Of a stretch of 53,682 nt of DNA, positions 1-53,682 are shown piece after piece. The DNA is from Phycisphaerales bacterium (GTDB lineage: Bacteria; Planctomycetota; Phycisphaerae; Phycisphaerales; UBA1924). The notes beneath the pieces are model-generated. The model did not search any database. It was not told the DNA's origin and was given only the letters and a program-made list of their open reading frames with translations. The number at the start of each line of letters is the position of its first letter. The stretch's first letter is position 1. The position numbers and the translations under genes are program-made. The stretch is taken from assembly GCA_007693765.1 (NCBI GenBank), contig RECZ01000077.1:1-53682 (forward strand). Direction: 5' to 3'.

Positions 1-543
1 CACCGCGGCGCGCCACGAGGGGGCGACCTCGTTCTCGACCATGCGTGAGCGCAGCGCCGCGAGCAGCGCGTCGTCGAGCGCGAACCGCTCGCGGATCTCG
101 GGCGCGACCTCCTCGAGCGCCTGAGCGTCGGCGAGCGTGCGGGGCAGCCGCAGCAGGCTCGACTCGATGTCGTCGAGCACCACGCGGTCGGCCTGATATA
201 CGCGGGGCGTGCGCAGGCGCTCGCTCTCGCGGTTCTTCTGCGTGGCCAGCTCGTCCTCGATGGCGAACTCGGCCCGCACCAGGCGCGTCTCGTTCATCAC
301 CCGCCCCGCGGCGGGCACGTACGCCTCTCGCCCGAGGATGGTCGCCGCGCTCATCACCAGCAGGAACGCGAGCCCGATCAGCGCCAACGCCCCCGTCTCG
401 GGCCGGCGCAGCGCCTCGATGAAGGGGCTGTCGCGGCGCACCGCGAGCGTGCGCCGGATCTCACGCCGGCGCGCATCGCTCCAGCGCGAGATCGCCTTGG
501 CGCTCTCGCGTGAAAAACGGCTGCTCTTTGGCTTGTCGCTCAT
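1..543 (-). CDS. 7TM-HD family phosphohydrolase (PgpH/YqfF-like), N-terminal part only
   Basis: Reading from an ATG at 543 leftwards, the frame stays open to the window edge, so 181 residues are visible and the C-terminal part is missing. A basic N-terminus (residues 1-49) is followed by one hydrophobic segment at about 51-70. A charged extracytoplasmic stretch follows (AEFAIEDELATQKNRESERL, about 91-110, then RTPRVYQADR), which resembles the extracellular domain of 7TMR-HD proteins. Family members carry six further membrane helices and a cytoplasmic HD domain, often a c-di-AMP phosphodiesterase; none of that can be seen here. It lies 48 bases downstream of phoH in the same direction, the classic phoH-yqfF(-ybeY) order, which supports the call. 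Confidence 0.75.
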   Translation of the reverse strand, partial: MSDKPKSSRFSRESAKAISRWSDARRREIRRTLAVRRDSPFIEALRRPETGALALIGLAFLLVMSAATILGREAYVPAAGRVMNETRLVRAEFAIEDELATQKNRESERLRTPRVYQADRVVLDDIESSLLRLPRTLADAQALEEVAPEIRERFALDDALLAALRSRMVENEVAPSWRAAV

Positions 544-591
544 GGTGATTCCGGAGATCGGCGCGGGACGCGGCGCCGGTGGTCGGTGCGA

Positions 592-1629
592 TCAGCGCCG
601 CTCGGGGCCCTCGTCGCCGTAGGCCTCGACGATGCGCTGCACGAGCTGGTGGCGGACGATGTCGGATTTTTCGAGCGTACAAAACGCGATGCCCGGCGTG
701 CGACGCAGGCGACGGATGGCGTCCACCAGCCCCGACTGCGCGGGGTCGGGCAGGTCCGTCTGCGTGGTGTCGCCGGTCACGATCATCTTGGATCGCTCGC
801 CCATGCGCGTCAGGAACATCTTCATCTGGCCGTGCGTGGTGTTCTGCGCCTCGTCCAGAATGATCGCGGCGTTGTTGAGCGTGCGCCCGCGCATGAACGC
901 GAGTGGAACGATCTCCACCACGTCGTTGAGCATGAAGCGCTTGATCGTCGGGTAGTCGATCATGTCGTGCAGGGCGTCCATCAGCGGGCGCAGGTACGGG
1001 TTCACCTTCGCCTGCATGTCGCCCGGAAGGTACCCCAGCTTCTCGCCCGCCTCGACCGCCGGACGCGCCAGGATCACCTTCTTCACGCGCCCCGCCTTGA
1101 GCAGGTGCACCGCCGCGGCGACGGCGAGATACGTCTTGCCCGTGCCCGCGGGGCCGGCGCAGAACACCAAGTCGTGGTCGCGGATGGCCTCGAGATAGAT
1201 CGCCTGGTTCTGCGACTTGGGCCGGATCGCCCGCCCGTTGGCGTAGACGTTGAGGCGGCCCTCCCACGTGGGGGCGTCGAGCACCTCGACCACGGGGCCG
1301 TCGGGGATGCCGGGGGCGCCGGGGCTTCCGGGGGCGCCGTTGTCGTCGAAGATCACGGGCCCTTCCGCGGGGGCTTGGGCGGCGATGTCGCTGATGAGGT
1401 TCAGAACCTCGCGCCGGGAGAGCTCGCCCCGACCGGAGCCCTCGCCTAGGGTCTCGATGATCTGCCGGGCGGCGTGCACAGCGTCCGCCTCGCCACTGAG
1501 GTGGACGAGATCGTCGCGCGAGGCGATGCTGACGCCGAGGGCTTCGCGGATCATTTTCAGATTCCGATCTGCCGCGCCAAGGACCGAGACGCGATCAGCG
1601 CCCGGAGGAACGCGAATGGTGACCTTCAC
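592..1629 (-). CDS. phoH: PhoH family ATPase
   Basis: A 345-residue PhoH-type P-loop ATPase, usual length for the family. The Walker A motif GPAGTGKT is at about residues 157-164 and Walker B IILDEAQN at about 255-262; the remainder (ARPAVEAGEKLGYLPGD, TGDTTQTDLP) is typical PhoH. The N-terminal 90 residues form a KH/R3H-like region, followed by a Gly/Pro linker (GAPGSPGAPGIPDG) encoded by a GC-rich repeat. The GTG start at 1629 is chosen because AGGAG lies about 10 bases upstream and because the open frame further upstream has no family similarity. The family is linked to RNA metabolism and stress. It is probably co-transcribed with the HD phosphohydrolase downstream. Confidence 0.92.
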   Translation of the reverse strand: MKVTIRVPPGADRVSVLGAADRNLKMIREALGVSIASRDDLVHLSGEADAVHAARQIIETLGEGSGRGELSRREVLNLISDIAAQAPAEGPVIFDDNGAPGSPGAPGIPDGPVVEVLDAPTWEGRLNVYANGRAIRPKSQNQAIYLEAIRDHDLVFCAGPAGTGKTYLAVAAAVHLLKAGRVKKVILARPAVEAGEKLGYLPGDMQAKVNPYLRPLMDALHDMIDYPTIKRFMLNDVVEIVPLAFMRGRTLNNAAIILDEAQNTTHGQMKMFLTRMGERSKMIVTGDTTQTDLPDPAQSGLVDAIRRLRRTPGIAFCTLEKSDIVRHQLVQRIVEAYGDEGPERR

Positions 1630-1771
1630 GAAGCGATTGCTCCTGCGCTGGGCGCCGATGAACTCGCGAGGCGGAGCGACCCGGCAACACGCCGGCACAC
1701 GCCGCAACCATCGACATGATACGCGTCCCGGCGCCGTTCGATGCACCAATTCCGGGCTCTGTGTTCGTATT

Positions 1772-2242
1772 TTGATAGCGTCGATCGCCCCCGCCGGCCT
1801 CTGGGCGGCGCCCACGGGGTGTGCGGCCCCCGAGCGATCGCCGCCCCAACGCGCCGAGGCGCCCGCCGCCGCGACCGACCGCCCCACCACCACGGCCCCC
1901 GCCACCGACTCCGACGCCCGCGTGCCCGTGCCCGTCGAGCGGGCCCGGTGGCGCGACGTCGACGCCGCCGTGCGCCACGCGGCGAGCAACAATGAACTCG
2001 CGGTCATGCGGATCGAGAGCCCGGCGCCCAACGTGCGCACCTACGAACTCATCGGCGCCCGCGGCGAGCCGGGGACGATGCGCGTGGAGGTGGACGCCGC
2101 GTCCCTGCATGATGACGTGACGATCGATCCCGCCGCGCCCTCGACACGCCTGAACGTCTCGCTCGGGCGCTTCGGCGACCCCCGACGCGAGGCGCGCATG
2201 ACCGAGGGCGTGCGCACGTGGCGACCCTCGCACCGGCGCTGA
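1772..2242 (+). CDS. Small putative lipoprotein of unknown function
   Basis: Divergent from phoH. The C-terminal 100 residues have coding character (for example NNELAVMRIESPAPNVRTYE, then RLNVSLGRFGD), ending in a TGA at 2242. No family is recognised. The N-terminus looks like a short hydrophobic signal ending at a cysteine (IASIAPAGLWAAPTGC), so a lipoprotein is plausible, followed by a Pro/Thr-rich linker. The start is uncertain: TTG at 1772 precedes the hydrophobic segment but lacks a basic n-region and a good ribosome site, while an ATG at 1658 would add an Arg-rich 38-residue extension. It might be a small envelope protein; no function can be assigned. Confidence 0.45.
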   Translation: MIASIAPAGLWAAPTGCAAPERSPPQRAEAPAAATDRPTTTAPATDSDARVPVPVERARWRDVDAAVRHAASNNELAVMRIESPAPNVRTYELIGARGEPGTMRVEVDAASLHDDVTIDPAAPSTRLNVSLGRFGDPRREARMTEGVRTWRPSHRR

Positions 2243-2270
2243 GACGGCGACGCGACACCGGTCGGCGCGC

Positions 2271-3686
2271 TCACTCCTTCGCGGGCGTCACCACGAACGA
2301 GAGCCGCGCCTCATCGCGCAGCACGTCGCGCAGGGCCGCGGCGACCTCCTCGGTCGTCACCCGGGCCAAAGCCTCCCGCTCGCCCATGAACGCGTCGGTG
2401 TCGCGCCCGCGCTGATCGTGGCCGGCGAGCCGGTACGCCCAGTGCGCGGGCTCGGCCTCGATCTCCTCGAAGAACGCCGACAGCCGCGCGCGGGCGGCGC
2501 CCAGTTCGTTCTCATCGATCCCGTCGCGGGCCATCGCCTCGAGTGTTTCGCGGGCGTGGAGCGCGGCCTCCCTCGCGTCGGACGCGGGCACGTGCAGCAT
2601 CGCGTAGAACAGCCCGAAGCCGGAGTACGCCTCCGCCGGGACGCTCCACGCGTTCGTCGACTCCTCGCCGTAGACGCGCGACAAGCGCGACCAGAGCACC
2701 TTCGCGCCCAGCGCCAGCCGCCGGTGCGCTTCCGTGTCCGACGCGTCAACGCCCACGTACCCCACCAGCACCAGCGCCTCACCGCCGCGGGCGTCGACGA
2801 CCACCGTGCGCTCGTGCGGGCCGAGCACGCGTCGGACGTCGCGCAACGCGGCGTGCGGGTCGGGCGTGATCCGCGCCCGCGGGGGCAGTTCCCCGAAGAC
2901 GGCCCGCAACGCCTCGATCGCCTCGGCACGCCCGATGTCGCCCACGATCGCGGCCTCGATCGGGGCACGCTGCAGCAGCGCGTCCAGCCACTCCTGCGCC
3001 GACTCGCGTTCGACGCCGCGCCGCTCCGCCGCGTCCAGCCCCCGGGCCCGCGGCTCGTCGGGCGGGTAGAGCGCATCGACGAGCGACTCGCGCAGCGCCT
3101 CGAACATCGCCGCCCGCGCCGGCGCCCCGGCGCGCTCCGCGCCGCTCCGCCACGACTCGAACGCCTCGGCGTCGATCCGCGGCTCGGTCAGCAGGGCCGC
3201 CAGGGCCGCGCCCGCGGCGCTCAGGTCGTCGCGGTGGAACTGCGCGACGATCATCACGCTGTCGCGCTCGTCTCGGGCGCGCAGCTTGATCTTGTGCGCA
3301 CGCAGCCGCTCGCTCATCGCCGCGGCCCCGACGGTCCGCGTCGAGAGCGTGCGCAGCGCCACCACCCCCGCCTCCGTGAGCCCGCGCGTCTCGTGCGTCT
3401 CTTCGATCTGTCCACCCGCGATAGTGACGACGACCGTCACCTCTCCGGGGCGCTCGGTCATGCGCCGGTGGTGCGCCCGCACGTTGTTCGCGAGCCACAT
3501 GGAGAGCACCCCCGACGGGGCGTGGATCGACATCTCCGCGACCGCGCCCCAACAGGGCTCTCCCGCTTCGTCCCCCACGGCCTCCCCGGCCAGGGCACGC
3601 TCCTGCGCCGGCGAGCACGCACCCGCCGCGCCCGCGCCGGCGAGGGCGCCCAGCAGCGTCGTGATGAGCAGAAATCGGGGGGGCAT
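2271..3686 (-). CDS. M16 (insulinase-like) family protein lacking the HxxEH zinc motif
   Basis: A 471-residue exported protein: the N-terminus MPPRFLLITTLLGALAGAGA is a signal sequence, and a cysteine (GACSPAQE) gives a weak lipobox. The body follows the M16 half-protein fold, with an N-terminal domain to about residue 230 and a C-terminal domain with EEST-NAWSVPAEAYSGFGLF and a long helical ENELGAARARL region. Where active members carry HxxEH, this one reads GLTEAGVVALRTLSTRTVG, so the zinc ligands and catalytic glutamate are absent. It is therefore likely a non-catalytic partner subunit, like the inactive halves of M16B pairs; no catalytic partner gene is in the window. The ATG at 3686 is favoured by the signal peptide. 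It is divergent from dnaE. Confidence 0.75.
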   Translation of the reverse strand: MPPRFLLITTLLGALAGAGAAGACSPAQERALAGEAVGDEAGEPCWGAVAEMSIHAPSGVLSMWLANNVRAHHRRMTERPGEVTVVVTIAGGQIEETHETRGLTEAGVVALRTLSTRTVGAAAMSERLRAHKIKLRARDERDSVMIVAQFHRDDLSAAGAALAALLTEPRIDAEAFESWRSGAERAGAPARAAMFEALRESLVDALYPPDEPRARGLDAAERRGVERESAQEWLDALLQRAPIEAAIVGDIGRAEAIEALRAVFGELPPRARITPDPHAALRDVRRVLGPHERTVVVDARGGEALVLVGYVGVDASDTEAHRRLALGAKVLWSRLSRVYGEESTNAWSVPAEAYSGFGLFYAMLHVPASDAREAALHARETLEAMARDGIDENELGAARARLSAFFEEIEAEPAHWAYRLAGHDQRGRDTDAFMGEREALARVTTEEVAAALRDVLRDEARLSFVVTPAKE

Positions 3687-3806
3687 AGGGGGTTGATCGG
3701 CGGCGCTGAGATGGTACCCGCCGCCAAAAACACGGTTGCGGACGCGTTCGCATCCTGATCGGCGTGCACATGCTGTCGCTTGCCCCGGCGCAGGCCCGCC
3801 GCGGTG

Positions 3807-3812
3807 TATGAT
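3807..3812 (+). promoter_or_regulatory. Candidate -10 element for dnaE
   Basis: TATGAT at 3807-3812 lies about 47 bases before the dnaE ATG in an otherwise very GC-rich divergent region. No convincing -35 hexamer sits 16-18 bases upstream, so this is only a candidate. Confidence 0.25.
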
Positions 3813-3858
3813 CGCCACAGCAGACAGACCCCCCATCGCTCGGTGTGAGGCCGCGGAA

Positions 3859-6800
3859 ATGGCAAAGAAAACACAACATGTTGTGGCAGAAGTGCCGCCG
3901 CTGCCCCGCGAGCGCCAGTTCGCGCACCTCCACCTCCACTCCGAGTACTCGCTGCTCGACGGCGCCAACCGCGTCGACAAGCTAGTCGCGCGCGTGAAGG
4001 CGCTGGGCATGACCTCGGTCGCCGTCACCGACCACGGCAACCTCTTCGGCGCGATGTCGTTCTACGCGCAGGCGAAGGCGGCGGGGATCAAGCCCATCCT
4101 CGGGTGCGAGGCGTACGTCGCGCCGGGCGACCGCACCGACCGCACGCACACGGGCGTGATGGACGGCGGGTACCACCTCGTGCTGCTGGCGGAAAACAAC
4201 GAGGGCTGGAAGAACCTCGTGCACCTGGCGTCGGAGGCGTACCTCACCGGCTTCTATTACAAGCCGCGCGTCGACCACGCGCTGCTCGAAGCGCACAACG
4301 CCGGCCTCATCGCCATCAGCGGGCACCTCGGGTCCGAACTGGCGTTCCACCTCGTCGAGTACGAGAAGACCAAGGACGAGTCGCACTACCAGCGCGCCCT
4401 CGACCGCGCCCGCTGGCACGCGCAGACCTTCGCCCCCACGGAGGCCGGCCCCCGCTTCTACGTCGAACTGCAGCGCCACATCCCCGAGCAGGAGGCCATC
4501 AACCCCCACCTCAAGCGCATCGCGCAGGAGCTCGACCTCCCCCTCGTCTGTGACAACGACTCCCACTTCCTCCGCGCCGAGGACTGGGATGCGCACGACA
4601 CGCTCTGCTGCATCTCCATGGGCAAAACCAAGGCGGAGCCCAACCGCCTCCGCTACCCCAAGGATTTGTACGTCAAATCGCCCGAGGAGATGCGCGAGCT
4701 CTTCGCCGACTGCCCCGAGGCCGTCGACAACACCGTCGCCATCGCCGAGCGATGCAACGTCGAGATCGAGTACGGCAGCCACGCCCCCGTCGTGCGCGTG
4801 GTGCGCACGAACGAGCCCGCGCCCTACGACGGGTCGTCCGACCTCACCGCGTGGTTCCAGTCCTACTGCGGCGCCTACACCATCGAGCCCTTCGACGCCG
4901 CGGGCGCCGAGGACGGCGACGCCGCGTCGCTCGAAGCCGAGTGCGACACCGCCCTGCGCGAGCTGTGCGAGGCGGGCCTCGTCTGGCGCTACGGCCCCGG
5001 CGTCCTCAACACCGAGGACGACCCCGCCGACGCCCCCGACCCCCGCACCGCCGCGGAGAAGCAGGCCATCCGCGACCGCCTGGCGCGCGAGCTCCGCATC
5101 CTCTCCGACAAGCGCATCAGCGCGTACTTCCTCATCGTGTGGGAGTTCGTCAACTGGGGGCGCGAGCGCGGCGTGCCCGCCCTCGCCCGTGGTTCGGGCG
5201 TCGGCACCATGGTCGGCTACACGCTCGGCCTCTCCAACGCCTGCCCCGTGCGCTACGGCCTGCTCTTTGAACGCTTCACCGACCCCGACCGCGCCGAGTA
5301 CCCCGATATCGATATCGACCTCTGCCAGGACCGGCGCGGCGACGTCATCAACCACGTGCGCCAGAAGTACGGGCACGTGGCCCAGATCATCACCTTCGGG
5401 ACGCTCAAGGCCAAGGCCGCGGTGCGCGACGTCGGGCGCGTGATGGGCATCCCCCTGCCCGAGGTGGACAAGGTCGCCAAGCTCGTGCCCGAGCAACTGA
5501 AGATGACGCTCGAGATCGCGCTCGAGCAGGAGCCCGAGCTCCAGAAACTCTACGACGCCGACGACCAGATGCGCCGCCTCATCGACACAGCGCGCACGCT
5601 CGAGGGCCAGGCGCGGCACGCCTCCGTGCACGCGGCGGGCGTCATCGTCGCCACGCGCCCGCTGCAGGAGATCGTGCCGCTCTACAAGGCGCCCGGCTCC
5701 GAGGACATCGTCACCCAGTGGGACGGGCCGACGTGCGAGAAGATCGGCCTGCTCAAGATGGATTTCCTCGGCCTGCGCACGCTCAGCGTGGTCGAGCGCG
5801 CCAAGCAACTCATCCGCGAGACGCTCAGCGAGGAGGCCATCCGCGCCGCCGTCGGCTGGCCCGCCGAGCGCATCGGCGACCCGCTGGACCTCGACCGCCT
5901 CACCTACGACGACCCGCGCGTCTTCGAGTGCTTCCAGCGGGCCGACACCACGGGCGTGTTCCAGTTCGAATCCGGCGGCATGCGCCGTCTGCTCGTCGAG
6001 ATGAAGCCCGACCGCCTCGAAGACCTCATCGCGGCCAACGCGCTCTTCCGCCCCGGCCCGATGGACCTCATCCCCGACTACAACAAGCGCAAGCACGGCG
6101 CCGAGCAGATCCCCACGGTGCACCCCATCGTCGACCGCCTCACCCGCGAGACGTACGGCGTGATGGTCTACCAGGAGCAGGTCATGCAGATCTGCCACGA
6201 GCTCGGCGGCGTGCCCCTGCGCGAGGCGTACACGCTCATCAAGGCCATCTCCAAGAAGAAGCAGAGCGTCATCGACGCCATGCGCCCCAAGTTCGTGGAG
6301 GGCGCCGGCGAGCGCGGCCTCGACGCCAAACAGGCGGGCGAGCTCTTCGACCTCATCCTCAAGTTCGCCGGCTACGGCTTCAACAAGTCGCACTCCACCG
6401 CGTACGCGATCATCGCGTACCAGACGGCGTTCCTGAAGACGCACTTCCCCAACCAGTACATGGCGGCCTTCCTGACGTACGAGAGCGGCGCGCTCAAGAT
6501 CGAGGACTGGATCAAGTACCTCGACGACTGCCGCAAGACCCGCTTCCCCGACGGGAAGGTCGGCGTCGAAGTCTCCCCGCCCGACGTCAACCTCTCCAAG
6601 GCGGACTTCAGCGTCGTCTTCCGCGAGGGCGAGCCGCGCGACAACCTGCACGGGCACGTGCGCTTCGGCCTGCGCGCCCTCAAGGGCGCCGGCGCCAAGG
6701 CCATCGACGCCATCGTGAACGAACGCGAGCAGCGCGGCGCCTTCAAGTCGCTCTTCGACTTCTGCGAGCGCGTCGGTCGGTGTGCGCCCGGCGCCGTGAA

Positions 6801-7782
6801 CAAGGCCACCATCGAGGCTCTCGTCTGCTCCGGCTCCTTCGACAGCCTGCACGACAAGGACAAACGCGCCGCGATGGTCGACGCCATCGAGAGCGCCGTC
6901 GCCGCCGGCGCCTCGCTCGCCAGAGACCTCGCCGCGGGCCAGAACGCCCTCTTCGGCGCCGACGCCCTCGCCGAGCCCGAGGAGCCGCCGCTGCCCGGCA
7001 CGAAGCCGTGGGACGAGATCGAGACCCTCGCCCGCGAGAAGAGCGCCTTGGGCTTCTACGTCTCCAGCCACCCGCTCGAGCAATGGCGCAGCGCCATCGG
7101 CTCCTACAGCACCACCGACTGCGCCGCCCTGCGCGACCTCAAGCAGAACACCCGCGTCGCCCTCGGGTGCATGGTGAAATCCATCCGCACCGTGCTCACC
7201 AAGCGCAGCGAGAAGATGGCCATCGTCACCGTGGAGGACACGCTCGGCGCCATCGACGCCGTGCTCTTCCCCGAGGCCTACGCCGCCACCCTCGCCGCGC
7301 TCGGCGACCGCTTCGCCTCCGACGCCATCGTCTTCCTCGTCGGCAACGTCGACCACGCCCGCGGCGACCCGCAACTCATCGTCGACGACGTCATCGCCCC
7401 CGAAGACGCCCACAACCGCCTCGCCACCGGCGTCGAGATCCGCCTCGACGAGTTCGTGCTCAACGGCTCCGGCGAGGCCACGCTCAACGCCCTGTCGCGG
7501 CTCGTCGAATCCGCCGCCGCGCCCGCTTCGGATGCCCGCACCAACGGCGCGACGCGAACGCTGCCCATCACGCTGGTGATCGACGCCCGCGGCCGACGCG
7601 TGGTGCTCGAATCGCAACGCCGGCGCATCCCCCCCACGCCCGAGGTGCTCGACTCCCTCACCGGCGCCATGGGCGAGGGCAACGTGCGCATCGTCGGCGG
7701 CCCGCCCCCGGCGCCGCCACGCGAGAACGGACGCGGCCAGTGGAAGAACCGCGGCGCCCGCGCCGGCGTCGGCGTCGAGTGA
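3859..7782 (+). CDS. dnaE: DNA polymerase III subunit alpha
   Basis: A 1307-residue replicative polymerase of the DnaE1 type. The PHP domain begins at once (HLHLHSEYSLLDGANR, about residues 23-38; AVTDHGNLFGA follows). The palm carries the catalytic aspartates in PDIDID (Asp483, 485, 487). The fingers and thumb follow, with FQFESGGMRRLL and the FNKSHSTAYA block. Near residue 930-950 a helix-hairpin-helix (FGLRALKGAGAKAI) binds DNA, and an OB-fold region starts at about 1110 (VALGCMVKSIRTVLTK). The ATG at 3859 gives the expected N-terminus and has GAGG about 9 bases upstream; earlier in-frame starts add no conserved sequence. It stands alone as a single transcription unit, closed by the hairpin at 7814-7843. 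Confidence 0.97.
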   Translation: MAKKTQHVVAEVPPLPRERQFAHLHLHSEYSLLDGANRVDKLVARVKALGMTSVAVTDHGNLFGAMSFYAQAKAAGIKPILGCEAYVAPGDRTDRTHTGVMDGGYHLVLLAENNEGWKNLVHLASEAYLTGFYYKPRVDHALLEAHNAGLIAISGHLGSELAFHLVEYEKTKDESHYQRALDRARWHAQTFAPTEAGPRFYVELQRHIPEQEAINPHLKRIAQELDLPLVCDNDSHFLRAEDWDAHDTLCCISMGKTKAEPNRLRYPKDLYVKSPEEMRELFADCPEAVDNTVAIAERCNVEIEYGSHAPVVRVVRTNEPAPYDGSSDLTAWFQSYCGAYTIEPFDAAGAEDGDAASLEAECDTALRELCEAGLVWRYGPGVLNTEDDPADAPDPRTAAEKQAIRDRLARELRILSDKRISAYFLIVWEFVNWGRERGVPALARGSGVGTMVGYTLGLSNACPVRYGLLFERFTDPDRAEYPDIDIDLCQDRRGDVINHVRQKYGHVAQIITFGTLKAKAAVRDVGRVMGIPLPEVDKVAKLVPEQLKMTLEIALEQEPELQKLYDADDQMRRLIDTARTLEGQARHASVHAAGVIVATRPLQEIVPLYKAPGSEDIVTQWDGPTCEKIGLLKMDFLGLRTLSVVERAKQLIRETLSEEAIRAAVGWPAERIGDPLDLDRLTYDDPRVFECFQRADTTGVFQFESGGMRRLLVEMKPDRLEDLIAANALFRPGPMDLIPDYNKRKHGAEQIPTVHPIVDRLTRETYGVMVYQEQVMQICHELGGVPLREAYTLIKAISKKKQSVIDAMRPKFVEGAGERGLDAKQAGELFDLILKFAGYGFNKSHSTAYAIIAYQTAFLKTHFPNQYMAAFLTYESGALKIEDWIKYLDDCRKTRFPDGKVGVEVSPPDVNLSKADFSVVFREGEPRDNLHGHVRFGLRALKGAGAKAIDAIVNEREQRGAFKSLFDFCERVGRCAPGAVNKATIEALVCSGSFDSLHDKDKRAAMVDAIESAVAAGASLARDLAAGQNALFGADALAEPEEPPLPGTKPWDEIETLAREKSALGFYVSSHPLEQWRSAIGSYSTTDCAALRDLKQNTRVALGCMVKSIRTVLTKRSEKMAIVTVEDTLGAIDAVLFPEAYAATLAALGDRFASDAIVFLVGNVDHARGDPQLIVDDVIAPEDAHNRLATGVEIRLDEFVLNGSGEATLNALSRLVESAAAPASDARTNGATRTLPITLVIDARGRRVVLESQRRRIPPTPEVLDSLTGAMGEGNVRIVGGPPPAPPRENGRGQWKNRGARAGVGVE

Positions 7783-7813
7783 GCCGCTTCGAGACCCCGA
7801 GCGACCAATGAAC

Positions 7814-7843
7814 AGCGCCCGGCCTGAGAACAGGCCGGGCGCT
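7814..7843. terminator. Bidirectional hairpin terminator between dnaE and the PEP-CTERM gene
   Basis: A perfect 13-bp stem (AGCGCCCGGCCTG at 7814-7826, CAGGCCGGGCGCT at 7831-7843) with an AGAA loop, followed on the plus strand by TTCGCTT. It sits 31 bases after the dnaE stop and 35 bases beyond the stop of the opposite-strand gene, so it can end both transcripts. The T-run is short. Confidence 0.8.
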
Positions 7844-7878
7844 TTCGCTTCCGCGCACGCCGTTGTCCGGCGGGCGCC

Positions 7879-8574
7879 TCAACGCCTCCTGCGGGCCCCG
7901 ACAAGGGCAACGCACGCCAGCATCGCCGCGGCGCCGGGCGTCGGCACGAGCTGGAAGCCGTTGACGTAGGTCGAGAGGCCGATGTTCTGCCCCGCCGTCA
8001 CGCGCAGCGTGAACGTGCCGTCCGTGACGATCACCCTGTGGATGGCGTGCGTGCCGCCGAAGGTGAAGGTGTTGTTGTTGTTGCCGCCGTTGAGTATCTG
8101 GACGGGGCTGGTCGAACCGAACACGTCAACCTCCGCGTAGCTCGTCCCGCCTTGCGGGCGCGCGGCGTACGTCCACAACTGGTACGTGCCGTTGGCCAGA
8201 CCGCTGAAGGTGTACTCGTGCCACCCGCCCTGCACGATCGTGCCGACCTGCGAGCCATCGTTCATCAGGGCCGCAAAGTCGCCGCTGTTGGTCGTGTTGT
8301 TGAACCACAGCGCCGAGGGCGAGCCAGCGTTCGTGATGCGCGAAAGCGTCACGCCCGTCGCGGCGCCGGTGATGTCCGTCAGCGCCACGGGCACGCCGAC
8401 CGGGGTGTTCCCGGCGAAGAAGTTCCAGTGCCCGGTCTGTCCGGACGCCGCGCCGAACGCGCTCGACGGGCTCGGCTGTGTCGCGAGGCCCACATCGATG
8501 TTGAAGAACTGCGCCTGCGCAGCGCCCGTGAGCGTGCACGCGACAACCGCCGCGACGAATCGTGATGTTCTCAT
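7879..8574 (-). CDS. Secreted PEP-CTERM-type protein of unknown function
   Basis: A 231-residue exported protein. A signal peptide (MRTSRFVAAVVACTLTGAAQ, residues 1-20) leads into a beta-rich body full of Gly, Thr and Asn (NGGNNNNTFTFGG). The last 22 residues are a sorting tail: VPTPGAAAML, a hydrophobic helix, then GARRRR. This matches the PEP-CTERM signal in its planctomycete P-T-P-G form, so the protein is probably handled by an exosortase and ends up on or outside the envelope. The body has no recognised enzyme motif. The ATG at 8574 is preferred over the upstream frame because it starts the signal peptide directly, with GGGAAGGGA about 10 bases before it. Confidence 0.8.
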   Translation of the reverse strand: MRTSRFVAAVVACTLTGAAQAQFFNIDVGLATQPSPSSAFGAASGQTGHWNFFAGNTPVGVPVALTDITGAATGVTLSRITNAGSPSALWFNNTTNSGDFAALMNDGSQVGTIVQGGWHEYTFSGLANGTYQLWTYAARPQGGTSYAEVDVFGSTSPVQILNGGNNNNTFTFGGTHAIHRVIVTDGTFTLRVTAGQNIGLSTYVNGFQLVPTPGAAAMLACVALVGARRRR

Positions 8575-8870
8575 GACGTGTTCCCTTCCCACTCTTCTGT
8601 CCTCGGGCGGCATCCAATGCCCGAGGTTCACCGTGCCGGCCCCGACGCGGGGTGCGCACGCTGCGCTCCTGCCGTCGAATACCGCGTCGATCGCCGCAGG
8701 GCGATTGACCTTTCAAAAATACCCGGCGGCCCCGCGCCGATCGACCCGAATGAACCCAGAACACACGCGCCGCGTCGGCGTGAGATTGCTATCCTCCTCC
8801 CCCCGCACGCGTTGCGCGCCGTGTCGACGCGTGGGACATCACAGAAATCCCTTTCCACGGGCCGACACCC

Positions 8871-9746
8871 ATGAGCACCACGGACGTCAAAACACTCGGA
8901 GTCATCGGCGCCGGCCAGATGGGCGGCGGCATCGCCCTCGTCGCGGCCCAGGCGGGCATCGCCGTCGTCGTGCAGGACGCCTTCCCCGGCGCCATCGACA
9001 AGTGCAAAGCCCTGCACAAAAAGCTCCTCGACCGCGCCGTCGAGAAGGGCCGCGCCACCCGCGAAGACGCCGACGCCGCCCTGCAGCGCATCACCTTCAC
9101 CCAGGCGCTCGACGACCTCAAGGGCGCCGACTGGGTCGTCGAGGCGATCGTCGAAGATGCGCAGGTGAAGGCCGACCTGTTCAAGAAGCTCGCGCAGATG
9201 TTCCCCGACGAGCGCGTCGTGCTCGCGACCAACACCAGCAGCATCAGCATCACGCAGATCGCGGCCAGCGTGGGCGCGGAGGGCAAGCCGCAGCGCGTGG
9301 TGGGCATGCACTTCTTCAACCCCGTGCCGGTGATGGCGCTCGTCGAGGTCATCAAGGGCCTGCAGACGAGCGAGGATGTGGTGCAGCGCACCGTCGCCCT
9401 CGCCGAGCGCATGGGCAAGACGCCCCTCGCCGCCAACGACCGCCCCGGCTTCGTGAGCAACCGCGTGCTCATGCCCATGATCAACGAGGCCTTCTACGCC
9501 CTGATGGAGGGCGTGGCGGAGCCGGAGGCGATCGACGGCATCATGAAGCTCGGCTGCAACTTCCCCATGGGACCGCTCCGCCTGGCGGACTTCATCGGCC
9601 TCGACACGTGCATCCACATCATGGACGTCCTCGCCGACGGCCTGAACAACGACCGCTACCGCGCCTGCCCGCTGCTCAAGCAGTACGTCACCGCCGGCCG
9701 GCTCGGCGACAAGTCCGGCCGCGGCGTCTACGACTACACCAAATAG
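8871..9746 (+). CDS. hbd: 3-hydroxybutyryl-CoA dehydrogenase
   Basis: A 291-residue enzyme, full family length (usually about 280-290). The Rossmann motif GAGQMGGGIA starts at residue 13 and binds NAD(P). The catalytic histidine lies in GMHFFNPVPVMALVEVIKG (His147), and the NTSSISIT segment and the downstream ANDRPGFVSNRVLMPMINEA are diagnostic. It interconverts 3-hydroxyacyl-CoA and acetoacetyl-CoA in beta-oxidation or butanoate metabolism. The gene stands alone, with no thiolase or enoyl-CoA hydratase beside it, so the pathway direction is not indicated. The 296-base divergent gap before it must hold its promoter, but no clear hexamers were found. Transcription probably ends at the hairpin at 9794-9820. 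Confidence 0.95.
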   Translation: MSTTDVKTLGVIGAGQMGGGIALVAAQAGIAVVVQDAFPGAIDKCKALHKKLLDRAVEKGRATREDADAALQRITFTQALDDLKGADWVVEAIVEDAQVKADLFKKLAQMFPDERVVLATNTSSISITQIAASVGAEGKPQRVVGMHFFNPVPVMALVEVIKGLQTSEDVVQRTVALAERMGKTPLAANDRPGFVSNRVLMPMINEAFYALMEGVAEPEAIDGIMKLGCNFPMGPLRLADFIGLDTCIHIMDVLADGLNNDRYRACPLLKQYVTAGRLGDKSGRGVYDYTK

Positions 9747-9789
9747 TAACCGCCCCCACCCGCCGAACACGTCTCAAACCAAGACGCCC

Positions 9790-9971
9790 CGTGCCACCGA
9801 TTTGCGAAGCAAATCGGTGGTTTTCTTACCTCGACGAACCACGTGCAGAATGGTCCCCACCGTGCCGCCAATTTGCCCCGTAAATCGGCGCCTTCTCTTC
9901 CTTCGACTGACCACACACAAAACAGGCCCCCACAAGAGCACCGGCTTCGCTGCGCGAAGCCGGTGGCACGG
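9790..9971. repeat. Composite palindromic repeat, copy 1 (between hbd and an exported protein gene)
   Basis: Three related units are visible. The first has a perfect 12-bp stem, CCACCGATTTGC / GCAAATCGGTGG (9794-9805 and 9809-9820), with a GAA loop, preceded by CGTG and followed by TTTTCTT, so it also serves as a terminator for hbd. The middle unit (about 9860-9891) is degenerate. The third is inverted: CACCGGCTTCGC / GCGAAGCCGGTG (9939-9950, 9954-9965), loop TGC, followed by GCACGG. The outer ends CGTGCCACCG and CGGTGGCACG are inverted copies of each other. The same architecture recurs at 12394-12496 and 17307-17427. Confidence 0.85.
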
Positions 9972-9998
9972 TGGATCGTTCGGCCCTCGCTACACCCC

Positions 9999-10778
9999 CT
10001 ACGCCCCCGCTTCGCCCTCCAGCAGGCGTTCCGCCACCGCCGCACGCCGCTGGCGGCTGAGCACCTCGTCTGGCAGGCCCAGCACCCGTGACCGCGCCCG
10101 CTCCACCGAGCCCATCGCCCGCTCCGACTCCGTCGGCGGCGCCCGCAGCGCCGCGCGCACACGCTCGAGCTCCGTGTCCGTCAGCGTGACGCCCCCCCGC
10201 CCACCGGCCGGACGCTGCGCGCCGTCGAGCGCACGCGACCCCTCGCCCCGCAGCGCATCGAGCCGCGCCACCATCCGCCGTTGCAACGCGGCGTACGCCG
10301 ACTCGATGATCGTCTCACGCATGTGCGCACGCTGCGCATCGTTCAGCACACCCCACACGCGACGCTCGTAATTCTCCGCGCCCGGGCGCGCCGACTCGAT
10401 CTCCCGCAAACGACGCATCAGCCGCGCCACTTCCTCCCGGTCGCCCGCCTCGTTCGCGCCCGCGATGGCGACGCGCAGCGCGCGCAGCTCGTCGGCGTGA
10501 TCGCGCATGAACGCCCGCTGCTCCTCCATGCGCTCGCGGTCGATCGCCGCGATCTCCGACCGCTGCTCGTCCCCCACGCGCACCGCCTCCGGCGCCTCCT
10601 CCGTCATCATCGCCCGCAGCGCCCTGTGGAACACCGACTCGTGCACCGCCTCACGAGGACGCTCCACCGCCCCCCCCGCCCCCGGAACTGCCCCCGGAAC
10701 CGCCGGCGCCCCCGACGCGCCGCCGCACACCATCGCCGCGCCCAAGATCATCACCATCCGCAACACATTCACACGCAT
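9999..10778 (-). CDS. Exported helical protein of unknown function
   Basis: A 259-residue protein with an N-terminal signal (MRVNVLRMVMILGAAMVCGG). A Gly/Ala/Pro/Val linker encoded by a 12-base repeat follows (GAPAVPGAVPGAGGAV), then a highly charged, mostly helical body rich in Arg, Glu and Ala. Segments such as WGVLNDAQRAHMRE and the Met/Arg-rich helices recall Spy/CpxP-like periplasmic proteins, but this is a weak resemblance and no family is claimed. The ATG at 10778 is preferred to that at 10787 because GAGG lies 9 bases before it. It is convergent with hbd and divergent from mrp. Confidence 0.7.
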   Translation of the reverse strand: MRVNVLRMVMILGAAMVCGGASGAPAVPGAVPGAGGAVERPREAVHESVFHRALRAMMTEEAPEAVRVGDEQRSEIAAIDRERMEEQRAFMRDHADELRALRVAIAGANEAGDREEVARLMRRLREIESARPGAENYERRVWGVLNDAQRAHMRETIIESAYAALQRRMVARLDALRGEGSRALDGAQRPAGGRGGVTLTDTELERVRAALRAPPTESERAMGSVERARSRVLGLPDEVLSRQRRAAVAERLLEGEAGA

Positions 10779-10955
10779 GCTGTTCATCCTCACTCTGACG
10801 ACGACCCGCCCGCACGGTTCCGCGGCGATCGCCCGGACGCGCCGGGCTGCGCCCCACGCCCTACCATCGACTCCGCGGCCCTCCCGTATCCACCCCGGGG
10901 GCCCCGAACCCGATCTCCGCACCCCAGCGCCACGCCGCGTCAGGACCAACGCCCC

Positions 10956-12116
10956 ATGCCCATGACCAAAGACGACGTCCTCCGAGCCCTCACGAGCGTG
11001 CAAGACCCCGAGTTGCGGCGCGATCTCGTCGCTCTCGGCGCCGTCAAGAAGGCCGCGGCGTGCGACGGGCACGTCGGCGTCACCCTCGCCCTCCCCAGCC
11101 GCGACCGCGCCACGCTCAAGCAACTCCGCGACGACGCCGAGATCGCCATCCGCGCCGCCGCGTCGCGCATGGGCGAAACCCTCAAAGCCGTGCAGATCGA
11201 CATCGAAGGCGCCCCCGCCCCCGCCCCCGGAAGCAACCCCGCCGGTGACGCCAAGCCGGCGGCGCCGCAGGCCCGGGCTGATCAGCAGGGCACGCCGCAG
11301 GAAAACGCCAGCGGCGTCCCCGGCGTGGCCCACGTCATCGCCGTCGGCGCCGGCAAGGGCGGCGTGGGCAAGTCCACTGTTTCGGTGAACCTCGCCGTCG
11401 CCCTGGCGCGCACGGGCAAGGCCGTGGGCCTCATGGACGGCGACATCTACGGCCCCAGCGTCCCCACGCTCATGGGCCTCGACGAGTTCGACGCCCAGAC
11501 CGTCGGCTCGATGCTGCAGCCGTTCAACGTCCACGGCGTCAAGACGATGACCATCGGCAAGCTCGTCGACCCCGAGAAGCCCCTCATCTGGCGCGGCCCC
11601 ATGGCCCACGGCGCCTTCAAGCAACTCGTCCAGCAGACCCAGTGGGGCGAACTCGACTACCTCATCATCGACCTGCCCCCCGGCACCGGCGACGTGCCCC
11701 TCACCATGGCCCAGCTGCTGCGCCTCACCGGCGCCGTGATCGTCTGCACGCCACAGAAGGTGGCGCAGGACGACGCGGTGCGCGCCCTGCGCATGTTCCA
11801 GCAACTCGGCGTGGACGTGCTGGGCGTCGTCGAGAACATGTCGTACTTCATCGGCGACGACGGCAAGGAGTACGACCTCTTCGGGCGCGGCGGCGCCGAG
11901 CAGATGGCCCAGCGACTCGGCGCCCCCTTCCTCGGCGCCGTGCCCATCTCCATGGACCTGCGCAAGAACTCCGACAGCGGCGAGCCCATCAAGAACTTCG
12001 AGGGCGACCCCCGCCTGCGCGACGCGCTGGAAGCCCTGTCGCGCCAACTCGAGAACCAGGTCGCCCTCGCCGGCATGCGCAACGAACACGCCCGCCCCTC
12101 GCTGACGATCCACTGA
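10956..12116 (+). CDS. mrp: Mrp/NBP35-family P-loop ATPase without the CxxC motif
   Basis: A 386-residue Mrp protein. An N-terminal MIP18/FSCA-like domain (about 1-85) is joined by a Pro/Ala-rich linker to the deviant P-loop GAGKGGVGKS (about 131-140), followed by DGDIYGPSVP, DLPPGTGDV and VVENMSYF. Family members insert Fe-S clusters into target proteins. Most carry a Cys-x-x-Cys pair just after the ENMSYF block that holds a bridging cluster between subunits; here the segment is FIGDDGKEYDLFG and has no cysteine. The ATPase fold is intact, so a different cluster site or an Fe-S-independent role is possible. The ATG at 10956 has AGGA 10 bases upstream. Confidence 0.93.
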   Translation: MPMTKDDVLRALTSVQDPELRRDLVALGAVKKAAACDGHVGVTLALPSRDRATLKQLRDDAEIAIRAAASRMGETLKAVQIDIEGAPAPAPGSNPAGDAKPAAPQARADQQGTPQENASGVPGVAHVIAVGAGKGGVGKSTVSVNLAVALARTGKAVGLMDGDIYGPSVPTLMGLDEFDAQTVGSMLQPFNVHGVKTMTIGKLVDPEKPLIWRGPMAHGAFKQLVQQTQWGELDYLIIDLPPGTGDVPLTMAQLLRLTGAVIVCTPQKVAQDDAVRALRMFQQLGVDVLGVVENMSYFIGDDGKEYDLFGRGGAEQMAQRLGAPFLGAVPISMDLRKNSDSGEPIKNFEGDPRLRDALEALSRQLENQVALAGMRNEHARPSLTIH

Positions 12117-12152
12117 ACGCGGAGCACCCGGGACGCCGCTGCGCATAATTGT

Positions 12153-12240
12153 GTGTGCCGTGGTCTCGGCGCAGCCGTGACCACGCGTTGCATCGCCGCA
12201 CGCGCAAGACGTGGCGACGCTGCGCGACGCCACGGCACAC
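12153..12240. repeat. 88-base structured repeat, copy 1
   Basis: Starts GTGTGCCGTGG and ends CCACGGCACAC, so its ends are inverted repeats of each other. Inside are two hairpins: TGGTC-T-CGGC / GCCG-T-GACCA near the left end, and GTGGCG / CGCCAC near the right. Copy 2 lies 22 bases downstream in the same orientation. Confidence 0.85.
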
Positions 12241-12262
12241 GGCCGTGGCATGCCAGGTCTTT

Positions 12263-12350
12263 GTGTGCCGCGGCCTCGGCGAAGCCGTGGCCACGCGTTG
12301 CATCCACGCACACGCAGGACGTGGCGACGCTGCGCGACGCCACGGCACAC
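12263..12350. repeat. 88-base structured repeat, copy 2
   Basis: Same length and layout as copy 1 and identical over the last 30 bases or so. In the left hairpin, copy 1 has GGTC paired with GACC while copy 2 has GGCC paired with GGCC, so the differences keep the base pairing. This suggests the RNA or cruciform structure has been selected. Confidence 0.85.
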
Positions 12351-12393
12351 ACGGCCATGTCGCTCTGGAGAACGACAGACAAGTCTCGCGCAC

Positions 12394-12496
12394 CCGTGCC
12401 ACCGACTTGCACAGCAAGTCGGTGCTCCCGACTTCCGGCTGCATGCAGTCTCGCGCAGCGGGAGACACCGACTTCGTGCCGAAGTCGGTGGCACGG
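12394..12496. repeat. Composite palindromic repeat, copy 2 (next to rmuC)
   Basis: The left unit has stem CACCGACTTGC / GCAAGTCGGTG (12400-12410, 12414-12424) with an ACA loop, preceded by CCGTGC. The right unit has stem CACCGACTTCG / CGAAGTCGGTG (12466-12476, 12480-12490) with a TGC loop, followed by GCACGG. Between them CTCCCG (12425-12430) pairs with CGGGAG (12459-12464), so the whole can fold as a cruciform. It ends 4 bases from the rmuC stop. Confidence 0.85.
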
Positions 12497-12499
12497 GCG

Positions 12500-13861
12500 T
12501 TAGATTGTTTCGGGGTTTTCCGTGGGGCTTTCCGTCCCGGATTGCAGCGTGCGCGCTGCGCCGTCCACCTGATCCAGCGCCTTGATCGCCGTGCCCGACG
12601 ATGCGCCCTGCTCCTCGAAGCGGCGCAGCGTGGGCACGAGGCGGCTGTCGATCGAGCCCACGAGTTGGTTGTACCGCCCCAACAACTGATTGATCGACTG
12701 CCCCACGCCCGTGACGTGCCCGAACATCACCTGCGCCCGGGCGTGCAGCTCGCGCCCCAGGCCGAAGAGCTCCTGCGCGCTGTCGCTCAGGCGCTTCTCG
12801 CGCCAGCCCACCGCCACCGCCCGCATGAGGCCGATGAGCGTGGACGGGCTGGCGAGGATCACGCCCTGCTCCATCGCGACGTCCAGCAGGCGCGGCTGGC
12901 GCTGCAAGGCCGCGTCGATGAACTGATCGCCGGGGATGAACATCACCACGAACTCGTGCGCCCCGTCGAACTGCTTCCAGTAGTCCTTGCGCGACAGCGC
13001 CTGCGCCTGATCGAAGACGTGGCGCGCGAACCGCGCAAGGTGCGCCTCCTGCTCCTCGGGGTTCGCGGCGTGCATCGCGTCCAAATAGGCGTCGATGTTC
13101 GTCTTGGCGTCGATGGCGATCACCCGGTCGTTGGGCAGGCGCACGATCATGTCCGGGCGCAGCAGCCGGCCCTCGTCGTCGCGCGCCGAGGTCTGCGTGC
13201 TGAAGTCGCAGTAGTCGCGCATGCCCGCCAGCTCCACCACGCGTTCGAGCTGCACCTCGCCGTAGCGCCCCCGCACCTGCGGCTTGCGCAGCGCGTTCAC
13301 GAGCTCGCTCGTCGTGTTGCGCAGGCTCACGCTGGCCTCGTTGGTGAAGCGGAGTTGCTCCTGCAATGACGCGAACGCCTCCGCCCGGGCGCGGTCGATC
13401 TGGGTGATCTTCTCGTCCGTCTTCCTGAGCGTCTCGCCGATGGGCTTGACGAGGTCTTCGACCGCCTTCCGGCGCGCTTCGAGATCGCCCCGGGCCTTCT
13501 CCTGCTCGGTGGCGAAGGTCTGCTTGGCCAGCTTCATGAACTCCTCATTGCTCGACCGCAGCGCCCGCGAGGCCAGCGCGTCGAACGTGTCCTGGAACTG
13601 CTTCTGCAGCGTGGCCAGCCGCTCGCGCTCCTCGTGCTCGCGCCGCTCGAACGCGCCGAGCCGCTCGCGCAGGGCGATGGCCTCCTCCTGCGCCGTTCGC
13701 GCCTCACCCGCGGCCCGCTCCAGACCCGCCGCGAGACGCGCGTGCTCCTCCCCCGCCCGGGCGACGTCCCGCCGCAGCCGCGCCCGCTCCGCCCACAGCC
13801 ACGCCGCGGCCCCGAACCCCGCGACCGCGGCCAACCCGAAGACAACTGCCAGTATTTCCAT
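12500..13861 (-). CDS. rmuC: DNA recombination protein RmuC
   Basis: A 453-residue RmuC homologue. One N-terminal membrane anchor (about residues 4-24) is followed by a long charged coiled coil (about 25-170). The RmuC nuclease-like core then has PQVRGRYGEVQLERVVELAGM, the DMIVRLPNDRVIAIDAKTN block and FVMFIPGDQFIDAAL. The core resembles a PD-(D/E)xK-type fold (DAKTN). The family is thought to limit recombination between short inverted repeats, an interesting match to the palindromes beside it, though proximity alone proves nothing. The ATG at 13861 begins the membrane anchor. The gene appears monocistronic. Confidence 0.93.
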   Translation of the reverse strand: MEILAVVFGLAAVAGFGAAAWLWAERARLRRDVARAGEEHARLAAGLERAAGEARTAQEEAIALRERLGAFERREHEERERLATLQKQFQDTFDALASRALRSSNEEFMKLAKQTFATEQEKARGDLEARRKAVEDLVKPIGETLRKTDEKITQIDRARAEAFASLQEQLRFTNEASVSLRNTTSELVNALRKPQVRGRYGEVQLERVVELAGMRDYCDFSTQTSARDDEGRLLRPDMIVRLPNDRVIAIDAKTNIDAYLDAMHAANPEEQEAHLARFARHVFDQAQALSRKDYWKQFDGAHEFVVMFIPGDQFIDAALQRQPRLLDVAMEQGVILASPSTLIGLMRAVAVGWREKRLSDSAQELFGLGRELHARAQVMFGHVTGVGQSINQLLGRYNQLVGSIDSRLVPTLRRFEEQGASSGTAIKALDQVDGAARTLQSGTESPTENPETI

Positions 13862-14061
13862 CCGCCCAGTCTACCCGCCCGCCCCGCGCTACCCCGCATG
13901 ACCCAAGAGCTGCTGTGACAAGCAGTTGTCAGCGATCGGCCATCGCCCTCGGCGCCCACCGACCGATTTCAGAACAGGCAGGTGGACAGTGGCGTGGAAC
14001 TCTGCATCGTGCGCTCACGGAGAGTGTTACGGCGATGTCACCAACTTCTGGAGGTCAACCG

Positions 14062-15357
14062 ATGCGACACCTACTCCCAACCGTCCTCCTCGCAGCCGTG
14101 TTTGCGGCGTGCCTCGGCGCCGGCGCCGCGACGGATCAACAGCCAACCTTCGAGCAGACGATGCAGCGCATGCTCGAACGTCTCGACGAGGTCGACAAGG
14201 GCGACTTTCCCACCCGCGAAGAGCGCCGCGCCCGCGGCGACGCCGTCTTCATCGAGACCGCCAACAGCCTCGACCTCGACGCGCTCACCTTCGACGAGAT
14301 CGGGATGCTCCTGCAACGACCGCGCTTGCTCCTTCATCAGCCCAGCGGTCACGACCTGCGCCCGCGCCTCCGCGAGAGGCTGCGCCCCCTCGCCGCAAAC
14401 AACACCGCGGAGGGCGCCCACGCCGCGCTGCTGCTCGCGCGGCTGGAGAACATTGTTGCGAGCGACGAGACGACGCCCGCGTTGCTGCGCGCGATCACTC
14501 ACCCCGGCGCCGCCACGCTCTGGAGCGATCACCGGGGCGATCCGCTCTGGGGACTCTGCAACCGTGCGGTGCGGGACGCACCACCGACCGCCGCGCTCGA
14601 CGCCATCTCAGCGCTCCTCGACAACGTGCCGCCCGACTTCGAGCCCGGGAATTTCTCCAGCATCGACAACCTCTACGAGTCGCTCATCGGCCTGCGCGTC
14701 GATCGTGCGGCCGCGCTCGCCCAGCGCCTCCGCGACACGATGCTGGCCCTCGGGCGCGAGCGCATCGAGGCCCTCGGGCTCGATGAAGACGATCGCTGGT
14801 GGCCCGAGTTGCGGCTCGCCTTCCTCGAGCACGCCCCGGTGCGCATATCGCTGGTCGGGTCCACCGGGCCCGACATCGAGTTCTACTGGTGGTCGGACGA
14901 GGACGAGGGCGTCACACGCCTCGCCGATCTCCGCGGCCACGTCGTGATCCTCTCCTTCTGGTCGAGTGATTGCGGCTTCTGTCATTTCAACTTCGAGAGC
15001 CTCGCGCCGCTCGCCGAGCGCTACCGCGACAAGCCGGTGCGCATCGTCAGCCTGGCGCCGCGAAACGGCTACGTCATGCTCGATCCCTACGGCGAGGAGA
15101 CCGTCACGACGCCGTCGATCGCCGAGGAAGCGGAAGCGACCCGCCAGATCATGCGCGAACACAGCGCATCCTGGCCCTTCGCGATCGCCGAGAAACTCGA
15201 ATACGTGCCCCACTACGGCGTACGCGGCGTCCCGCGCATGGCCGTGCTCGATCAGCGCGGCGTCGTCCGCACCCTCGAACTCGACGCGCGGGTGCACAAA
15301 GAAGCCATCATCGAACTGATCGATTCGCTGCTCGCGGAGCAGGTCGCACACCCCTGA
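14062..15357 (+). CDS. Exported protein with C-terminal TlpA-like thioredoxin domain
   Basis: A 431-residue protein starting with a signal peptide (MRHLLPTVLLAAVFAACLGA); the start has GGAGG 7 bases upstream. Residues about 30-270 are helical and match no family I recognise. The C-terminal 140 residues are a thioredoxin fold: VTRLADLRGHVVILSFWSSD leads to the redox pair CGFC (Cys304, Cys307), and YGVRGVPRMAVLDQRG carries the cis-proline. Such proteins act outside the cytoplasm in disulfide exchange or in delivering reducing equivalents, for example to cytochrome c. The CGFC centre differs from the more usual CxPC. No cytochrome genes lie nearby, so the partner is unknown. Confidence 0.82.
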   Translation: MRHLLPTVLLAAVFAACLGAGAATDQQPTFEQTMQRMLERLDEVDKGDFPTREERRARGDAVFIETANSLDLDALTFDEIGMLLQRPRLLLHQPSGHDLRPRLRERLRPLAANNTAEGAHAALLLARLENIVASDETTPALLRAITHPGAATLWSDHRGDPLWGLCNRAVRDAPPTAALDAISALLDNVPPDFEPGNFSSIDNLYESLIGLRVDRAAALAQRLRDTMLALGRERIEALGLDEDDRWWPELRLAFLEHAPVRISLVGSTGPDIEFYWWSDEDEGVTRLADLRGHVVILSFWSSDCGFCHFNFESLAPLAERYRDKPVRIVSLAPRNGYVMLDPYGEETVTTPSIAEEAEATRQIMREHSASWPFAIAEKLEYVPHYGVRGVPRMAVLDQRGVVRTLELDARVHKEAIIELIDSLLAEQVAHP

Positions 15358-15383
15358 CGGAACGGCTCGCGACCGTTCGGCCT

Positions 15384-16415
15384 CTACCGCTTCTCGAACA
15401 GATAGTGCGAGACGATCCACTCCGTGCCGTTGTGCAGGCCCCACAGTTCGGCGCAGGCGATGAAGAAGACTCGCCAGCGCTGCAGCCACGCCGGGGCGTC
15501 GTCGCCGTACGCCTCGCGCAGGGCCGCCAGCGCCTCCGCCCTGTTCGCGTCGAGGTTCGTCAGCCACGCGTTGGCCGTCTTCTCGTAGTGAACGCCGCAC
15601 ACCCGCCAGTGCTCGCGCAGGCGCACGTGGTCCTGGAAGTAGAGCAGCAGATCGTCGGAGGGCATCGTGCCGCCGGTGAAGAAGTGGCGCCCGATCCAGT
15701 CGTCGGCCTCGAAGGCGTAGGCGATGCGCGTGTGCGTGAAGATGTGGACGAAGAGCAGCGCATCGTCGCGCATCATGCCCGCGATGCGCTCCAGCAGCAC
15801 GGCGTAGTTCTTCATGTGCTCGAACATCTCGACGGAGACCACCCGGTCGAACCGTTCATCGAGGCGGAACTCCCGCGCGTCCGCCGTGATCACCCGCGGC
15901 GGCTTCACGCCGCGTCGCTCCGCCTCCGCGAGGATGAACGCGCGTTGGCTCGCGGAGTTCGAGACCGCGGTGATGCGCGACGCGGGATATTTCTCCGCCA
16001 TCCACAGCGTGAGCGAGCCCCAGCCGCAGCCGAGCTCGAGCACGTCCTGCCCGTCCTCCAGCCGCGCCCGCGCACAGGTGCGGGCGAGCATGTTCTCCTC
16101 CGCCTCCGCCAGCGTTCGCGTGCTCTCGTCCCACCAACAGCCGCTGTACTTGAGCCGCGGCCCGAGGCAGAGCCGGAAGAACGGCGCGGGCAGTTCGTAG
16201 TGCTGCTCGTTGGCGGCGTCGGTGTGCACGGCCACCGGGGCCGCGCGCAAGTCCTCGATCAACGCCATGAATCGCTCGTGCGTCGCCTCGACGCCGCCGC
16301 GCTGCTCGTGGGCGATGCGCTTGCGCAGGCGCGCTCGCACACCGGCGCGCAGCAGGGCGTCGGGGATCACGCCGCGGTCGATCCACGGGTCGTACCACGT
16401 GCGGCCTGCGCTCAC
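15384..16415 (-). CDS. CFA-synthase-like SAM methyltransferase (short form)
   Basis: A 343-residue methyltransferase related to cyclopropane-fatty-acid synthase but without the long N-terminal lipid-binding domain. The SAM-binding motif I is [19 protein letters not shown], at about residues 125-143, after the family signature [19 protein letters not shown]. Further core segments are [15 protein letters not shown] and [13 protein letters not shown]. It starts with GTG at 16415, overlapping the TGA of the DUF1295 gene by four bases (GTGA), so the two are translationally coupled. In other bacteria this DUF1295-methyltransferase pair is linked to lipid or sterol-like modification. The precise substrate cannot be read from the sequence. 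Confidence 0.85.
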
Positions 16416-17209
16416 TTGGCCCCCTTCGGGAACCACGGGAAGAACGCGCTGGTGCGGCGCTGGTACGCGCGGAACGCCTCGCCCCGCGTTGCCAGCATGC
16501 GCCGCTCCGTGGGCGGGACGCCGCTCACCTTCGTCACCAGCAGCAGCATCAACACCGGCGCGATGAGGGCGATCCACCCGCCCGCGGCGCCGAGCGCCAG
16601 CAGGGCGTAGGCGCACCAGTTCAGCCACTCGAAGAAGTAGTTGGGGTGCCGCGAAAACCGCCACAGCCCCGTGTCGCACACCTTGCCCTTGTTCTCCGGC
16701 TTCCTGCGGAAGCGTTCGAGCTGCGCATCGGCCACGCTCTCGCCCGCGATCGCCACGACCCACACCAGAACCGCCAGCACATCGGTGATGCGCGGGAAGG
16801 CGCCCGCGTCGCTGGCCGCGAAGACGAAGGGCAGCGCCAGTATCGCCACCAGCAGCGCCTGTATCCAGAAGACGATCAGGAAGATCGGGCCCTGCTGCTT
16901 CGGGAACATCTCGCGGAGGCGCGTGTAGCGGGGGTCCTCGGGGTCGCGCAGCGCGCCGCGCCCGATCAGGTGCGCGATCAGGCGCCCGCCCCAGGCGACC
17001 ACCAGCAGCGCCAGCACGAACCGGCGCGTGCCGTCGCCCGAGCCCGCCACCGCCGCGAACACCGCGGCGCCCGCCAGCCCGCCCGTCCACAGCACGTCGA
17101 TGAACGTCGCGTTGCGCGTGCGCAACTGCCACGCCCAGCCCAGCGTCATCACCGCGAACGCGCCCAGCGCGATCCACAGGAGTTGTTCCACGATGGTCAT
17201 GTCAGCCAT
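16412..17209 (-). CDS. DUF1295 membrane protein (steroid 5-alpha-reductase-like)
   Basis: A 265-residue integral membrane protein with six to seven hydrophobic segments. It has the DUF1295 signature: [13 protein letters not shown] near the start, [17 protein letters not shown] in the middle, and [18 protein letters not shown] at about 185-202, where reductases bind NADPH. The domain belongs to the steroid 5-alpha-reductase/isoprenylcysteine methyltransferase fold, so reduction or methylation of a lipid is likely. The ATG at 17209 has GGAGG 6 bases upstream. Its stop overlaps the start of the CFA-like methyltransferase. Confidence 0.85.
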
Positions 17210-17563
17210 GTCGGTCCTCCGTTCGTCGTCTCCGTTGCACGACGGCCACACCCCGTCCGATCACCGCGCCACCATGCGCGACCACGTGCATATCCCCATG
17301 CACCACCCCGTGCCACCGACTTGCCCAGCAAGTCGGTGCTCTTCTGAACCGTCTTACTTTGGAACCGTGTATTGTGCATTCGCGAGCCTACGAACGCACC
17401 GACTTGCTCCGCAAGTCGGTGGCACGGATGTGTGCACAGGCACAATCGCGGGCTCGGGCACAGGCATGGGCGCGGAGACGGCCTCGCTCGCCCTCGCACA
17501 TCCGATCTCATCTCCGAGACGAACCGACCCGAACCACCCGCACCCCATCGCCGCGAGCCGTCC
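17210..17563. other. 354-base divergent intergenic region
   Basis: Separates the minus-strand DUF1295 operon from the plus-strand DUF1475 gene. It must hold both promoters; none could be pinned down. The only structure seen is the composite palindrome at 17307-17427. Confidence 0.7.
17307..17427. repeat. Composite palindromic repeat, copy 3 (divergent promoter region)
   Basis: The left unit, preceded by CCCGTGC, has stem CACCGACTTGC / GCAAGTCGGTG (17314-17324, 17328-17338) with a CCA loop. The right unit has the same 11-bp stem (17397-17407, 17411-17421) with a TCC loop, followed by GCACGG. Unlike copies 1 and 2 it lies upstream of both flanking genes, so it cannot simply be a transcription terminator. 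Confidence 0.85.
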
Positions 17564-17902
17564 ATGAACCCACCCAAAGTCGTCTTCGCCCTCTGCCTCG
17601 CCGGCCTCACGTTGCTGACGACGCTCATCGTCGCGTCCTCGTTCGAGATGAGCCTCGGCGCGGGCCTCGAACGCGTCGCCGCCACCCGCTGGGGCGTGAC
17701 GACCCTCGTGGACCTGTATCTCGGTCTCGCCGTCATCGGCGTGTGGATCGCCTCCATCGAGCGCACCGCGCTGCGCACGCTCCCCTGGATCGTCGCCCTC
17801 GCACTGACGGGCAACTTCGCGACGCTGGTGTACGTCGCGCTGCGCGCCCGCCGCGCCCGCACGCTGCGGGAGATCATCATGCCGCACGCCCCGTCCCGCT
17901 GA
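17564..17902 (+). CDS. DUF1475-like small membrane protein
   Basis: A 112-residue protein with three hydrophobic segments (about 6-25, 47-65, 72-92). The DUF1475 pattern is visible: TTLVDLYLGLAVIGVWIASIE, shown here in part as TTLVDLYLGLAVIGVW, then LPWIVALALTGNFATLVYVA and a basic tail. Function is unknown. In other bacteria DUF1475 genes occur with CFA synthase, DUF1365 and DUF2878, exactly the neighbours here. Its last 26 bases overlap, tail to tail, the 3-prime end of the DUF2878 gene on the other strand. Confidence 0.75.
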   Translation: MNPPKVVFALCLAGLTLLTTLIVASSFEMSLGAGLERVAATRWGVTTLVDLYLGLAVIGVWIASIERTALRTLPWIVALALTGNFATLVYVALRARRARTLREIIMPHAPSR

Positions 17903-18422
17903 ACATCCTTCGTGCCCACTCGACCCACACCGGGGTCAGCACGCCGTAGACCACGCCGATCACCGCCAGCGAGCGCCACATCGCTGCGCCCTCCGGCAGC
18001 GTGATCGTCCCGATCTTCGCCGCCGCGAGGTACGCCAGCGGCCCGCCCAGCAGCCCCAGCAGCGCCCCCGCCCACGGGCGCCGCCACGCGAACCGCATCG
18101 CGATCCGCATCGTCGTGCCGAAGCTCGCCCACATCGCGAAGAAGAGCGCCAGGAACTCCAGCGACAACCCGTCCGGGCGCGGCCGGTACTCGTACACGCC
18201 AGTCACCACCATCAGCGCATCCGCGCTCACGCCCACCAGCGCCCCGCCGAAGACCAGCGCCGCCTCTCTGCGCACGACCGGCGACCACCGCATATGCAAC
18301 GCCACGTTCGCCGCGGCCAGCGCGATCCCTGCCCACGCATACCCGAACGCCGCGCCGACCACGCACCCGAACCACGCCACGTCGTACCCAAAGATGTTCA
18401 GTATGAGCGGGCGCCATCTCAC
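17877..18422 (-). CDS. DUF2878 membrane protein
   Basis: A 181-residue protein with five to six hydrophobic helices, matching DUF2878: LILNIFGYDVAWFGCVVGAA at the start, a conserved FGGALVGVSADALMVVTG, and LLGLLGGPLAYLAAAKIG. Function is unknown; it is probably an accessory to the lipid modification operon. It starts with GTG at 18422 inside the GTGA overlap with the CFA synthase stop, which fixes the start. It is the last gene of the five-gene coupled series. Confidence 0.8.
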   Translation of the reverse strand: MRWRPLILNIFGYDVAWFGCVVGAAFGYAWAGIALAAANVALHMRWSPVVRREAALVFGGALVGVSADALMVVTGVYEYRPRPDGLSLEFLALFFAMWASFGTTMRIAMRFAWRRPWAGALLGLLGGPLAYLAAAKIGTITLPEGAAMWRSLAVIGVVYGVLTPVWVEWARRMFSGTGRAA

Positions 18423-19810
18423 GCGACCGCCACACCCGCAACGGCGGGGGCTGTTCCGGGGGCATTTCCGGGGGCGATTCCGGGGGGGGCGCCGACCGGG
18501 GCCACGCGGCACAGCGGCTTCGTCCACAGCATCTGCACGTCGCCCACGTGCCGCGCCCGGAACGCGCCCTCGCAGTAGGCGAAGTAGTAGTCCCACATGC
18601 GGATGAAGCGCTCGTCGTAGCCCATGTCGCGCACCTCGTCGAGGCGGGCGTGGAACGCTTCGCGCCACAGCGCCAGCGTGCGCACGTAGTGGGGGCCGAT
18701 GTCCTCCGTGTGCCACACGCGCAGGTCCGTGCGGCCCGCCGCGGCCCGCGTCATCGCCTCCACCGAGGGCAGGCACGAGCCGGGGAAGATGTACTTCTTG
18801 AGGAAGTCGATCCGACGCGCCGCCCGCGCGAAGAACTGGTCGCGGATCACGATCGCCTGCACCAGCAGGGCGCCGTCGGGCTTGAGCAGGGTCGAGCACT
18901 TCTCGAAGAACACCGGGATCTGCGCCGCGCCGATCGCCTCGATCATCTCGATGGAGACGACGCGGTCGAACGTGCCCGTCAGGTTGCGGTAGTCCTCCTT
19001 GAGCACCGTCACGCGGTCGCCCAGCCCCGCCTCGCGCACGCGCCGCACGGCCGCGTCGTGCTGCCGGTCGCTGATGGTCGTGGTCGTCACGCGGCAGCCG
19101 TACTCGCCGGCCGCGTGCACCGCCATCGCGCCCCAGCCCGAGCCGATCTCGAGCAGGTGATGCTCAGGGCGCAGTTCGAGCTTGCGGCACGCGCGGTCGA
19201 TCTTCTCGCGCTGCGCCTCGGGCAGCGTCTCGGCGCCGTTCTCGAAGACGGCGCACGAGTAGAGCATCGAATCGTCGAGGAAGAGCGCGAAGAACTCGTC
19301 CCCCAGGTCGTAGTGCGCCCGGATGTTGCGCCGGCTCCCCGCGAAGGTGTTGCGCATCGCCAGCGCCCGCAGCGCGTCGAGCGCGCCCTTGAGGCGGGCG
19401 CCCACGCCGTCGAGGCGCGTCAGGGCGGTGTAGTTCACCGTGAGCGTCTCGATGAGGCCTGGCAGGTCGTCCGTCTCCCACAGCCCGTCCATGTACGCCT
19501 CGGCGAGGCCCGTGCTGCCCCCGAACGCGGCGGCGGAGTAGAACCGCGCGTCCAGCACGCGAACCGTCGCGTGCGGCGCCGACACGCCCACGGCGCCACC
19601 CGCGCCCTCGGGCGCGCGCGGCGAGCGGTGCGTGGCGTCGGCTTCGATCAGCGTCAGCGACCCGTGCCGCACCATGCCCAGCGCCCGCAGCGCCAGGGTT
19701 CGCCCCAGCCGCTCCAGCGGGCGCAGCGAGCGCGATGTGGACCCCGGCGCCCTCGTGCGCACGATCGTGGGGGCGTCGAGCGGGCCGCGTGTTCGGTGGG
19801 ACGTCGTCAT
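18419..19810 (-). CDS. cfa: Cyclopropane-fatty-acid synthase family methyltransferase (full length)
   Basis: A 463-residue CFA synthase. The N-terminal lipid-binding region (about 40-150) contains [20 protein letters not shown]. The catalytic core starts [19 protein letters not shown] and has SMLYSCAVF (active-site cysteine region), SAM motif [19 protein letters not shown] and [14 protein letters not shown] synthases add a methylene from SAM across the double bond of a membrane phospholipid acyl chain, so the upstream desaturase could make the substrate. The C-terminus ends in a low-complexity tail [12 protein letters not shown] encoded by three 12-base repeats (18453-18488). The ATG at 19810 overlaps the DUF1365 stop (ATGA), with GGAGG 7 bases upstream. 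Confidence 0.9.
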
Positions 19811-20643
19811 GCGCGGCCTCCTTCGTGCGCCGCATGCGCAGCGCGTCTCGCCGGGTGCGGCTGCACCGGGACACGCTTGATCCACAGCCGCAACGCGTGC
19901 CAGTGGATCGCCGCCACCACCCGCAATGTCATGAACGGGTACCGCGCCAGCGCCCGACGCATCGCCCGCGCCGTCATCGCACGGCGCTCCATCGTGAGCG
20001 TGGCGTCGAACACTTTCGGGTCGGCGTGATCGGTCGTCGCGTCGCCCGGCGGCGCGCTCCGGGGGCGCGAGCGCAGGTTCATGTGCACGAACACGTCGTC
20101 CCCCGGGGCGTTGAACGACCAGTCGTACGCGATCTCCATGGGCATGAAGGGCGAGACGTGGAAGTCCTTGTCGAAGCGGAACCGCGCCTGCTCGTTCGGC
20201 GCGGCGCGCCGGGCGTCGAGGGCGTAGGCGTGCCGTTCCTTCCAGGGCGTGTTGGTGATCTCCGCCACGATCGCCTCCAGGCGTTCGCCCGAGGCGTCGA
20301 AGCAGTAGTAGAACGTCACCGGGTTGAAGTTGTGCCAGAAGCACCGCAGGTGCGTGAGCACCCGCACGGGGCCCGCGGGCGTGAAGCCCAGGCGCTCGCG
20401 CACCAGGTCGCGCACGCACTCCTTGAGCGGGCGGTCCGTCGGGCGCAGGTAGTCCTCCCGCCGGAACCGCGCCGGCGCCCAGCGTGAACGAGCCGACCAG
20501 AGTCGCGTCAGCCCGAACACACGGTCGGCCTCGTCGAGGTCGAGGTAGGTCATGAACAGCGGGAACGAGAACTCGTGCGCGCAGGGCGTCATCCGCCGAT
20601 GGCGGACGAGCCCGACGTAGATCGCGCTGTTGAGACCGCTCAC
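19807..20643 (-). CDS. DUF1365 domain protein
   Basis: A 278-residue protein with the DUF1365 pattern: [19 protein letters not shown] at the N-terminus, then [34 protein letters not shown] and [17 protein letters not shown]. No catalytic residues are established for the family. It is found almost always between an FAD oxidoreductase and a CFA synthase, as here, and is thought to assist modification of acyl chains. It starts with GTG at 20643, in a GTGA overlap with the FAD gene stop. Confidence 0.88.
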
Positions 20644-21956
20644 AGCGTCGCCCCGAAGCGCTCGCACACGCGCAGCGCGCTGACCACGCCGTCTTCGTGG
20701 AAGCCGTTGCCCCAGTAGGCGCCGCAATAGTGTGTCCGGTTCACGCCGCAGACCTCCGCCCGCCGTTGTCGCGCCGCCATCCCCTCGACCGTGTACAGCG
20801 GGTGATGGTACTCGAGCCTCGCGTGGACCTTCGCCGGGTCGATCCGCGAGGATTCATTCAGCGTCACGCACAGGTGCGTCGTCGTCGGCAGCGATTGCAG
20901 GATCGTCAGGTCATACGTCACCCCCACCCCCGGAAGTTTCCTAGGAACCACCCCTGGCTCACGCCCGGGAACCCCCCTCTGCGCCGACGGATCTCCCGCA
21001 CCGGCGCGATGATCCCCGTTCAGTCGGTAGTTCCACCCAGACCACGCCGCCCGGCGTCGCGGCAGCAGCGATTCGTCCCAGTGCAGCACCGCCTCGTTGG
21101 CCTGATAGGGCATCGCCCCCAGCACCGCGCGCTCCGCCTCCGTCGCGTCCGCCAGCATCGCCAGCGCCTCATCGGCGTGGGCCGCGATGATCACCTCGTC
21201 GTAGCGTTCGCCCGCGCCATCCGCCGCCGTCACCTCCACAGCGTCCGGGAGCCGGCGCACGCGCGTCACCGGCGCCGCGAGGCGCACGCGATCGGCGAAC
21301 GTCGCCCGCATCGCCTCCACGTACCGTCTCGACCCGCCCGGGATCGTGCGCCACTGCGGGCGCTCGCGCAGGTCGAGCATGCCGTGGTTGTCGAAAAACG
21401 CGAGGAAGAACCGCGCCGGCATGGCCAGCGTCGCCTCCCGCGGCGCCGACCAGATCGCCGACGCCATCGGCACGAGGTAGTCCTCGCGGAACGCCCGCGA
21501 CCACCCGCCGCGCTCGAAGAGCTCGCCCAGCGTCGTTTCGTCCGCGGCGTTCTCGAGCATCGCCTTGCCGACCCTGGCGAACCGCGCGACGCCTCGGGCC
21601 ATCGACCAGAAGCGCGGGCTCACGAGGTTGCGACGTCGCGCGAAGAGCCCGCGCCACGAGTCGCCGCCGTACTCGAAGCCCGTGGCCTCGTCGCGCACGC
21701 TGAAGGTCATCGTCGAGGGCTGCGACGCCACGCCGAGGCGCGCCAGCAGGCGTGTGAAGTTCGGGTAGTTGCGCTCGTTGAAGACGATGAACCCCGTGTC
21801 CACGTCCACGTCGCGCCCCTCGTGGCGCACGCGCAGCGTGTTGGTGTGCCCGCCCAGGCGCACCTCGCGCTCGAAGAGCGTGACCTCGTGGCCCTCGCGC
21901 AGAAGGTACGCGCACGTCAGCCCCGACACGCCCGCGCCGACGATCGCGATCCTCAC
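20640..21956 (-). CDS. FAD/NAD(P)-dependent amine-oxidase-like oxidoreductase
   Basis: A 438-residue flavoprotein. The dinucleotide motif [20 protein letters not shown] starts at residue 7, followed by [11 protein letters not shown] and [18 protein letters not shown], typical of the NAD(P)-binding amine-oxidase type found beside CFA synthases. Relatives are implicated in oxidising methylated or cyclopropane acyl chains; the actual substrate here is unknown. At about residues 318-343 lies an insertion ([18 protein letters not shown]) encoded by GC-rich repeat DNA at 20921-20980, between two conserved segments; it keeps the frame. The start is GTG at 21956, in a GTGA overlap with the desaturase stop. 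Confidence 0.87.
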
Positions 21957-22903
21957 GCCGCCCGATCCCGCGGCGCATCATCCGCGACGCCCTGCGCCTG
22001 CGCCGCCTCGTACACCCGCGCCGGCACGCCGCGCACGTTCCACACCAGGCCGAGCTTCTCCATCAGGCGGAGCGTGTAGTACGTCGGGTCGATCTCCCAC
22101 CAGTAAAACCCCTGCCGCGCGGCGCCGGGGTAGTAGTGGTGGTTGTTGTGCCAGCCCTCGCCCAGCGTCAGCAGCGCGAGCCAGAAGTTGTTGCGGCTGT
22201 CGTCGCCCGTCGCGAAGCGGCGCGAGCCGTAGACGTGCGCCAGCGAGTTGATCGTGAACGTCGCGTGGTAGAGCGCCACCGTCGAGACGCCGAAGCCCCA
22301 CACGAACATCTGCGCCCCGCTCGTGCCCAGCCCCGGCGCCCACGCCTGCAGCGTCGCGCCGAGGGCGTACACCGCCGCGCCCAGCGTCAGCACCGGCACG
22401 ACGTGCCAGCGCTCCAGCCAGCGCAGCTCGGGCTGTTTGGCCCAGTCCGGCACGGCCGCCCAGTTGGTGCTGCGCCCCTGCTCCGTCATGAACCACGCCA
22501 TGTGCGACCACAGCACGCCGCGGAGCGTTGGCGAGTGCATGTCCGGGTCTTCATCGGAGTGGCGGTGGTGGTGCCGGTGGTGCCCCGACCACCACATCGG
22601 CCCCCGCTGCGCGGACGACGCCCCGATCCACGCGAACACGAACTGCGTCACCCGGTGGGTGCGGAACGTGCGGTGCGAGAAGTACCGGTGGTAGAACCCC
22701 GTGATCGCGAACATCCGCACGAAGAACAACGCCGCACACACACCGACCGCGGCCCAGCTCACCCCCGTCCACACCACGCCCACCACGATCAGGTGGATCA
22801 GGAGTATCGGCAGTGCCGCCATGGGCAGCACGCGCCGGTCGTCCAGCGCGGCGTACGCCTCATGACTATGGACGGGCCTGGGGCCGAGCAGGTGCAGTGG
22901 CAT
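21953..22903 (-). CDS. Acyl-CoA/acyl-lipid delta-9-type fatty acid desaturase
   Basis: A 316-residue membrane desaturase. All three histidine boxes are present: HRYFSH, then GHHRHHHRHSDEDPD, and GWHNNHHYYP near the C-terminus, which bind the di-iron centre. The final block, WWEIDPTYYTLRLMEKLGLV, is typical of the stearoyl-CoA desaturase group. It introduces a double bond into saturated acyl chains at the cytoplasmic face of the membrane, giving a plausible substrate for the CFA synthase downstream. It is the first gene of the coupled series. The ATG at 22903 gives the longest conserved N-terminus; an ATG 27 codons in is an alternative, as neither has a strong ribosome site. Confidence 0.9.
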   Translation of the reverse strand: MPLHLLGPRPVHSHEAYAALDDRRVLPMAALPILLIHLIVVGVVWTGVSWAAVGVCAALFFVRMFAITGFYHRYFSHRTFRTHRVTQFVFAWIGASSAQRGPMWWSGHHRHHHRHSDEDPDMHSPTLRGVLWSHMAWFMTEQGRSTNWAAVPDWAKQPELRWLERWHVVPVLTLGAAVYALGATLQAWAPGLGTSGAQMFVWGFGVSTVALYHATFTINSLAHVYGSRRFATGDDSRNNFWLALLTLGEGWHNNHHYYPGAARQGFYWWEIDPTYYTLRLMEKLGLVWNVRGVPARVYEAAQAQGVADDAPRDRAA

Positions 22904-23061
22904 GCGCGTAACAGTCGCTCCGGGGGGATGGGATGACGCGCCGCAGCCAGTCTACGCCATGGCTGATTACGCCGCGCCACGCGACCCTTCGCCCCGTTCG
23001 ACGCATCGGAGTCGCCCCCCCGCGCTATTTCCACGCCCGTGGCCCCCGCGGCGTCCATATC

Positions 23062-25590
23062 TCACGGGCAAGGCATGCCGAAAGCCGCGAGCACGGCGTT
23101 CATGTCGTTGAAATCCACCACGCCGTCGCCGTTGACGTCGCCGCCCGTTCCCGGTGGGTTCACGGTCTGGCCGAAATTGCTCAGGATGAGGTTCAGGTCG
23201 TCGAAGCCCACCGAACCGGAGCCGGTGAGGTCGCCCGGGCAGGGCAGCACGCAGCCGCGCCAGCGCGACAGTCGGGGCGAGGGCACGCCCCCGGCCGCGC
23301 TGAAGTCGCCGCCGGCGATGAGCGAGAGCGGATCGCCCGAGCCGTCGTCGAACGCCGCCAGCGCCCGCACCGAGGAATCGAAGCCGGTCCCCAGCGCGCT
23401 CCACTGCCCGTTGCGCCAGCGGGCGAGTCGGTTGACGACCACCGTGCTGCGCACGCCCGCATCGTCGCCGCCGCGGAGCGAGTCCACGGCGCCGCCCGTG
23501 ACGGTGGTGAAATCGCCGGCGATGTAGAGCGCCGGGCCGGAGCCGTCGTTGAAGGATCGCAGCGCCCACACCCACGCGTTGGCGCCGCCGCCGGGGGTGA
23601 CCGTGGCGTGCCCTAGCGCCGACCACGCGGCGCCGTTCCACCTGGCGACGCGGTTGGCGGGCGCGCCGCCGATGCTGGTGAACGTGCCGCCGACAAAGAG
23701 CGCCGGTCCGAAGCCGTCGTCGTGCACCGTCATGCCCAGCACGGCGCCGTTCATCGATCCGCCAACGGTGGACCACGATGAACCGTTCCACCGCGCGACG
23801 CCGCCGTTGATGGGCACGCCGCCGGCGGAGGTGATGGGCCCCCCGACGTAGAGATCGCCGTTGTAGGAGGCCAGCGAGAAGACCGCGCCCTGCACACCGC
23901 CGCCGAGCGTGGACCACGTCGCGCCGTCCCACCGCGCGATGTTGCTCGCCGCGACCCCGCCCACACCGCTGAACACGCCGCCGATATACAGCGCCGGTCC
24001 GGAGCCGTCGTTATGCACCGTCATCGCGATGACCTGCAGGCCCTGCACGCCGCCGCCGACCTCCGACCACGATGCGCCATCCCACCGGGCCAGATTCTGC
24101 GCCGGCACGCCCCCAGCCGCGCCGAACGCGCCGCCGACGTAGATCGACGGGCCGGCGCCGTCGGTGAAGGGCTGCAGCGCGATCACGGACCCCGTGACGC
24201 CCCCGATCGAGGCGAACGACGACCCGTCCCATCGCGCGACGCCCTGCGCCGCGACGCCGTCGATCGTCGAGAACTCGCCCCCGACAAAGAGCGCCGGACC
24301 GGCGCCGGAGCCGTCGTTGAACGTGGCCAGCGACTCCACCGACGAGGACGTCGGCCCGCCCACGCCGAAGCCGAGCGGCGCCCACGCGCCGCCGTCCCAC
24401 ACCGCGGCGTTTGAGGCGGGCAGCCCGCTCGCCTCCGTAAAGCCGCCGTAGACGTAGAGCCGCGAGCCCGAGCCGTCGTTGTGCGAAGCCAGCGCGTACA
24501 CGGGGCCGTTGAACGTCTCGCCCACCTGCGACGCCGTCGTTCCATCCCACCGGAAGACGCGCATCGTGTTCTGGCCCGCGTCCTGCCGCCGCACGCCGTA
24601 GAGCGCCGAGCCGGAGCCGTCGTCGTGCACAGCGAACGAATTGCCGATGAACCCGGTCACCGGCGAGCCGAACATGCCCCCGCTCCACTTGAACACGTTC
24701 CCGTCCGAATCGCCGACGTACAGGGCGTCGCCCGTGCCGTCGTTGAAAACCGCGAGGCCCTCGAGCTCGCCGAAGATCGGGTTGGGGAGCACCGGGTCCC
24801 ACGCGGCGCCGTTCCAGACGACGAACTTTGCGTCGAACTCGCCCACCGCGTACAGCTTCGCCCCCGTGCCGTTGTCGTACGAGGCGATGGCGAGCACGCG
24901 CCGGGCGCCGACGCCCGCCTGCGGGCAACCGGTGCAGGGGATCCCCTCGTTGGTGCGGAAGTCGATCAGCGGAACCCACGTCGATGTTGCGACATCCCAT
25001 CTGGTGACGCCCGCCGAAGATCCGGTCGTCGGTGCCCCGCCCGGGCTCCCGGGGAACTCACTGGTCTCGAACGCCACGTAGAGCGCCGGCCCGTTCCCGT
25101 CGTCGTGCACTGTCGCGTCGAGCACGATGCGGTTGAGCTGGCCCAGCCCCACGTCGGACCACGCCGCGCCGTCCCACTTGCGCACGTAATCGCCGATGGT
25201 GTGCACGCCCGCGACGTACAACGCCGGGCCGGAGCCGTCGTTGAACGACACCGCGGCCGTGCTGAGGAACCCCGGAGGCCCCCCCGCAGGCGGGAACCGC
25301 GCCCACTCCTCGCCGTTCCACCGGATGGCGCCGTACACCGCGCCGCCCGGCCCGATACCGAGGGTCGCTCCGGTCACGTACAGCGCGGGGCCGGCGCCGT
25401 CGTTGTGCGAGACCGCCGTGGACGTTCGGAACGGGGACAGAAGCGGGCTGGGATCGGCGCCGACGCCGTTGAAGATCGCCTCCCACGCCTGCTGGCACTG
25501 GCCCGCGTCGGCGGGAGCGTTCAGAGGCGCGATCGACAAAGCCGCGGCCAGAGCTGCGGCGAAGGGCGCAGTGTACATGCGTGTCGTCAC
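23062..25590 (-). CDS. Secreted beta-propeller-like repeat protein with C-terminal dockerin-like domain
   Basis: An 842-residue exported protein. After a signal peptide come at least twelve imperfect repeats of about 45 residues with the pattern FNDGSGPALYVGG followed by VARWDGASWSALG; such repeats are expected to form beta-propeller blades. The last 70 residues have CPGDLTGSGSVGFDDLNLIL and DVNGDGVVDFNDMNAVLAAF, two dockerin/EF-hand-like calcium-binding segments separated by a Pro/Gly linker. This form is widespread in planctomycetes and is not evidence of a cellulosome. The GTG at 25590 is chosen because AAGGAG lies 7 bases upstream; the ATG 12 bases later is the alternative. Confidence 0.85.
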   Translation of the reverse strand: MTTRMYTAPFAAALAAALSIAPLNAPADAGQCQQAWEAIFNGVGADPSPLLSPFRTSTAVSHNDGAGPALYVTGATLGIGPGGAVYGAIRWNGEEWARFPPAGGPPGFLSTAAVSFNDGSGPALYVAGVHTIGDYVRKWDGAAWSDVGLGQLNRIVLDATVHDDGNGPALYVAFETSEFPGSPGGAPTTGSSAGVTRWDVATSTWVPLIDFRTNEGIPCTGCPQAGVGARRVLAIASYDNGTGAKLYAVGEFDAKFVVWNGAAWDPVLPNPIFGELEGLAVFNDGTGDALYVGDSDGNVFKWSGGMFGSPVTGFIGNSFAVHDDGSGSALYGVRRQDAGQNTMRVFRWDGTTASQVGETFNGPVYALASHNDGSGSRLYVYGGFTEASGLPASNAAVWDGGAWAPLGFGVGGPTSSSVESLATFNDGSGAGPALFVGGEFSTIDGVAAQGVARWDGSSFASIGGVTGSVIALQPFTDGAGPSIYVGGAFGAAGGVPAQNLARWDGASWSEVGGGVQGLQVIAMTVHNDGSGPALYIGGVFSGVGGVAASNIARWDGATWSTLGGGVQGAVFSLASYNGDLYVGGPITSAGGVPINGGVARWNGSSWSTVGGSMNGAVLGMTVHDDGFGPALFVGGTFTSIGGAPANRVARWNGAAWSALGHATVTPGGGANAWVWALRSFNDGSGPALYIAGDFTTVTGGAVDSLRGGDDAGVRSTVVVNRLARWRNGQWSALGTGFDSSVRALAAFDDGSGDPLSLIAGGDFSAAGGVPSPRLSRWRGCVLPCPGDLTGSGSVGFDDLNLILSNFGQTVNPPGTGGDVNGDGVVDFNDMNAVLAAFGMPCP

Positions 25591-25690
25591 GGAGGCTCTC
25601 CTTGATATTGGTCGGCCGCCACCCTCATCCACGGTTGCGAGAGCGGCGCCGCAATGGTCTTTCTCCCGATCGCGAAGCGGCGACCAGAAT

Positions 25691-25717
25691 ACCACACCCC
25701 CCGGAATTGCAACTACC
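25691..25717 (-). promoter_or_regulatory. Possible promoter for the propeller-dockerin gene
   Basis: On the minus strand TTGCAA is followed 15 bases later by TATTCT, about 100 bases before the GTG start. The spacing is shorter than ideal and the spacer is G-rich, so this is a weak call. Confidence 0.25.
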
Positions 25718-25726
25718 CAATACCGA

Positions 25727-27529
25727 TTATTTCCGCCCTCGCCCCCCGCCGCCGGACACACGCAGGATCGGGTGCGGCGCCCCCGCCCGCAGGGCATCGT
25801 CGAAAAACCCCCACGCCGTCAGGCCGTCGTCGCTCTCGGGCTCGAGCAGCAGCACCGCCAGCGTGCCCAGCGGCTGGGCCGTCGTGACGATGTGCGTCCC
25901 CACAGGCAGCGCACGCGGATCGAGATCGGCGCGTGACGTCTCGGTCTCCACGCGTACGAGATGCACGCCCTGGAAGGCGCGCTCGGCGCGCACGATCTCC
26001 GTCACCGTGGCGCGCTCGACGCCGATCGTGCGCACATCGCCGGCGCGTGTTCCACGTGGAACACCCCCGGAACCCCCGGAAGCTCCCGATTCGCCATTCG
26101 TTTCATCCGCGAACAACACGCCCGTCGTCAGCGCTTCGGTGATGGTGTGCACGCGCACGCCGTGGTGGTGCAGGTTCTCGATCACGCGATCGTTGCCCGG
26201 CGGCACGATGTACGCCAGCGGCCGTCGCACGCCGCGGGTGGGCTCGAAGCGGCCCTCGTGCGCGACCTCCAGCACGATCGGGCGCGATTCGTCGATCTCC
26301 CGGCGCGGGGCGCCGTCGGGTCGGCGCGCTGTCGGGGACGACTCCTCCGCCCACGCCCACGTGCGGATGTGCGCAGTGTCGGGCAGCGCTGCGCGGGCGG
26401 CGCGCACGGGCACATCGTCTTGGGCGCGTTGGCCGCGGGCAGTTGTGTCTTCGTCGGTTTCGCGGGCGAGGGCGAGGATGCGCCGGGCGTCGTTCGCCGC
26501 GTGCTCGGCGCAGTGGCGCACGAAGGCCAGCGTCGCCAGCACGCGGTCTTTGTAGGGCGCGTAGGAGTACGCCTCTGAGAGGATGGAGATGCGTCCGCGC
26601 AGGCCGTGGTAGTTGGCGCCGAAGCGGGGGCGATGGTCGTAGGTGAACCAGCGGGTGCGCTCGGGGTCGAAGTTGCCGTAGTAGAAGGATGCGTAGCCCG
26701 TCTCGGCCTCCATGCGGGCGCTCACGGCGGGGAGGAGTTCATCGCGCAGGTAGGCGACGGGCGCCGGCGCCGAGGCCGGGTGCAGCGGCGCCTCGTAGGT
26801 GAGCGTGTAGCGGTGGCGCGAGCCGTTGGTGGTGTGCAGGTCCATGATGACGTGCGGGTCCCACTCGTTGAGCAGGCGGACCATGGCGCGCGACTCGGGC
26901 GCATCAAGCTTCATGTAATCGCGGTTGAGGTCCAAGCCCTGGGCGTTGGGGCGGACGCCCATGCCGTGCTCCGGACCGTCCTGCCCGGGGCGGTTGTCGG
27001 GCGCGAAGCGCTCGTTGCCGTCGGCGTTGTAGATCGGCGCGATGAGCAGCACGAGGTTGTCGAGCAACAACCGGTTGCGCGGCTCGCCGGGCTCGAGGAG
27101 CAGCTCGCGCGCGAACATGAGCGATGCCTCCTTGCCCGCGACCTCGCCGGCGTGGATGTTGGCGAAGACGAAAAAGACGGGCTTGCCCGATCGGCGCGCC
27201 TCCTCCGGCGTGCGCACCGGCGGGTCGGCGATGATGAGCAGCGGCAGGTCGCGGCCCTCGTAGGACTGGCCCATCGAGTCGCGCTGCGCCAGGGGCGAGA
27301 GACGGGCGAGGGCGTCCACCAGTTCGACGACCTCGCGGTGCGTCGCGGTGGCGCGCCAGCCGGATCGCTCCGCGACGGTGCGGAGATCGCCCCCGCCCCC
27401 GCCCCCGGAAGCCCCGGTATCCGGAGTCGGTTCGTGTCGCGGCTGGTTCGTGCACGCGGCGAGGAGGCCGGCGGCGGCGAGGGCCGCCAGCACGCGGATG
27501 GACCGGGCTGTCTTCGTGTGGTGCGGCAT
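25727..27529 (-). CDS. M14 zinc carboxypeptidase lipoprotein
   Basis: A 600-residue protein. The signal sequence ends in a lipobox (AAAGLLAAC), followed by a Gly-rich linker, so it is probably anchored in the envelope. The M14 domain has the zinc ligand pair in FVFANIHAGEVAGKEAS, the third ligand in HVIMDLHTTNG, GLDLNRDYMKL, and the catalytic glutamate region in ISILSEAYSYAPY. The domain ends near residue 340; the C-terminal 260 residues form a second, unassigned beta-rich domain. Between them a linker (GASGGSGGVPRGTRAG) is encoded by a 9-base repeat and a parS-like palindrome. The ATG at 27529 begins the signal. The enzyme probably trims peptides outside the cytoplasm. Confidence 0.88.
   Translation of the reverse strand: MPHHTKTARSIRVLAALAAAGLLAACTNQPRHEPTPDTGASGGGGGGDLRTVAERSGWRATATHREVVELVDALARLSPLAQRDSMGQSYEGRDLPLLIIADPPVRTPEEARRSGKPVFFVFANIHAGEVAGKEASLMFARELLLEPGEPRNRLLLDNLVLLIAPIYNADGNERFAPDNRPGQDGPEHGMGVRPNAQGLDLNRDYMKLDAPESRAMVRLLNEWDPHVIMDLHTTNGSRHRYTLTYEAPLHPASAPAPVAYLRDELLPAVSARMEAETGYASFYYGNFDPERTRWFTYDHRPRFGANYHGLRGRISILSEAYSYAPYKDRVLATLAFVRHCAEHAANDARRILALARETDEDTTARGQRAQDDVPVRAARAALPDTAHIRTWAWAEESSPTARRPDGAPRREIDESRPIVLEVAHEGRFEPTRGVRRPLAYIVPPGNDRVIENLHHHGVRVHTITEALTTGVLFADETNGESGASGGSGGVPRGTRAGDVRTIGVERATVTEIVRAERAFQGVHLVRVETETSRADLDPRALPVGTHIVTTAQPLGTLAVLLLEPESDDGLTAWGFFDDALRAGAPHPILRVSGGGGRGRK
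26048..26063. promoter_or_regulatory. parS-like ParB binding site inside the M14 gene
   Basis: TGTTCCACGTGGAACA is a perfect 16-bp palindrome and a variant of the widely conserved chromosomal parS sequence TGTTTCACGTGAAACA. It encodes GVPRGT in the linker of the M14 peptidase. It is the only copy found in the window. ParB binding would be predicted, but parA/parB are not here. Confidence 0.65.
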
Positions 27530-27598
27530 ACGCACAGTGTGGCGCGCACGTCGGTCGCTGGCGAGCGGGTCCGCGGGCGCGGGGATATCCTGCGATCG

Positions 27599-29476
27599 AT
27601 GCCCGAGCGTGAAGGAGTGAGAGAGAACGTCGATCCGCGCTCGATGGAGGCGGTGCGCCGGGTGTGGGGGTACGACACGCTGCGCCCGTTGCAGGCGGCG
27701 TCGATCGAGGCGGGGGTCTCGGGGCGCGACTGTCTCACGGTGCTGCCCACTGGCGGGGGCAAGAGCCTGTGCTATCAGGTCCCGCCGCTGGTGACGGGGA
27801 AGGCGACGGTGGTGATCTCGCCCTTGATCGCGCTGATGCGCGACCAGGTGCGGGGGCTGAAGCTCAACGGGTACGAGGCGGGGGCGTTGCACTCGGCGCT
27901 GGACCGGGAGGATGCGCGGGAGATCGAATCGCGGCTGCTGCGCGGCGACCTGCTGCTGGTGCTGGCCGCGCCGGAGCGGGCGCTGACCTCGGGGTTCTGC
28001 GCGCTGCTGGCGAAGCTGCACGACGCGGGGCGGCTGGGGGCGATCGCGATCGACGAGGCGCACTGCATCAGCCAGTGGGGGCACGACTTCCGGCCCGAGT
28101 ACCGGCGGCTGGTGGAGCTGCGCCGGATCGCGCCCGGCGTGGGGATGCAGGCGTTCACGGCGACGGCCACGCCGCGTGTGCGCGAGGACATCGTGCGCCA
28201 ACTCGGCCTGGAGGACGCCGAGGTGCTGGTGGGCTCGTTCGACCGCCCCAACCTGACGTACCGCGTGCGCCACCGGCGCGATGCCGCGGAGCAGACGATC
28301 GAGGCGGTGCGGGCCATGCACGACCGTGGCGAGGGCGGCGGGGCGATCGTGTACTGCCTGAGCCGCGCCGACACCGAGCGACTGGCCGAGAGCCTGCGCG
28401 TCGCGGGGCTGGATGCGCGGGCGTACCACGCGGGCATGGACAAGGGGCCGCGGCACGACGTGGAGCGGGCGTTCACGAACGAGTCGCTGGATGTGGTGGT
28501 GGCGACGGTGGCCTTCGGGATGGGGATCGACCGCTCGAACGTGCGCCTGGTGGTGCATGCGTGCCTGCCCAAGTCTGTCGAGGCGTATCAGCAGGAGGCG
28601 GGGCGCGCCGGGCGCGACGGGCTCGGCGCGGAGTGCCTGCTGCTGGCGGCGCCGAGCGACGGCTCGCGCTGGGAGCGGCTGATCCTGCGCTCCGCCTCGG
28701 AGTCGGGCGCGGACCCGTCCGCGCAGCTCGCTCTGCTCGACGATGTGCGCCGGTTCGCGGGGGCACTGCTGTGCCGCCACCGGGCGCTGTGCGAGTATTT
28801 CGGGCAGTCGTACGAGCCGGAGAACTGCGGCGCCTGCGATGTCTGCCTCGGCGAGACGCGCGAGGAGAGCGACAGCGCGGTGCTGGCGCAGAAGCTGATG
28901 TCGGGCGTGGCGCGGACGGGGCAGCGGTACGGGGCGGGGTACGTCGCCGATGTGCTGCGCGGGGCGGTGACGGACGACGTCGTCGCCCGCGGGCACAACG
29001 CGCTGAGCGTCTTCGGGCTGCTCGCGAAGCGTTCGCGCAAGGAGATCATGGTGCTGCTGGACCAGCTCGTGGCGCTGGGCGCCCTGCGCGCGGACGAGCA
29101 CCGCGTGCTGCGGTTCGGGGCGCGGGGCGTCGCGGTGATGAAGGGGGAGGCGGGGGTTCGGCTGGCGGCGCCGCTGGGCGTGCGGGGGGCCGGCAGCGAG
29201 CGCCGACGCGAACGAGGGCGCGTGGTGGACGCGGCGCCCCTGACGATCGAGGAGCGCGAGGTGTTCGAGCGGCTGCGGGGGCTGCGGAAGCGGATCGCGG
29301 AGGAGAGCGAGGTCCCGCCGTACGTGGTGTTCTCCGACGCGACCCTGCGCGAGATGGCGCGCCTGCTGCCCCGCTCGCCCGAGCAGTTGCTGGAGGTCAA
29401 GGGGGTGGGGCGGCGGAAACTGGAGATGTTCGGGGAGGCGTTCCTGGAGGAGATCGTCGCGGGCGCGGGCGGGTGA
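27599..29476 (+). CDS. recQ: ATP-dependent DNA helicase RecQ
   Basis: A 625-residue RecQ. The helicase core has motif I LPTGGGKSLCYQ (residues 49-60), the DEAH box IAIDEAHCISQWGHDFRPEY at about 150-169 with the RecQ aromatic loop, and motif VI QEAGRAGRDG. The zinc-binding subdomain has Cys392, Cys398, Cys410, Cys413 and Cys416 region cysteines (ENCGACDVCLGE), followed by an RQC winged helix. An HRDC domain (about 545-620, LRKRIAEESEVPPYVVFSD) ends the protein. It unwinds DNA with 3-prime to 5-prime polarity in recombination and repair. The ATG at 27599 is favoured because the open frame before it has no similarity and lies over the M14 gene. Confidence 0.94.
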   Translation: MPEREGVRENVDPRSMEAVRRVWGYDTLRPLQAASIEAGVSGRDCLTVLPTGGGKSLCYQVPPLVTGKATVVISPLIALMRDQVRGLKLNGYEAGALHSALDREDAREIESRLLRGDLLLVLAAPERALTSGFCALLAKLHDAGRLGAIAIDEAHCISQWGHDFRPEYRRLVELRRIAPGVGMQAFTATATPRVREDIVRQLGLEDAEVLVGSFDRPNLTYRVRHRRDAAEQTIEAVRAMHDRGEGGGAIVYCLSRADTERLAESLRVAGLDARAYHAGMDKGPRHDVERAFTNESLDVVVATVAFGMGIDRSNVRLVVHACLPKSVEAYQQEAGRAGRDGLGAECLLLAAPSDGSRWERLILRSASESGADPSAQLALLDDVRRFAGALLCRHRALCEYFGQSYEPENCGACDVCLGETREESDSAVLAQKLMSGVARTGQRYGAGYVADVLRGAVTDDVVARGHNALSVFGLLAKRSRKEIMVLLDQLVALGALRADEHRVLRFGARGVAVMKGEAGVRLAAPLGVRGAGSERRRERGRVVDAAPLTIEEREVFERLRGLRKRIAEESEVPPYVVFSDATLREMARLLPRSPEQLLEVKGVGRRKLEMFGEAFLEEIVAGAGG

Positions 29477-29640
29477 GGGCGCCGGGCGGATGTGCGGATG
29501 TGCGGCGTTCGTGCGGTGTCGGGACGGTTGGAGGCCACGCGTCGCCCGAGGCTGGCTAGACTGGCGTTGCGGCGTGTCGAGACCGCTCCGGGGCAAGTGT
29601 CCGGCTCTCTTTACATATCCATTAGAGGTTGCACAAAACG

Positions 29641-30807
29641 ATGGACATCACGCGTAGCTTGCGCCGTGCGTTCGCCCGTACGTCGTGGAAGGATCGGCGT
29701 CTACGTCTTTCGCTTGTGCTGCTCGCGGCGTGCGCCGCGGCGTGCGGCGGCTGCTCGGATCGGGGCGAGCCGGCCGAGACGGTGCGCCCGGTGCGGGTGA
29801 TCCGTGTGGGCGACACCGCCGCGTTCCGCGGGCGGGAGTTCCCCGGGCGGGCGGAGGCGCTGCAGCACGCGGACCTGTCCTTCCGGGTGGGTGGAACGCT
29901 GATCATGCTGCCGGCGCGGATCGGCGCACGGGTGGAGGAGGGCGAGGTGATCGCCCGTCTGGACCCGCGCGACTTCGAGGTGCGCGTGCGCGGCGGGGAG
30001 GCGGCGCTGGCCCGGGCGCAGTCGGACCTGGCGCGGGCGCAGGAGGAGTTCAACCGCGGAAAGGTCGCGTTCGAGCGCGGCGGCGTGTCGGAGATCGAGA
30101 TGGTCCGGGTGCGCGAAGCGCTGAACGTTGCGCGGGCGACAGCGCAGGGGATCGAGGCGGACCTGCAATCTGCGCGCGACGACCTGGCGGACACCAACCT
30201 GCGGGCGCCCTTCAGCGGCGAGGTGGCGGCGCGGTTCGTCGAGAACTTCGAGGACGTGCAGGCGCGCCAGCCTGTGCTGCGCGTGCTGGACGACGACCGC
30301 GTGAAGTTCACCGTGTTCGTCCCCGAGAGCATGATCGCGCATCTGCCCTACGTTCGGGAGATCATCTGCGAGTTCGACGCGATGCCCGGCGTGCGGCTGC
30401 CGGCGGAGGTGTACGAGGTGGGTCGCGAGGCGGACGACGTGACGCGGACGTTCCCCATCACGCTGGTCATGGACCAGCCCGAGCAGGGGCGCATCCTCGC
30501 GGGGATGACGGGGCGCGCCTCGGTGGTTCGGTTGGAGGAGGCCCCGACGAGCGAGGACATCTTCGACCTCCCCCCCGCCGCGATCGCGGAAGGCGTGGAC
30601 GGGGAGCGGTTCGTCTGGGTGATCGATGAATCGACGGGCTTGGTCTCGCGGCGCGTGGTCGAGGTCGGGCCGATCTCACCCGCCGGCCTGCGCGTGAGCG
30701 GCGTGCGGCGCGGCGACGTGGTCGCGACCGCGGGGGCGGCGTTCCTGCGTGAGGGTCAGCGGGTACGAGTGATGGAGCCAGGCGCGGCGCGGGGGAGCCG
30801 CGAATGA
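29641..30807 (+). CDS. RND efflux periplasmic adaptor (membrane fusion protein)
   Basis: A 388-residue HlyD/MexA-type adaptor. A signal with cysteines (LLAACAAACGGCSD) suggests a lipoprotein anchor. Then come the barrel-sandwich halves (LSFRVGGTLIMLPARIGARV with EEGEVIARLDPRDFE, and LRAPFSGEVAARFV), a coiled-coil hairpin between them (about 95-165), a beta-barrel (VKFTVFVPESMI) and a membrane-proximal domain. It links the pump downstream to an outer-membrane channel not encoded here. The ATG at 29641 gives the signal directly; a TTG at 29629 is possible. Its stop overlaps the pump start (ATGA). Confidence 0.9.
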   Translation: MDITRSLRRAFARTSWKDRRLRLSLVLLAACAAACGGCSDRGEPAETVRPVRVIRVGDTAAFRGREFPGRAEALQHADLSFRVGGTLIMLPARIGARVEEGEVIARLDPRDFEVRVRGGEAALARAQSDLARAQEEFNRGKVAFERGGVSEIEMVRVREALNVARATAQGIEADLQSARDDLADTNLRAPFSGEVAARFVENFEDVQARQPVLRVLDDDRVKFTVFVPESMIAHLPYVREIICEFDAMPGVRLPAEVYEVGREADDVTRTFPITLVMDQPEQGRILAGMTGRASVVRLEEAPTSEDIFDLPPAAIAEGVDGERFVWVIDESTGLVSRRVVEVGPISPAGLRVSGVRRGDVVATAGAAFLREGQRVRVMEPGAARGSRE

Positions 30808-33800
30808 ATCTCATCGCCAAGGTGTTCGACCGGTCCGTGATGACGGTCTTCACGACGGTCGTCGTGATGCTCGCGGGCGTGATGTCGTACTTCCAGCTCG
30901 GGCAGCTCGAGGACCCGGAGTTCACCGTGAAGGCGGCGATGGTCGCGACGCTCTACCCCGGCGCCACGCCCGAGGAGGTGGAGCTGGAGGTCACGGACAT
31001 CATCGAGCGGGCGGTGCAGCAGATGCCCGAGCTCAAGGAGGTGGAGTCGTACTCGAGCGCAGGCGTCTCGATGGTCAAGGTGATCATCAAGCCGCAGGTC
31101 CGCTCGGAAGAGCTGCCCCAGGTGTGGGACCAGCTCCGCAAGCGCGTGTCGGACGCGGAGCGGGGCCTGCCCCCGGGCGCCGGACCGGCGCAGGTCTTCG
31201 ACGACTTCGGCGACGTCTTCGGCTTTTTCTTCGCGATCCGGGCGGACGGGTTCACCTACGCGGACCTCGAACGCCATGCCGACGACATCAAGATGGAGCT
31301 CTCCGTCGTGCCCGGCGTGGCGAAGGTGGAGCTCTGGGGCGTGCAGACGCAGACCGTGTACTTGGACGTCTCCGAGGCGAGGCTCTCTCAACTCGGGCTG
31401 TCGCTGTTGGACGTGAACGCCACCCTCGCGCGCCAGAACACCGTCGTCGAGGCGGGCGCTCTGGACCTGCAGACCATGCGGATGCGCTTCGAGGTCACCG
31501 GCGAGTTCGCCTCGCCCGACGAGATCGGCGAGCTCGTCATCCGCGGGCGGACGATCGACGGGCGCGACGAGGGGCGGCTGATCCGGCTGCGCGACGTGGC
31601 GACGGTGGAGCGCGGCTACCTCACGCCGGCGCGCGACATGATGCGATTCAACGGCATGCCGGCGATCGGCGTCGCGGTCTCGAACCGTCCGGGCGTGAAC
31701 ATCGTGTCGCTGGGGCGTGAGATCGACGCGCGGCTCGCGGTGATCAGCGCGGGGCTGCCCATCGGCATCGAGATCGACCGCGTGTCGTGGCAGTCGGACC
31801 TCGTGGACAGCGCGATCAGCGACTTCATGAAGAGCCTGGCGCTGGCGGTGGGCATCGTGCTGGTGGTGCTGTGCTTCGCGATGGGCCTGCGCCCGGCGAT
31901 CGTGGTCGGGCTGACGGGGCTGCTGATGGTGATCATCGCGACGTTTGTCGTGATGAACCTGATCAACGAGGACCTGCACCGCATGTCGCTCGGTGCGCTC
32001 ATCGTGGCGATGGGCATGATGGTGGACAACGCCATCGTGGTCGCCGACGGCGTGCTCACGCGGATGCAGCGGGGGATGGCCCGCGTGCCCGCGGCGATCG
32101 AGGCGGCCTCGCAGCCCTCGATCCCCCTGCTCGGCGCGACGGTCGTGGGCGTGATGGCGTTCTACCCCATCGCCTCCTCCACGGAGAACGCGGGCGAGTA
32201 CACGCAGGCGCTCTTCAGCATCGCGGGCATCTCGCTGCTCATCTCGTGGCTCTTCGCGGTCACGATCTCGCCCCTGATGTGCGTCGCGATGCTGCCCGCG
32301 CCCAAGGCGAACGCGGGCGACCCTTTCGCCGGCCGGTTCTACCGCTCGTTCCGCGCGCTGCTGGTGCTGGCGTTGCGGTTGCGGTTCGTGGTGCTGGCGA
32401 TCTTCGTCGGGGCGCTGGCGTTGAGCCTGGTCTCGTTCCGCTGGGTGGACCAGTTGTTCTTCCCCGCCGCGGACAGGTCGCAGTTCATGGTGGACGTGTG
32501 GCTGCCCGAGGGCACACGGATCGAAACGACGTCCGGCGCGGTGCGCGAGATCGAGCAATACGTCGAGGTCCTCGACGGCGTGACCGGGGTGAGCACGTTC
32601 ATCGGGCGTGGCCCGCCCCGGTTCTACCTGCCGGTGGAGCCGGAGTCGCCGAACTCGTCGTACGCGCAGGTCATCGTCAACACCACGAGCCTGCGCGCGG
32701 TGGACGCCATCCTCGGACCCCTGCAGCGCTGGGCGGACGAGCAGTTCCCCGAGGCGCAGGTGATCGCGCGGAAGTACGGGCTGGGGCCGTTCGAGTCGTG
32801 GCCGGTGCAGGCGATGATCAGCGGCCCGGCCTTCGCTGATCTGAGCACGCTGCGCGCGCTGGGCGAGCGGGCGGAGGGCGTGCTGCGGAGCAGCCCGAAC
32901 GCGATGGCGGTGCGCACCAATTGGCGCGAGCGCACGCCCCGCATCGTGGCGGAGTTCGATCAGGCCAACGCGCGCTGGACGGGCGTGCAGCGGACGGACG
33001 TCGCCTCGGCCCTCCGGCGCGCGCACGACGGAACGATCGTGGGCCTGTACCGCGAGGACGACAAGCTGCTGCCCATCGTGCTGCGCAGCGATCGGCGCGA
33101 CCGCGAGCAGATCGCCCGGAACCTGGACATCCTGCAGGTGCGGCCGCTGGTTTCGAACCGCTCGGTGCCGCTGGCGCAGGTGACGTCGGGCCTGCCCGTC
33201 GAGTGGCGCGACCCGGTGATCTACCGCTTCAACCGCAAACGATCGATCATCGCCCAGGGCGTGCCCGTGGGGCTGACCACGGACCTCTTCGACGACGTGC
33301 GCGCCGGCGTCGAGGCGATCGAACTGCCCCCGGGCCACTCGCTGATGTGGAAGGGCGAGCACCGATCCTCGCGCGACGCGCAGATGTCGCTGATCCCGGG
33401 CGTCATCCCGGCGTTCATCGTGATGGCGCTCGTGGTCGTGGGGCTGTTCAACAACTACCGGCAACCGCTGATCATCCTGTGCATCGTGCCCTTCGCCCTC
33501 ATCGGCGTGGTGACGGGCCTGCTGGTGACGCGCCAGCCCTTCGGCTTCGTCGCACTGCTCGGCGCGATGTCGCTGGCGGGCATGATGGTCAAGAACGCGA
33601 TCGTGCTGCTCGACGAGGTGAACGCGCTCCGGAAGCAGGGCCAGAGCGAGCACGACGCGGTCGTGAACGCGGCGGTCGCCCGGCTGCGCCCCGTGCTGCT
33701 GGCCGCGGCGACGACGGTGCTGGGCGTGATCCCGCTGCTGGCGGACGTCTTCTGGGCGTCGCTGGCGGTGGTGATCATGTTCGGCCTCGCCATCGGCTCG

Positions 33801-33869
33801 GTGATCACCATGTTCCTCGTGCCGGTGCTGTACGCGATCTTCTACCGCGTGAGGCCGACCGCGGGCTGA
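30804..33869 (+). CDS. RND family efflux transporter, inner-membrane pump
   Basis: A 1021-residue RND pump, the usual length, with twelve expected helices and two large periplasmic loops. The first helix (SVMTVFTTVVVMLAGVMSYF) leads to GQLEDPEFTVKAAMVATLYP, typical of the family. Helix 4 carries IVAMGMMVDNAIVVADG, which has one of the two aspartates seen in AcrB. The C-terminal half has MSLAGMMVKNAIVLLDEVNA. It exports small molecules using the proton gradient. Operon partner of the adaptor; the substrate cannot be predicted. A ThrE-type exporter follows after 28 bases. Confidence 0.94.
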   Translation: MNLIAKVFDRSVMTVFTTVVVMLAGVMSYFQLGQLEDPEFTVKAAMVATLYPGATPEEVELEVTDIIERAVQQMPELKEVESYSSAGVSMVKVIIKPQVRSEELPQVWDQLRKRVSDAERGLPPGAGPAQVFDDFGDVFGFFFAIRADGFTYADLERHADDIKMELSVVPGVAKVELWGVQTQTVYLDVSEARLSQLGLSLLDVNATLARQNTVVEAGALDLQTMRMRFEVTGEFASPDEIGELVIRGRTIDGRDEGRLIRLRDVATVERGYLTPARDMMRFNGMPAIGVAVSNRPGVNIVSLGREIDARLAVISAGLPIGIEIDRVSWQSDLVDSAISDFMKSLALAVGIVLVVLCFAMGLRPAIVVGLTGLLMVIIATFVVMNLINEDLHRMSLGALIVAMGMMVDNAIVVADGVLTRMQRGMARVPAAIEAASQPSIPLLGATVVGVMAFYPIASSTENAGEYTQALFSIAGISLLISWLFAVTISPLMCVAMLPAPKANAGDPFAGRFYRSFRALLVLALRLRFVVLAIFVGALALSLVSFRWVDQLFFPAADRSQFMVDVWLPEGTRIETTSGAVREIEQYVEVLDGVTGVSTFIGRGPPRFYLPVEPESPNSSYAQVIVNTTSLRAVDAILGPLQRWADEQFPEAQVIARKYGLGPFESWPVQAMISGPAFADLSTLRALGERAEGVLRSSPNAMAVRTNWRERTPRIVAEFDQANARWTGVQRTDVASALRRAHDGTIVGLYREDDKLLPIVLRSDRRDREQIARNLDILQVRPLVSNRSVPLAQVTSGLPVEWRDPVIYRFNRKRSIIAQGVPVGLTTDLFDDVRAGVEAIELPPGHSLMWKGEHRSSRDAQMSLIPGVIPAFIVMALVVVGLFNNYRQPLIILCIVPFALIGVVTGLLVTRQPFGFVALLGAMSLAGMMVKNAIVLLDEVNALRKQGQSEHDAVVNAAVARLRPVLLAAATTVLGVIPLLADVFWASLAVVIMFGLAIGSVITMFLVPVLYAIFYRVRPTAG

Positions 33870-33897
33870 GGCCGCTCCCCATCCATACAAGGCCACC

Positions 33898-35196
33898 ATG
33901 AGCGAAGAGCAAGCGCCAACCCAAAGCACGCCCGAACTCCTCGAGTTCATGTACCGGCTGGGGCAGGCGTACCTCGCGTGCGGCGAGCAGACGGCGCAGG
34001 TTGAGCTGGCGCTGCGGCGCGTCGCGAACTCCTACAGCGCCCGCAAGACGCGCGTGGTCGCCTTCCCCACCGCGATCTTCATCACCCTGCACGACAGCGA
34101 AGGCGAGAAGGTGACGCTGGCGGAGGGCCCGCTGCAGGGCCTGCGGCTCGATCAGATGGCGGACGTCTACACGCTGGGCGCCGAGGCGCAGCGCGGCGGC
34201 ACGCCCATCGGCGAGCTGCAGCAGCGGCTGACGGCGATCCTGCGCCAGCCCATGCGCTTCGGGTGGGGAGGATCGATCATCGGCAGCACCGTCCTGACCG
34301 CGGGCATCGCGATGGTGCTCACGCCCTCGCTCATCAACATCGGCGCCGCGGCGGCGCTGGGCGCGGTCGTGGGCGTGCTCAAGACATTCATGCGCGAGCG
34401 CACGCTGCTCTCGGCGCCGGCGCCGGTGGTGGCGGCGACGATCGTCTCCGCGCTGGTGTTCGCGGCCGTGAAGTACGGCCTGCCCATCGCGCCGCTCAAA
34501 GTGCTCATCCCGCCGCTCGTCACGTTCCTCCCCGGCGCGATGCTCACCTTCGGGATGATCGAGCTCGCCTACGGCGACATGGTGAGCGGCACGAGCCGCA
34601 TCATGACGGGCTTCGTGCAGCTCATCCTGCTGACGTTCGGCATCGTGGCGGGGGCGGCGATCGTCGGGGTGACGCCCGGCGGCCTGCCGGACCCGGTCAC
34701 GCCGTTGGACGCGGTGCTGTGGGCGCCCTGGCTGGGCGCGCTGATCTTCGGCGTGGGCGTGTTCCTGCACTTCTCGGCGCCGCGGAACGCGCTGCCCTGG
34801 ATGCTGCTGGTGATTTTGACGGCGTTCGCGGCGCAGCAGGCGACGGTGGGCGTGGTCGGGAAGCAGTTCAGCGGCTTCTTTGGGATGCTGCTGGCGACGC
34901 CGCTGGGGTATCTGATCCAACTGCGGTTCAAGGGGCCGCCGGCGATCGTGACGTTCCTGCCCAGCTTCTGGCTGCTGGTGCCCGGGGCGCTGAGCCTCAT
35001 GAGCGTCAAGACCATGCTCACCGACACCACCGCGGGCATCGACGGCCTGATGACCGCGGTCTTCGTGTTCGCCTCGATCGCGCTGGGCACGCTGATGGGA
35101 GCCTCGCTCTACAAGTGGCTCACCGAGCGCTTCGGGGCGTGGCAGTTGCAGGTCGGGCGCGCCACGCGCCGGGCGCGCGAACGACAGAAGCCGTGA
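33898..35196 (+). CDS. Threonine/serine exporter family protein (ThrE-type)
   Basis: A 432-residue membrane protein. The N-terminal part (about 1-100) is hydrophilic, with the DUF1212 signature YLACGEQTAQVELALRRVA and ARKTRVVAFPTAIFI. The remainder holds about ten hydrophobic segments, including PLVTFLPGAMLTFGMIELAY and a ThrE/YjjB-like C-terminal half (LPSFWLLVPGALSLMSVKTM). Both halves that are separate genes (yjjP/yjjB type) in some bacteria are fused here. Relatives export threonine, serine or dicarboxylates. It is likely co-transcribed with the RND pair. Confidence 0.85.
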   Translation: MSEEQAPTQSTPELLEFMYRLGQAYLACGEQTAQVELALRRVANSYSARKTRVVAFPTAIFITLHDSEGEKVTLAEGPLQGLRLDQMADVYTLGAEAQRGGTPIGELQQRLTAILRQPMRFGWGGSIIGSTVLTAGIAMVLTPSLINIGAAAALGAVVGVLKTFMRERTLLSAPAPVVAATIVSALVFAAVKYGLPIAPLKVLIPPLVTFLPGAMLTFGMIELAYGDMVSGTSRIMTGFVQLILLTFGIVAGAAIVGVTPGGLPDPVTPLDAVLWAPWLGALIFGVGVFLHFSAPRNALPWMLLVILTAFAAQQATVGVVGKQFSGFFGMLLATPLGYLIQLRFKGPPAIVTFLPSFWLLVPGALSLMSVKTMLTDTTAGIDGLMTAVFVFASIALGTLMGASLYKWLTERFGAWQLQVGRATRRARERQKP

Positions 35197-35247
35197 GCCG
35201 ATCTCAGTCGCGAGCGGGGCCGGGGGCGCCGGGGGGCCGGCCGCGCT

Positions 35248-36459
35248 TCACGCGCCGAGCGTCGCCAGCGCGACCGCCACGCGGCAGCCGCTCGCGTACT
35301 CGGGCAGGTGCACGTACTCCTTGACGGTGTGGATCTCGTACTGCCCGGCGCCGATGGTGACGGTGGGCACGCCCCGCGCCACGAGCCAGTTGGCGTCGAG
35401 GCCGCCGTTGGAGAACACGGTGCTCGGCGTGAGGCCCAATGACTCGACAGCGCGCTTGGCGTGCTTCACGATCGGGGCGTCGTCGGGGAGGTTGAACGAG
35501 GGGTACTGCTCGCGCCCGTGGAACTCGACCTCCGCGGTTCCGCCCTCGGTGTCCTTCACCTGCGCGGCGGCGCTGGACAGCGCGGCCTTGTACGCCTCGG
35601 TGATCCTGGCGGCGAACGCGGCGTCGGGGCTGCGCGTCTCGCCCTTGAGGTAGACGTAATCCGTCACGACGTTGGTGGCGTCGCCCGCGGGCTTGGCCTT
35701 TTTGCCGCCGAAGATCCCGACGTTGCTCGTGCCCCTGCCCTCTGGCTTGACGACCTTGCCGAACCAGCCGCCCTTGTGCGCCTCGGCGATGGCGATGGAG
35801 GCGACGAGCGTCGAGGAGATCCCCTTGTCGGGCGCGACGCCGGCGTGCGCCGCCTTGCCCCGGATGTGCGCCTCCCACGACTGCGCGCCCACGGCGCCGG
35901 TGATCAGCTCGTGCGCGAGTTTGCCGTCGACGTTGAAGCACATCGTGGCGCCCTTGAGGTCGGCGGGGTCGATCTGTTTGGACCCCTGCAGGCCGCACTC
36001 TTCGCGGATGGTGAAGAGCAACGTGATGGGCGGGTGGGGCAGCTTGTTCCTGTAGAGCGTCTCGACGAGGGTGACGAGCACGGCGCAGCCGGTGCGGTTG
36101 TCGCCGCCGAGCGCGGTGTTCCCCTCGGGGACGATGCGGTCGCCGTCGCGCTTGGGCTTCACGCCGGCGACCAGCGGAACGACGTCCATGTGCGTGGAGA
36201 ACATGATGCGGTCGCCGCCGTTGGTCCCGGGGAGGTCGGCGTAGAGGTTGCCGACCTGCGTGGGGTCGTCGATGCGCTCGTTGGCGGTGTCGTAGCGGAT
36301 GTTGGCCGCGGGCACGCCCAGGGCGATGAGGTCGTCGCGGATGGCCTCGGCGATGGCCTTCTCGTCGCCGCTCACGCCCTCGATGGCGAGGTAGCGCATG
36401 AGGCGGTCTTCGGCGGACTTCACATCGAGGGGGATCGTGTTCGCGGGCGCGGCGTGCAT
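35248..36459 (-). CDS. M20 peptidase, PepT-like aminopeptidase/hydrolase
   Basis: A 403-residue metallopeptidase. Zinc-ligand segments of M20 are seen: FSTHMDVVP (His-x-Asp), ALGGDNRTGCAVLV (bridging Asp), the catalytic IREECGLQGSK (Glu-Glu), and IHTVKEYVHLPE near the C-terminus. A dimerisation domain occupies about 200-310. The layout is closest to peptidase T / tripeptidases. Its gene follows an AbgT transporter after 74 bases; AbgT carries p-aminobenzoyl-glutamate, which M20 enzymes can cleave, so a dipeptide or pABA-glutamate hydrolase is plausible. The ATG at 36459 has GGAGAGAG before it. Confidence 0.88.
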   Translation of the reverse strand: MHAAPANTIPLDVKSAEDRLMRYLAIEGVSGDEKAIAEAIRDDLIALGVPAANIRYDTANERIDDPTQVGNLYADLPGTNGGDRIMFSTHMDVVPLVAGVKPKRDGDRIVPEGNTALGGDNRTGCAVLVTLVETLYRNKLPHPPITLLFTIREECGLQGSKQIDPADLKGATMCFNVDGKLAHELITGAVGAQSWEAHIRGKAAHAGVAPDKGISSTLVASIAIAEAHKGGWFGKVVKPEGRGTSNVGIFGGKKAKPAGDATNVVTDYVYLKGETRSPDAAFAARITEAYKAALSSAAAQVKDTEGGTAEVEFHGREQYPSFNLPDDAPIVKHAKRAVESLGLTPSTVFSNGGLDANWLVARGVPTVTIGAGQYEIHTVKEYVHLPEYASGCRVAVALATLGA

Positions 36460-36533
36460 GGTCTCTCTCCGGGTGCGGTTGATTTGGTTCGCGGCGGTGC
36501 GCGGCGAGCGGTTCGTGATCGCGTGGACGTTCG

Positions 36534-38159
36534 TTAGATGCCCCAGGGCAGGCCGAAGACCTGCCACACGACAAACAGGACCGTCCAGAGCGTGAGCAGC
36601 ACGAGAACGTAGGGCAGCATCAGCGCGACGACGGTGCCCACGCCGGCCTGCTTGTCGTACTTCTGGCAGAAGACGACGACGAGCGCGAAGTAGGCGTTGA
36701 GGGGCGTGATCATGTTGATGGGCGAGTCGGCCACGCGGTACGCCGCGAGCACGGCCTCGGGCTCGACGCCCAGGCGCATCAGCAGCGGCACGAAGATCGG
36801 CGCGAAGATCGCCCACTTGGCGATGGCGCCGGTGATGAGGAAGTCGAGCAGCACCACGACCAGGATGAAGCCAAGCAGCAGCCACACGGGCCCGATGCTG
36901 GCGCCGGTCAGGGCGTTGGACATCGAGACCGCGAGGATCGCCGCCATGTTGGAGTAGTTAAAGAAGGCGATGAACTGCGCGATGATGAACAGCAGGAAGA
37001 TGAGGCTGCCCAGCGTGGAGACGGCCTTCTCCATCGCCTTGATTACGTCGGAGAACTTCTTCATCGTGCCCGAACCGATGCCGTAGGCGAAGCCGGAGAC
37101 GAAGAACACCGTGGCGATGAAGGCGATGAGGCCGTTCATGAAGGGCGTGTTGCCGATGAGCGCGCCGGTGTCGGGGTCGCGCAGCGGGGCGCCGGCGGGG
37201 AGCGAGAGCAGGCCGAAGAAGATCAGCGTGCCCAGCAGGCCGACCGCGGCGAAGAGCAGGCCGCGCTTTTCTTCTGGCGACAGGGCGCCGCCGCTGTCCT
37301 CGGTGGGGCGCTCGCCCTCGAACTTGCCCAGACGCGGCTCGATCACGCGCTCGGTGATGACCGCGATCACCACCGTGAGCACCAGCACCGAGACGATGGA
37401 GAACCACAGGTTCGAGGCGAGGCCGATGGAGACGTCCGGATCCACCAGGTGGATCGCGTCGTTGGTGAACTCGACGAGCACCGCGTCCAGCGGCTTGATG
37501 AGCACGTTCACCGTGAACGCGCCGGCGACCGCGGCGAAACCGGCCGCGAGGCCCGCGAGCGGGTGCCGCCCGACGCTCAGGAACGCGGCGCCAGCCAGCG
37601 GGATCAGCACGAGGTAGCCCGCGTCGGCCGCGATGCTCGAGAGGATGCCCACGAAGACCATGATGTAGATCAGCAGTTTGGGCGGCGCGATGACCACGAG
37701 CTTGCGGATCATCGCCTTGATGAGGCCCGACTCCTCCGCCACGCCCACGCCCAGCATGGCGACGATGATCAGGCCCACCGCGGTGAAGGCCATGAAGTTG
37801 GGGATGAGCGAGGTGTACATGAACCGCAGGCCCTCGACCGAGAGCAGGCTGCGCGCCGTGGCGGTGCGCGTCTCCATCACCGTTTCGGCCTCGAGGATGG
37901 CCGCGTAGCCCGGGTAGGAACCCATGCCGTAGTGCATGGGGTCGGTGACGGGGTCCATCTGGGCTTCGCGCGTCTGGGGCACGATCACCTCGTACTCGAC
38001 GCTGACGCCCGTCCACGCCATCACCTGCGAAAACACGACCACGGCGCCGAGCAGCAGCAGGAAGATCACCGCCGGGTGCGGCACCTTGTTGCCGACCTTC
38101 TCGACGACGTCGAGGAACTTCTGCATGGCCGTCTTGCTGGCGTCTTGCGCGGTGTTCAC
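36534..38159 (-). CDS. AbgT family transporter
   Basis: A 541-residue membrane protein, the family's normal length, with eleven to thirteen hydrophobic segments. AbgT features include GNKVPHPAVIFLLLLGAVVV at the start, LVLIPLAGAAFLSVGRHPLA, and the conserved YRVADSPINMITPLNAYFAL in the C-terminal half. Members import p-aminobenzoyl-glutamate or export sulfonamides. It starts with GTG at 38159. It sits between an SLC13-type transporter (40 bases upstream) and the M20 peptidase, all in one direction. Confidence 0.92.
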   Translation of the reverse strand: MNTAQDASKTAMQKFLDVVEKVGNKVPHPAVIFLLLLGAVVVFSQVMAWTGVSVEYEVIVPQTREAQMDPVTDPMHYGMGSYPGYAAILEAETVMETRTATARSLLSVEGLRFMYTSLIPNFMAFTAVGLIIVAMLGVGVAEESGLIKAMIRKLVVIAPPKLLIYIMVFVGILSSIAADAGYLVLIPLAGAAFLSVGRHPLAGLAAGFAAVAGAFTVNVLIKPLDAVLVEFTNDAIHLVDPDVSIGLASNLWFSIVSVLVLTVVIAVITERVIEPRLGKFEGERPTEDSGGALSPEEKRGLLFAAVGLLGTLIFFGLLSLPAGAPLRDPDTGALIGNTPFMNGLIAFIATVFFVSGFAYGIGSGTMKKFSDVIKAMEKAVSTLGSLIFLLFIIAQFIAFFNYSNMAAILAVSMSNALTGASIGPVWLLLGFILVVVLLDFLITGAIAKWAIFAPIFVPLLMRLGVEPEAVLAAYRVADSPINMITPLNAYFALVVVFCQKYDKQAGVGTVVALMLPYVLVLLTLWTVLFVVWQVFGLPWGI

Positions 38160-38199
38160 GTTTGGCGTCCTGGGTGGAGGGGGAGGCGGTGCGCGCGCC

Positions 38200-40032
38200 T
38201 CAGAGCGGCAGCACGAGGGGGACGAGGATGACGCACACGATCATGGTGATGAGGGCGAAGGGCCCGCCGATGCGGACGAAGTCGCCGAACTTGTAGTTGC
38301 CCGGCGTGACCACGAGGGTGTTGACGGGCGAGGAGACGGGCGTGACGAACGCGGTGGACGCCGCGAGCGCGACGATCATGGCGAAGGGGTAGGGCGAGGC
38401 CTCCATCTGGTAGGCCACGCCGATCGCCACCGGCGCCAGCAGCACCGCGGTGGCGGTGTTGGACATGAACATGCTCAGCACCGCGGTGAGCAGGAAGATC
38501 GTGGCCAGCACCACGTGCGTGCCGGCGCCGCTGGTGAGGGCGTGCACGGCGTTGGCCGCGAGGTCCACGCCCCCGGTGCGTTGCAGCGCCAGGGAGAAGG
38601 GCAGCATGCCCACGATGAGCACGATGGTCTTCCAACTGATCGCGCGGTACCCGCTCTCGACGCCGATGCACCCCGTCGCGCCCATGAGCAGGCAACCGAT
38701 GAGCGCCGCCTGCACGTTGGGCACGATGCCGGTGACCATCAGCGCCACCGTGAGCGCCAGGGCGAAGAGCGCGTAGGGCGCCTTGCCCGGCGCGGGCAGC
38801 ACCTCGCGCACCTCGATGGGCATGCGGATCACAACGAGGCCCGCGTCGTCGACCTGGATGCGCTCGATCTGCTTCCACGGGCCGACCACCAGCAGCGTGT
38901 CGCCGATGCGCAGCGGCTCGCGCACGAGTTCCTTGCCCATCGCCTCGGCGCCGCGACGCATGCCGATGACCGTCAGCCCGGCGCGGCTGCGGAGCTGCGC
39001 CTCGACCACGGTCCTGCCCAACAGCTTCGAATCATCGGGCACGATCACCTGCGCCATGCCGATCTCCTGCGACCGGTCGTTGAAGTAGGCGCCGGCGAGG
39101 GGCATGGATTCGAGTGCGTACTTCTCCTGCACCGCCGCGACGCTGGGGCAGCGTTCGAGCAGGTCGATGAGCAGCACGTCGTCGGCCTGCAGCAGCGTCT
39201 GCTCGGTGGGCTGGATCATGGTGCGCCCGAAGCGGCGGGCGCGTTCGACCGCGAGGATGTTCACGCCGGCGCTGCCGCGCAGGTCGAGCTCGGCGATCGT
39301 CTTGCCCACGAGTGGCGAGCCGTGGGGGATGCGCAACCGGTGCTCGCGTTGGGCGAGGTCGAACTCCTCGATCCAGTTGTTGAGGCTGGGGGCGCGCACC
39401 GCGGGAGCGCCGTCCTGTTCCTTTGCGCCGGGCAGCCATCGGCGCACGAAGAGCATGTACGCGATGCCCAGCACGAGGATGGGCACGCCGAAGGGCGTGA
39501 TCGCGAAGAAGCTGAAGCCCTCGTGGCCCTGTCGCACGAGCTCGCTGCTGATGACGAGGTTGGGCGCGGTGGCGACGAGCGTCATCATGCCGCTGATGAG
39601 CGCCGCGAAACTGATGGGCATCATGATCTGCCCCGCCGCCGTGCCCGAGCTGAACGCGATGCGGAGCGCGACGGGGATGAAGATCGCGGTGACGGCGGTC
39701 GAACTCATGAGCGAGCCGAGGCCGCACACGCAGATCATCAGCAGCACGATCAGCCGGACCTGACTCTTCCCGGTCTTAGCGATGATGAGGTCGCCGACGC
39801 TGCGGGCCACGCCGGTGCGGACCAGGCCCTCGCCGATGATGAACAGGGCCGCGATGAGCACGATGTTGGAGTCGCTGAAGCCCGCCAGCGCCTCGCTCAT
39901 GGTGATGACGCCCGTGAAGGGCAGCGCGGTCATCATGAGCAGCGCCACCACGTCCATGCGCGGCTTGTTCAGGCCGAACATGACGACCGCGGCGAGGAGC
40001 AATACAAGAACAATGGCGAGTTCGGTGTTCAT
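38200..40032 (-). CDS. SLC13/DASS-type anion transporter with two TrkA-C domains
   Basis: A 610-residue transporter. The N-terminal membrane half has LNKPRMDVVALLMMTALPFTG-like sequence, with the motif SSTAVTAIFIPVALRIA; the C-terminal half repeats it (SMFMSNTATAVLLAPVAIGV). Between them, at about 200-390, are two soluble RCK_C/TrkA-C regions (for example HGSPLVGKTIAELDLRGSAG and DDSKLLGRTVVEAQLRSRAG), which bind ligands and gate transport. Substrates of relatives include dicarboxylates, sulfate and thiosulfate. The ATG at 40032 is the first start before the membrane region. Confidence 0.9.
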   Translation of the reverse strand: MNTELAIVLVLLLAAVVMFGLNKPRMDVVALLMMTALPFTGVITMSEALAGFSDSNIVLIAALFIIGEGLVRTGVARSVGDLIIAKTGKSQVRLIVLLMICVCGLGSLMSSTAVTAIFIPVALRIAFSSGTAAGQIMMPISFAALISGMMTLVATAPNLVISSELVRQGHEGFSFFAITPFGVPILVLGIAYMLFVRRWLPGAKEQDGAPAVRAPSLNNWIEEFDLAQREHRLRIPHGSPLVGKTIAELDLRGSAGVNILAVERARRFGRTMIQPTEQTLLQADDVLLIDLLERCPSVAAVQEKYALESMPLAGAYFNDRSQEIGMAQVIVPDDSKLLGRTVVEAQLRSRAGLTVIGMRRGAEAMGKELVREPLRIGDTLLVVGPWKQIERIQVDDAGLVVIRMPIEVREVLPAPGKAPYALFALALTVALMVTGIVPNVQAALIGCLLMGATGCIGVESGYRAISWKTIVLIVGMLPFSLALQRTGGVDLAANAVHALTSGAGTHVVLATIFLLTAVLSMFMSNTATAVLLAPVAIGVAYQMEASPYPFAMIVALAASTAFVTPVSSPVNTLVVTPGNYKFGDFVRIGGPFALITMIVCVILVPLVLPL

Positions 40033-40262
40033 GGGCGCCCAGACGTGACACGATCCAACGGACGCGGGGCTCGGATCACCCGGGCGCGGAGCATACCGGA
40101 ATCCGACCCCCCGGCACGAGACGAACGACCCGGAATGCTGCCAGACCCGAGACACGGGGCGGTTGTGGTGGTAGTGTGCCGCGCCGCCGGTGGCTGGGTT
40201 CGGGCGGATCGCCCGCCCGGATGCACACGCCGCGATTCTCGCACCGCGATCGAGTCCCCACC

Positions 40263-40853
40263 ATGCACCAACCAAACACCACGGCGAGCGACCACGCCGC
40301 CCCCGCGCTCATAAAGGTCCGAGCGGAGGACAGGTCGCTGCTCTTTGACGCCTACGACCCCGCGCCGCTCCGCGAGCGGAGGATCTCTGAAGAGGCGAAC
40401 GCCTTTGTCGCCCAGCGGGCGCGGAACGCGCCCAAGCAGGCCCCGCTCCGCGTCCGGGTGCTTCTGCCCAGCCACGACGCGGCGTGCTGCGATGACGTGC
40501 AAACTGCTTTCCAGCAGCACTTTGCGCGTTGCGAACAGGAGCAGCGGGTCATGATGCGCTCGCTCTTTCGCGAGGGCGCCGCGATGGCGATAGAAGGCAT
40601 CGCGGTGGCCTTGGTGCTGGTCACCGTGGCGCGCCTGCTCGCCGGGAGTTTCGAAAGCGTCATGGTGGAGAAGATCGCCAACGGGCTGTCCTTGATCGTC
40701 TGGGTCATCCTCTGGCGCCCGGCGGACATGCTGATTTACGACTGGGTGCCCATCCGCAAGGACCGCCGCCTGTACGCCCGCCTCGCCGCGGCGCCCGTCG
40801 ACTGCATTGTGGCCGAGGACGACAACGCCGGGAGCCACAACGGGTCGACGTGA
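40263..40853 (+). CDS. Small membrane protein of unknown function
   Basis: A 196-residue protein. The first 100 residues are soluble and charged (YDPAPLRERRISEEANAFVA and VRVLLPSHDAACCDDVQTAF). Two membrane helices follow at about 112-131 and 142-160 (IVWVILWRPADMLIYDWVPI), then a basic segment and an acidic tail. No family is recognised. A Cys-Cys pair sits in the soluble part. The ATG at 40263 is the first after the divergent gap from the transporter operon. Confidence 0.6.
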   Translation: MHQPNTTASDHAAPALIKVRAEDRSLLFDAYDPAPLRERRISEEANAFVAQRARNAPKQAPLRVRVLLPSHDAACCDDVQTAFQQHFARCEQEQRVMMRSLFREGAAMAIEGIAVALVLVTVARLLAGSFESVMVEKIANGLSLIVWVILWRPADMLIYDWVPIRKDRRLYARLAAAPVDCIVAEDDNAGSHNGST

Positions 40854-41047
40854 CGGCGTGACGGCGTGCCCGGATCAATAATCAGTAAATTTTTCCTTCA
40901 TCGACACTGATGATGGGGCGCGGGCCGTGGCGCTGCGTCAGATCCGAATAAAAATATTGCGTTTCAAGACCAAGACGCTCGCTTGCCGACCGCGGGCCGG
41001 TTATCGTGCGGGCTCCACCACGGCGCGAGCAGATGAAGGAGTTGTTG
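40854..41047. other. AT-rich interval before the porin gene
   Basis: About 100 bases (40876-40973) are much richer in A and T than the surrounding DNA, with runs such as AGTAAATTTTTCC and AATAAAAATATTG. This is a likely promoter region for the porin-to-patatin series, though no clear hexamer pair can be fixed. Confidence 0.5.
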
Positions 41048-42415
41048 ATGCCGCTACTCGGTGATGCGAGTGAGTTGGTTGGGATCTGCAGCGCACATGC
41101 GCGATGTCACACGACACTTTCACGTGTCGTGTTTAGCGCAGCCGCCGCGGGGCTGCTGTTCGGCGCGGGCGCCGGGGCGCAGACGACGCCCCCATCCGAC
41201 GAGAGCACGCCGCCGCGCCAGGGCGACGCCGAGCCCTATTCGCCAACGCCGCTCGGCAAGCTCAGCGCCGGCGAATCGCCCACGAGCACGCCCTCTGAGC
41301 TCGACGACATCTACACCCCCGCCGAGCCCACACTCGACGTGCCGCTCTTCGACAGCCCGCTCAACACGGTGCTGGAGTGGACGACGGCGCTGGAGCGCGA
41401 GACGGGGCTGCGGCTCGGCTTCGCGTACACCGCGATCTTCCAGCAGGCGAGCGGCGGCCCCAACCGTCGACGCGGCGCATCGGGCGATTTCGACATCATG
41501 GGCGCGTGGACACTGCTGGGGCGCGGCACGTCCGACACGGGCACGCTGGTCTTCTCCTTCGAGGACCGCCACCGCTTCGGCCCCATCCCCGCCTCGCAAC
41601 TGCGCAACGAACTCGGCACGCTCCACCCCCCCACCAACGGCTTCAACGACCGCGGCTGGGTGGTGCGCGACGTCTACTGGCTGCAGCGGCTGCTCGACGA
41701 CCGCGTGCGCTTCGCGCTGGGCCGCGGCGACGTGTCGGACTTCGTCGGCTCGCACGGCATGCAGAGCCTGAACAACTCGTTCAGCAACCGGGCGCTCTCG
41801 GCGAACACCACTGTGCCCTTCCCCGGCCACGGTATGGCGCTGGGCGTCTCGATCCGGCCGACGGACGAGTTCTACGCCAGCGTGGGCGGGATGAACGGCT
41901 ACGGCGACACCACGATCAACGACATGAAGTACCTCGACGAGGGCGACTTCTTCACCTTCGGCGAGTTCGGCTTCACGCCGCACATCGAGGGCCTGGGGCG
42001 GGGCCGCTACCGCGTGCTGCTGTGGCACATGGATGCACGCGAGGGGCGGGGCCTCGATCTGCCCAGCGACCGCGGGTTCTCGATCATCCTCGACCAGCAG
42101 ATCGGCGAGTCGCTGCAGGTCTTCGCCCGCTACGGCTACGCCGACGAGGCCGTGACGAACATCCGCAGCTCCTTCGAGACCGGTCTGGGCGTGCGCGGCC
42201 TGCTGGGCAGCCCGGACAACATGACCGGCGTCGCCTTCGCCTACACCGAGCGCAAGCGCGGACGCGGCGAGGAGAAGGTGCTCGAGTCGTTCCACCGCTG
42301 GCAGCTCACGCGGTTCACGCAGTTCTCGCTCGGCGTGCAGGGCATCTTCGACCCGATCAACAGCGACCAGGACGCGATCGCCGTGTTCACGTCGCGCCTC
42401 CGCGTCGCCTTCTAA
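41048..42415 (+). CDS. OprB-like outer-membrane porin
   Basis: A 455-residue outer-membrane protein. The signal (SRVVFSAAAAGLLFGAGAGA) ends at residue 41 or so, followed by a Pro/Ser-rich stretch. The beta-barrel part matches carbohydrate-selective porin OprB: LRLGFAYTAIFQQASGG, VYWLQRLLDDRVRFALGRGD, NNSFSNRALSANTTVPFPGH and RLRVAF at the C-terminus, ending in Phe as barrel proteins do. The ATG at 41048 is chosen because AAGGAG lies 6 bases upstream; an ATG at 41033 and a GTG at 41006 have no such site. A 9-bp hairpin (41109-41132) lies within the signal-peptide codons. Confidence 0.85.
   Translation: MPLLGDASELVGICSAHARCHTTLSRVVFSAAAAGLLFGAGAGAQTTPPSDESTPPRQGDAEPYSPTPLGKLSAGESPTSTPSELDDIYTPAEPTLDVPLFDSPLNTVLEWTTALERETGLRLGFAYTAIFQQASGGPNRRRGASGDFDIMGAWTLLGRGTSDTGTLVFSFEDRHRFGPIPASQLRNELGTLHPPTNGFNDRGWVVRDVYWLQRLLDDRVRFALGRGDVSDFVGSHGMQSLNNSFSNRALSANTTVPFPGHGMALGVSIRPTDEFYASVGGMNGYGDTTINDMKYLDEGDFFTFGEFGFTPHIEGLGRGRYRVLLWHMDAREGRGLDLPSDRGFSIILDQQIGESLQVFARYGYADEAVTNIRSSFETGLGVRGLLGSPDNMTGVAFAYTERKRGRGEEKVLESFHRWQLTRFTQFSLGVQGIFDPINSDQDAIAVFTSRLRVAF
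41109..41132 (+). promoter_or_regulatory. Hairpin within the porin signal-peptide codons
   Basis: ACACGACAC (41109-41117) and GTGTCGTGT (41124-41132) form a perfect 9-bp stem with loop TTTCAC, about 60 bases into the coding sequence. It could affect early translation; function is not shown. Confidence 0.45.
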
Positions 42416-42430
42416 TCTCAAAGGACCACG

Positions 42431-44107
42431 ATGACGACCCCCACCGCGCCCTCGGCGCACCCCGGCGGCGAGCAGCGCGACTCCTGGGTCCCGATGATCG
42501 TCATCGGCATGGCCCAGGCGCTCATGTCGTTCAACGTCGCCGCAATCCCCGTCTCGATGGCGGGCATGGTCAAAAGCTTCGACACCCCCCCCACCACCGT
42601 GGGCACCGCGATCGTGATGTACTCGCTGGGCGTCTCGGGCTTCGTGATGCTCGGCGCCAAGCTGGGCCAGCGCTACGGCGCCAAGCGGGTCTTCCAGATC
42701 GTCGTGGCGATCTTCGGCGCCGCGGTCGCGGTCGTCGCGCTCAGCCCGACCGCCATGATCATGGTCGCGGCGCAAGCGGCGTGCGGCCTCGCGGCGGCGG
42801 CGCTGGTGCCATCGCTCGTCGCCCTCATCGCCAACCACTACCACGGCAAGCAACAGGCCGAGGCGGTGGGATGGCTGGGCTCGGCCCGCGCCATCGCGGG
42901 CGTGCTGGCGTTCCTGATCGTCGGCTCCGTCGCGACGTTCATCAGTTGGCGCCTCGCCTTCGGCCTGCTGGTGCTGCACTGCGTGGCCATCCTGGCGCTG
43001 AGCATGAAGCTCAAGGCCTCCGAGGCGCGGCTCGACCTCAAGATCGACGTCGTCGGCGTAGTCCTCGCGGCGGTGGGCATCATCCTCGTGACCTTCGGCT
43101 TCAACAACGTGCGCGTCTGGGGGCTGGGGCTGGCCAGCCCCCAAGCGCCATTCGACGTAGCGGGCATCTCGCCGGCGCCGATCATGATCTTCGCCGGCGC
43201 GCTCGTCGTTGTGGGGTTCTTCAAGTGGTCGCGCCGACGCGCCGCCAACGGGCTGCCCCCGCTGCTGGCGCTGGAGGTGGTGAACTCGCACCGCGAGTGG
43301 GCGGCGGTGATCGCGCTCTTCCTCATCGTGTCGATGGAGGCGGCGATCAACTTCACCGTGCCGTTGTACATCCAGATCGTGCAAGGGCGTTCGGCGTTCC
43401 AGACGTCGATCGCGATGATGCCCTTCCTCATCACGGTGTTCTTCACCGCGATCCTGATCGTGAAGCTCTACGCCCGCTTCACACCGCGACGCATCGCGCG
43501 GGCCGGGTTCTCGCTGGTGTTCGTGGGCACGCTGTGGCTGGCCTTCGTGGTGACGAACGACTGGAGCACCTTCCCGGTGATGATCGGCCTGGTCGTGGTG
43601 GGCCTCGGGCAGGGCGCGCTGGTCACCCTGCTCTTCAACGTGCTGGTGACCGCGGCGCCCAAGGAGGCGGCGGGCGACGTCGGCTCGCTGCGCGGCGTGA
43701 CGCAGAACCTCGCCGCGGCGGTGGGCACGGCGATGGCCGGCGCGCTGCTGGTGGGCGTGCTGACCGCGGTGGTGCTGGGCAACATATCGCGCAGCTACGT
43801 GCTGACTCCGGAACTGCTGGCGCAGATCAACCTCGACAGCGTCAACTTCGTCAGCAACGACCGCCTGCACGCCGTGCTCTCCGCGACGGACGCCACGCCC
43901 GAACAGGTGGACGAGGCCGTGGCCCTGAACGCCGACGCCCGCCTGCGGGCGCTGAAGCTGGGCTTCTTCACCATGGCGGCGCTCTCGCTGCTGGCGATGA
44001 TCCCCGCCGGCTGGCTGCCGAACTATCGTCCCGGTGAGATCCCCCACGACCCCCACCCCGACGAAGACCCCGCGCACCTGCGCGAGCTGGCGAAAGTGGA
44101 GGCCTGA
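42431..44107 (+). CDS. MFS transporter (14-helix type)
   Basis: A 558-residue major facilitator protein with about fourteen hydrophobic segments. Features: MAQALMSFNVAAIPVSMAGM in helix 1, SGFVMLGAKLGQRYGAKRVF (the loop 2-3 G-x-x-x-D/R-like motif), WLGSARAIAGVLAFLIVG and ISWRLAFGLLVLH. The DHA2-like 14-helix layout usually means drug or small-molecule export, but the setting beside amidases leaves an amino-acid or amide role open. The ATG has AAAGGA 6 bases upstream. The asparaginase starts two bases after its stop. Confidence 0.88.
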   Translation: MTTPTAPSAHPGGEQRDSWVPMIVIGMAQALMSFNVAAIPVSMAGMVKSFDTPPTTVGTAIVMYSLGVSGFVMLGAKLGQRYGAKRVFQIVVAIFGAAVAVVALSPTAMIMVAAQAACGLAAAALVPSLVALIANHYHGKQQAEAVGWLGSARAIAGVLAFLIVGSVATFISWRLAFGLLVLHCVAILALSMKLKASEARLDLKIDVVGVVLAAVGIILVTFGFNNVRVWGLGLASPQAPFDVAGISPAPIMIFAGALVVVGFFKWSRRRAANGLPPLLALEVVNSHREWAAVIALFLIVSMEAAINFTVPLYIQIVQGRSAFQTSIAMMPFLITVFFTAILIVKLYARFTPRRIARAGFSLVFVGTLWLAFVVTNDWSTFPVMIGLVVVGLGQGALVTLLFNVLVTAAPKEAAGDVGSLRGVTQNLAAAVGTAMAGALLVGVLTAVVLGNISRSYVLTPELLAQINLDSVNFVSNDRLHAVLSATDATPEQVDEAVALNADARLRALKLGFFTMAALSLLAMIPAGWLPNYRPGEIPHDPHPDEDPAHLRELAKVEA

Positions 44108-44109
44108 CG

Positions 44110-45093
44110 TTGGCGCACCCCCGGCTGCTCATCCTGTCGCTCGGCGGCACCATCACCATGGTGCCCAGCGAGAGCGGGGGCATCGCGCCCACGCTCGGCG
44201 CCGAGGAGCTCGTCGCCTCCGTGCCGGCGCTGGCGAAGGTGGCGGACATCGAGGCGCACTCGCCCTTCCGGCTGCCGAGCCCCTCGATCAGCATCGAGAA
44301 CATCGTCGAGGTCGCGGGCACGATCGAGCGCGCCTTCGCCGATGGCGCCGCCGGCGCGGTGGTGATCCAGGGCACGGACACCATCGAAGAGTCCGCGTTC
44401 CTGCTCGACCTGCTCGTCGGGGGCGACAAACCCGTCGTGATGACCGGCGCGATGCGCGGCGCCCAGGCGCCCGGCGCGGACGGGCCCGCCAACCTGTTGT
44501 CCGCGGCCAGCCTCGCGGTCTCCGAAGAGGCCCGCGGGCTGGGCACGCTGGTGGTGATGAACTACGACATCCACGCGGCCCGTTTCGTGCAGAAGTCGCA
44601 CACCACCCTGCCCTCGGCGTTCCAGTCGCCGCTGGTCGGGCCGCTGGGCGTGGTGGCGGAGGGGCGGCCGCGTCTGTACACGCGGGTGAGCCGGCTGCCG
44701 GTGTGGCCCGTCGCGGACGGCGCCCCGCCGCCGATCCCGCTCATCAAGATCGCGATGGGCTACGAGGGTCGCCTGCTGCGCGCCCTGCCGGACCTTGGTT
44801 ATCCCGGCCTCGTTGTCGAGGGGATGGGCGCCGGGCACGTGCCCGCGGACGTCGCGCCGATTCTCGGCGAGGTGGCGCAGCGCATCCCCGTGGCGCTGGC
44901 CTCGCGCTCGATGACCGGGCCGGTGTTCACGAACACCTACGGCTACCCCGGGGGCGAGATCGACCTCATCCAACGCGGCCTCGTGCCCACGGGCTACCTG
45001 TCGGGGCTCAAGGCGCGGCTGCTGCTGGGGCTGTGCCTGCGCAAGGGCGCAACGGCGGACGCGGCCCGGCGCGCGTTCGCGCCGTATCAATAA
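44110..45093 (+). CDS. L-asparaginase
   Basis: A 327-residue enzyme of the type I/II asparaginase family. The first catalytic threonine is in ILSLGGTITMVPS near residue 14, the second in VVIQGTDTIEESAFLLDLL (Thr-Asp), followed by VVMTGAMRGAQAPGADGPAN. The C-terminal half has VVEGMGAGHVP and SRSMTGPVFTNTYGYPGGE. It hydrolyses asparagine to aspartate and ammonia. It begins with TTG at 44110, with GGAGG 7 bases upstream inside the end of the MFS gene. No signal peptide, so it is cytoplasmic. Confidence 0.93.
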   Translation: MAHPRLLILSLGGTITMVPSESGGIAPTLGAEELVASVPALAKVADIEAHSPFRLPSPSISIENIVEVAGTIERAFADGAAGAVVIQGTDTIEESAFLLDLLVGGDKPVVMTGAMRGAQAPGADGPANLLSAASLAVSEEARGLGTLVVMNYDIHAARFVQKSHTTLPSAFQSPLVGPLGVVAEGRPRLYTRVSRLPVWPVADGAPPPIPLIKIAMGYEGRLLRALPDLGYPGLVVEGMGAGHVPADVAPILGEVAQRIPVALASRSMTGPVFTNTYGYPGGEIDLIQRGLVPTGYLSGLKARLLLGLCLRKGATADAARRAFAPYQ

Positions 45094-45147
45094 CCCGTTC
45101 GCACCGATCGAGAGAGAGACCGGCGCACGCCGCGAGGAGGACCCGCA

Positions 45148-46164
45148 TTGGACAACGCCATGTACGAACCGGTGCCGGTGAGCGAGGCCGCGGCGTTGTC
45201 CGCCGTCTCCACCGGCAGCCTGCCGCCGCCGGAGCTGGTGCGGAAACTCGTGGCCGAGGCGTACGACCTCTACAAAGCCAACGACGAGGGCACGGTGGCG
45301 GACTACATACCCGCGCTTGCCAAGACGCCGCGCGACCTCTTCGGTGTGTGCGTGGTGGGCGTGAACGGTGCGGTGCACGAGGCGGGTGATGTGGATCACC
45401 AGTTCTCGATCCAGAGCGTGTCCAAGCCCTTCGTCTTCGCGCTGGTGTGCCAGGCGATCGGCGCAGAGGAAGCGCGTCGCAAGCTCGGCGTCAACAGCAC
45501 CGGCCTGCCCTTCAACTCCGTGATGGCGGTGGAGCTGAACAAGGACCGCACCATGAACGCCATGGTGAACGCGGGCGCTATCGCCGCGACCAGCCTCGCG
45601 CCGGGCTCGACGCCCGAAGAGAAGTGGGCGTACATCCGCGACGGCCTCTCGCGCTTCGCCGGGCGCACGCTCGAGCTCGACAAAGAGGTGTACGAATCGG
45701 AAGCCGCGACCAACCAGCGCAACCGCGGCATCGCCAAGCTGCTCGAGGGCTACGGGCGCATGTACTGCGACGCCCTCGTCGCGACAGACGTCTACACCAA
45801 GCAGTGCTCGCTCAACGTCACCGCGAAGGACCTCGCCGTCATGGGCGCCACGCTCGCCGACGGCGGCGTGAACCCGATCACCAAGGAGCGCGTCATCGAC
45901 GCCGCCCACTGCAAGCACGTGCTCTCGGCCATGGCCACCGCCGGTCTCTACGAACTCTCGGGCGACTGGCTCTACGAGATCGGCCTGCCGGGCAAGAGCG
46001 GCGTGAGCGGCGGCGTGTTCACCATCGCGCCGGGTAAGGGCGCATGCGGCACGTTCGCACCGCTGCTCGACGACGCCGGCAACAGCGTGAAGGGGCAGCT
46101 CGTCAGCAAGCACCTCTCAGTACGGCTCGGCCTGAACCTGTTCGCGTCGAAGCCCTTTGAATGA
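45148..46164 (+). CDS. glsA: Glutaminase
   Basis: A 338-residue serine-dependent glutaminase. The catalytic Ser-x-x-Lys is in DHQFSIQSVSKPFVFALV (Ser90, Lys93), followed by RTMNAMVNAGAIA and KQCSLNVTAKDLAVMGATL. It hydrolyses glutamine to glutamate and ammonia. It starts with TTG at 45148, where GAGGAGG sits 7 bases upstream; the ATG at 45160 is much further from that site. Directly after asparaginase, it completes a pair releasing ammonia from the two amide amino acids. Confidence 0.94.
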   Translation: MDNAMYEPVPVSEAAALSAVSTGSLPPPELVRKLVAEAYDLYKANDEGTVADYIPALAKTPRDLFGVCVVGVNGAVHEAGDVDHQFSIQSVSKPFVFALVCQAIGAEEARRKLGVNSTGLPFNSVMAVELNKDRTMNAMVNAGAIAATSLAPGSTPEEKWAYIRDGLSRFAGRTLELDKEVYESEAATNQRNRGIAKLLEGYGRMYCDALVATDVYTKQCSLNVTAKDLAVMGATLADGGVNPITKERVIDAAHCKHVLSAMATAGLYELSGDWLYEIGLPGKSGVSGGVFTIAPGKGACGTFAPLLDDAGNSVKGQLVSKHLSVRLGLNLFASKPFE

Positions 46165-46214
46165 ACCCGCGACGCACGCCGCGGCCCTGCGCGGCGCCGA
46201 ATCGAGGTACGACG

Positions 46215-47489
46215 ATGCGACGATTCCTGCTCATTTTCGCGTTGACCGCCGGCGCGGCGTGTTGCCTCGTGACCGCGGGGTGCTCCTCGCCGGTGCGGAC
46301 GATGGACAAAGACACGCTCGACCGGCGCGTCGCCGAGCACGAGCAACGCGTGCTCGACCAGCGCGACCGCCTCGCGTGGCGGCTCCTGCGGCGGATCGAG
46401 CGCCTGCACGCCGCGCAACAGTCGGCGGGACATGAGGGGCCGGTGGATGTGAACGTGCTGCTGCTCTCGAGCGGCGGGCAGTACGGCGCCTTCGGCGTGG
46501 GCGTGCTGAGCGGCTGGAGCGAGAGCGAGGCGCCGGACTACATGCTCCCGAGTTTCGACATCGTGACGGGCGTCAGCACCGGGGCGATGATCGCGCCCTT
46601 CGCGATGACGGGTGAGGACTACTCCATCCGGCGCATCACCGAGCTCTTCGGGCAGGCGGACGCCTCCTTCGCCAGACTGCGGGGCGCACTCTTCTTCCTG
46701 CCGTGGCGGACCTCGCTCTTCGACACGCGGGTGCTCCGCGATCGCATCGAGTCGGAGGTCGATGAGGCGACGGTCGAAAAGATCGCGCGGGCGCACGCGG
46801 CGGACCAGTCGCTGCTCATCGGCGCGGTCGACCTCGACCTGGGGCGTTTCCACGTGTGGGACATGGGGCCGATGGCCGTCGACGCCATGGCGACCGGCGA
46901 CCACACCATGCTGCACAACGCGCTCATCTCGTCGGCGTCGATCCCCGGGGCGTTCCCGGCGGTTGAGATCGACGGCGTGCTCTACGCCGACGGCGCCGCG
47001 GCGCTGGCGACATTCCTCGGTCTCGACGGCGACGCCGTGCGTCAGGTGGTGCATGCGTTCGAAGCGCGCAACCCCGGCGCACCCACGCCGCGCCTGCGGA
47101 TGTGGATGATCGTCAACGGGCACATCGACGCCCCGGCCGAGCTCGCGGATCTGGGCTGGACGAGCGTCGCCGTGCGCAGCGCCTCGGTGCTGTCGCGGTA
47201 CTCGCTCCGAACGACGCTGCGGCAGATGCAGCTCGGGGCGGCGCTGATCGGGCGCGACATCGGCGTGCCGGTGGACTTCCGCTACATCTCCGTGCCGGAG
47301 AACGTCGAGCTTCCCGAGCCCACGAACCGGCTCTTCGATCAGGCGTTCATGGCCGAGCTGCACGAACTCGGCGCCCGCATGGGGCGCGATCCCGCCTCGT
47401 GGCGCACCGAGGCCATCGCGCCGGACATCCCGGGGAGCTCGATCCTCTTGCGCGATGTGCGATTCGACGCCATGGACGACATTCGCTGA
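46215..47489 (+). CDS. Patatin-like phospholipase lipoprotein
   Basis: A 424-residue protein with a lipoprotein signal (FALTAGAACCLVTAGC). The patatin domain has the oxyanion loop LLSSGGQYGAFGVGVLSG, the nucleophile in GVSTGA (Ser121) and the catalytic aspartate in YADGAA (Asp259). It should hydrolyse acyl lipids at the envelope. The ATG at 46215 is preferred over that at 46161 (which overlaps the glutaminase stop), because GAGG lies 8 bases before it and the signal then begins at the start. It is the last gene of the series. Confidence 0.85.
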   Translation: MRRFLLIFALTAGAACCLVTAGCSSPVRTMDKDTLDRRVAEHEQRVLDQRDRLAWRLLRRIERLHAAQQSAGHEGPVDVNVLLLSSGGQYGAFGVGVLSGWSESEAPDYMLPSFDIVTGVSTGAMIAPFAMTGEDYSIRRITELFGQADASFARLRGALFFLPWRTSLFDTRVLRDRIESEVDEATVEKIARAHAADQSLLIGAVDLDLGRFHVWDMGPMAVDAMATGDHTMLHNALISSASIPGAFPAVEIDGVLYADGAAALATFLGLDGDAVRQVVHAFEARNPGAPTPRLRMWMIVNGHIDAPAELADLGWTSVAVRSASVLSRYSLRTTLRQMQLGAALIGRDIGVPVDFRYISVPENVELPEPTNRLFDQAFMAELHELGARMGRDPASWRTEAIAPDIPGSSILLRDVRFDAMDDIR

Positions 47490-47585
47490 GCCGCGCAGCG
47501 CCGCCCGGCGCACCGTGATGTCGTCCGACGCTTGCCCGCAGCGGGTGCGGGGCAAAGGCGGCCGGGTGCGACAAGCGCCCCGTGT

Positions 47586-50312
47586 TCAATCGATCCCCGC
47601 TTCGCCCCCGCCCGGCAGCGTCGCGGCCAGCGTTTCCCGCCACGCCTGCGCTTTGGCGCCGGCGCCGATGCCCGACGCTGCTTCATGCCACGCGGTGTAG
47701 AAATCGACGAGCCGTGTGAGGGCCTCGGCGCGAACCTCGGTGGGCGTCCCGGCGGCGCGTGTGGTTTCTTCGATCGCGAGCAGGAACCTTTCGGCCTCGT
47801 CGTGCCTCTGCTGGGCGAAGCAGCTCGCGACGACCGCGTCGCGGGCCTGCGCGATCTGCGGGTGGCCGGGCGGGCGCCTCGCGACGAACCCGTCGTGCGC
47901 TTCGCGATACAGGGTCTCGGCCTCGGCGAGCCTGCCCTGGCGCTCGATGGTCGGCGCGAGCAGCATGATGACGGCGCACGTGCGCACGTCTCCGGGTGGA
48001 TACATCTCTCTCCCCCACTCGACCATCGCGCGGTACTGCTCTTCGGCGCCGGCGTCATCATGGATCCGAACAAGCATGCCCCCAAGGTTGAAGCGCGAAT
48101 CCAAAGTGCCTCGGTGGTTCGGTCCGAGCGATTCGATCCGGATGTCGAGCGCTGCACGATGCATCGCCGCGGACTCGGCGAGGCGTCCCTCCAGGAAGAG
48201 CGTCTCCGCGTACAAACCCTTCGCCGAGGCGGTGTGCGGGTGTCGCTCGCCGTAGACCTTGTAATGTTGCTCGATCGACAGGAGGGATCGCTCGAGCGCC
48301 TCCTCGTGCCGGCCCCGTCGCGCGGCGATCGCAGCGAGATTGGAGAGACTCAGGGCGATGTCGGGGTGCACGTCGCCGAACAGTCGCCGCCGCATCTCGT
48401 ACGCCTCGAGCATCAACGCCTCGGCCTCTTCCAACCTCGATTCATCCGATAATCGGAACACCAGGCCGAGCCGCTCGATGACTGTCGCGAGAGCCCGCGT
48501 GTCATCACCGCCAGACAGCGAACGGTGGCGTTCGATCAGTTCCGTGATCACCGACTCGGCCTCGGCGAAACGTCTGGTGCGGATGTAGATCCCGCCGGGC
48601 CCGCCGAACGCGATGAGCGCATCGGCGGTGTCCGCGAGCCCGGCGGCTTCATAGCCCGCGTACGACGCCCGGAACGCATCGATCGATTCGTCGAAACGCG
48701 CGACGGATTCGAGCAGGGTGGCGAGGTCGAGCGTCGCCCTCGCGATCGCGAGCGTCGGGTCGCCCGGCACGGCGTGCGCGAACTCGATCGAGCGACGCAC
48801 CGTCGATTCGGCCTCGTCGTAGGCGGCGAGATTGTTGTACACCGAGCTGATGACCCGGAGGACGCGGCTGGCGACCGCGGGTTGCTCGGCGAGCTCCGCC
48901 TCCACGCGCTGCGCGGTTCGATCGAGAATCTCGCGCAGCAGCGTTGTGTCCCGGCCGAGCGCCACCTCCGGGCCGACGCCCTTGAGCATGTCCGTCAGGA
49001 AGTCGCTGATCTGCAAGGCGGCCGACGCCTCGGTGACCGCGACCGCCTCCGCCTCGGCGGCGCGCTCCGCCTCTTCGATCGCGCGGGCCTCCGCCGCGAC
49101 CGCGATGTCGCGCTGATGGCTGGCCTGAATGAACCCAGCGACCGCGAGGGCCGAACCGGCCACGACCGCCAAGGCCACGACCACCCCCGCCGCGACGCCC
49201 GCCCTGTTGCGGCGAACGAACTTGCGGAGCTTGTACACGCGCGAAGGAGGCCGCGCCTCGATCGGCTCGTTGTTCAGGTACCGGCCGATGTCGGAGGCCA
49301 GCCCCGTCGCCGTGCTGTAGCGCCGGTCGCGGTCCTTCTCCAGCGTCCGCATGACGATCCAGTCGAGGTCGCCGCGCAAGCACGACCGCAGATGCGTGGG
49401 GTCGGCGCCTCGGTGCGCGGCGATCGCCGTCGCGCTCTCCCCGAGGGTCGAGAGCCGCGTGCTCAGGCGGGGCGGGTCCTCCTCCCGGATGATGCGCAGG
49501 ATCTCCGCGTACCCCGCCGCCCGCAGCTCTTTCGTTTCGAAGGGCAACGCGCCCGCGAGCAGCTCGTACAGCAGCACCCCCAGCGAATAGATGTCGCTGC
49601 GGCTGTCGACGTCCATCGCGGCGCCGCCGGCCTGTTCCGGGCTCATGTACTCGGGCGTGCCGATGATCTGGCCGGACTCGGTGAACTGCGTCTGTGCGGC
49701 GTCTGTCGAGGTGATCGCCTTGGCGATGCCGAAGTCGATGACCCGCGGCGACGGCTCGCCGTCCACCTCGCTCACCAGCACGTTGCTCGGCTTGATGTCG
49801 CGGTGGATGATGCCCTTGAGGTGCGCGTGCTGCACCGCCTGGCAGACCTGCTGGAACAACGCCAGCCGCTGAGGCACCGACAGGTTGTGCCGATCGCAGT
49901 AGAGCGTGATCGGCTCGCCACGGACAAGGTCCATCACGAAGTACGGTCGCCCCGTCTCGGTGGCCCCCGCGCCGATGATGCGCGCGACGTTGGGATGATC
50001 CATCGCCGCCAGCGCCTGCCGCTCGGCCTCGAACCGCGCGATCACCTCGCGCGTGTCCATCCCGACCTTGATGATCTTGAGCGCGACCTCCCGCCGCACC
50101 GGGTGCGTCTGCTCCGCGAGGTACACGATGCCGAACCCGCCCACGCCGATCCGCTTGACCAGCCGATAAGGCCCGATGACGTCGCCGGGCTTCTCGAAGA
50201 CCCCGGACTCCGCGGCCCCGCCCGGCGCCGTAGCGTCGTTGATCGTCGGCAGCTCGCCGGACGGAACACTGCCCTGATCACCGACAGTCGGGGTGTCGTC
50301 CTGGTTGGGCAT
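47586..50312 (-). CDS. Membrane Ser/Thr protein kinase with C-terminal TPR-like repeats
   Basis: A 908-residue protein. A low-complexity N-terminus (1-50) precedes the kinase domain: IGVGGFGIVYLAEQ (glycine loop), VALKII, the catalytic loop HRDIKPSNVL (Asp172), VIDFGIAKAI and GTPEYMSPEQ. One membrane helix follows at about 371-394, then a helical region with TPR-like repeats of about 42 residues (for example LNNLAAYDEAESTVRRSIEF). Such fusions are abundant in planctomycetes and sense envelope or surface signals. Starts at MPNQDD are preferred, although no clear ribosome site is visible. Neighbours give no hint of its targets. Confidence 0.9.
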   Translation of the reverse strand: MPNQDDTPTVGDQGSVPSGELPTINDATAPGGAAESGVFEKPGDVIGPYRLVKRIGVGGFGIVYLAEQTHPVRREVALKIIKVGMDTREVIARFEAERQALAAMDHPNVARIIGAGATETGRPYFVMDLVRGEPITLYCDRHNLSVPQRLALFQQVCQAVQHAHLKGIIHRDIKPSNVLVSEVDGEPSPRVIDFGIAKAITSTDAAQTQFTESGQIIGTPEYMSPEQAGGAAMDVDSRSDIYSLGVLLYELLAGALPFETKELRAAGYAEILRIIREEDPPRLSTRLSTLGESATAIAAHRGADPTHLRSCLRGDLDWIVMRTLEKDRDRRYSTATGLASDIGRYLNNEPIEARPPSRVYKLRKFVRRNRAGVAAGVVVALAVVAGSALAVAGFIQASHQRDIAVAAEARAIEEAERAAEAEAVAVTEASAALQISDFLTDMLKGVGPEVALGRDTTLLREILDRTAQRVEAELAEQPAVASRVLRVISSVYNNLAAYDEAESTVRRSIEFAHAVPGDPTLAIARATLDLATLLESVARFDESIDAFRASYAGYEAAGLADTADALIAFGGPGGIYIRTRRFAEAESVITELIERHRSLSGGDDTRALATVIERLGLVFRLSDESRLEEAEALMLEAYEMRRRLFGDVHPDIALSLSNLAAIAARRGRHEEALERSLLSIEQHYKVYGERHPHTASAKGLYAETLFLEGRLAESAAMHRAALDIRIESLGPNHRGTLDSRFNLGGMLVRIHDDAGAEEQYRAMVEWGREMYPPGDVRTCAVIMLLAPTIERQGRLAEAETLYREAHDGFVARRPPGHPQIAQARDAVVASCFAQQRHDEAERFLLAIEETTRAAGTPTEVRAEALTRLVDFYTAWHEAASGIGAGAKAQAWRETLAATLPGGGEAGID

Positions 50313-50561
50313 GGTTGGGGCACATGGTAAGTCCCGCGAGGCATTGGCGAACAGGCCCCGCGGCGTGCCGGTGAGCACAGGTATGGATGACACAGCCTTG
50401 GCCGCGGGGCGTACCCGGTTGGTTGCGTTGTGGTTTCGCGTCGGAGAGCGAGCGGGACACAGGAGCGAGGCGATGCGCCACGCAGCAACGCGTCCCGTGC
50501 CACCCCATCGGCGTGCATCAGGTGGTCGCTACCTGTGACGACAACGGGGTTTACGCGAAAA
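50313..50561. other. Interval between the kinase gene and tRNA-Gly
   Basis: 249 bases without a credible gene. A degenerate trace of the palindromic repeat end (CCGTGCCACC) appears near 50495. It should contain the kinase promoter. Confidence 0.5.
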
Positions 50562-50632
50562 GCGGGTGAAGGGACTCGAACCCTCGACTTTCACGTTGGC
50601 AACGTGACGCTCTACCACTGAGCTACACCCGC
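50562..50632 (-). tRNA. tRNA-Gly (GCC anticodon)
   Basis: A 71-base cloverleaf on the minus strand. Acceptor arms GCGGGTG and CACCCGC pair perfectly. The D-arm AGCTCAGTGGTAGAGC, the anticodon stem CACGT-TGCCAA-ACGTG with anticodon GCC, and the T-arm GGGTTCGAGTCCC are all present. The CCA end is not encoded. It has its own promoter at 50691-50719. Confidence 0.95.
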
Positions 50633-50690
50633 AATGTCGGCCTTGACGGCGTGTCAGGGGCCAGCCCGGGGGCTTTCCGCCGGGTCGATG

Positions 50691-50719
50691 AGCGTAGGGA
50701 TTCGGCGTTTCCCTGTCAA
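50691..50719 (-). promoter_or_regulatory. sigma70-type promoter of tRNA-Gly
   Basis: On the minus strand TTGACA (50719-50714) is followed by a 17-base spacer and TACGCT (50696-50691). The -35 box is a perfect consensus match and the spacing is ideal. Transcription would start about 50 bases before the tRNA. Confidence 0.75.
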
Positions 50720-50944
50720 CGGATCGGACCGCGTGGGGCGCGGCTGAAGGGGTGCTCGAAAGTCGCGTTTTCGGGCGTGGGTTCGGGCGAGGTCGACGCG
50801 CTGGCCGGGCGCTGACGGGGCGGGGCCAGTGCGGGATCGGGTTGGAGCGTCCCCCGGCGCGGCGGCCCCCGACCAGAACCGTGTTCATACCTGTCATCTG
50901 CTTCCGGGGGGGGTGTGGGTGCCGGGGGCGCCGGTGTGGCAGGT

Positions 50945-50972
50945 TTGGCGGGGTCGACCGCCGGGATATGGT
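50945..50972 (+). promoter_or_regulatory. Possible promoter of clpB
   Basis: TTGGCG at 50945-50950 and TATGGT at 50967-50972, 16 bases apart and about 85 bases before the ATG. Each hexamer matches four of six consensus bases. A heat-shock-type promoter cannot be excluded. Confidence 0.3.
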
Positions 50973-51055
50973 CAGGAAAGGGCCCGGAGCGGCCCAAGGG
51001 TCGACCCCCGGGTGGCGCGCGGGTTGTTGGGTGTTGGGGACGGAGGACTTCCCTT

Positions 51056-53682
<2,627 letters not shown>

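Follow-up and report, generated by a model that had tools for sequence, protein, structure and literature searches.

The closest described systems are the REPIN/RAYT systems of E. coli, Pseudomonas and Stenotrophomonas, in which a short imperfect palindrome (the REP unit) carries an unpaired tetranucleotide foot, or tag, at its 5′ side. Published definitions, in the sections drawn on here, give this tag as GT[AG]G (PMC3686654; PMC6006769) or list GTAG with variants together with CGTC (PMC3733652); the CGTC-tagged REPs of the latter source are described in those sections as having no dedicated transposase. A class 3 of TnpA-Y1 proteins, with a Y----Q motif and the foot CnGA, is reported from Planctomycetes and Acidobacteria in the part of PMC6006769 considered here. 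According to the relevant sections of PMC8266576, the TnpA-REP of E. coli binds and cuts the tagged single strand only, requiring both the tag and a bulge in the stem, and in Marinomonas altered tag bases lead to an altered cut dinucleotide. The corresponding portion of PMC8049555 describes RAYTs as duplicating REPINs, and singlets as usually being the decaying remnants of REPINs. T-T mismatches have been described in REP-related DNA 18-mers (PMC7709200, in the part cited).

The DNA analysed here (the window) is a stretch of 53,682 nucleotides from a Phycisphaerales bacterium. It contains two 88-nt repeats in one orientation, at 12152-12239 and 12262-12349 (+ strand), separated by a 22-nt spacer and identical at 80 of 88 positions. 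As the initial annotation had proposed, they lie between an Mrp/ApbC-like gene (10917..12116, + strand) and a convergent RmuC-like gene (12500..13861, − strand); the NCBIfam E-values of these genes are 4.2e-85 and 1.8e-35, with both scores below the curated cut-offs of the models. The repeats are intergenic at this site, the one site that was compared with gene positions. The terminal inverted repeats and the two hairpins per copy described earlier were also found, the outer ends reading TGTGTGCC...GGCACA.

Each 88-nt repeat consists of an inverted pair of one unit with the feet pointing outward, that is, a head-to-head REP doublet. In copy 1, unit 1a (12155..12185, + strand) has the tag GTGC at 12155-12158 and a hairpin at 12159-12185 of the GTGGTC/GACCAC type, with a T.T mismatch and a GCA loop, and unit 1b (12210..12238, − strand) has its GTGC tag at 12238-12235 and a hairpin of the GTGGCG/CGCCAC type at 12234-12210. 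Copy 2 is built from unit 2a (12265..12295, + strand), tagged GTGC, with a hairpin of the GCGGCC/GGCCAC type, one broken pair and a GAA loop, and unit 2b (12320..12348, − strand), with a GTGC tag and the GTGGCG/CGCCAC type of hairpin. The exchange of GGTC/GACC for GGCC/GGCC between the copies, which had been put forward as preserving the pairing, is real, but copy 2 has GCGG instead of GTGG and loses one T-A pair. Since two exact 88-nt REPINs lie side by side and are 91% identical through their middles, a local duplication would explain them better than two insertions, and the window pair is most likely one REPIN that was later duplicated in tandem. The distance to the next palindrome, given before as 44 bases, is 46 nt when measured from the end of copy 2 to a GTGC foot at 12396. 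This palindrome is a head-to-head doublet of a second REP family, GTGC-CACCGACTT...AAGTCGGTG (12396..12494, no strand assigned), whose RAYT is on contig C167; another doublet of that family is present in the window at 17310-17425.

Read from its outer end, the unit begins with an unpaired GTGTGC and continues as the hairpin C-GTGGCG-T-CGC-GCA-GCG-T-CGCCAC-G, in which a T.T mismatch is conserved and of which a variant has a four-pair upper stem. When a lone unit was folded as DNA, GTGC remained unpaired directly 5′ of the stem. The unit resembles those of the GT[AG]G systems in being a short imperfect palindrome with an unpaired tetranucleotide foot on the 5′ side, and the REPs of E. coli in having an irregular stem, although the irregularity here is a single T.T mismatch and not the AA/GC bulge. 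Single units folded better than shuffled sequences (z −4.0 and −2.8), whereas the result was less clear for the whole 88 nt (z −2.4 and −1.9, with 5 and 8 of 200 shuffles folding equally well).

Forty-nine candidate units were extracted from the fetched loci, and 42 of them passed a filter that demanded a GTGCC foot, the T/T mismatch and at most one mispair; 41 were aligned, one more being omitted as an overlapping frame. The tag GTGC is present in 41 of 41 aligned units, and one further unit (C163:374) has GTGTC; given the filter, the invariance of the foot and of the mismatch is partly the product of selection. In the 37 distinct rows, the nine pairs of the helix are formed in 98.5% of the cells, and both sides had changed in 32 cells, compared with 6.8 in shuffles. 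The covariation score was 0.319, against 0.092 for shuffled alignments and at most 0.090 when the helix was slid. Changes on both sides affected five of the nine pairs, a value reached by 18 of 500 shuffles, and G-U pairs were rare (2/333 cells). In this alignment, the helix of the unit is maintained by compensatory change, the rows being related copies within one genome, so that the covariation counts are not independent events.

A BLAST search with a 92-nt stretch gave 71 matches at E ≤ 10 in the 2.9-Mb genome to which the window belongs, a figure that includes double counts caused by the palindromes. A genome-wide covariance-model search, the check suggested in the initial annotation, identified 43 units at a threshold of E ≤ 1e-5, rising to 45 at E ≤ 0.01; since 41 units had trained the model, the finds from outside the training set are those on C131, C66, C163 and C112. 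The copies are dispersed over many contigs; of the 43 strong units, 39 lie outside the contig of the window. Ten neighbouring pairs of units were found within 120 nt of each other: seven head-to-head, two direct, and a single tail-to-tail pair, which is the one between the two REPINs of the window. From foot to foot, the doublets measure 75, 81, 85, 88, 88, 99 and 118 nt. Head-to-head doublets account for 14 of the 43 units and the majority are singlets, which fits the view, expressed in the cited portion of PMC8049555, that singlets are decaying remnants of REPINs.

Among the 163 genomes of the family, the covariance model found matches at E ≤ 0.01 in four: this genome (41, with 41 candidates scored), G106 (18, best 1.3e-5), G014 (2) and G076 (1). 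Three of the 162 other genomes therefore match, all weakly, and the search of the same 163 genomes with the 92-nt DNA gave partial matches alone, in seven other genomes. Within the sampled family, the repeats are nearly confined to this genome, while the units in G106 form a related set belonging to that genome.

Other arrangements were seen around some of the units. At two loci (L030 and L045, on contigs C132 and C162), units occur in pairs several hundred bases apart whose long flanks are nearly identical, which suggests that a segment of DNA carrying a REP was duplicated locally. In eight of the 41 units, a module of about 100 nt begins some 30 nt downstream, with the inverted arms CGAAACGCGACTGT[CG]AAGGAGC (loci L015, L016, L014, L022, L012, L009 and L006; contigs C22, C14, C34, C46, C61, C77 and C95); this arm has 22 matches in the genome at ≤ 1 mismatch, several of them near contig ends. 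Six units are followed by a hairpin in the same orientation with a GTGG foot, either GTGG-CACGGGCGTCCCGCCCGTG or GTGG-GACGGGCGTCCCGCCCGTC; these hybrid arrays thereby include a third type of REP-like hairpin (L008, L017, L026 and L023; contigs C135, C159, C167 and C79).

The genome has six Y1_Tnp-like matches, five of them above the family cut-off; the one below it (Pfam Y1_Tnp 18.8, cut-off 23) is on contig C84. This gene (C84:1656-2237, with a GTG start that we chose) has intact units upstream at 1483 and 1538 (both + strand) and downstream at 2299 (− strand), as well as a footless decayed copy near 1600. With 43 units in 2.9 Mb, about 0.02 would be expected within 300 nt of such a gene, and three were observed. 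The C84 protein and that of C167 both passed the NCBIfam model of REP-associated tyrosine transposases, NF047646 (86.5 and 98.5 bits, respectively; cut-off 80). The nearest solved protein by sequence is the E. coli TnpA-REP 4er8 (E 3.3e-6 and 2.2e-7), a transposase bound to a REP hairpin, and 4er8 was also the best match (E 5.8e-9) of the fold predicted for L081, a relative 51% identical (mean pLDDT 94.5). The C167 RAYT gene is flanked by the second palindrome family, GTGC-CACCGACTTC...GAAGTCGGTG, for which 52 exact-pattern copies were counted in the genome, against none for the reversed pattern. As the C84 and C167 genes are flanked by different families, each of the two REP families is associated with a separate RAYT. 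The best matches among the RAYT relatives come mostly from metagenome assemblies of Phycisphaerales and other Planctomycetota, followed by Acidobacteria and others. Most of the 30 family RAYT loci inspected at the outset have REP-like hairpins in inverted orientation on their flanks.

The sequences themselves show the number of copies, their architecture, the compensatory change, the adjacency to a RAYT gene and the near-restriction to one genome within the family; they indicate an element that is non-autonomous and most likely owes its spread to its RAYT. We therefore conclude with considerable confidence that the repeats are REPIN-type non-autonomous elements, with at least 43 units in the genome and the C84 RAYT as partner; the architecture is very likely that of a REPIN with its RAYT, whereas the mechanism is transferred from other systems by analogy. 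Weighing against this assignment are the GTGC tag, the Y1_Tnp score of the C84 protein below the Pfam cut-off, the small share of units in head-to-head doublets and the relatedness of the rows behind the covariation counts. Head-to-head and tandem doublets, singlets, a cognate RAYT flanked by units and the near-restriction to one genome are shared with the GT[AG]G systems. In contrast, the tag here is GTGC, with GTGG in some relatives and GTAG hardly ever, and since GTGC falls outside GT[AG]G, we place the element apart from the ordinary REPIN members. The RAYT, with the motifs FWQRGGGYD and YIHLNP, does not fit neatly into the published subclasses when compared by eye with Table 1 in the part of PMC6006769 used here. 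Overlapping phyla, a non-canonical foot and high-copy hairpins beside a Y1-type gene recall class 3 TnpA-Y1 as described in that part, but GTGC and YIHLNP take the place of CnGA and Y----Q. Likewise, the CGTC-tagged REPs resemble our units in being tagged short palindromes that occur mainly as head-to-head dimers (PMC3733652, in the sections cited), and differ from them in the tag and in the presence here of a RAYT flanked by units. A predicted HuH/Y1 transposase fold and, by published analogy, subterminal hairpins and a guide tetranucleotide are shared with IS200/IS605; unlike those elements, the units lack a gene at most places, and the C84 protein obtained 13.5 bits with the IS200 model, whose cut-off is 55.

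The initial annotation had considered a small mobile unit, a structured RNA and a recombination-prone site next to rmuC. The many dispersed copies, the REPIN geometry and the units flanking a RAYT gene argue for the first of these, and the other two found no support. A structured RNA encoded between mrp and rmuC (a small RNA, a regulatory element or a terminator), with a helix that works in RNA, is very improbable. Compensatory change would be expected for an RNA helix too, and the hairpins sit between convergent gene ends; nevertheless, the same units recur at dozens of places and flank the REP transposase gene. At the gathering score, the sole Rfam match in the whole window was a tRNA elsewhere, with none in the repeats, and a scan of 12000-12600 found no sigma-70-like promoter, other promoter types being outside its scope, and no terminator-like site (a G+C-rich stem followed by a T run). 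The scarcity of G-U pairs is as compatible with DNA as with RNA. The units might secondarily influence the ends of mRNAs, an effect that has been suggested for REPs elsewhere.

A MITE, or another element with terminal inverted repeats, mobilized by a transposase of the DDE type and without relation to RAYTs, has a marginally lower probability still. The inverted outer ends, TGTGTGCC and GGCACA, and the further repeat with long inverted arms that adjoins several units are compatible with it, yet such an element does not explain why the unit is solitary in most places, conservation resides in the units and not in the whole 88 nt, with doublets varying from 75 to 118 nt, and it is the RAYT gene that the units flank. 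The E. coli RmuC was named for limiting inverted-repeat recombination, but even with an rmuC-like gene adjoining the repeats, a recombination site functionally tied to rmuC is the least credible reading, given that just four of the 43 strong units share the contig with rmuC and 39 do not.

For the REPIN-type element, folding in the cell, recognition, cleavage and movement can be envisaged from published work on E. coli, Stenotrophomonas and Marinomonas. Each unit would fold in single-stranded DNA, for instance on the lagging-strand template; the RAYT would recognize the foot, GTGC, together with the hairpin and its T.T mismatch, cut beside the unit, and then move or copy the doublet. If the guide rule of Marinomonas applies, the cut site predicted for GTGC is GC or GA, not CT. 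The base composition around 69 GTGG and 178 GTGC units revealed no clear dinucleotide by which the two tags differ, the first 3′ position being biased by the way the stem was delimited.

What appears new is the tag, mainly GTGC and less often GTGG, compared with GT[AG]G, CGTC and CnGA in the documented systems, as given in the parts of the papers cited above. The GTGC tag was not found in the REP literature searched; this search did not extend to subscription papers or to supplements such as the table of feet from 2018, and the tag may be published there. Tags of the GTGC and GTGG types are present beside the RAYTs of many Planctomycetes and some Acidobacteria. Near 30 RAYT loci, the 186 ends of 93 hairpins had GTGC 37 times, GTGG 18 and GTAG once, against 2, 0 and 0 among the 184 ends of 92 hairpins located more than 500 nt away. 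With looser hairpins at 81 loci, the counts were GTGC 92, GTGG 40 and GTAG 1 in 598 ends within 250 nt, and 27, 8 and 3 in 1130 ends beyond 600 nt. In 677 hairpins from 151 loci, which include some genomes twice because they were found in two collections, 295 stem ends had GTG immediately on their outer side, and the second most frequent trinucleotide was AAG, with 48. When up to three outer pairs were trimmed and tags beginning with GTG or GTA alone were counted, the 151 loci gave GTGC 260, GTGG 106, GTAC 11, GTGA 10, GTGT 7, GTAG 5 and GTAT 4; the census allowed one stem mismatch, a setting at which the detector missed the GTAG of the E. coli rayT control, where it was the commonest tag when two were allowed. 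RAYT-like loci outside Planctomycetes (L111, L113-L160) were mostly without a repeated tag. GTGC recurred at least twice in 3 of 16 acidobacterial loci, and in Acidobacteria the RAYT-like loci L114, L115 and L118 have repeated GTGC feet on hairpins beginning with CCC.

To relate the fourth base of the tag to the transposase, loci were labelled when they carried two or more tags, with a 75% majority for one of them (90 of 151; 50 had fewer than two tags and 11 were mixed), and removal of near-identical loci left 84 rows (62 GTGC and 22 GTGG), of which 79 were placed on a tree. The strongest column was the residue two after SCF (R30 in the C84 protein): of the 60 GTGC rows, 58 have an R there, and of the 22 GTGG rows, 3 do (Fisher p 1.5e-13, with no correction for the number of columns or for descent). 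R155 was found in 58/61 GTGC and 4/20 GTGG rows, and E66 in 57/62 and 6/22, respectively. R30 follows strand beta1, E66 is beside HuH and R155 is within NPVRRGL, so that along the sequence all three are close to HuH and to the catalytic tyrosine. A tree from which these three columns had been left out requires at least 10 changes of the tag. In seven independent pairs on supported branches, R30 went with GTGC in 6.6 on average and opposed it in 0.03 (median sign-test p 0.016); R155 and E66 went with it in 4.1 and 4.0, neither reaching 0.05, and the best of the others among the 213 position-residue traits in 3.2. The R30 rule agreed with 19 of 20 scorable single-tag loci outside the labelling, which are related by descent, and when outward, untrimmed and unanimous tags alone were used, R was present in 70/72 GTGC and 3/23 GTGG cases.

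Two stricter formulations were rejected: that R30 excludes GTGG, since R is present in 9 of 11 mixed-tag loci as well as in the 3 of 22 GTGG rows; and that there is a universal residue code, since the E. coli RayT, whose tag is GTAG, carries R, E and H at the positions corresponding to R30, E66 and R155.

These comparisons lead us to a tentative reading, which we hold at slightly less than even probability: GTGC may constitute a separate class of REP tag, widespread beside the RAYTs of Planctomycetes and some Acidobacteria, whose fourth base is read through a pocket that includes R30, E66 and R155. Under the same reservation, this pocket might read the fourth base itself or its pairing partner at the cut site, and switches between C and G at this position may have recurred together with the gain or loss of R30.

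On this explanation, there is nothing exceptional in the presence of the window's repeats between two convergent genes. The findings extend REP/RAYT systems to a tag that the published definitions of REPs exclude, and searches based on GT[AG]G would consequently overlook such families in Planctomycetes at large and in some Acidobacteria. Where the tag has switched naturally between GTGC and GTGG, sets of related transposases are available for locating the residues that set REP specificity and the cut site, which the studies in E. coli, Stenotrophomonas and Marinomonas have left partly open.
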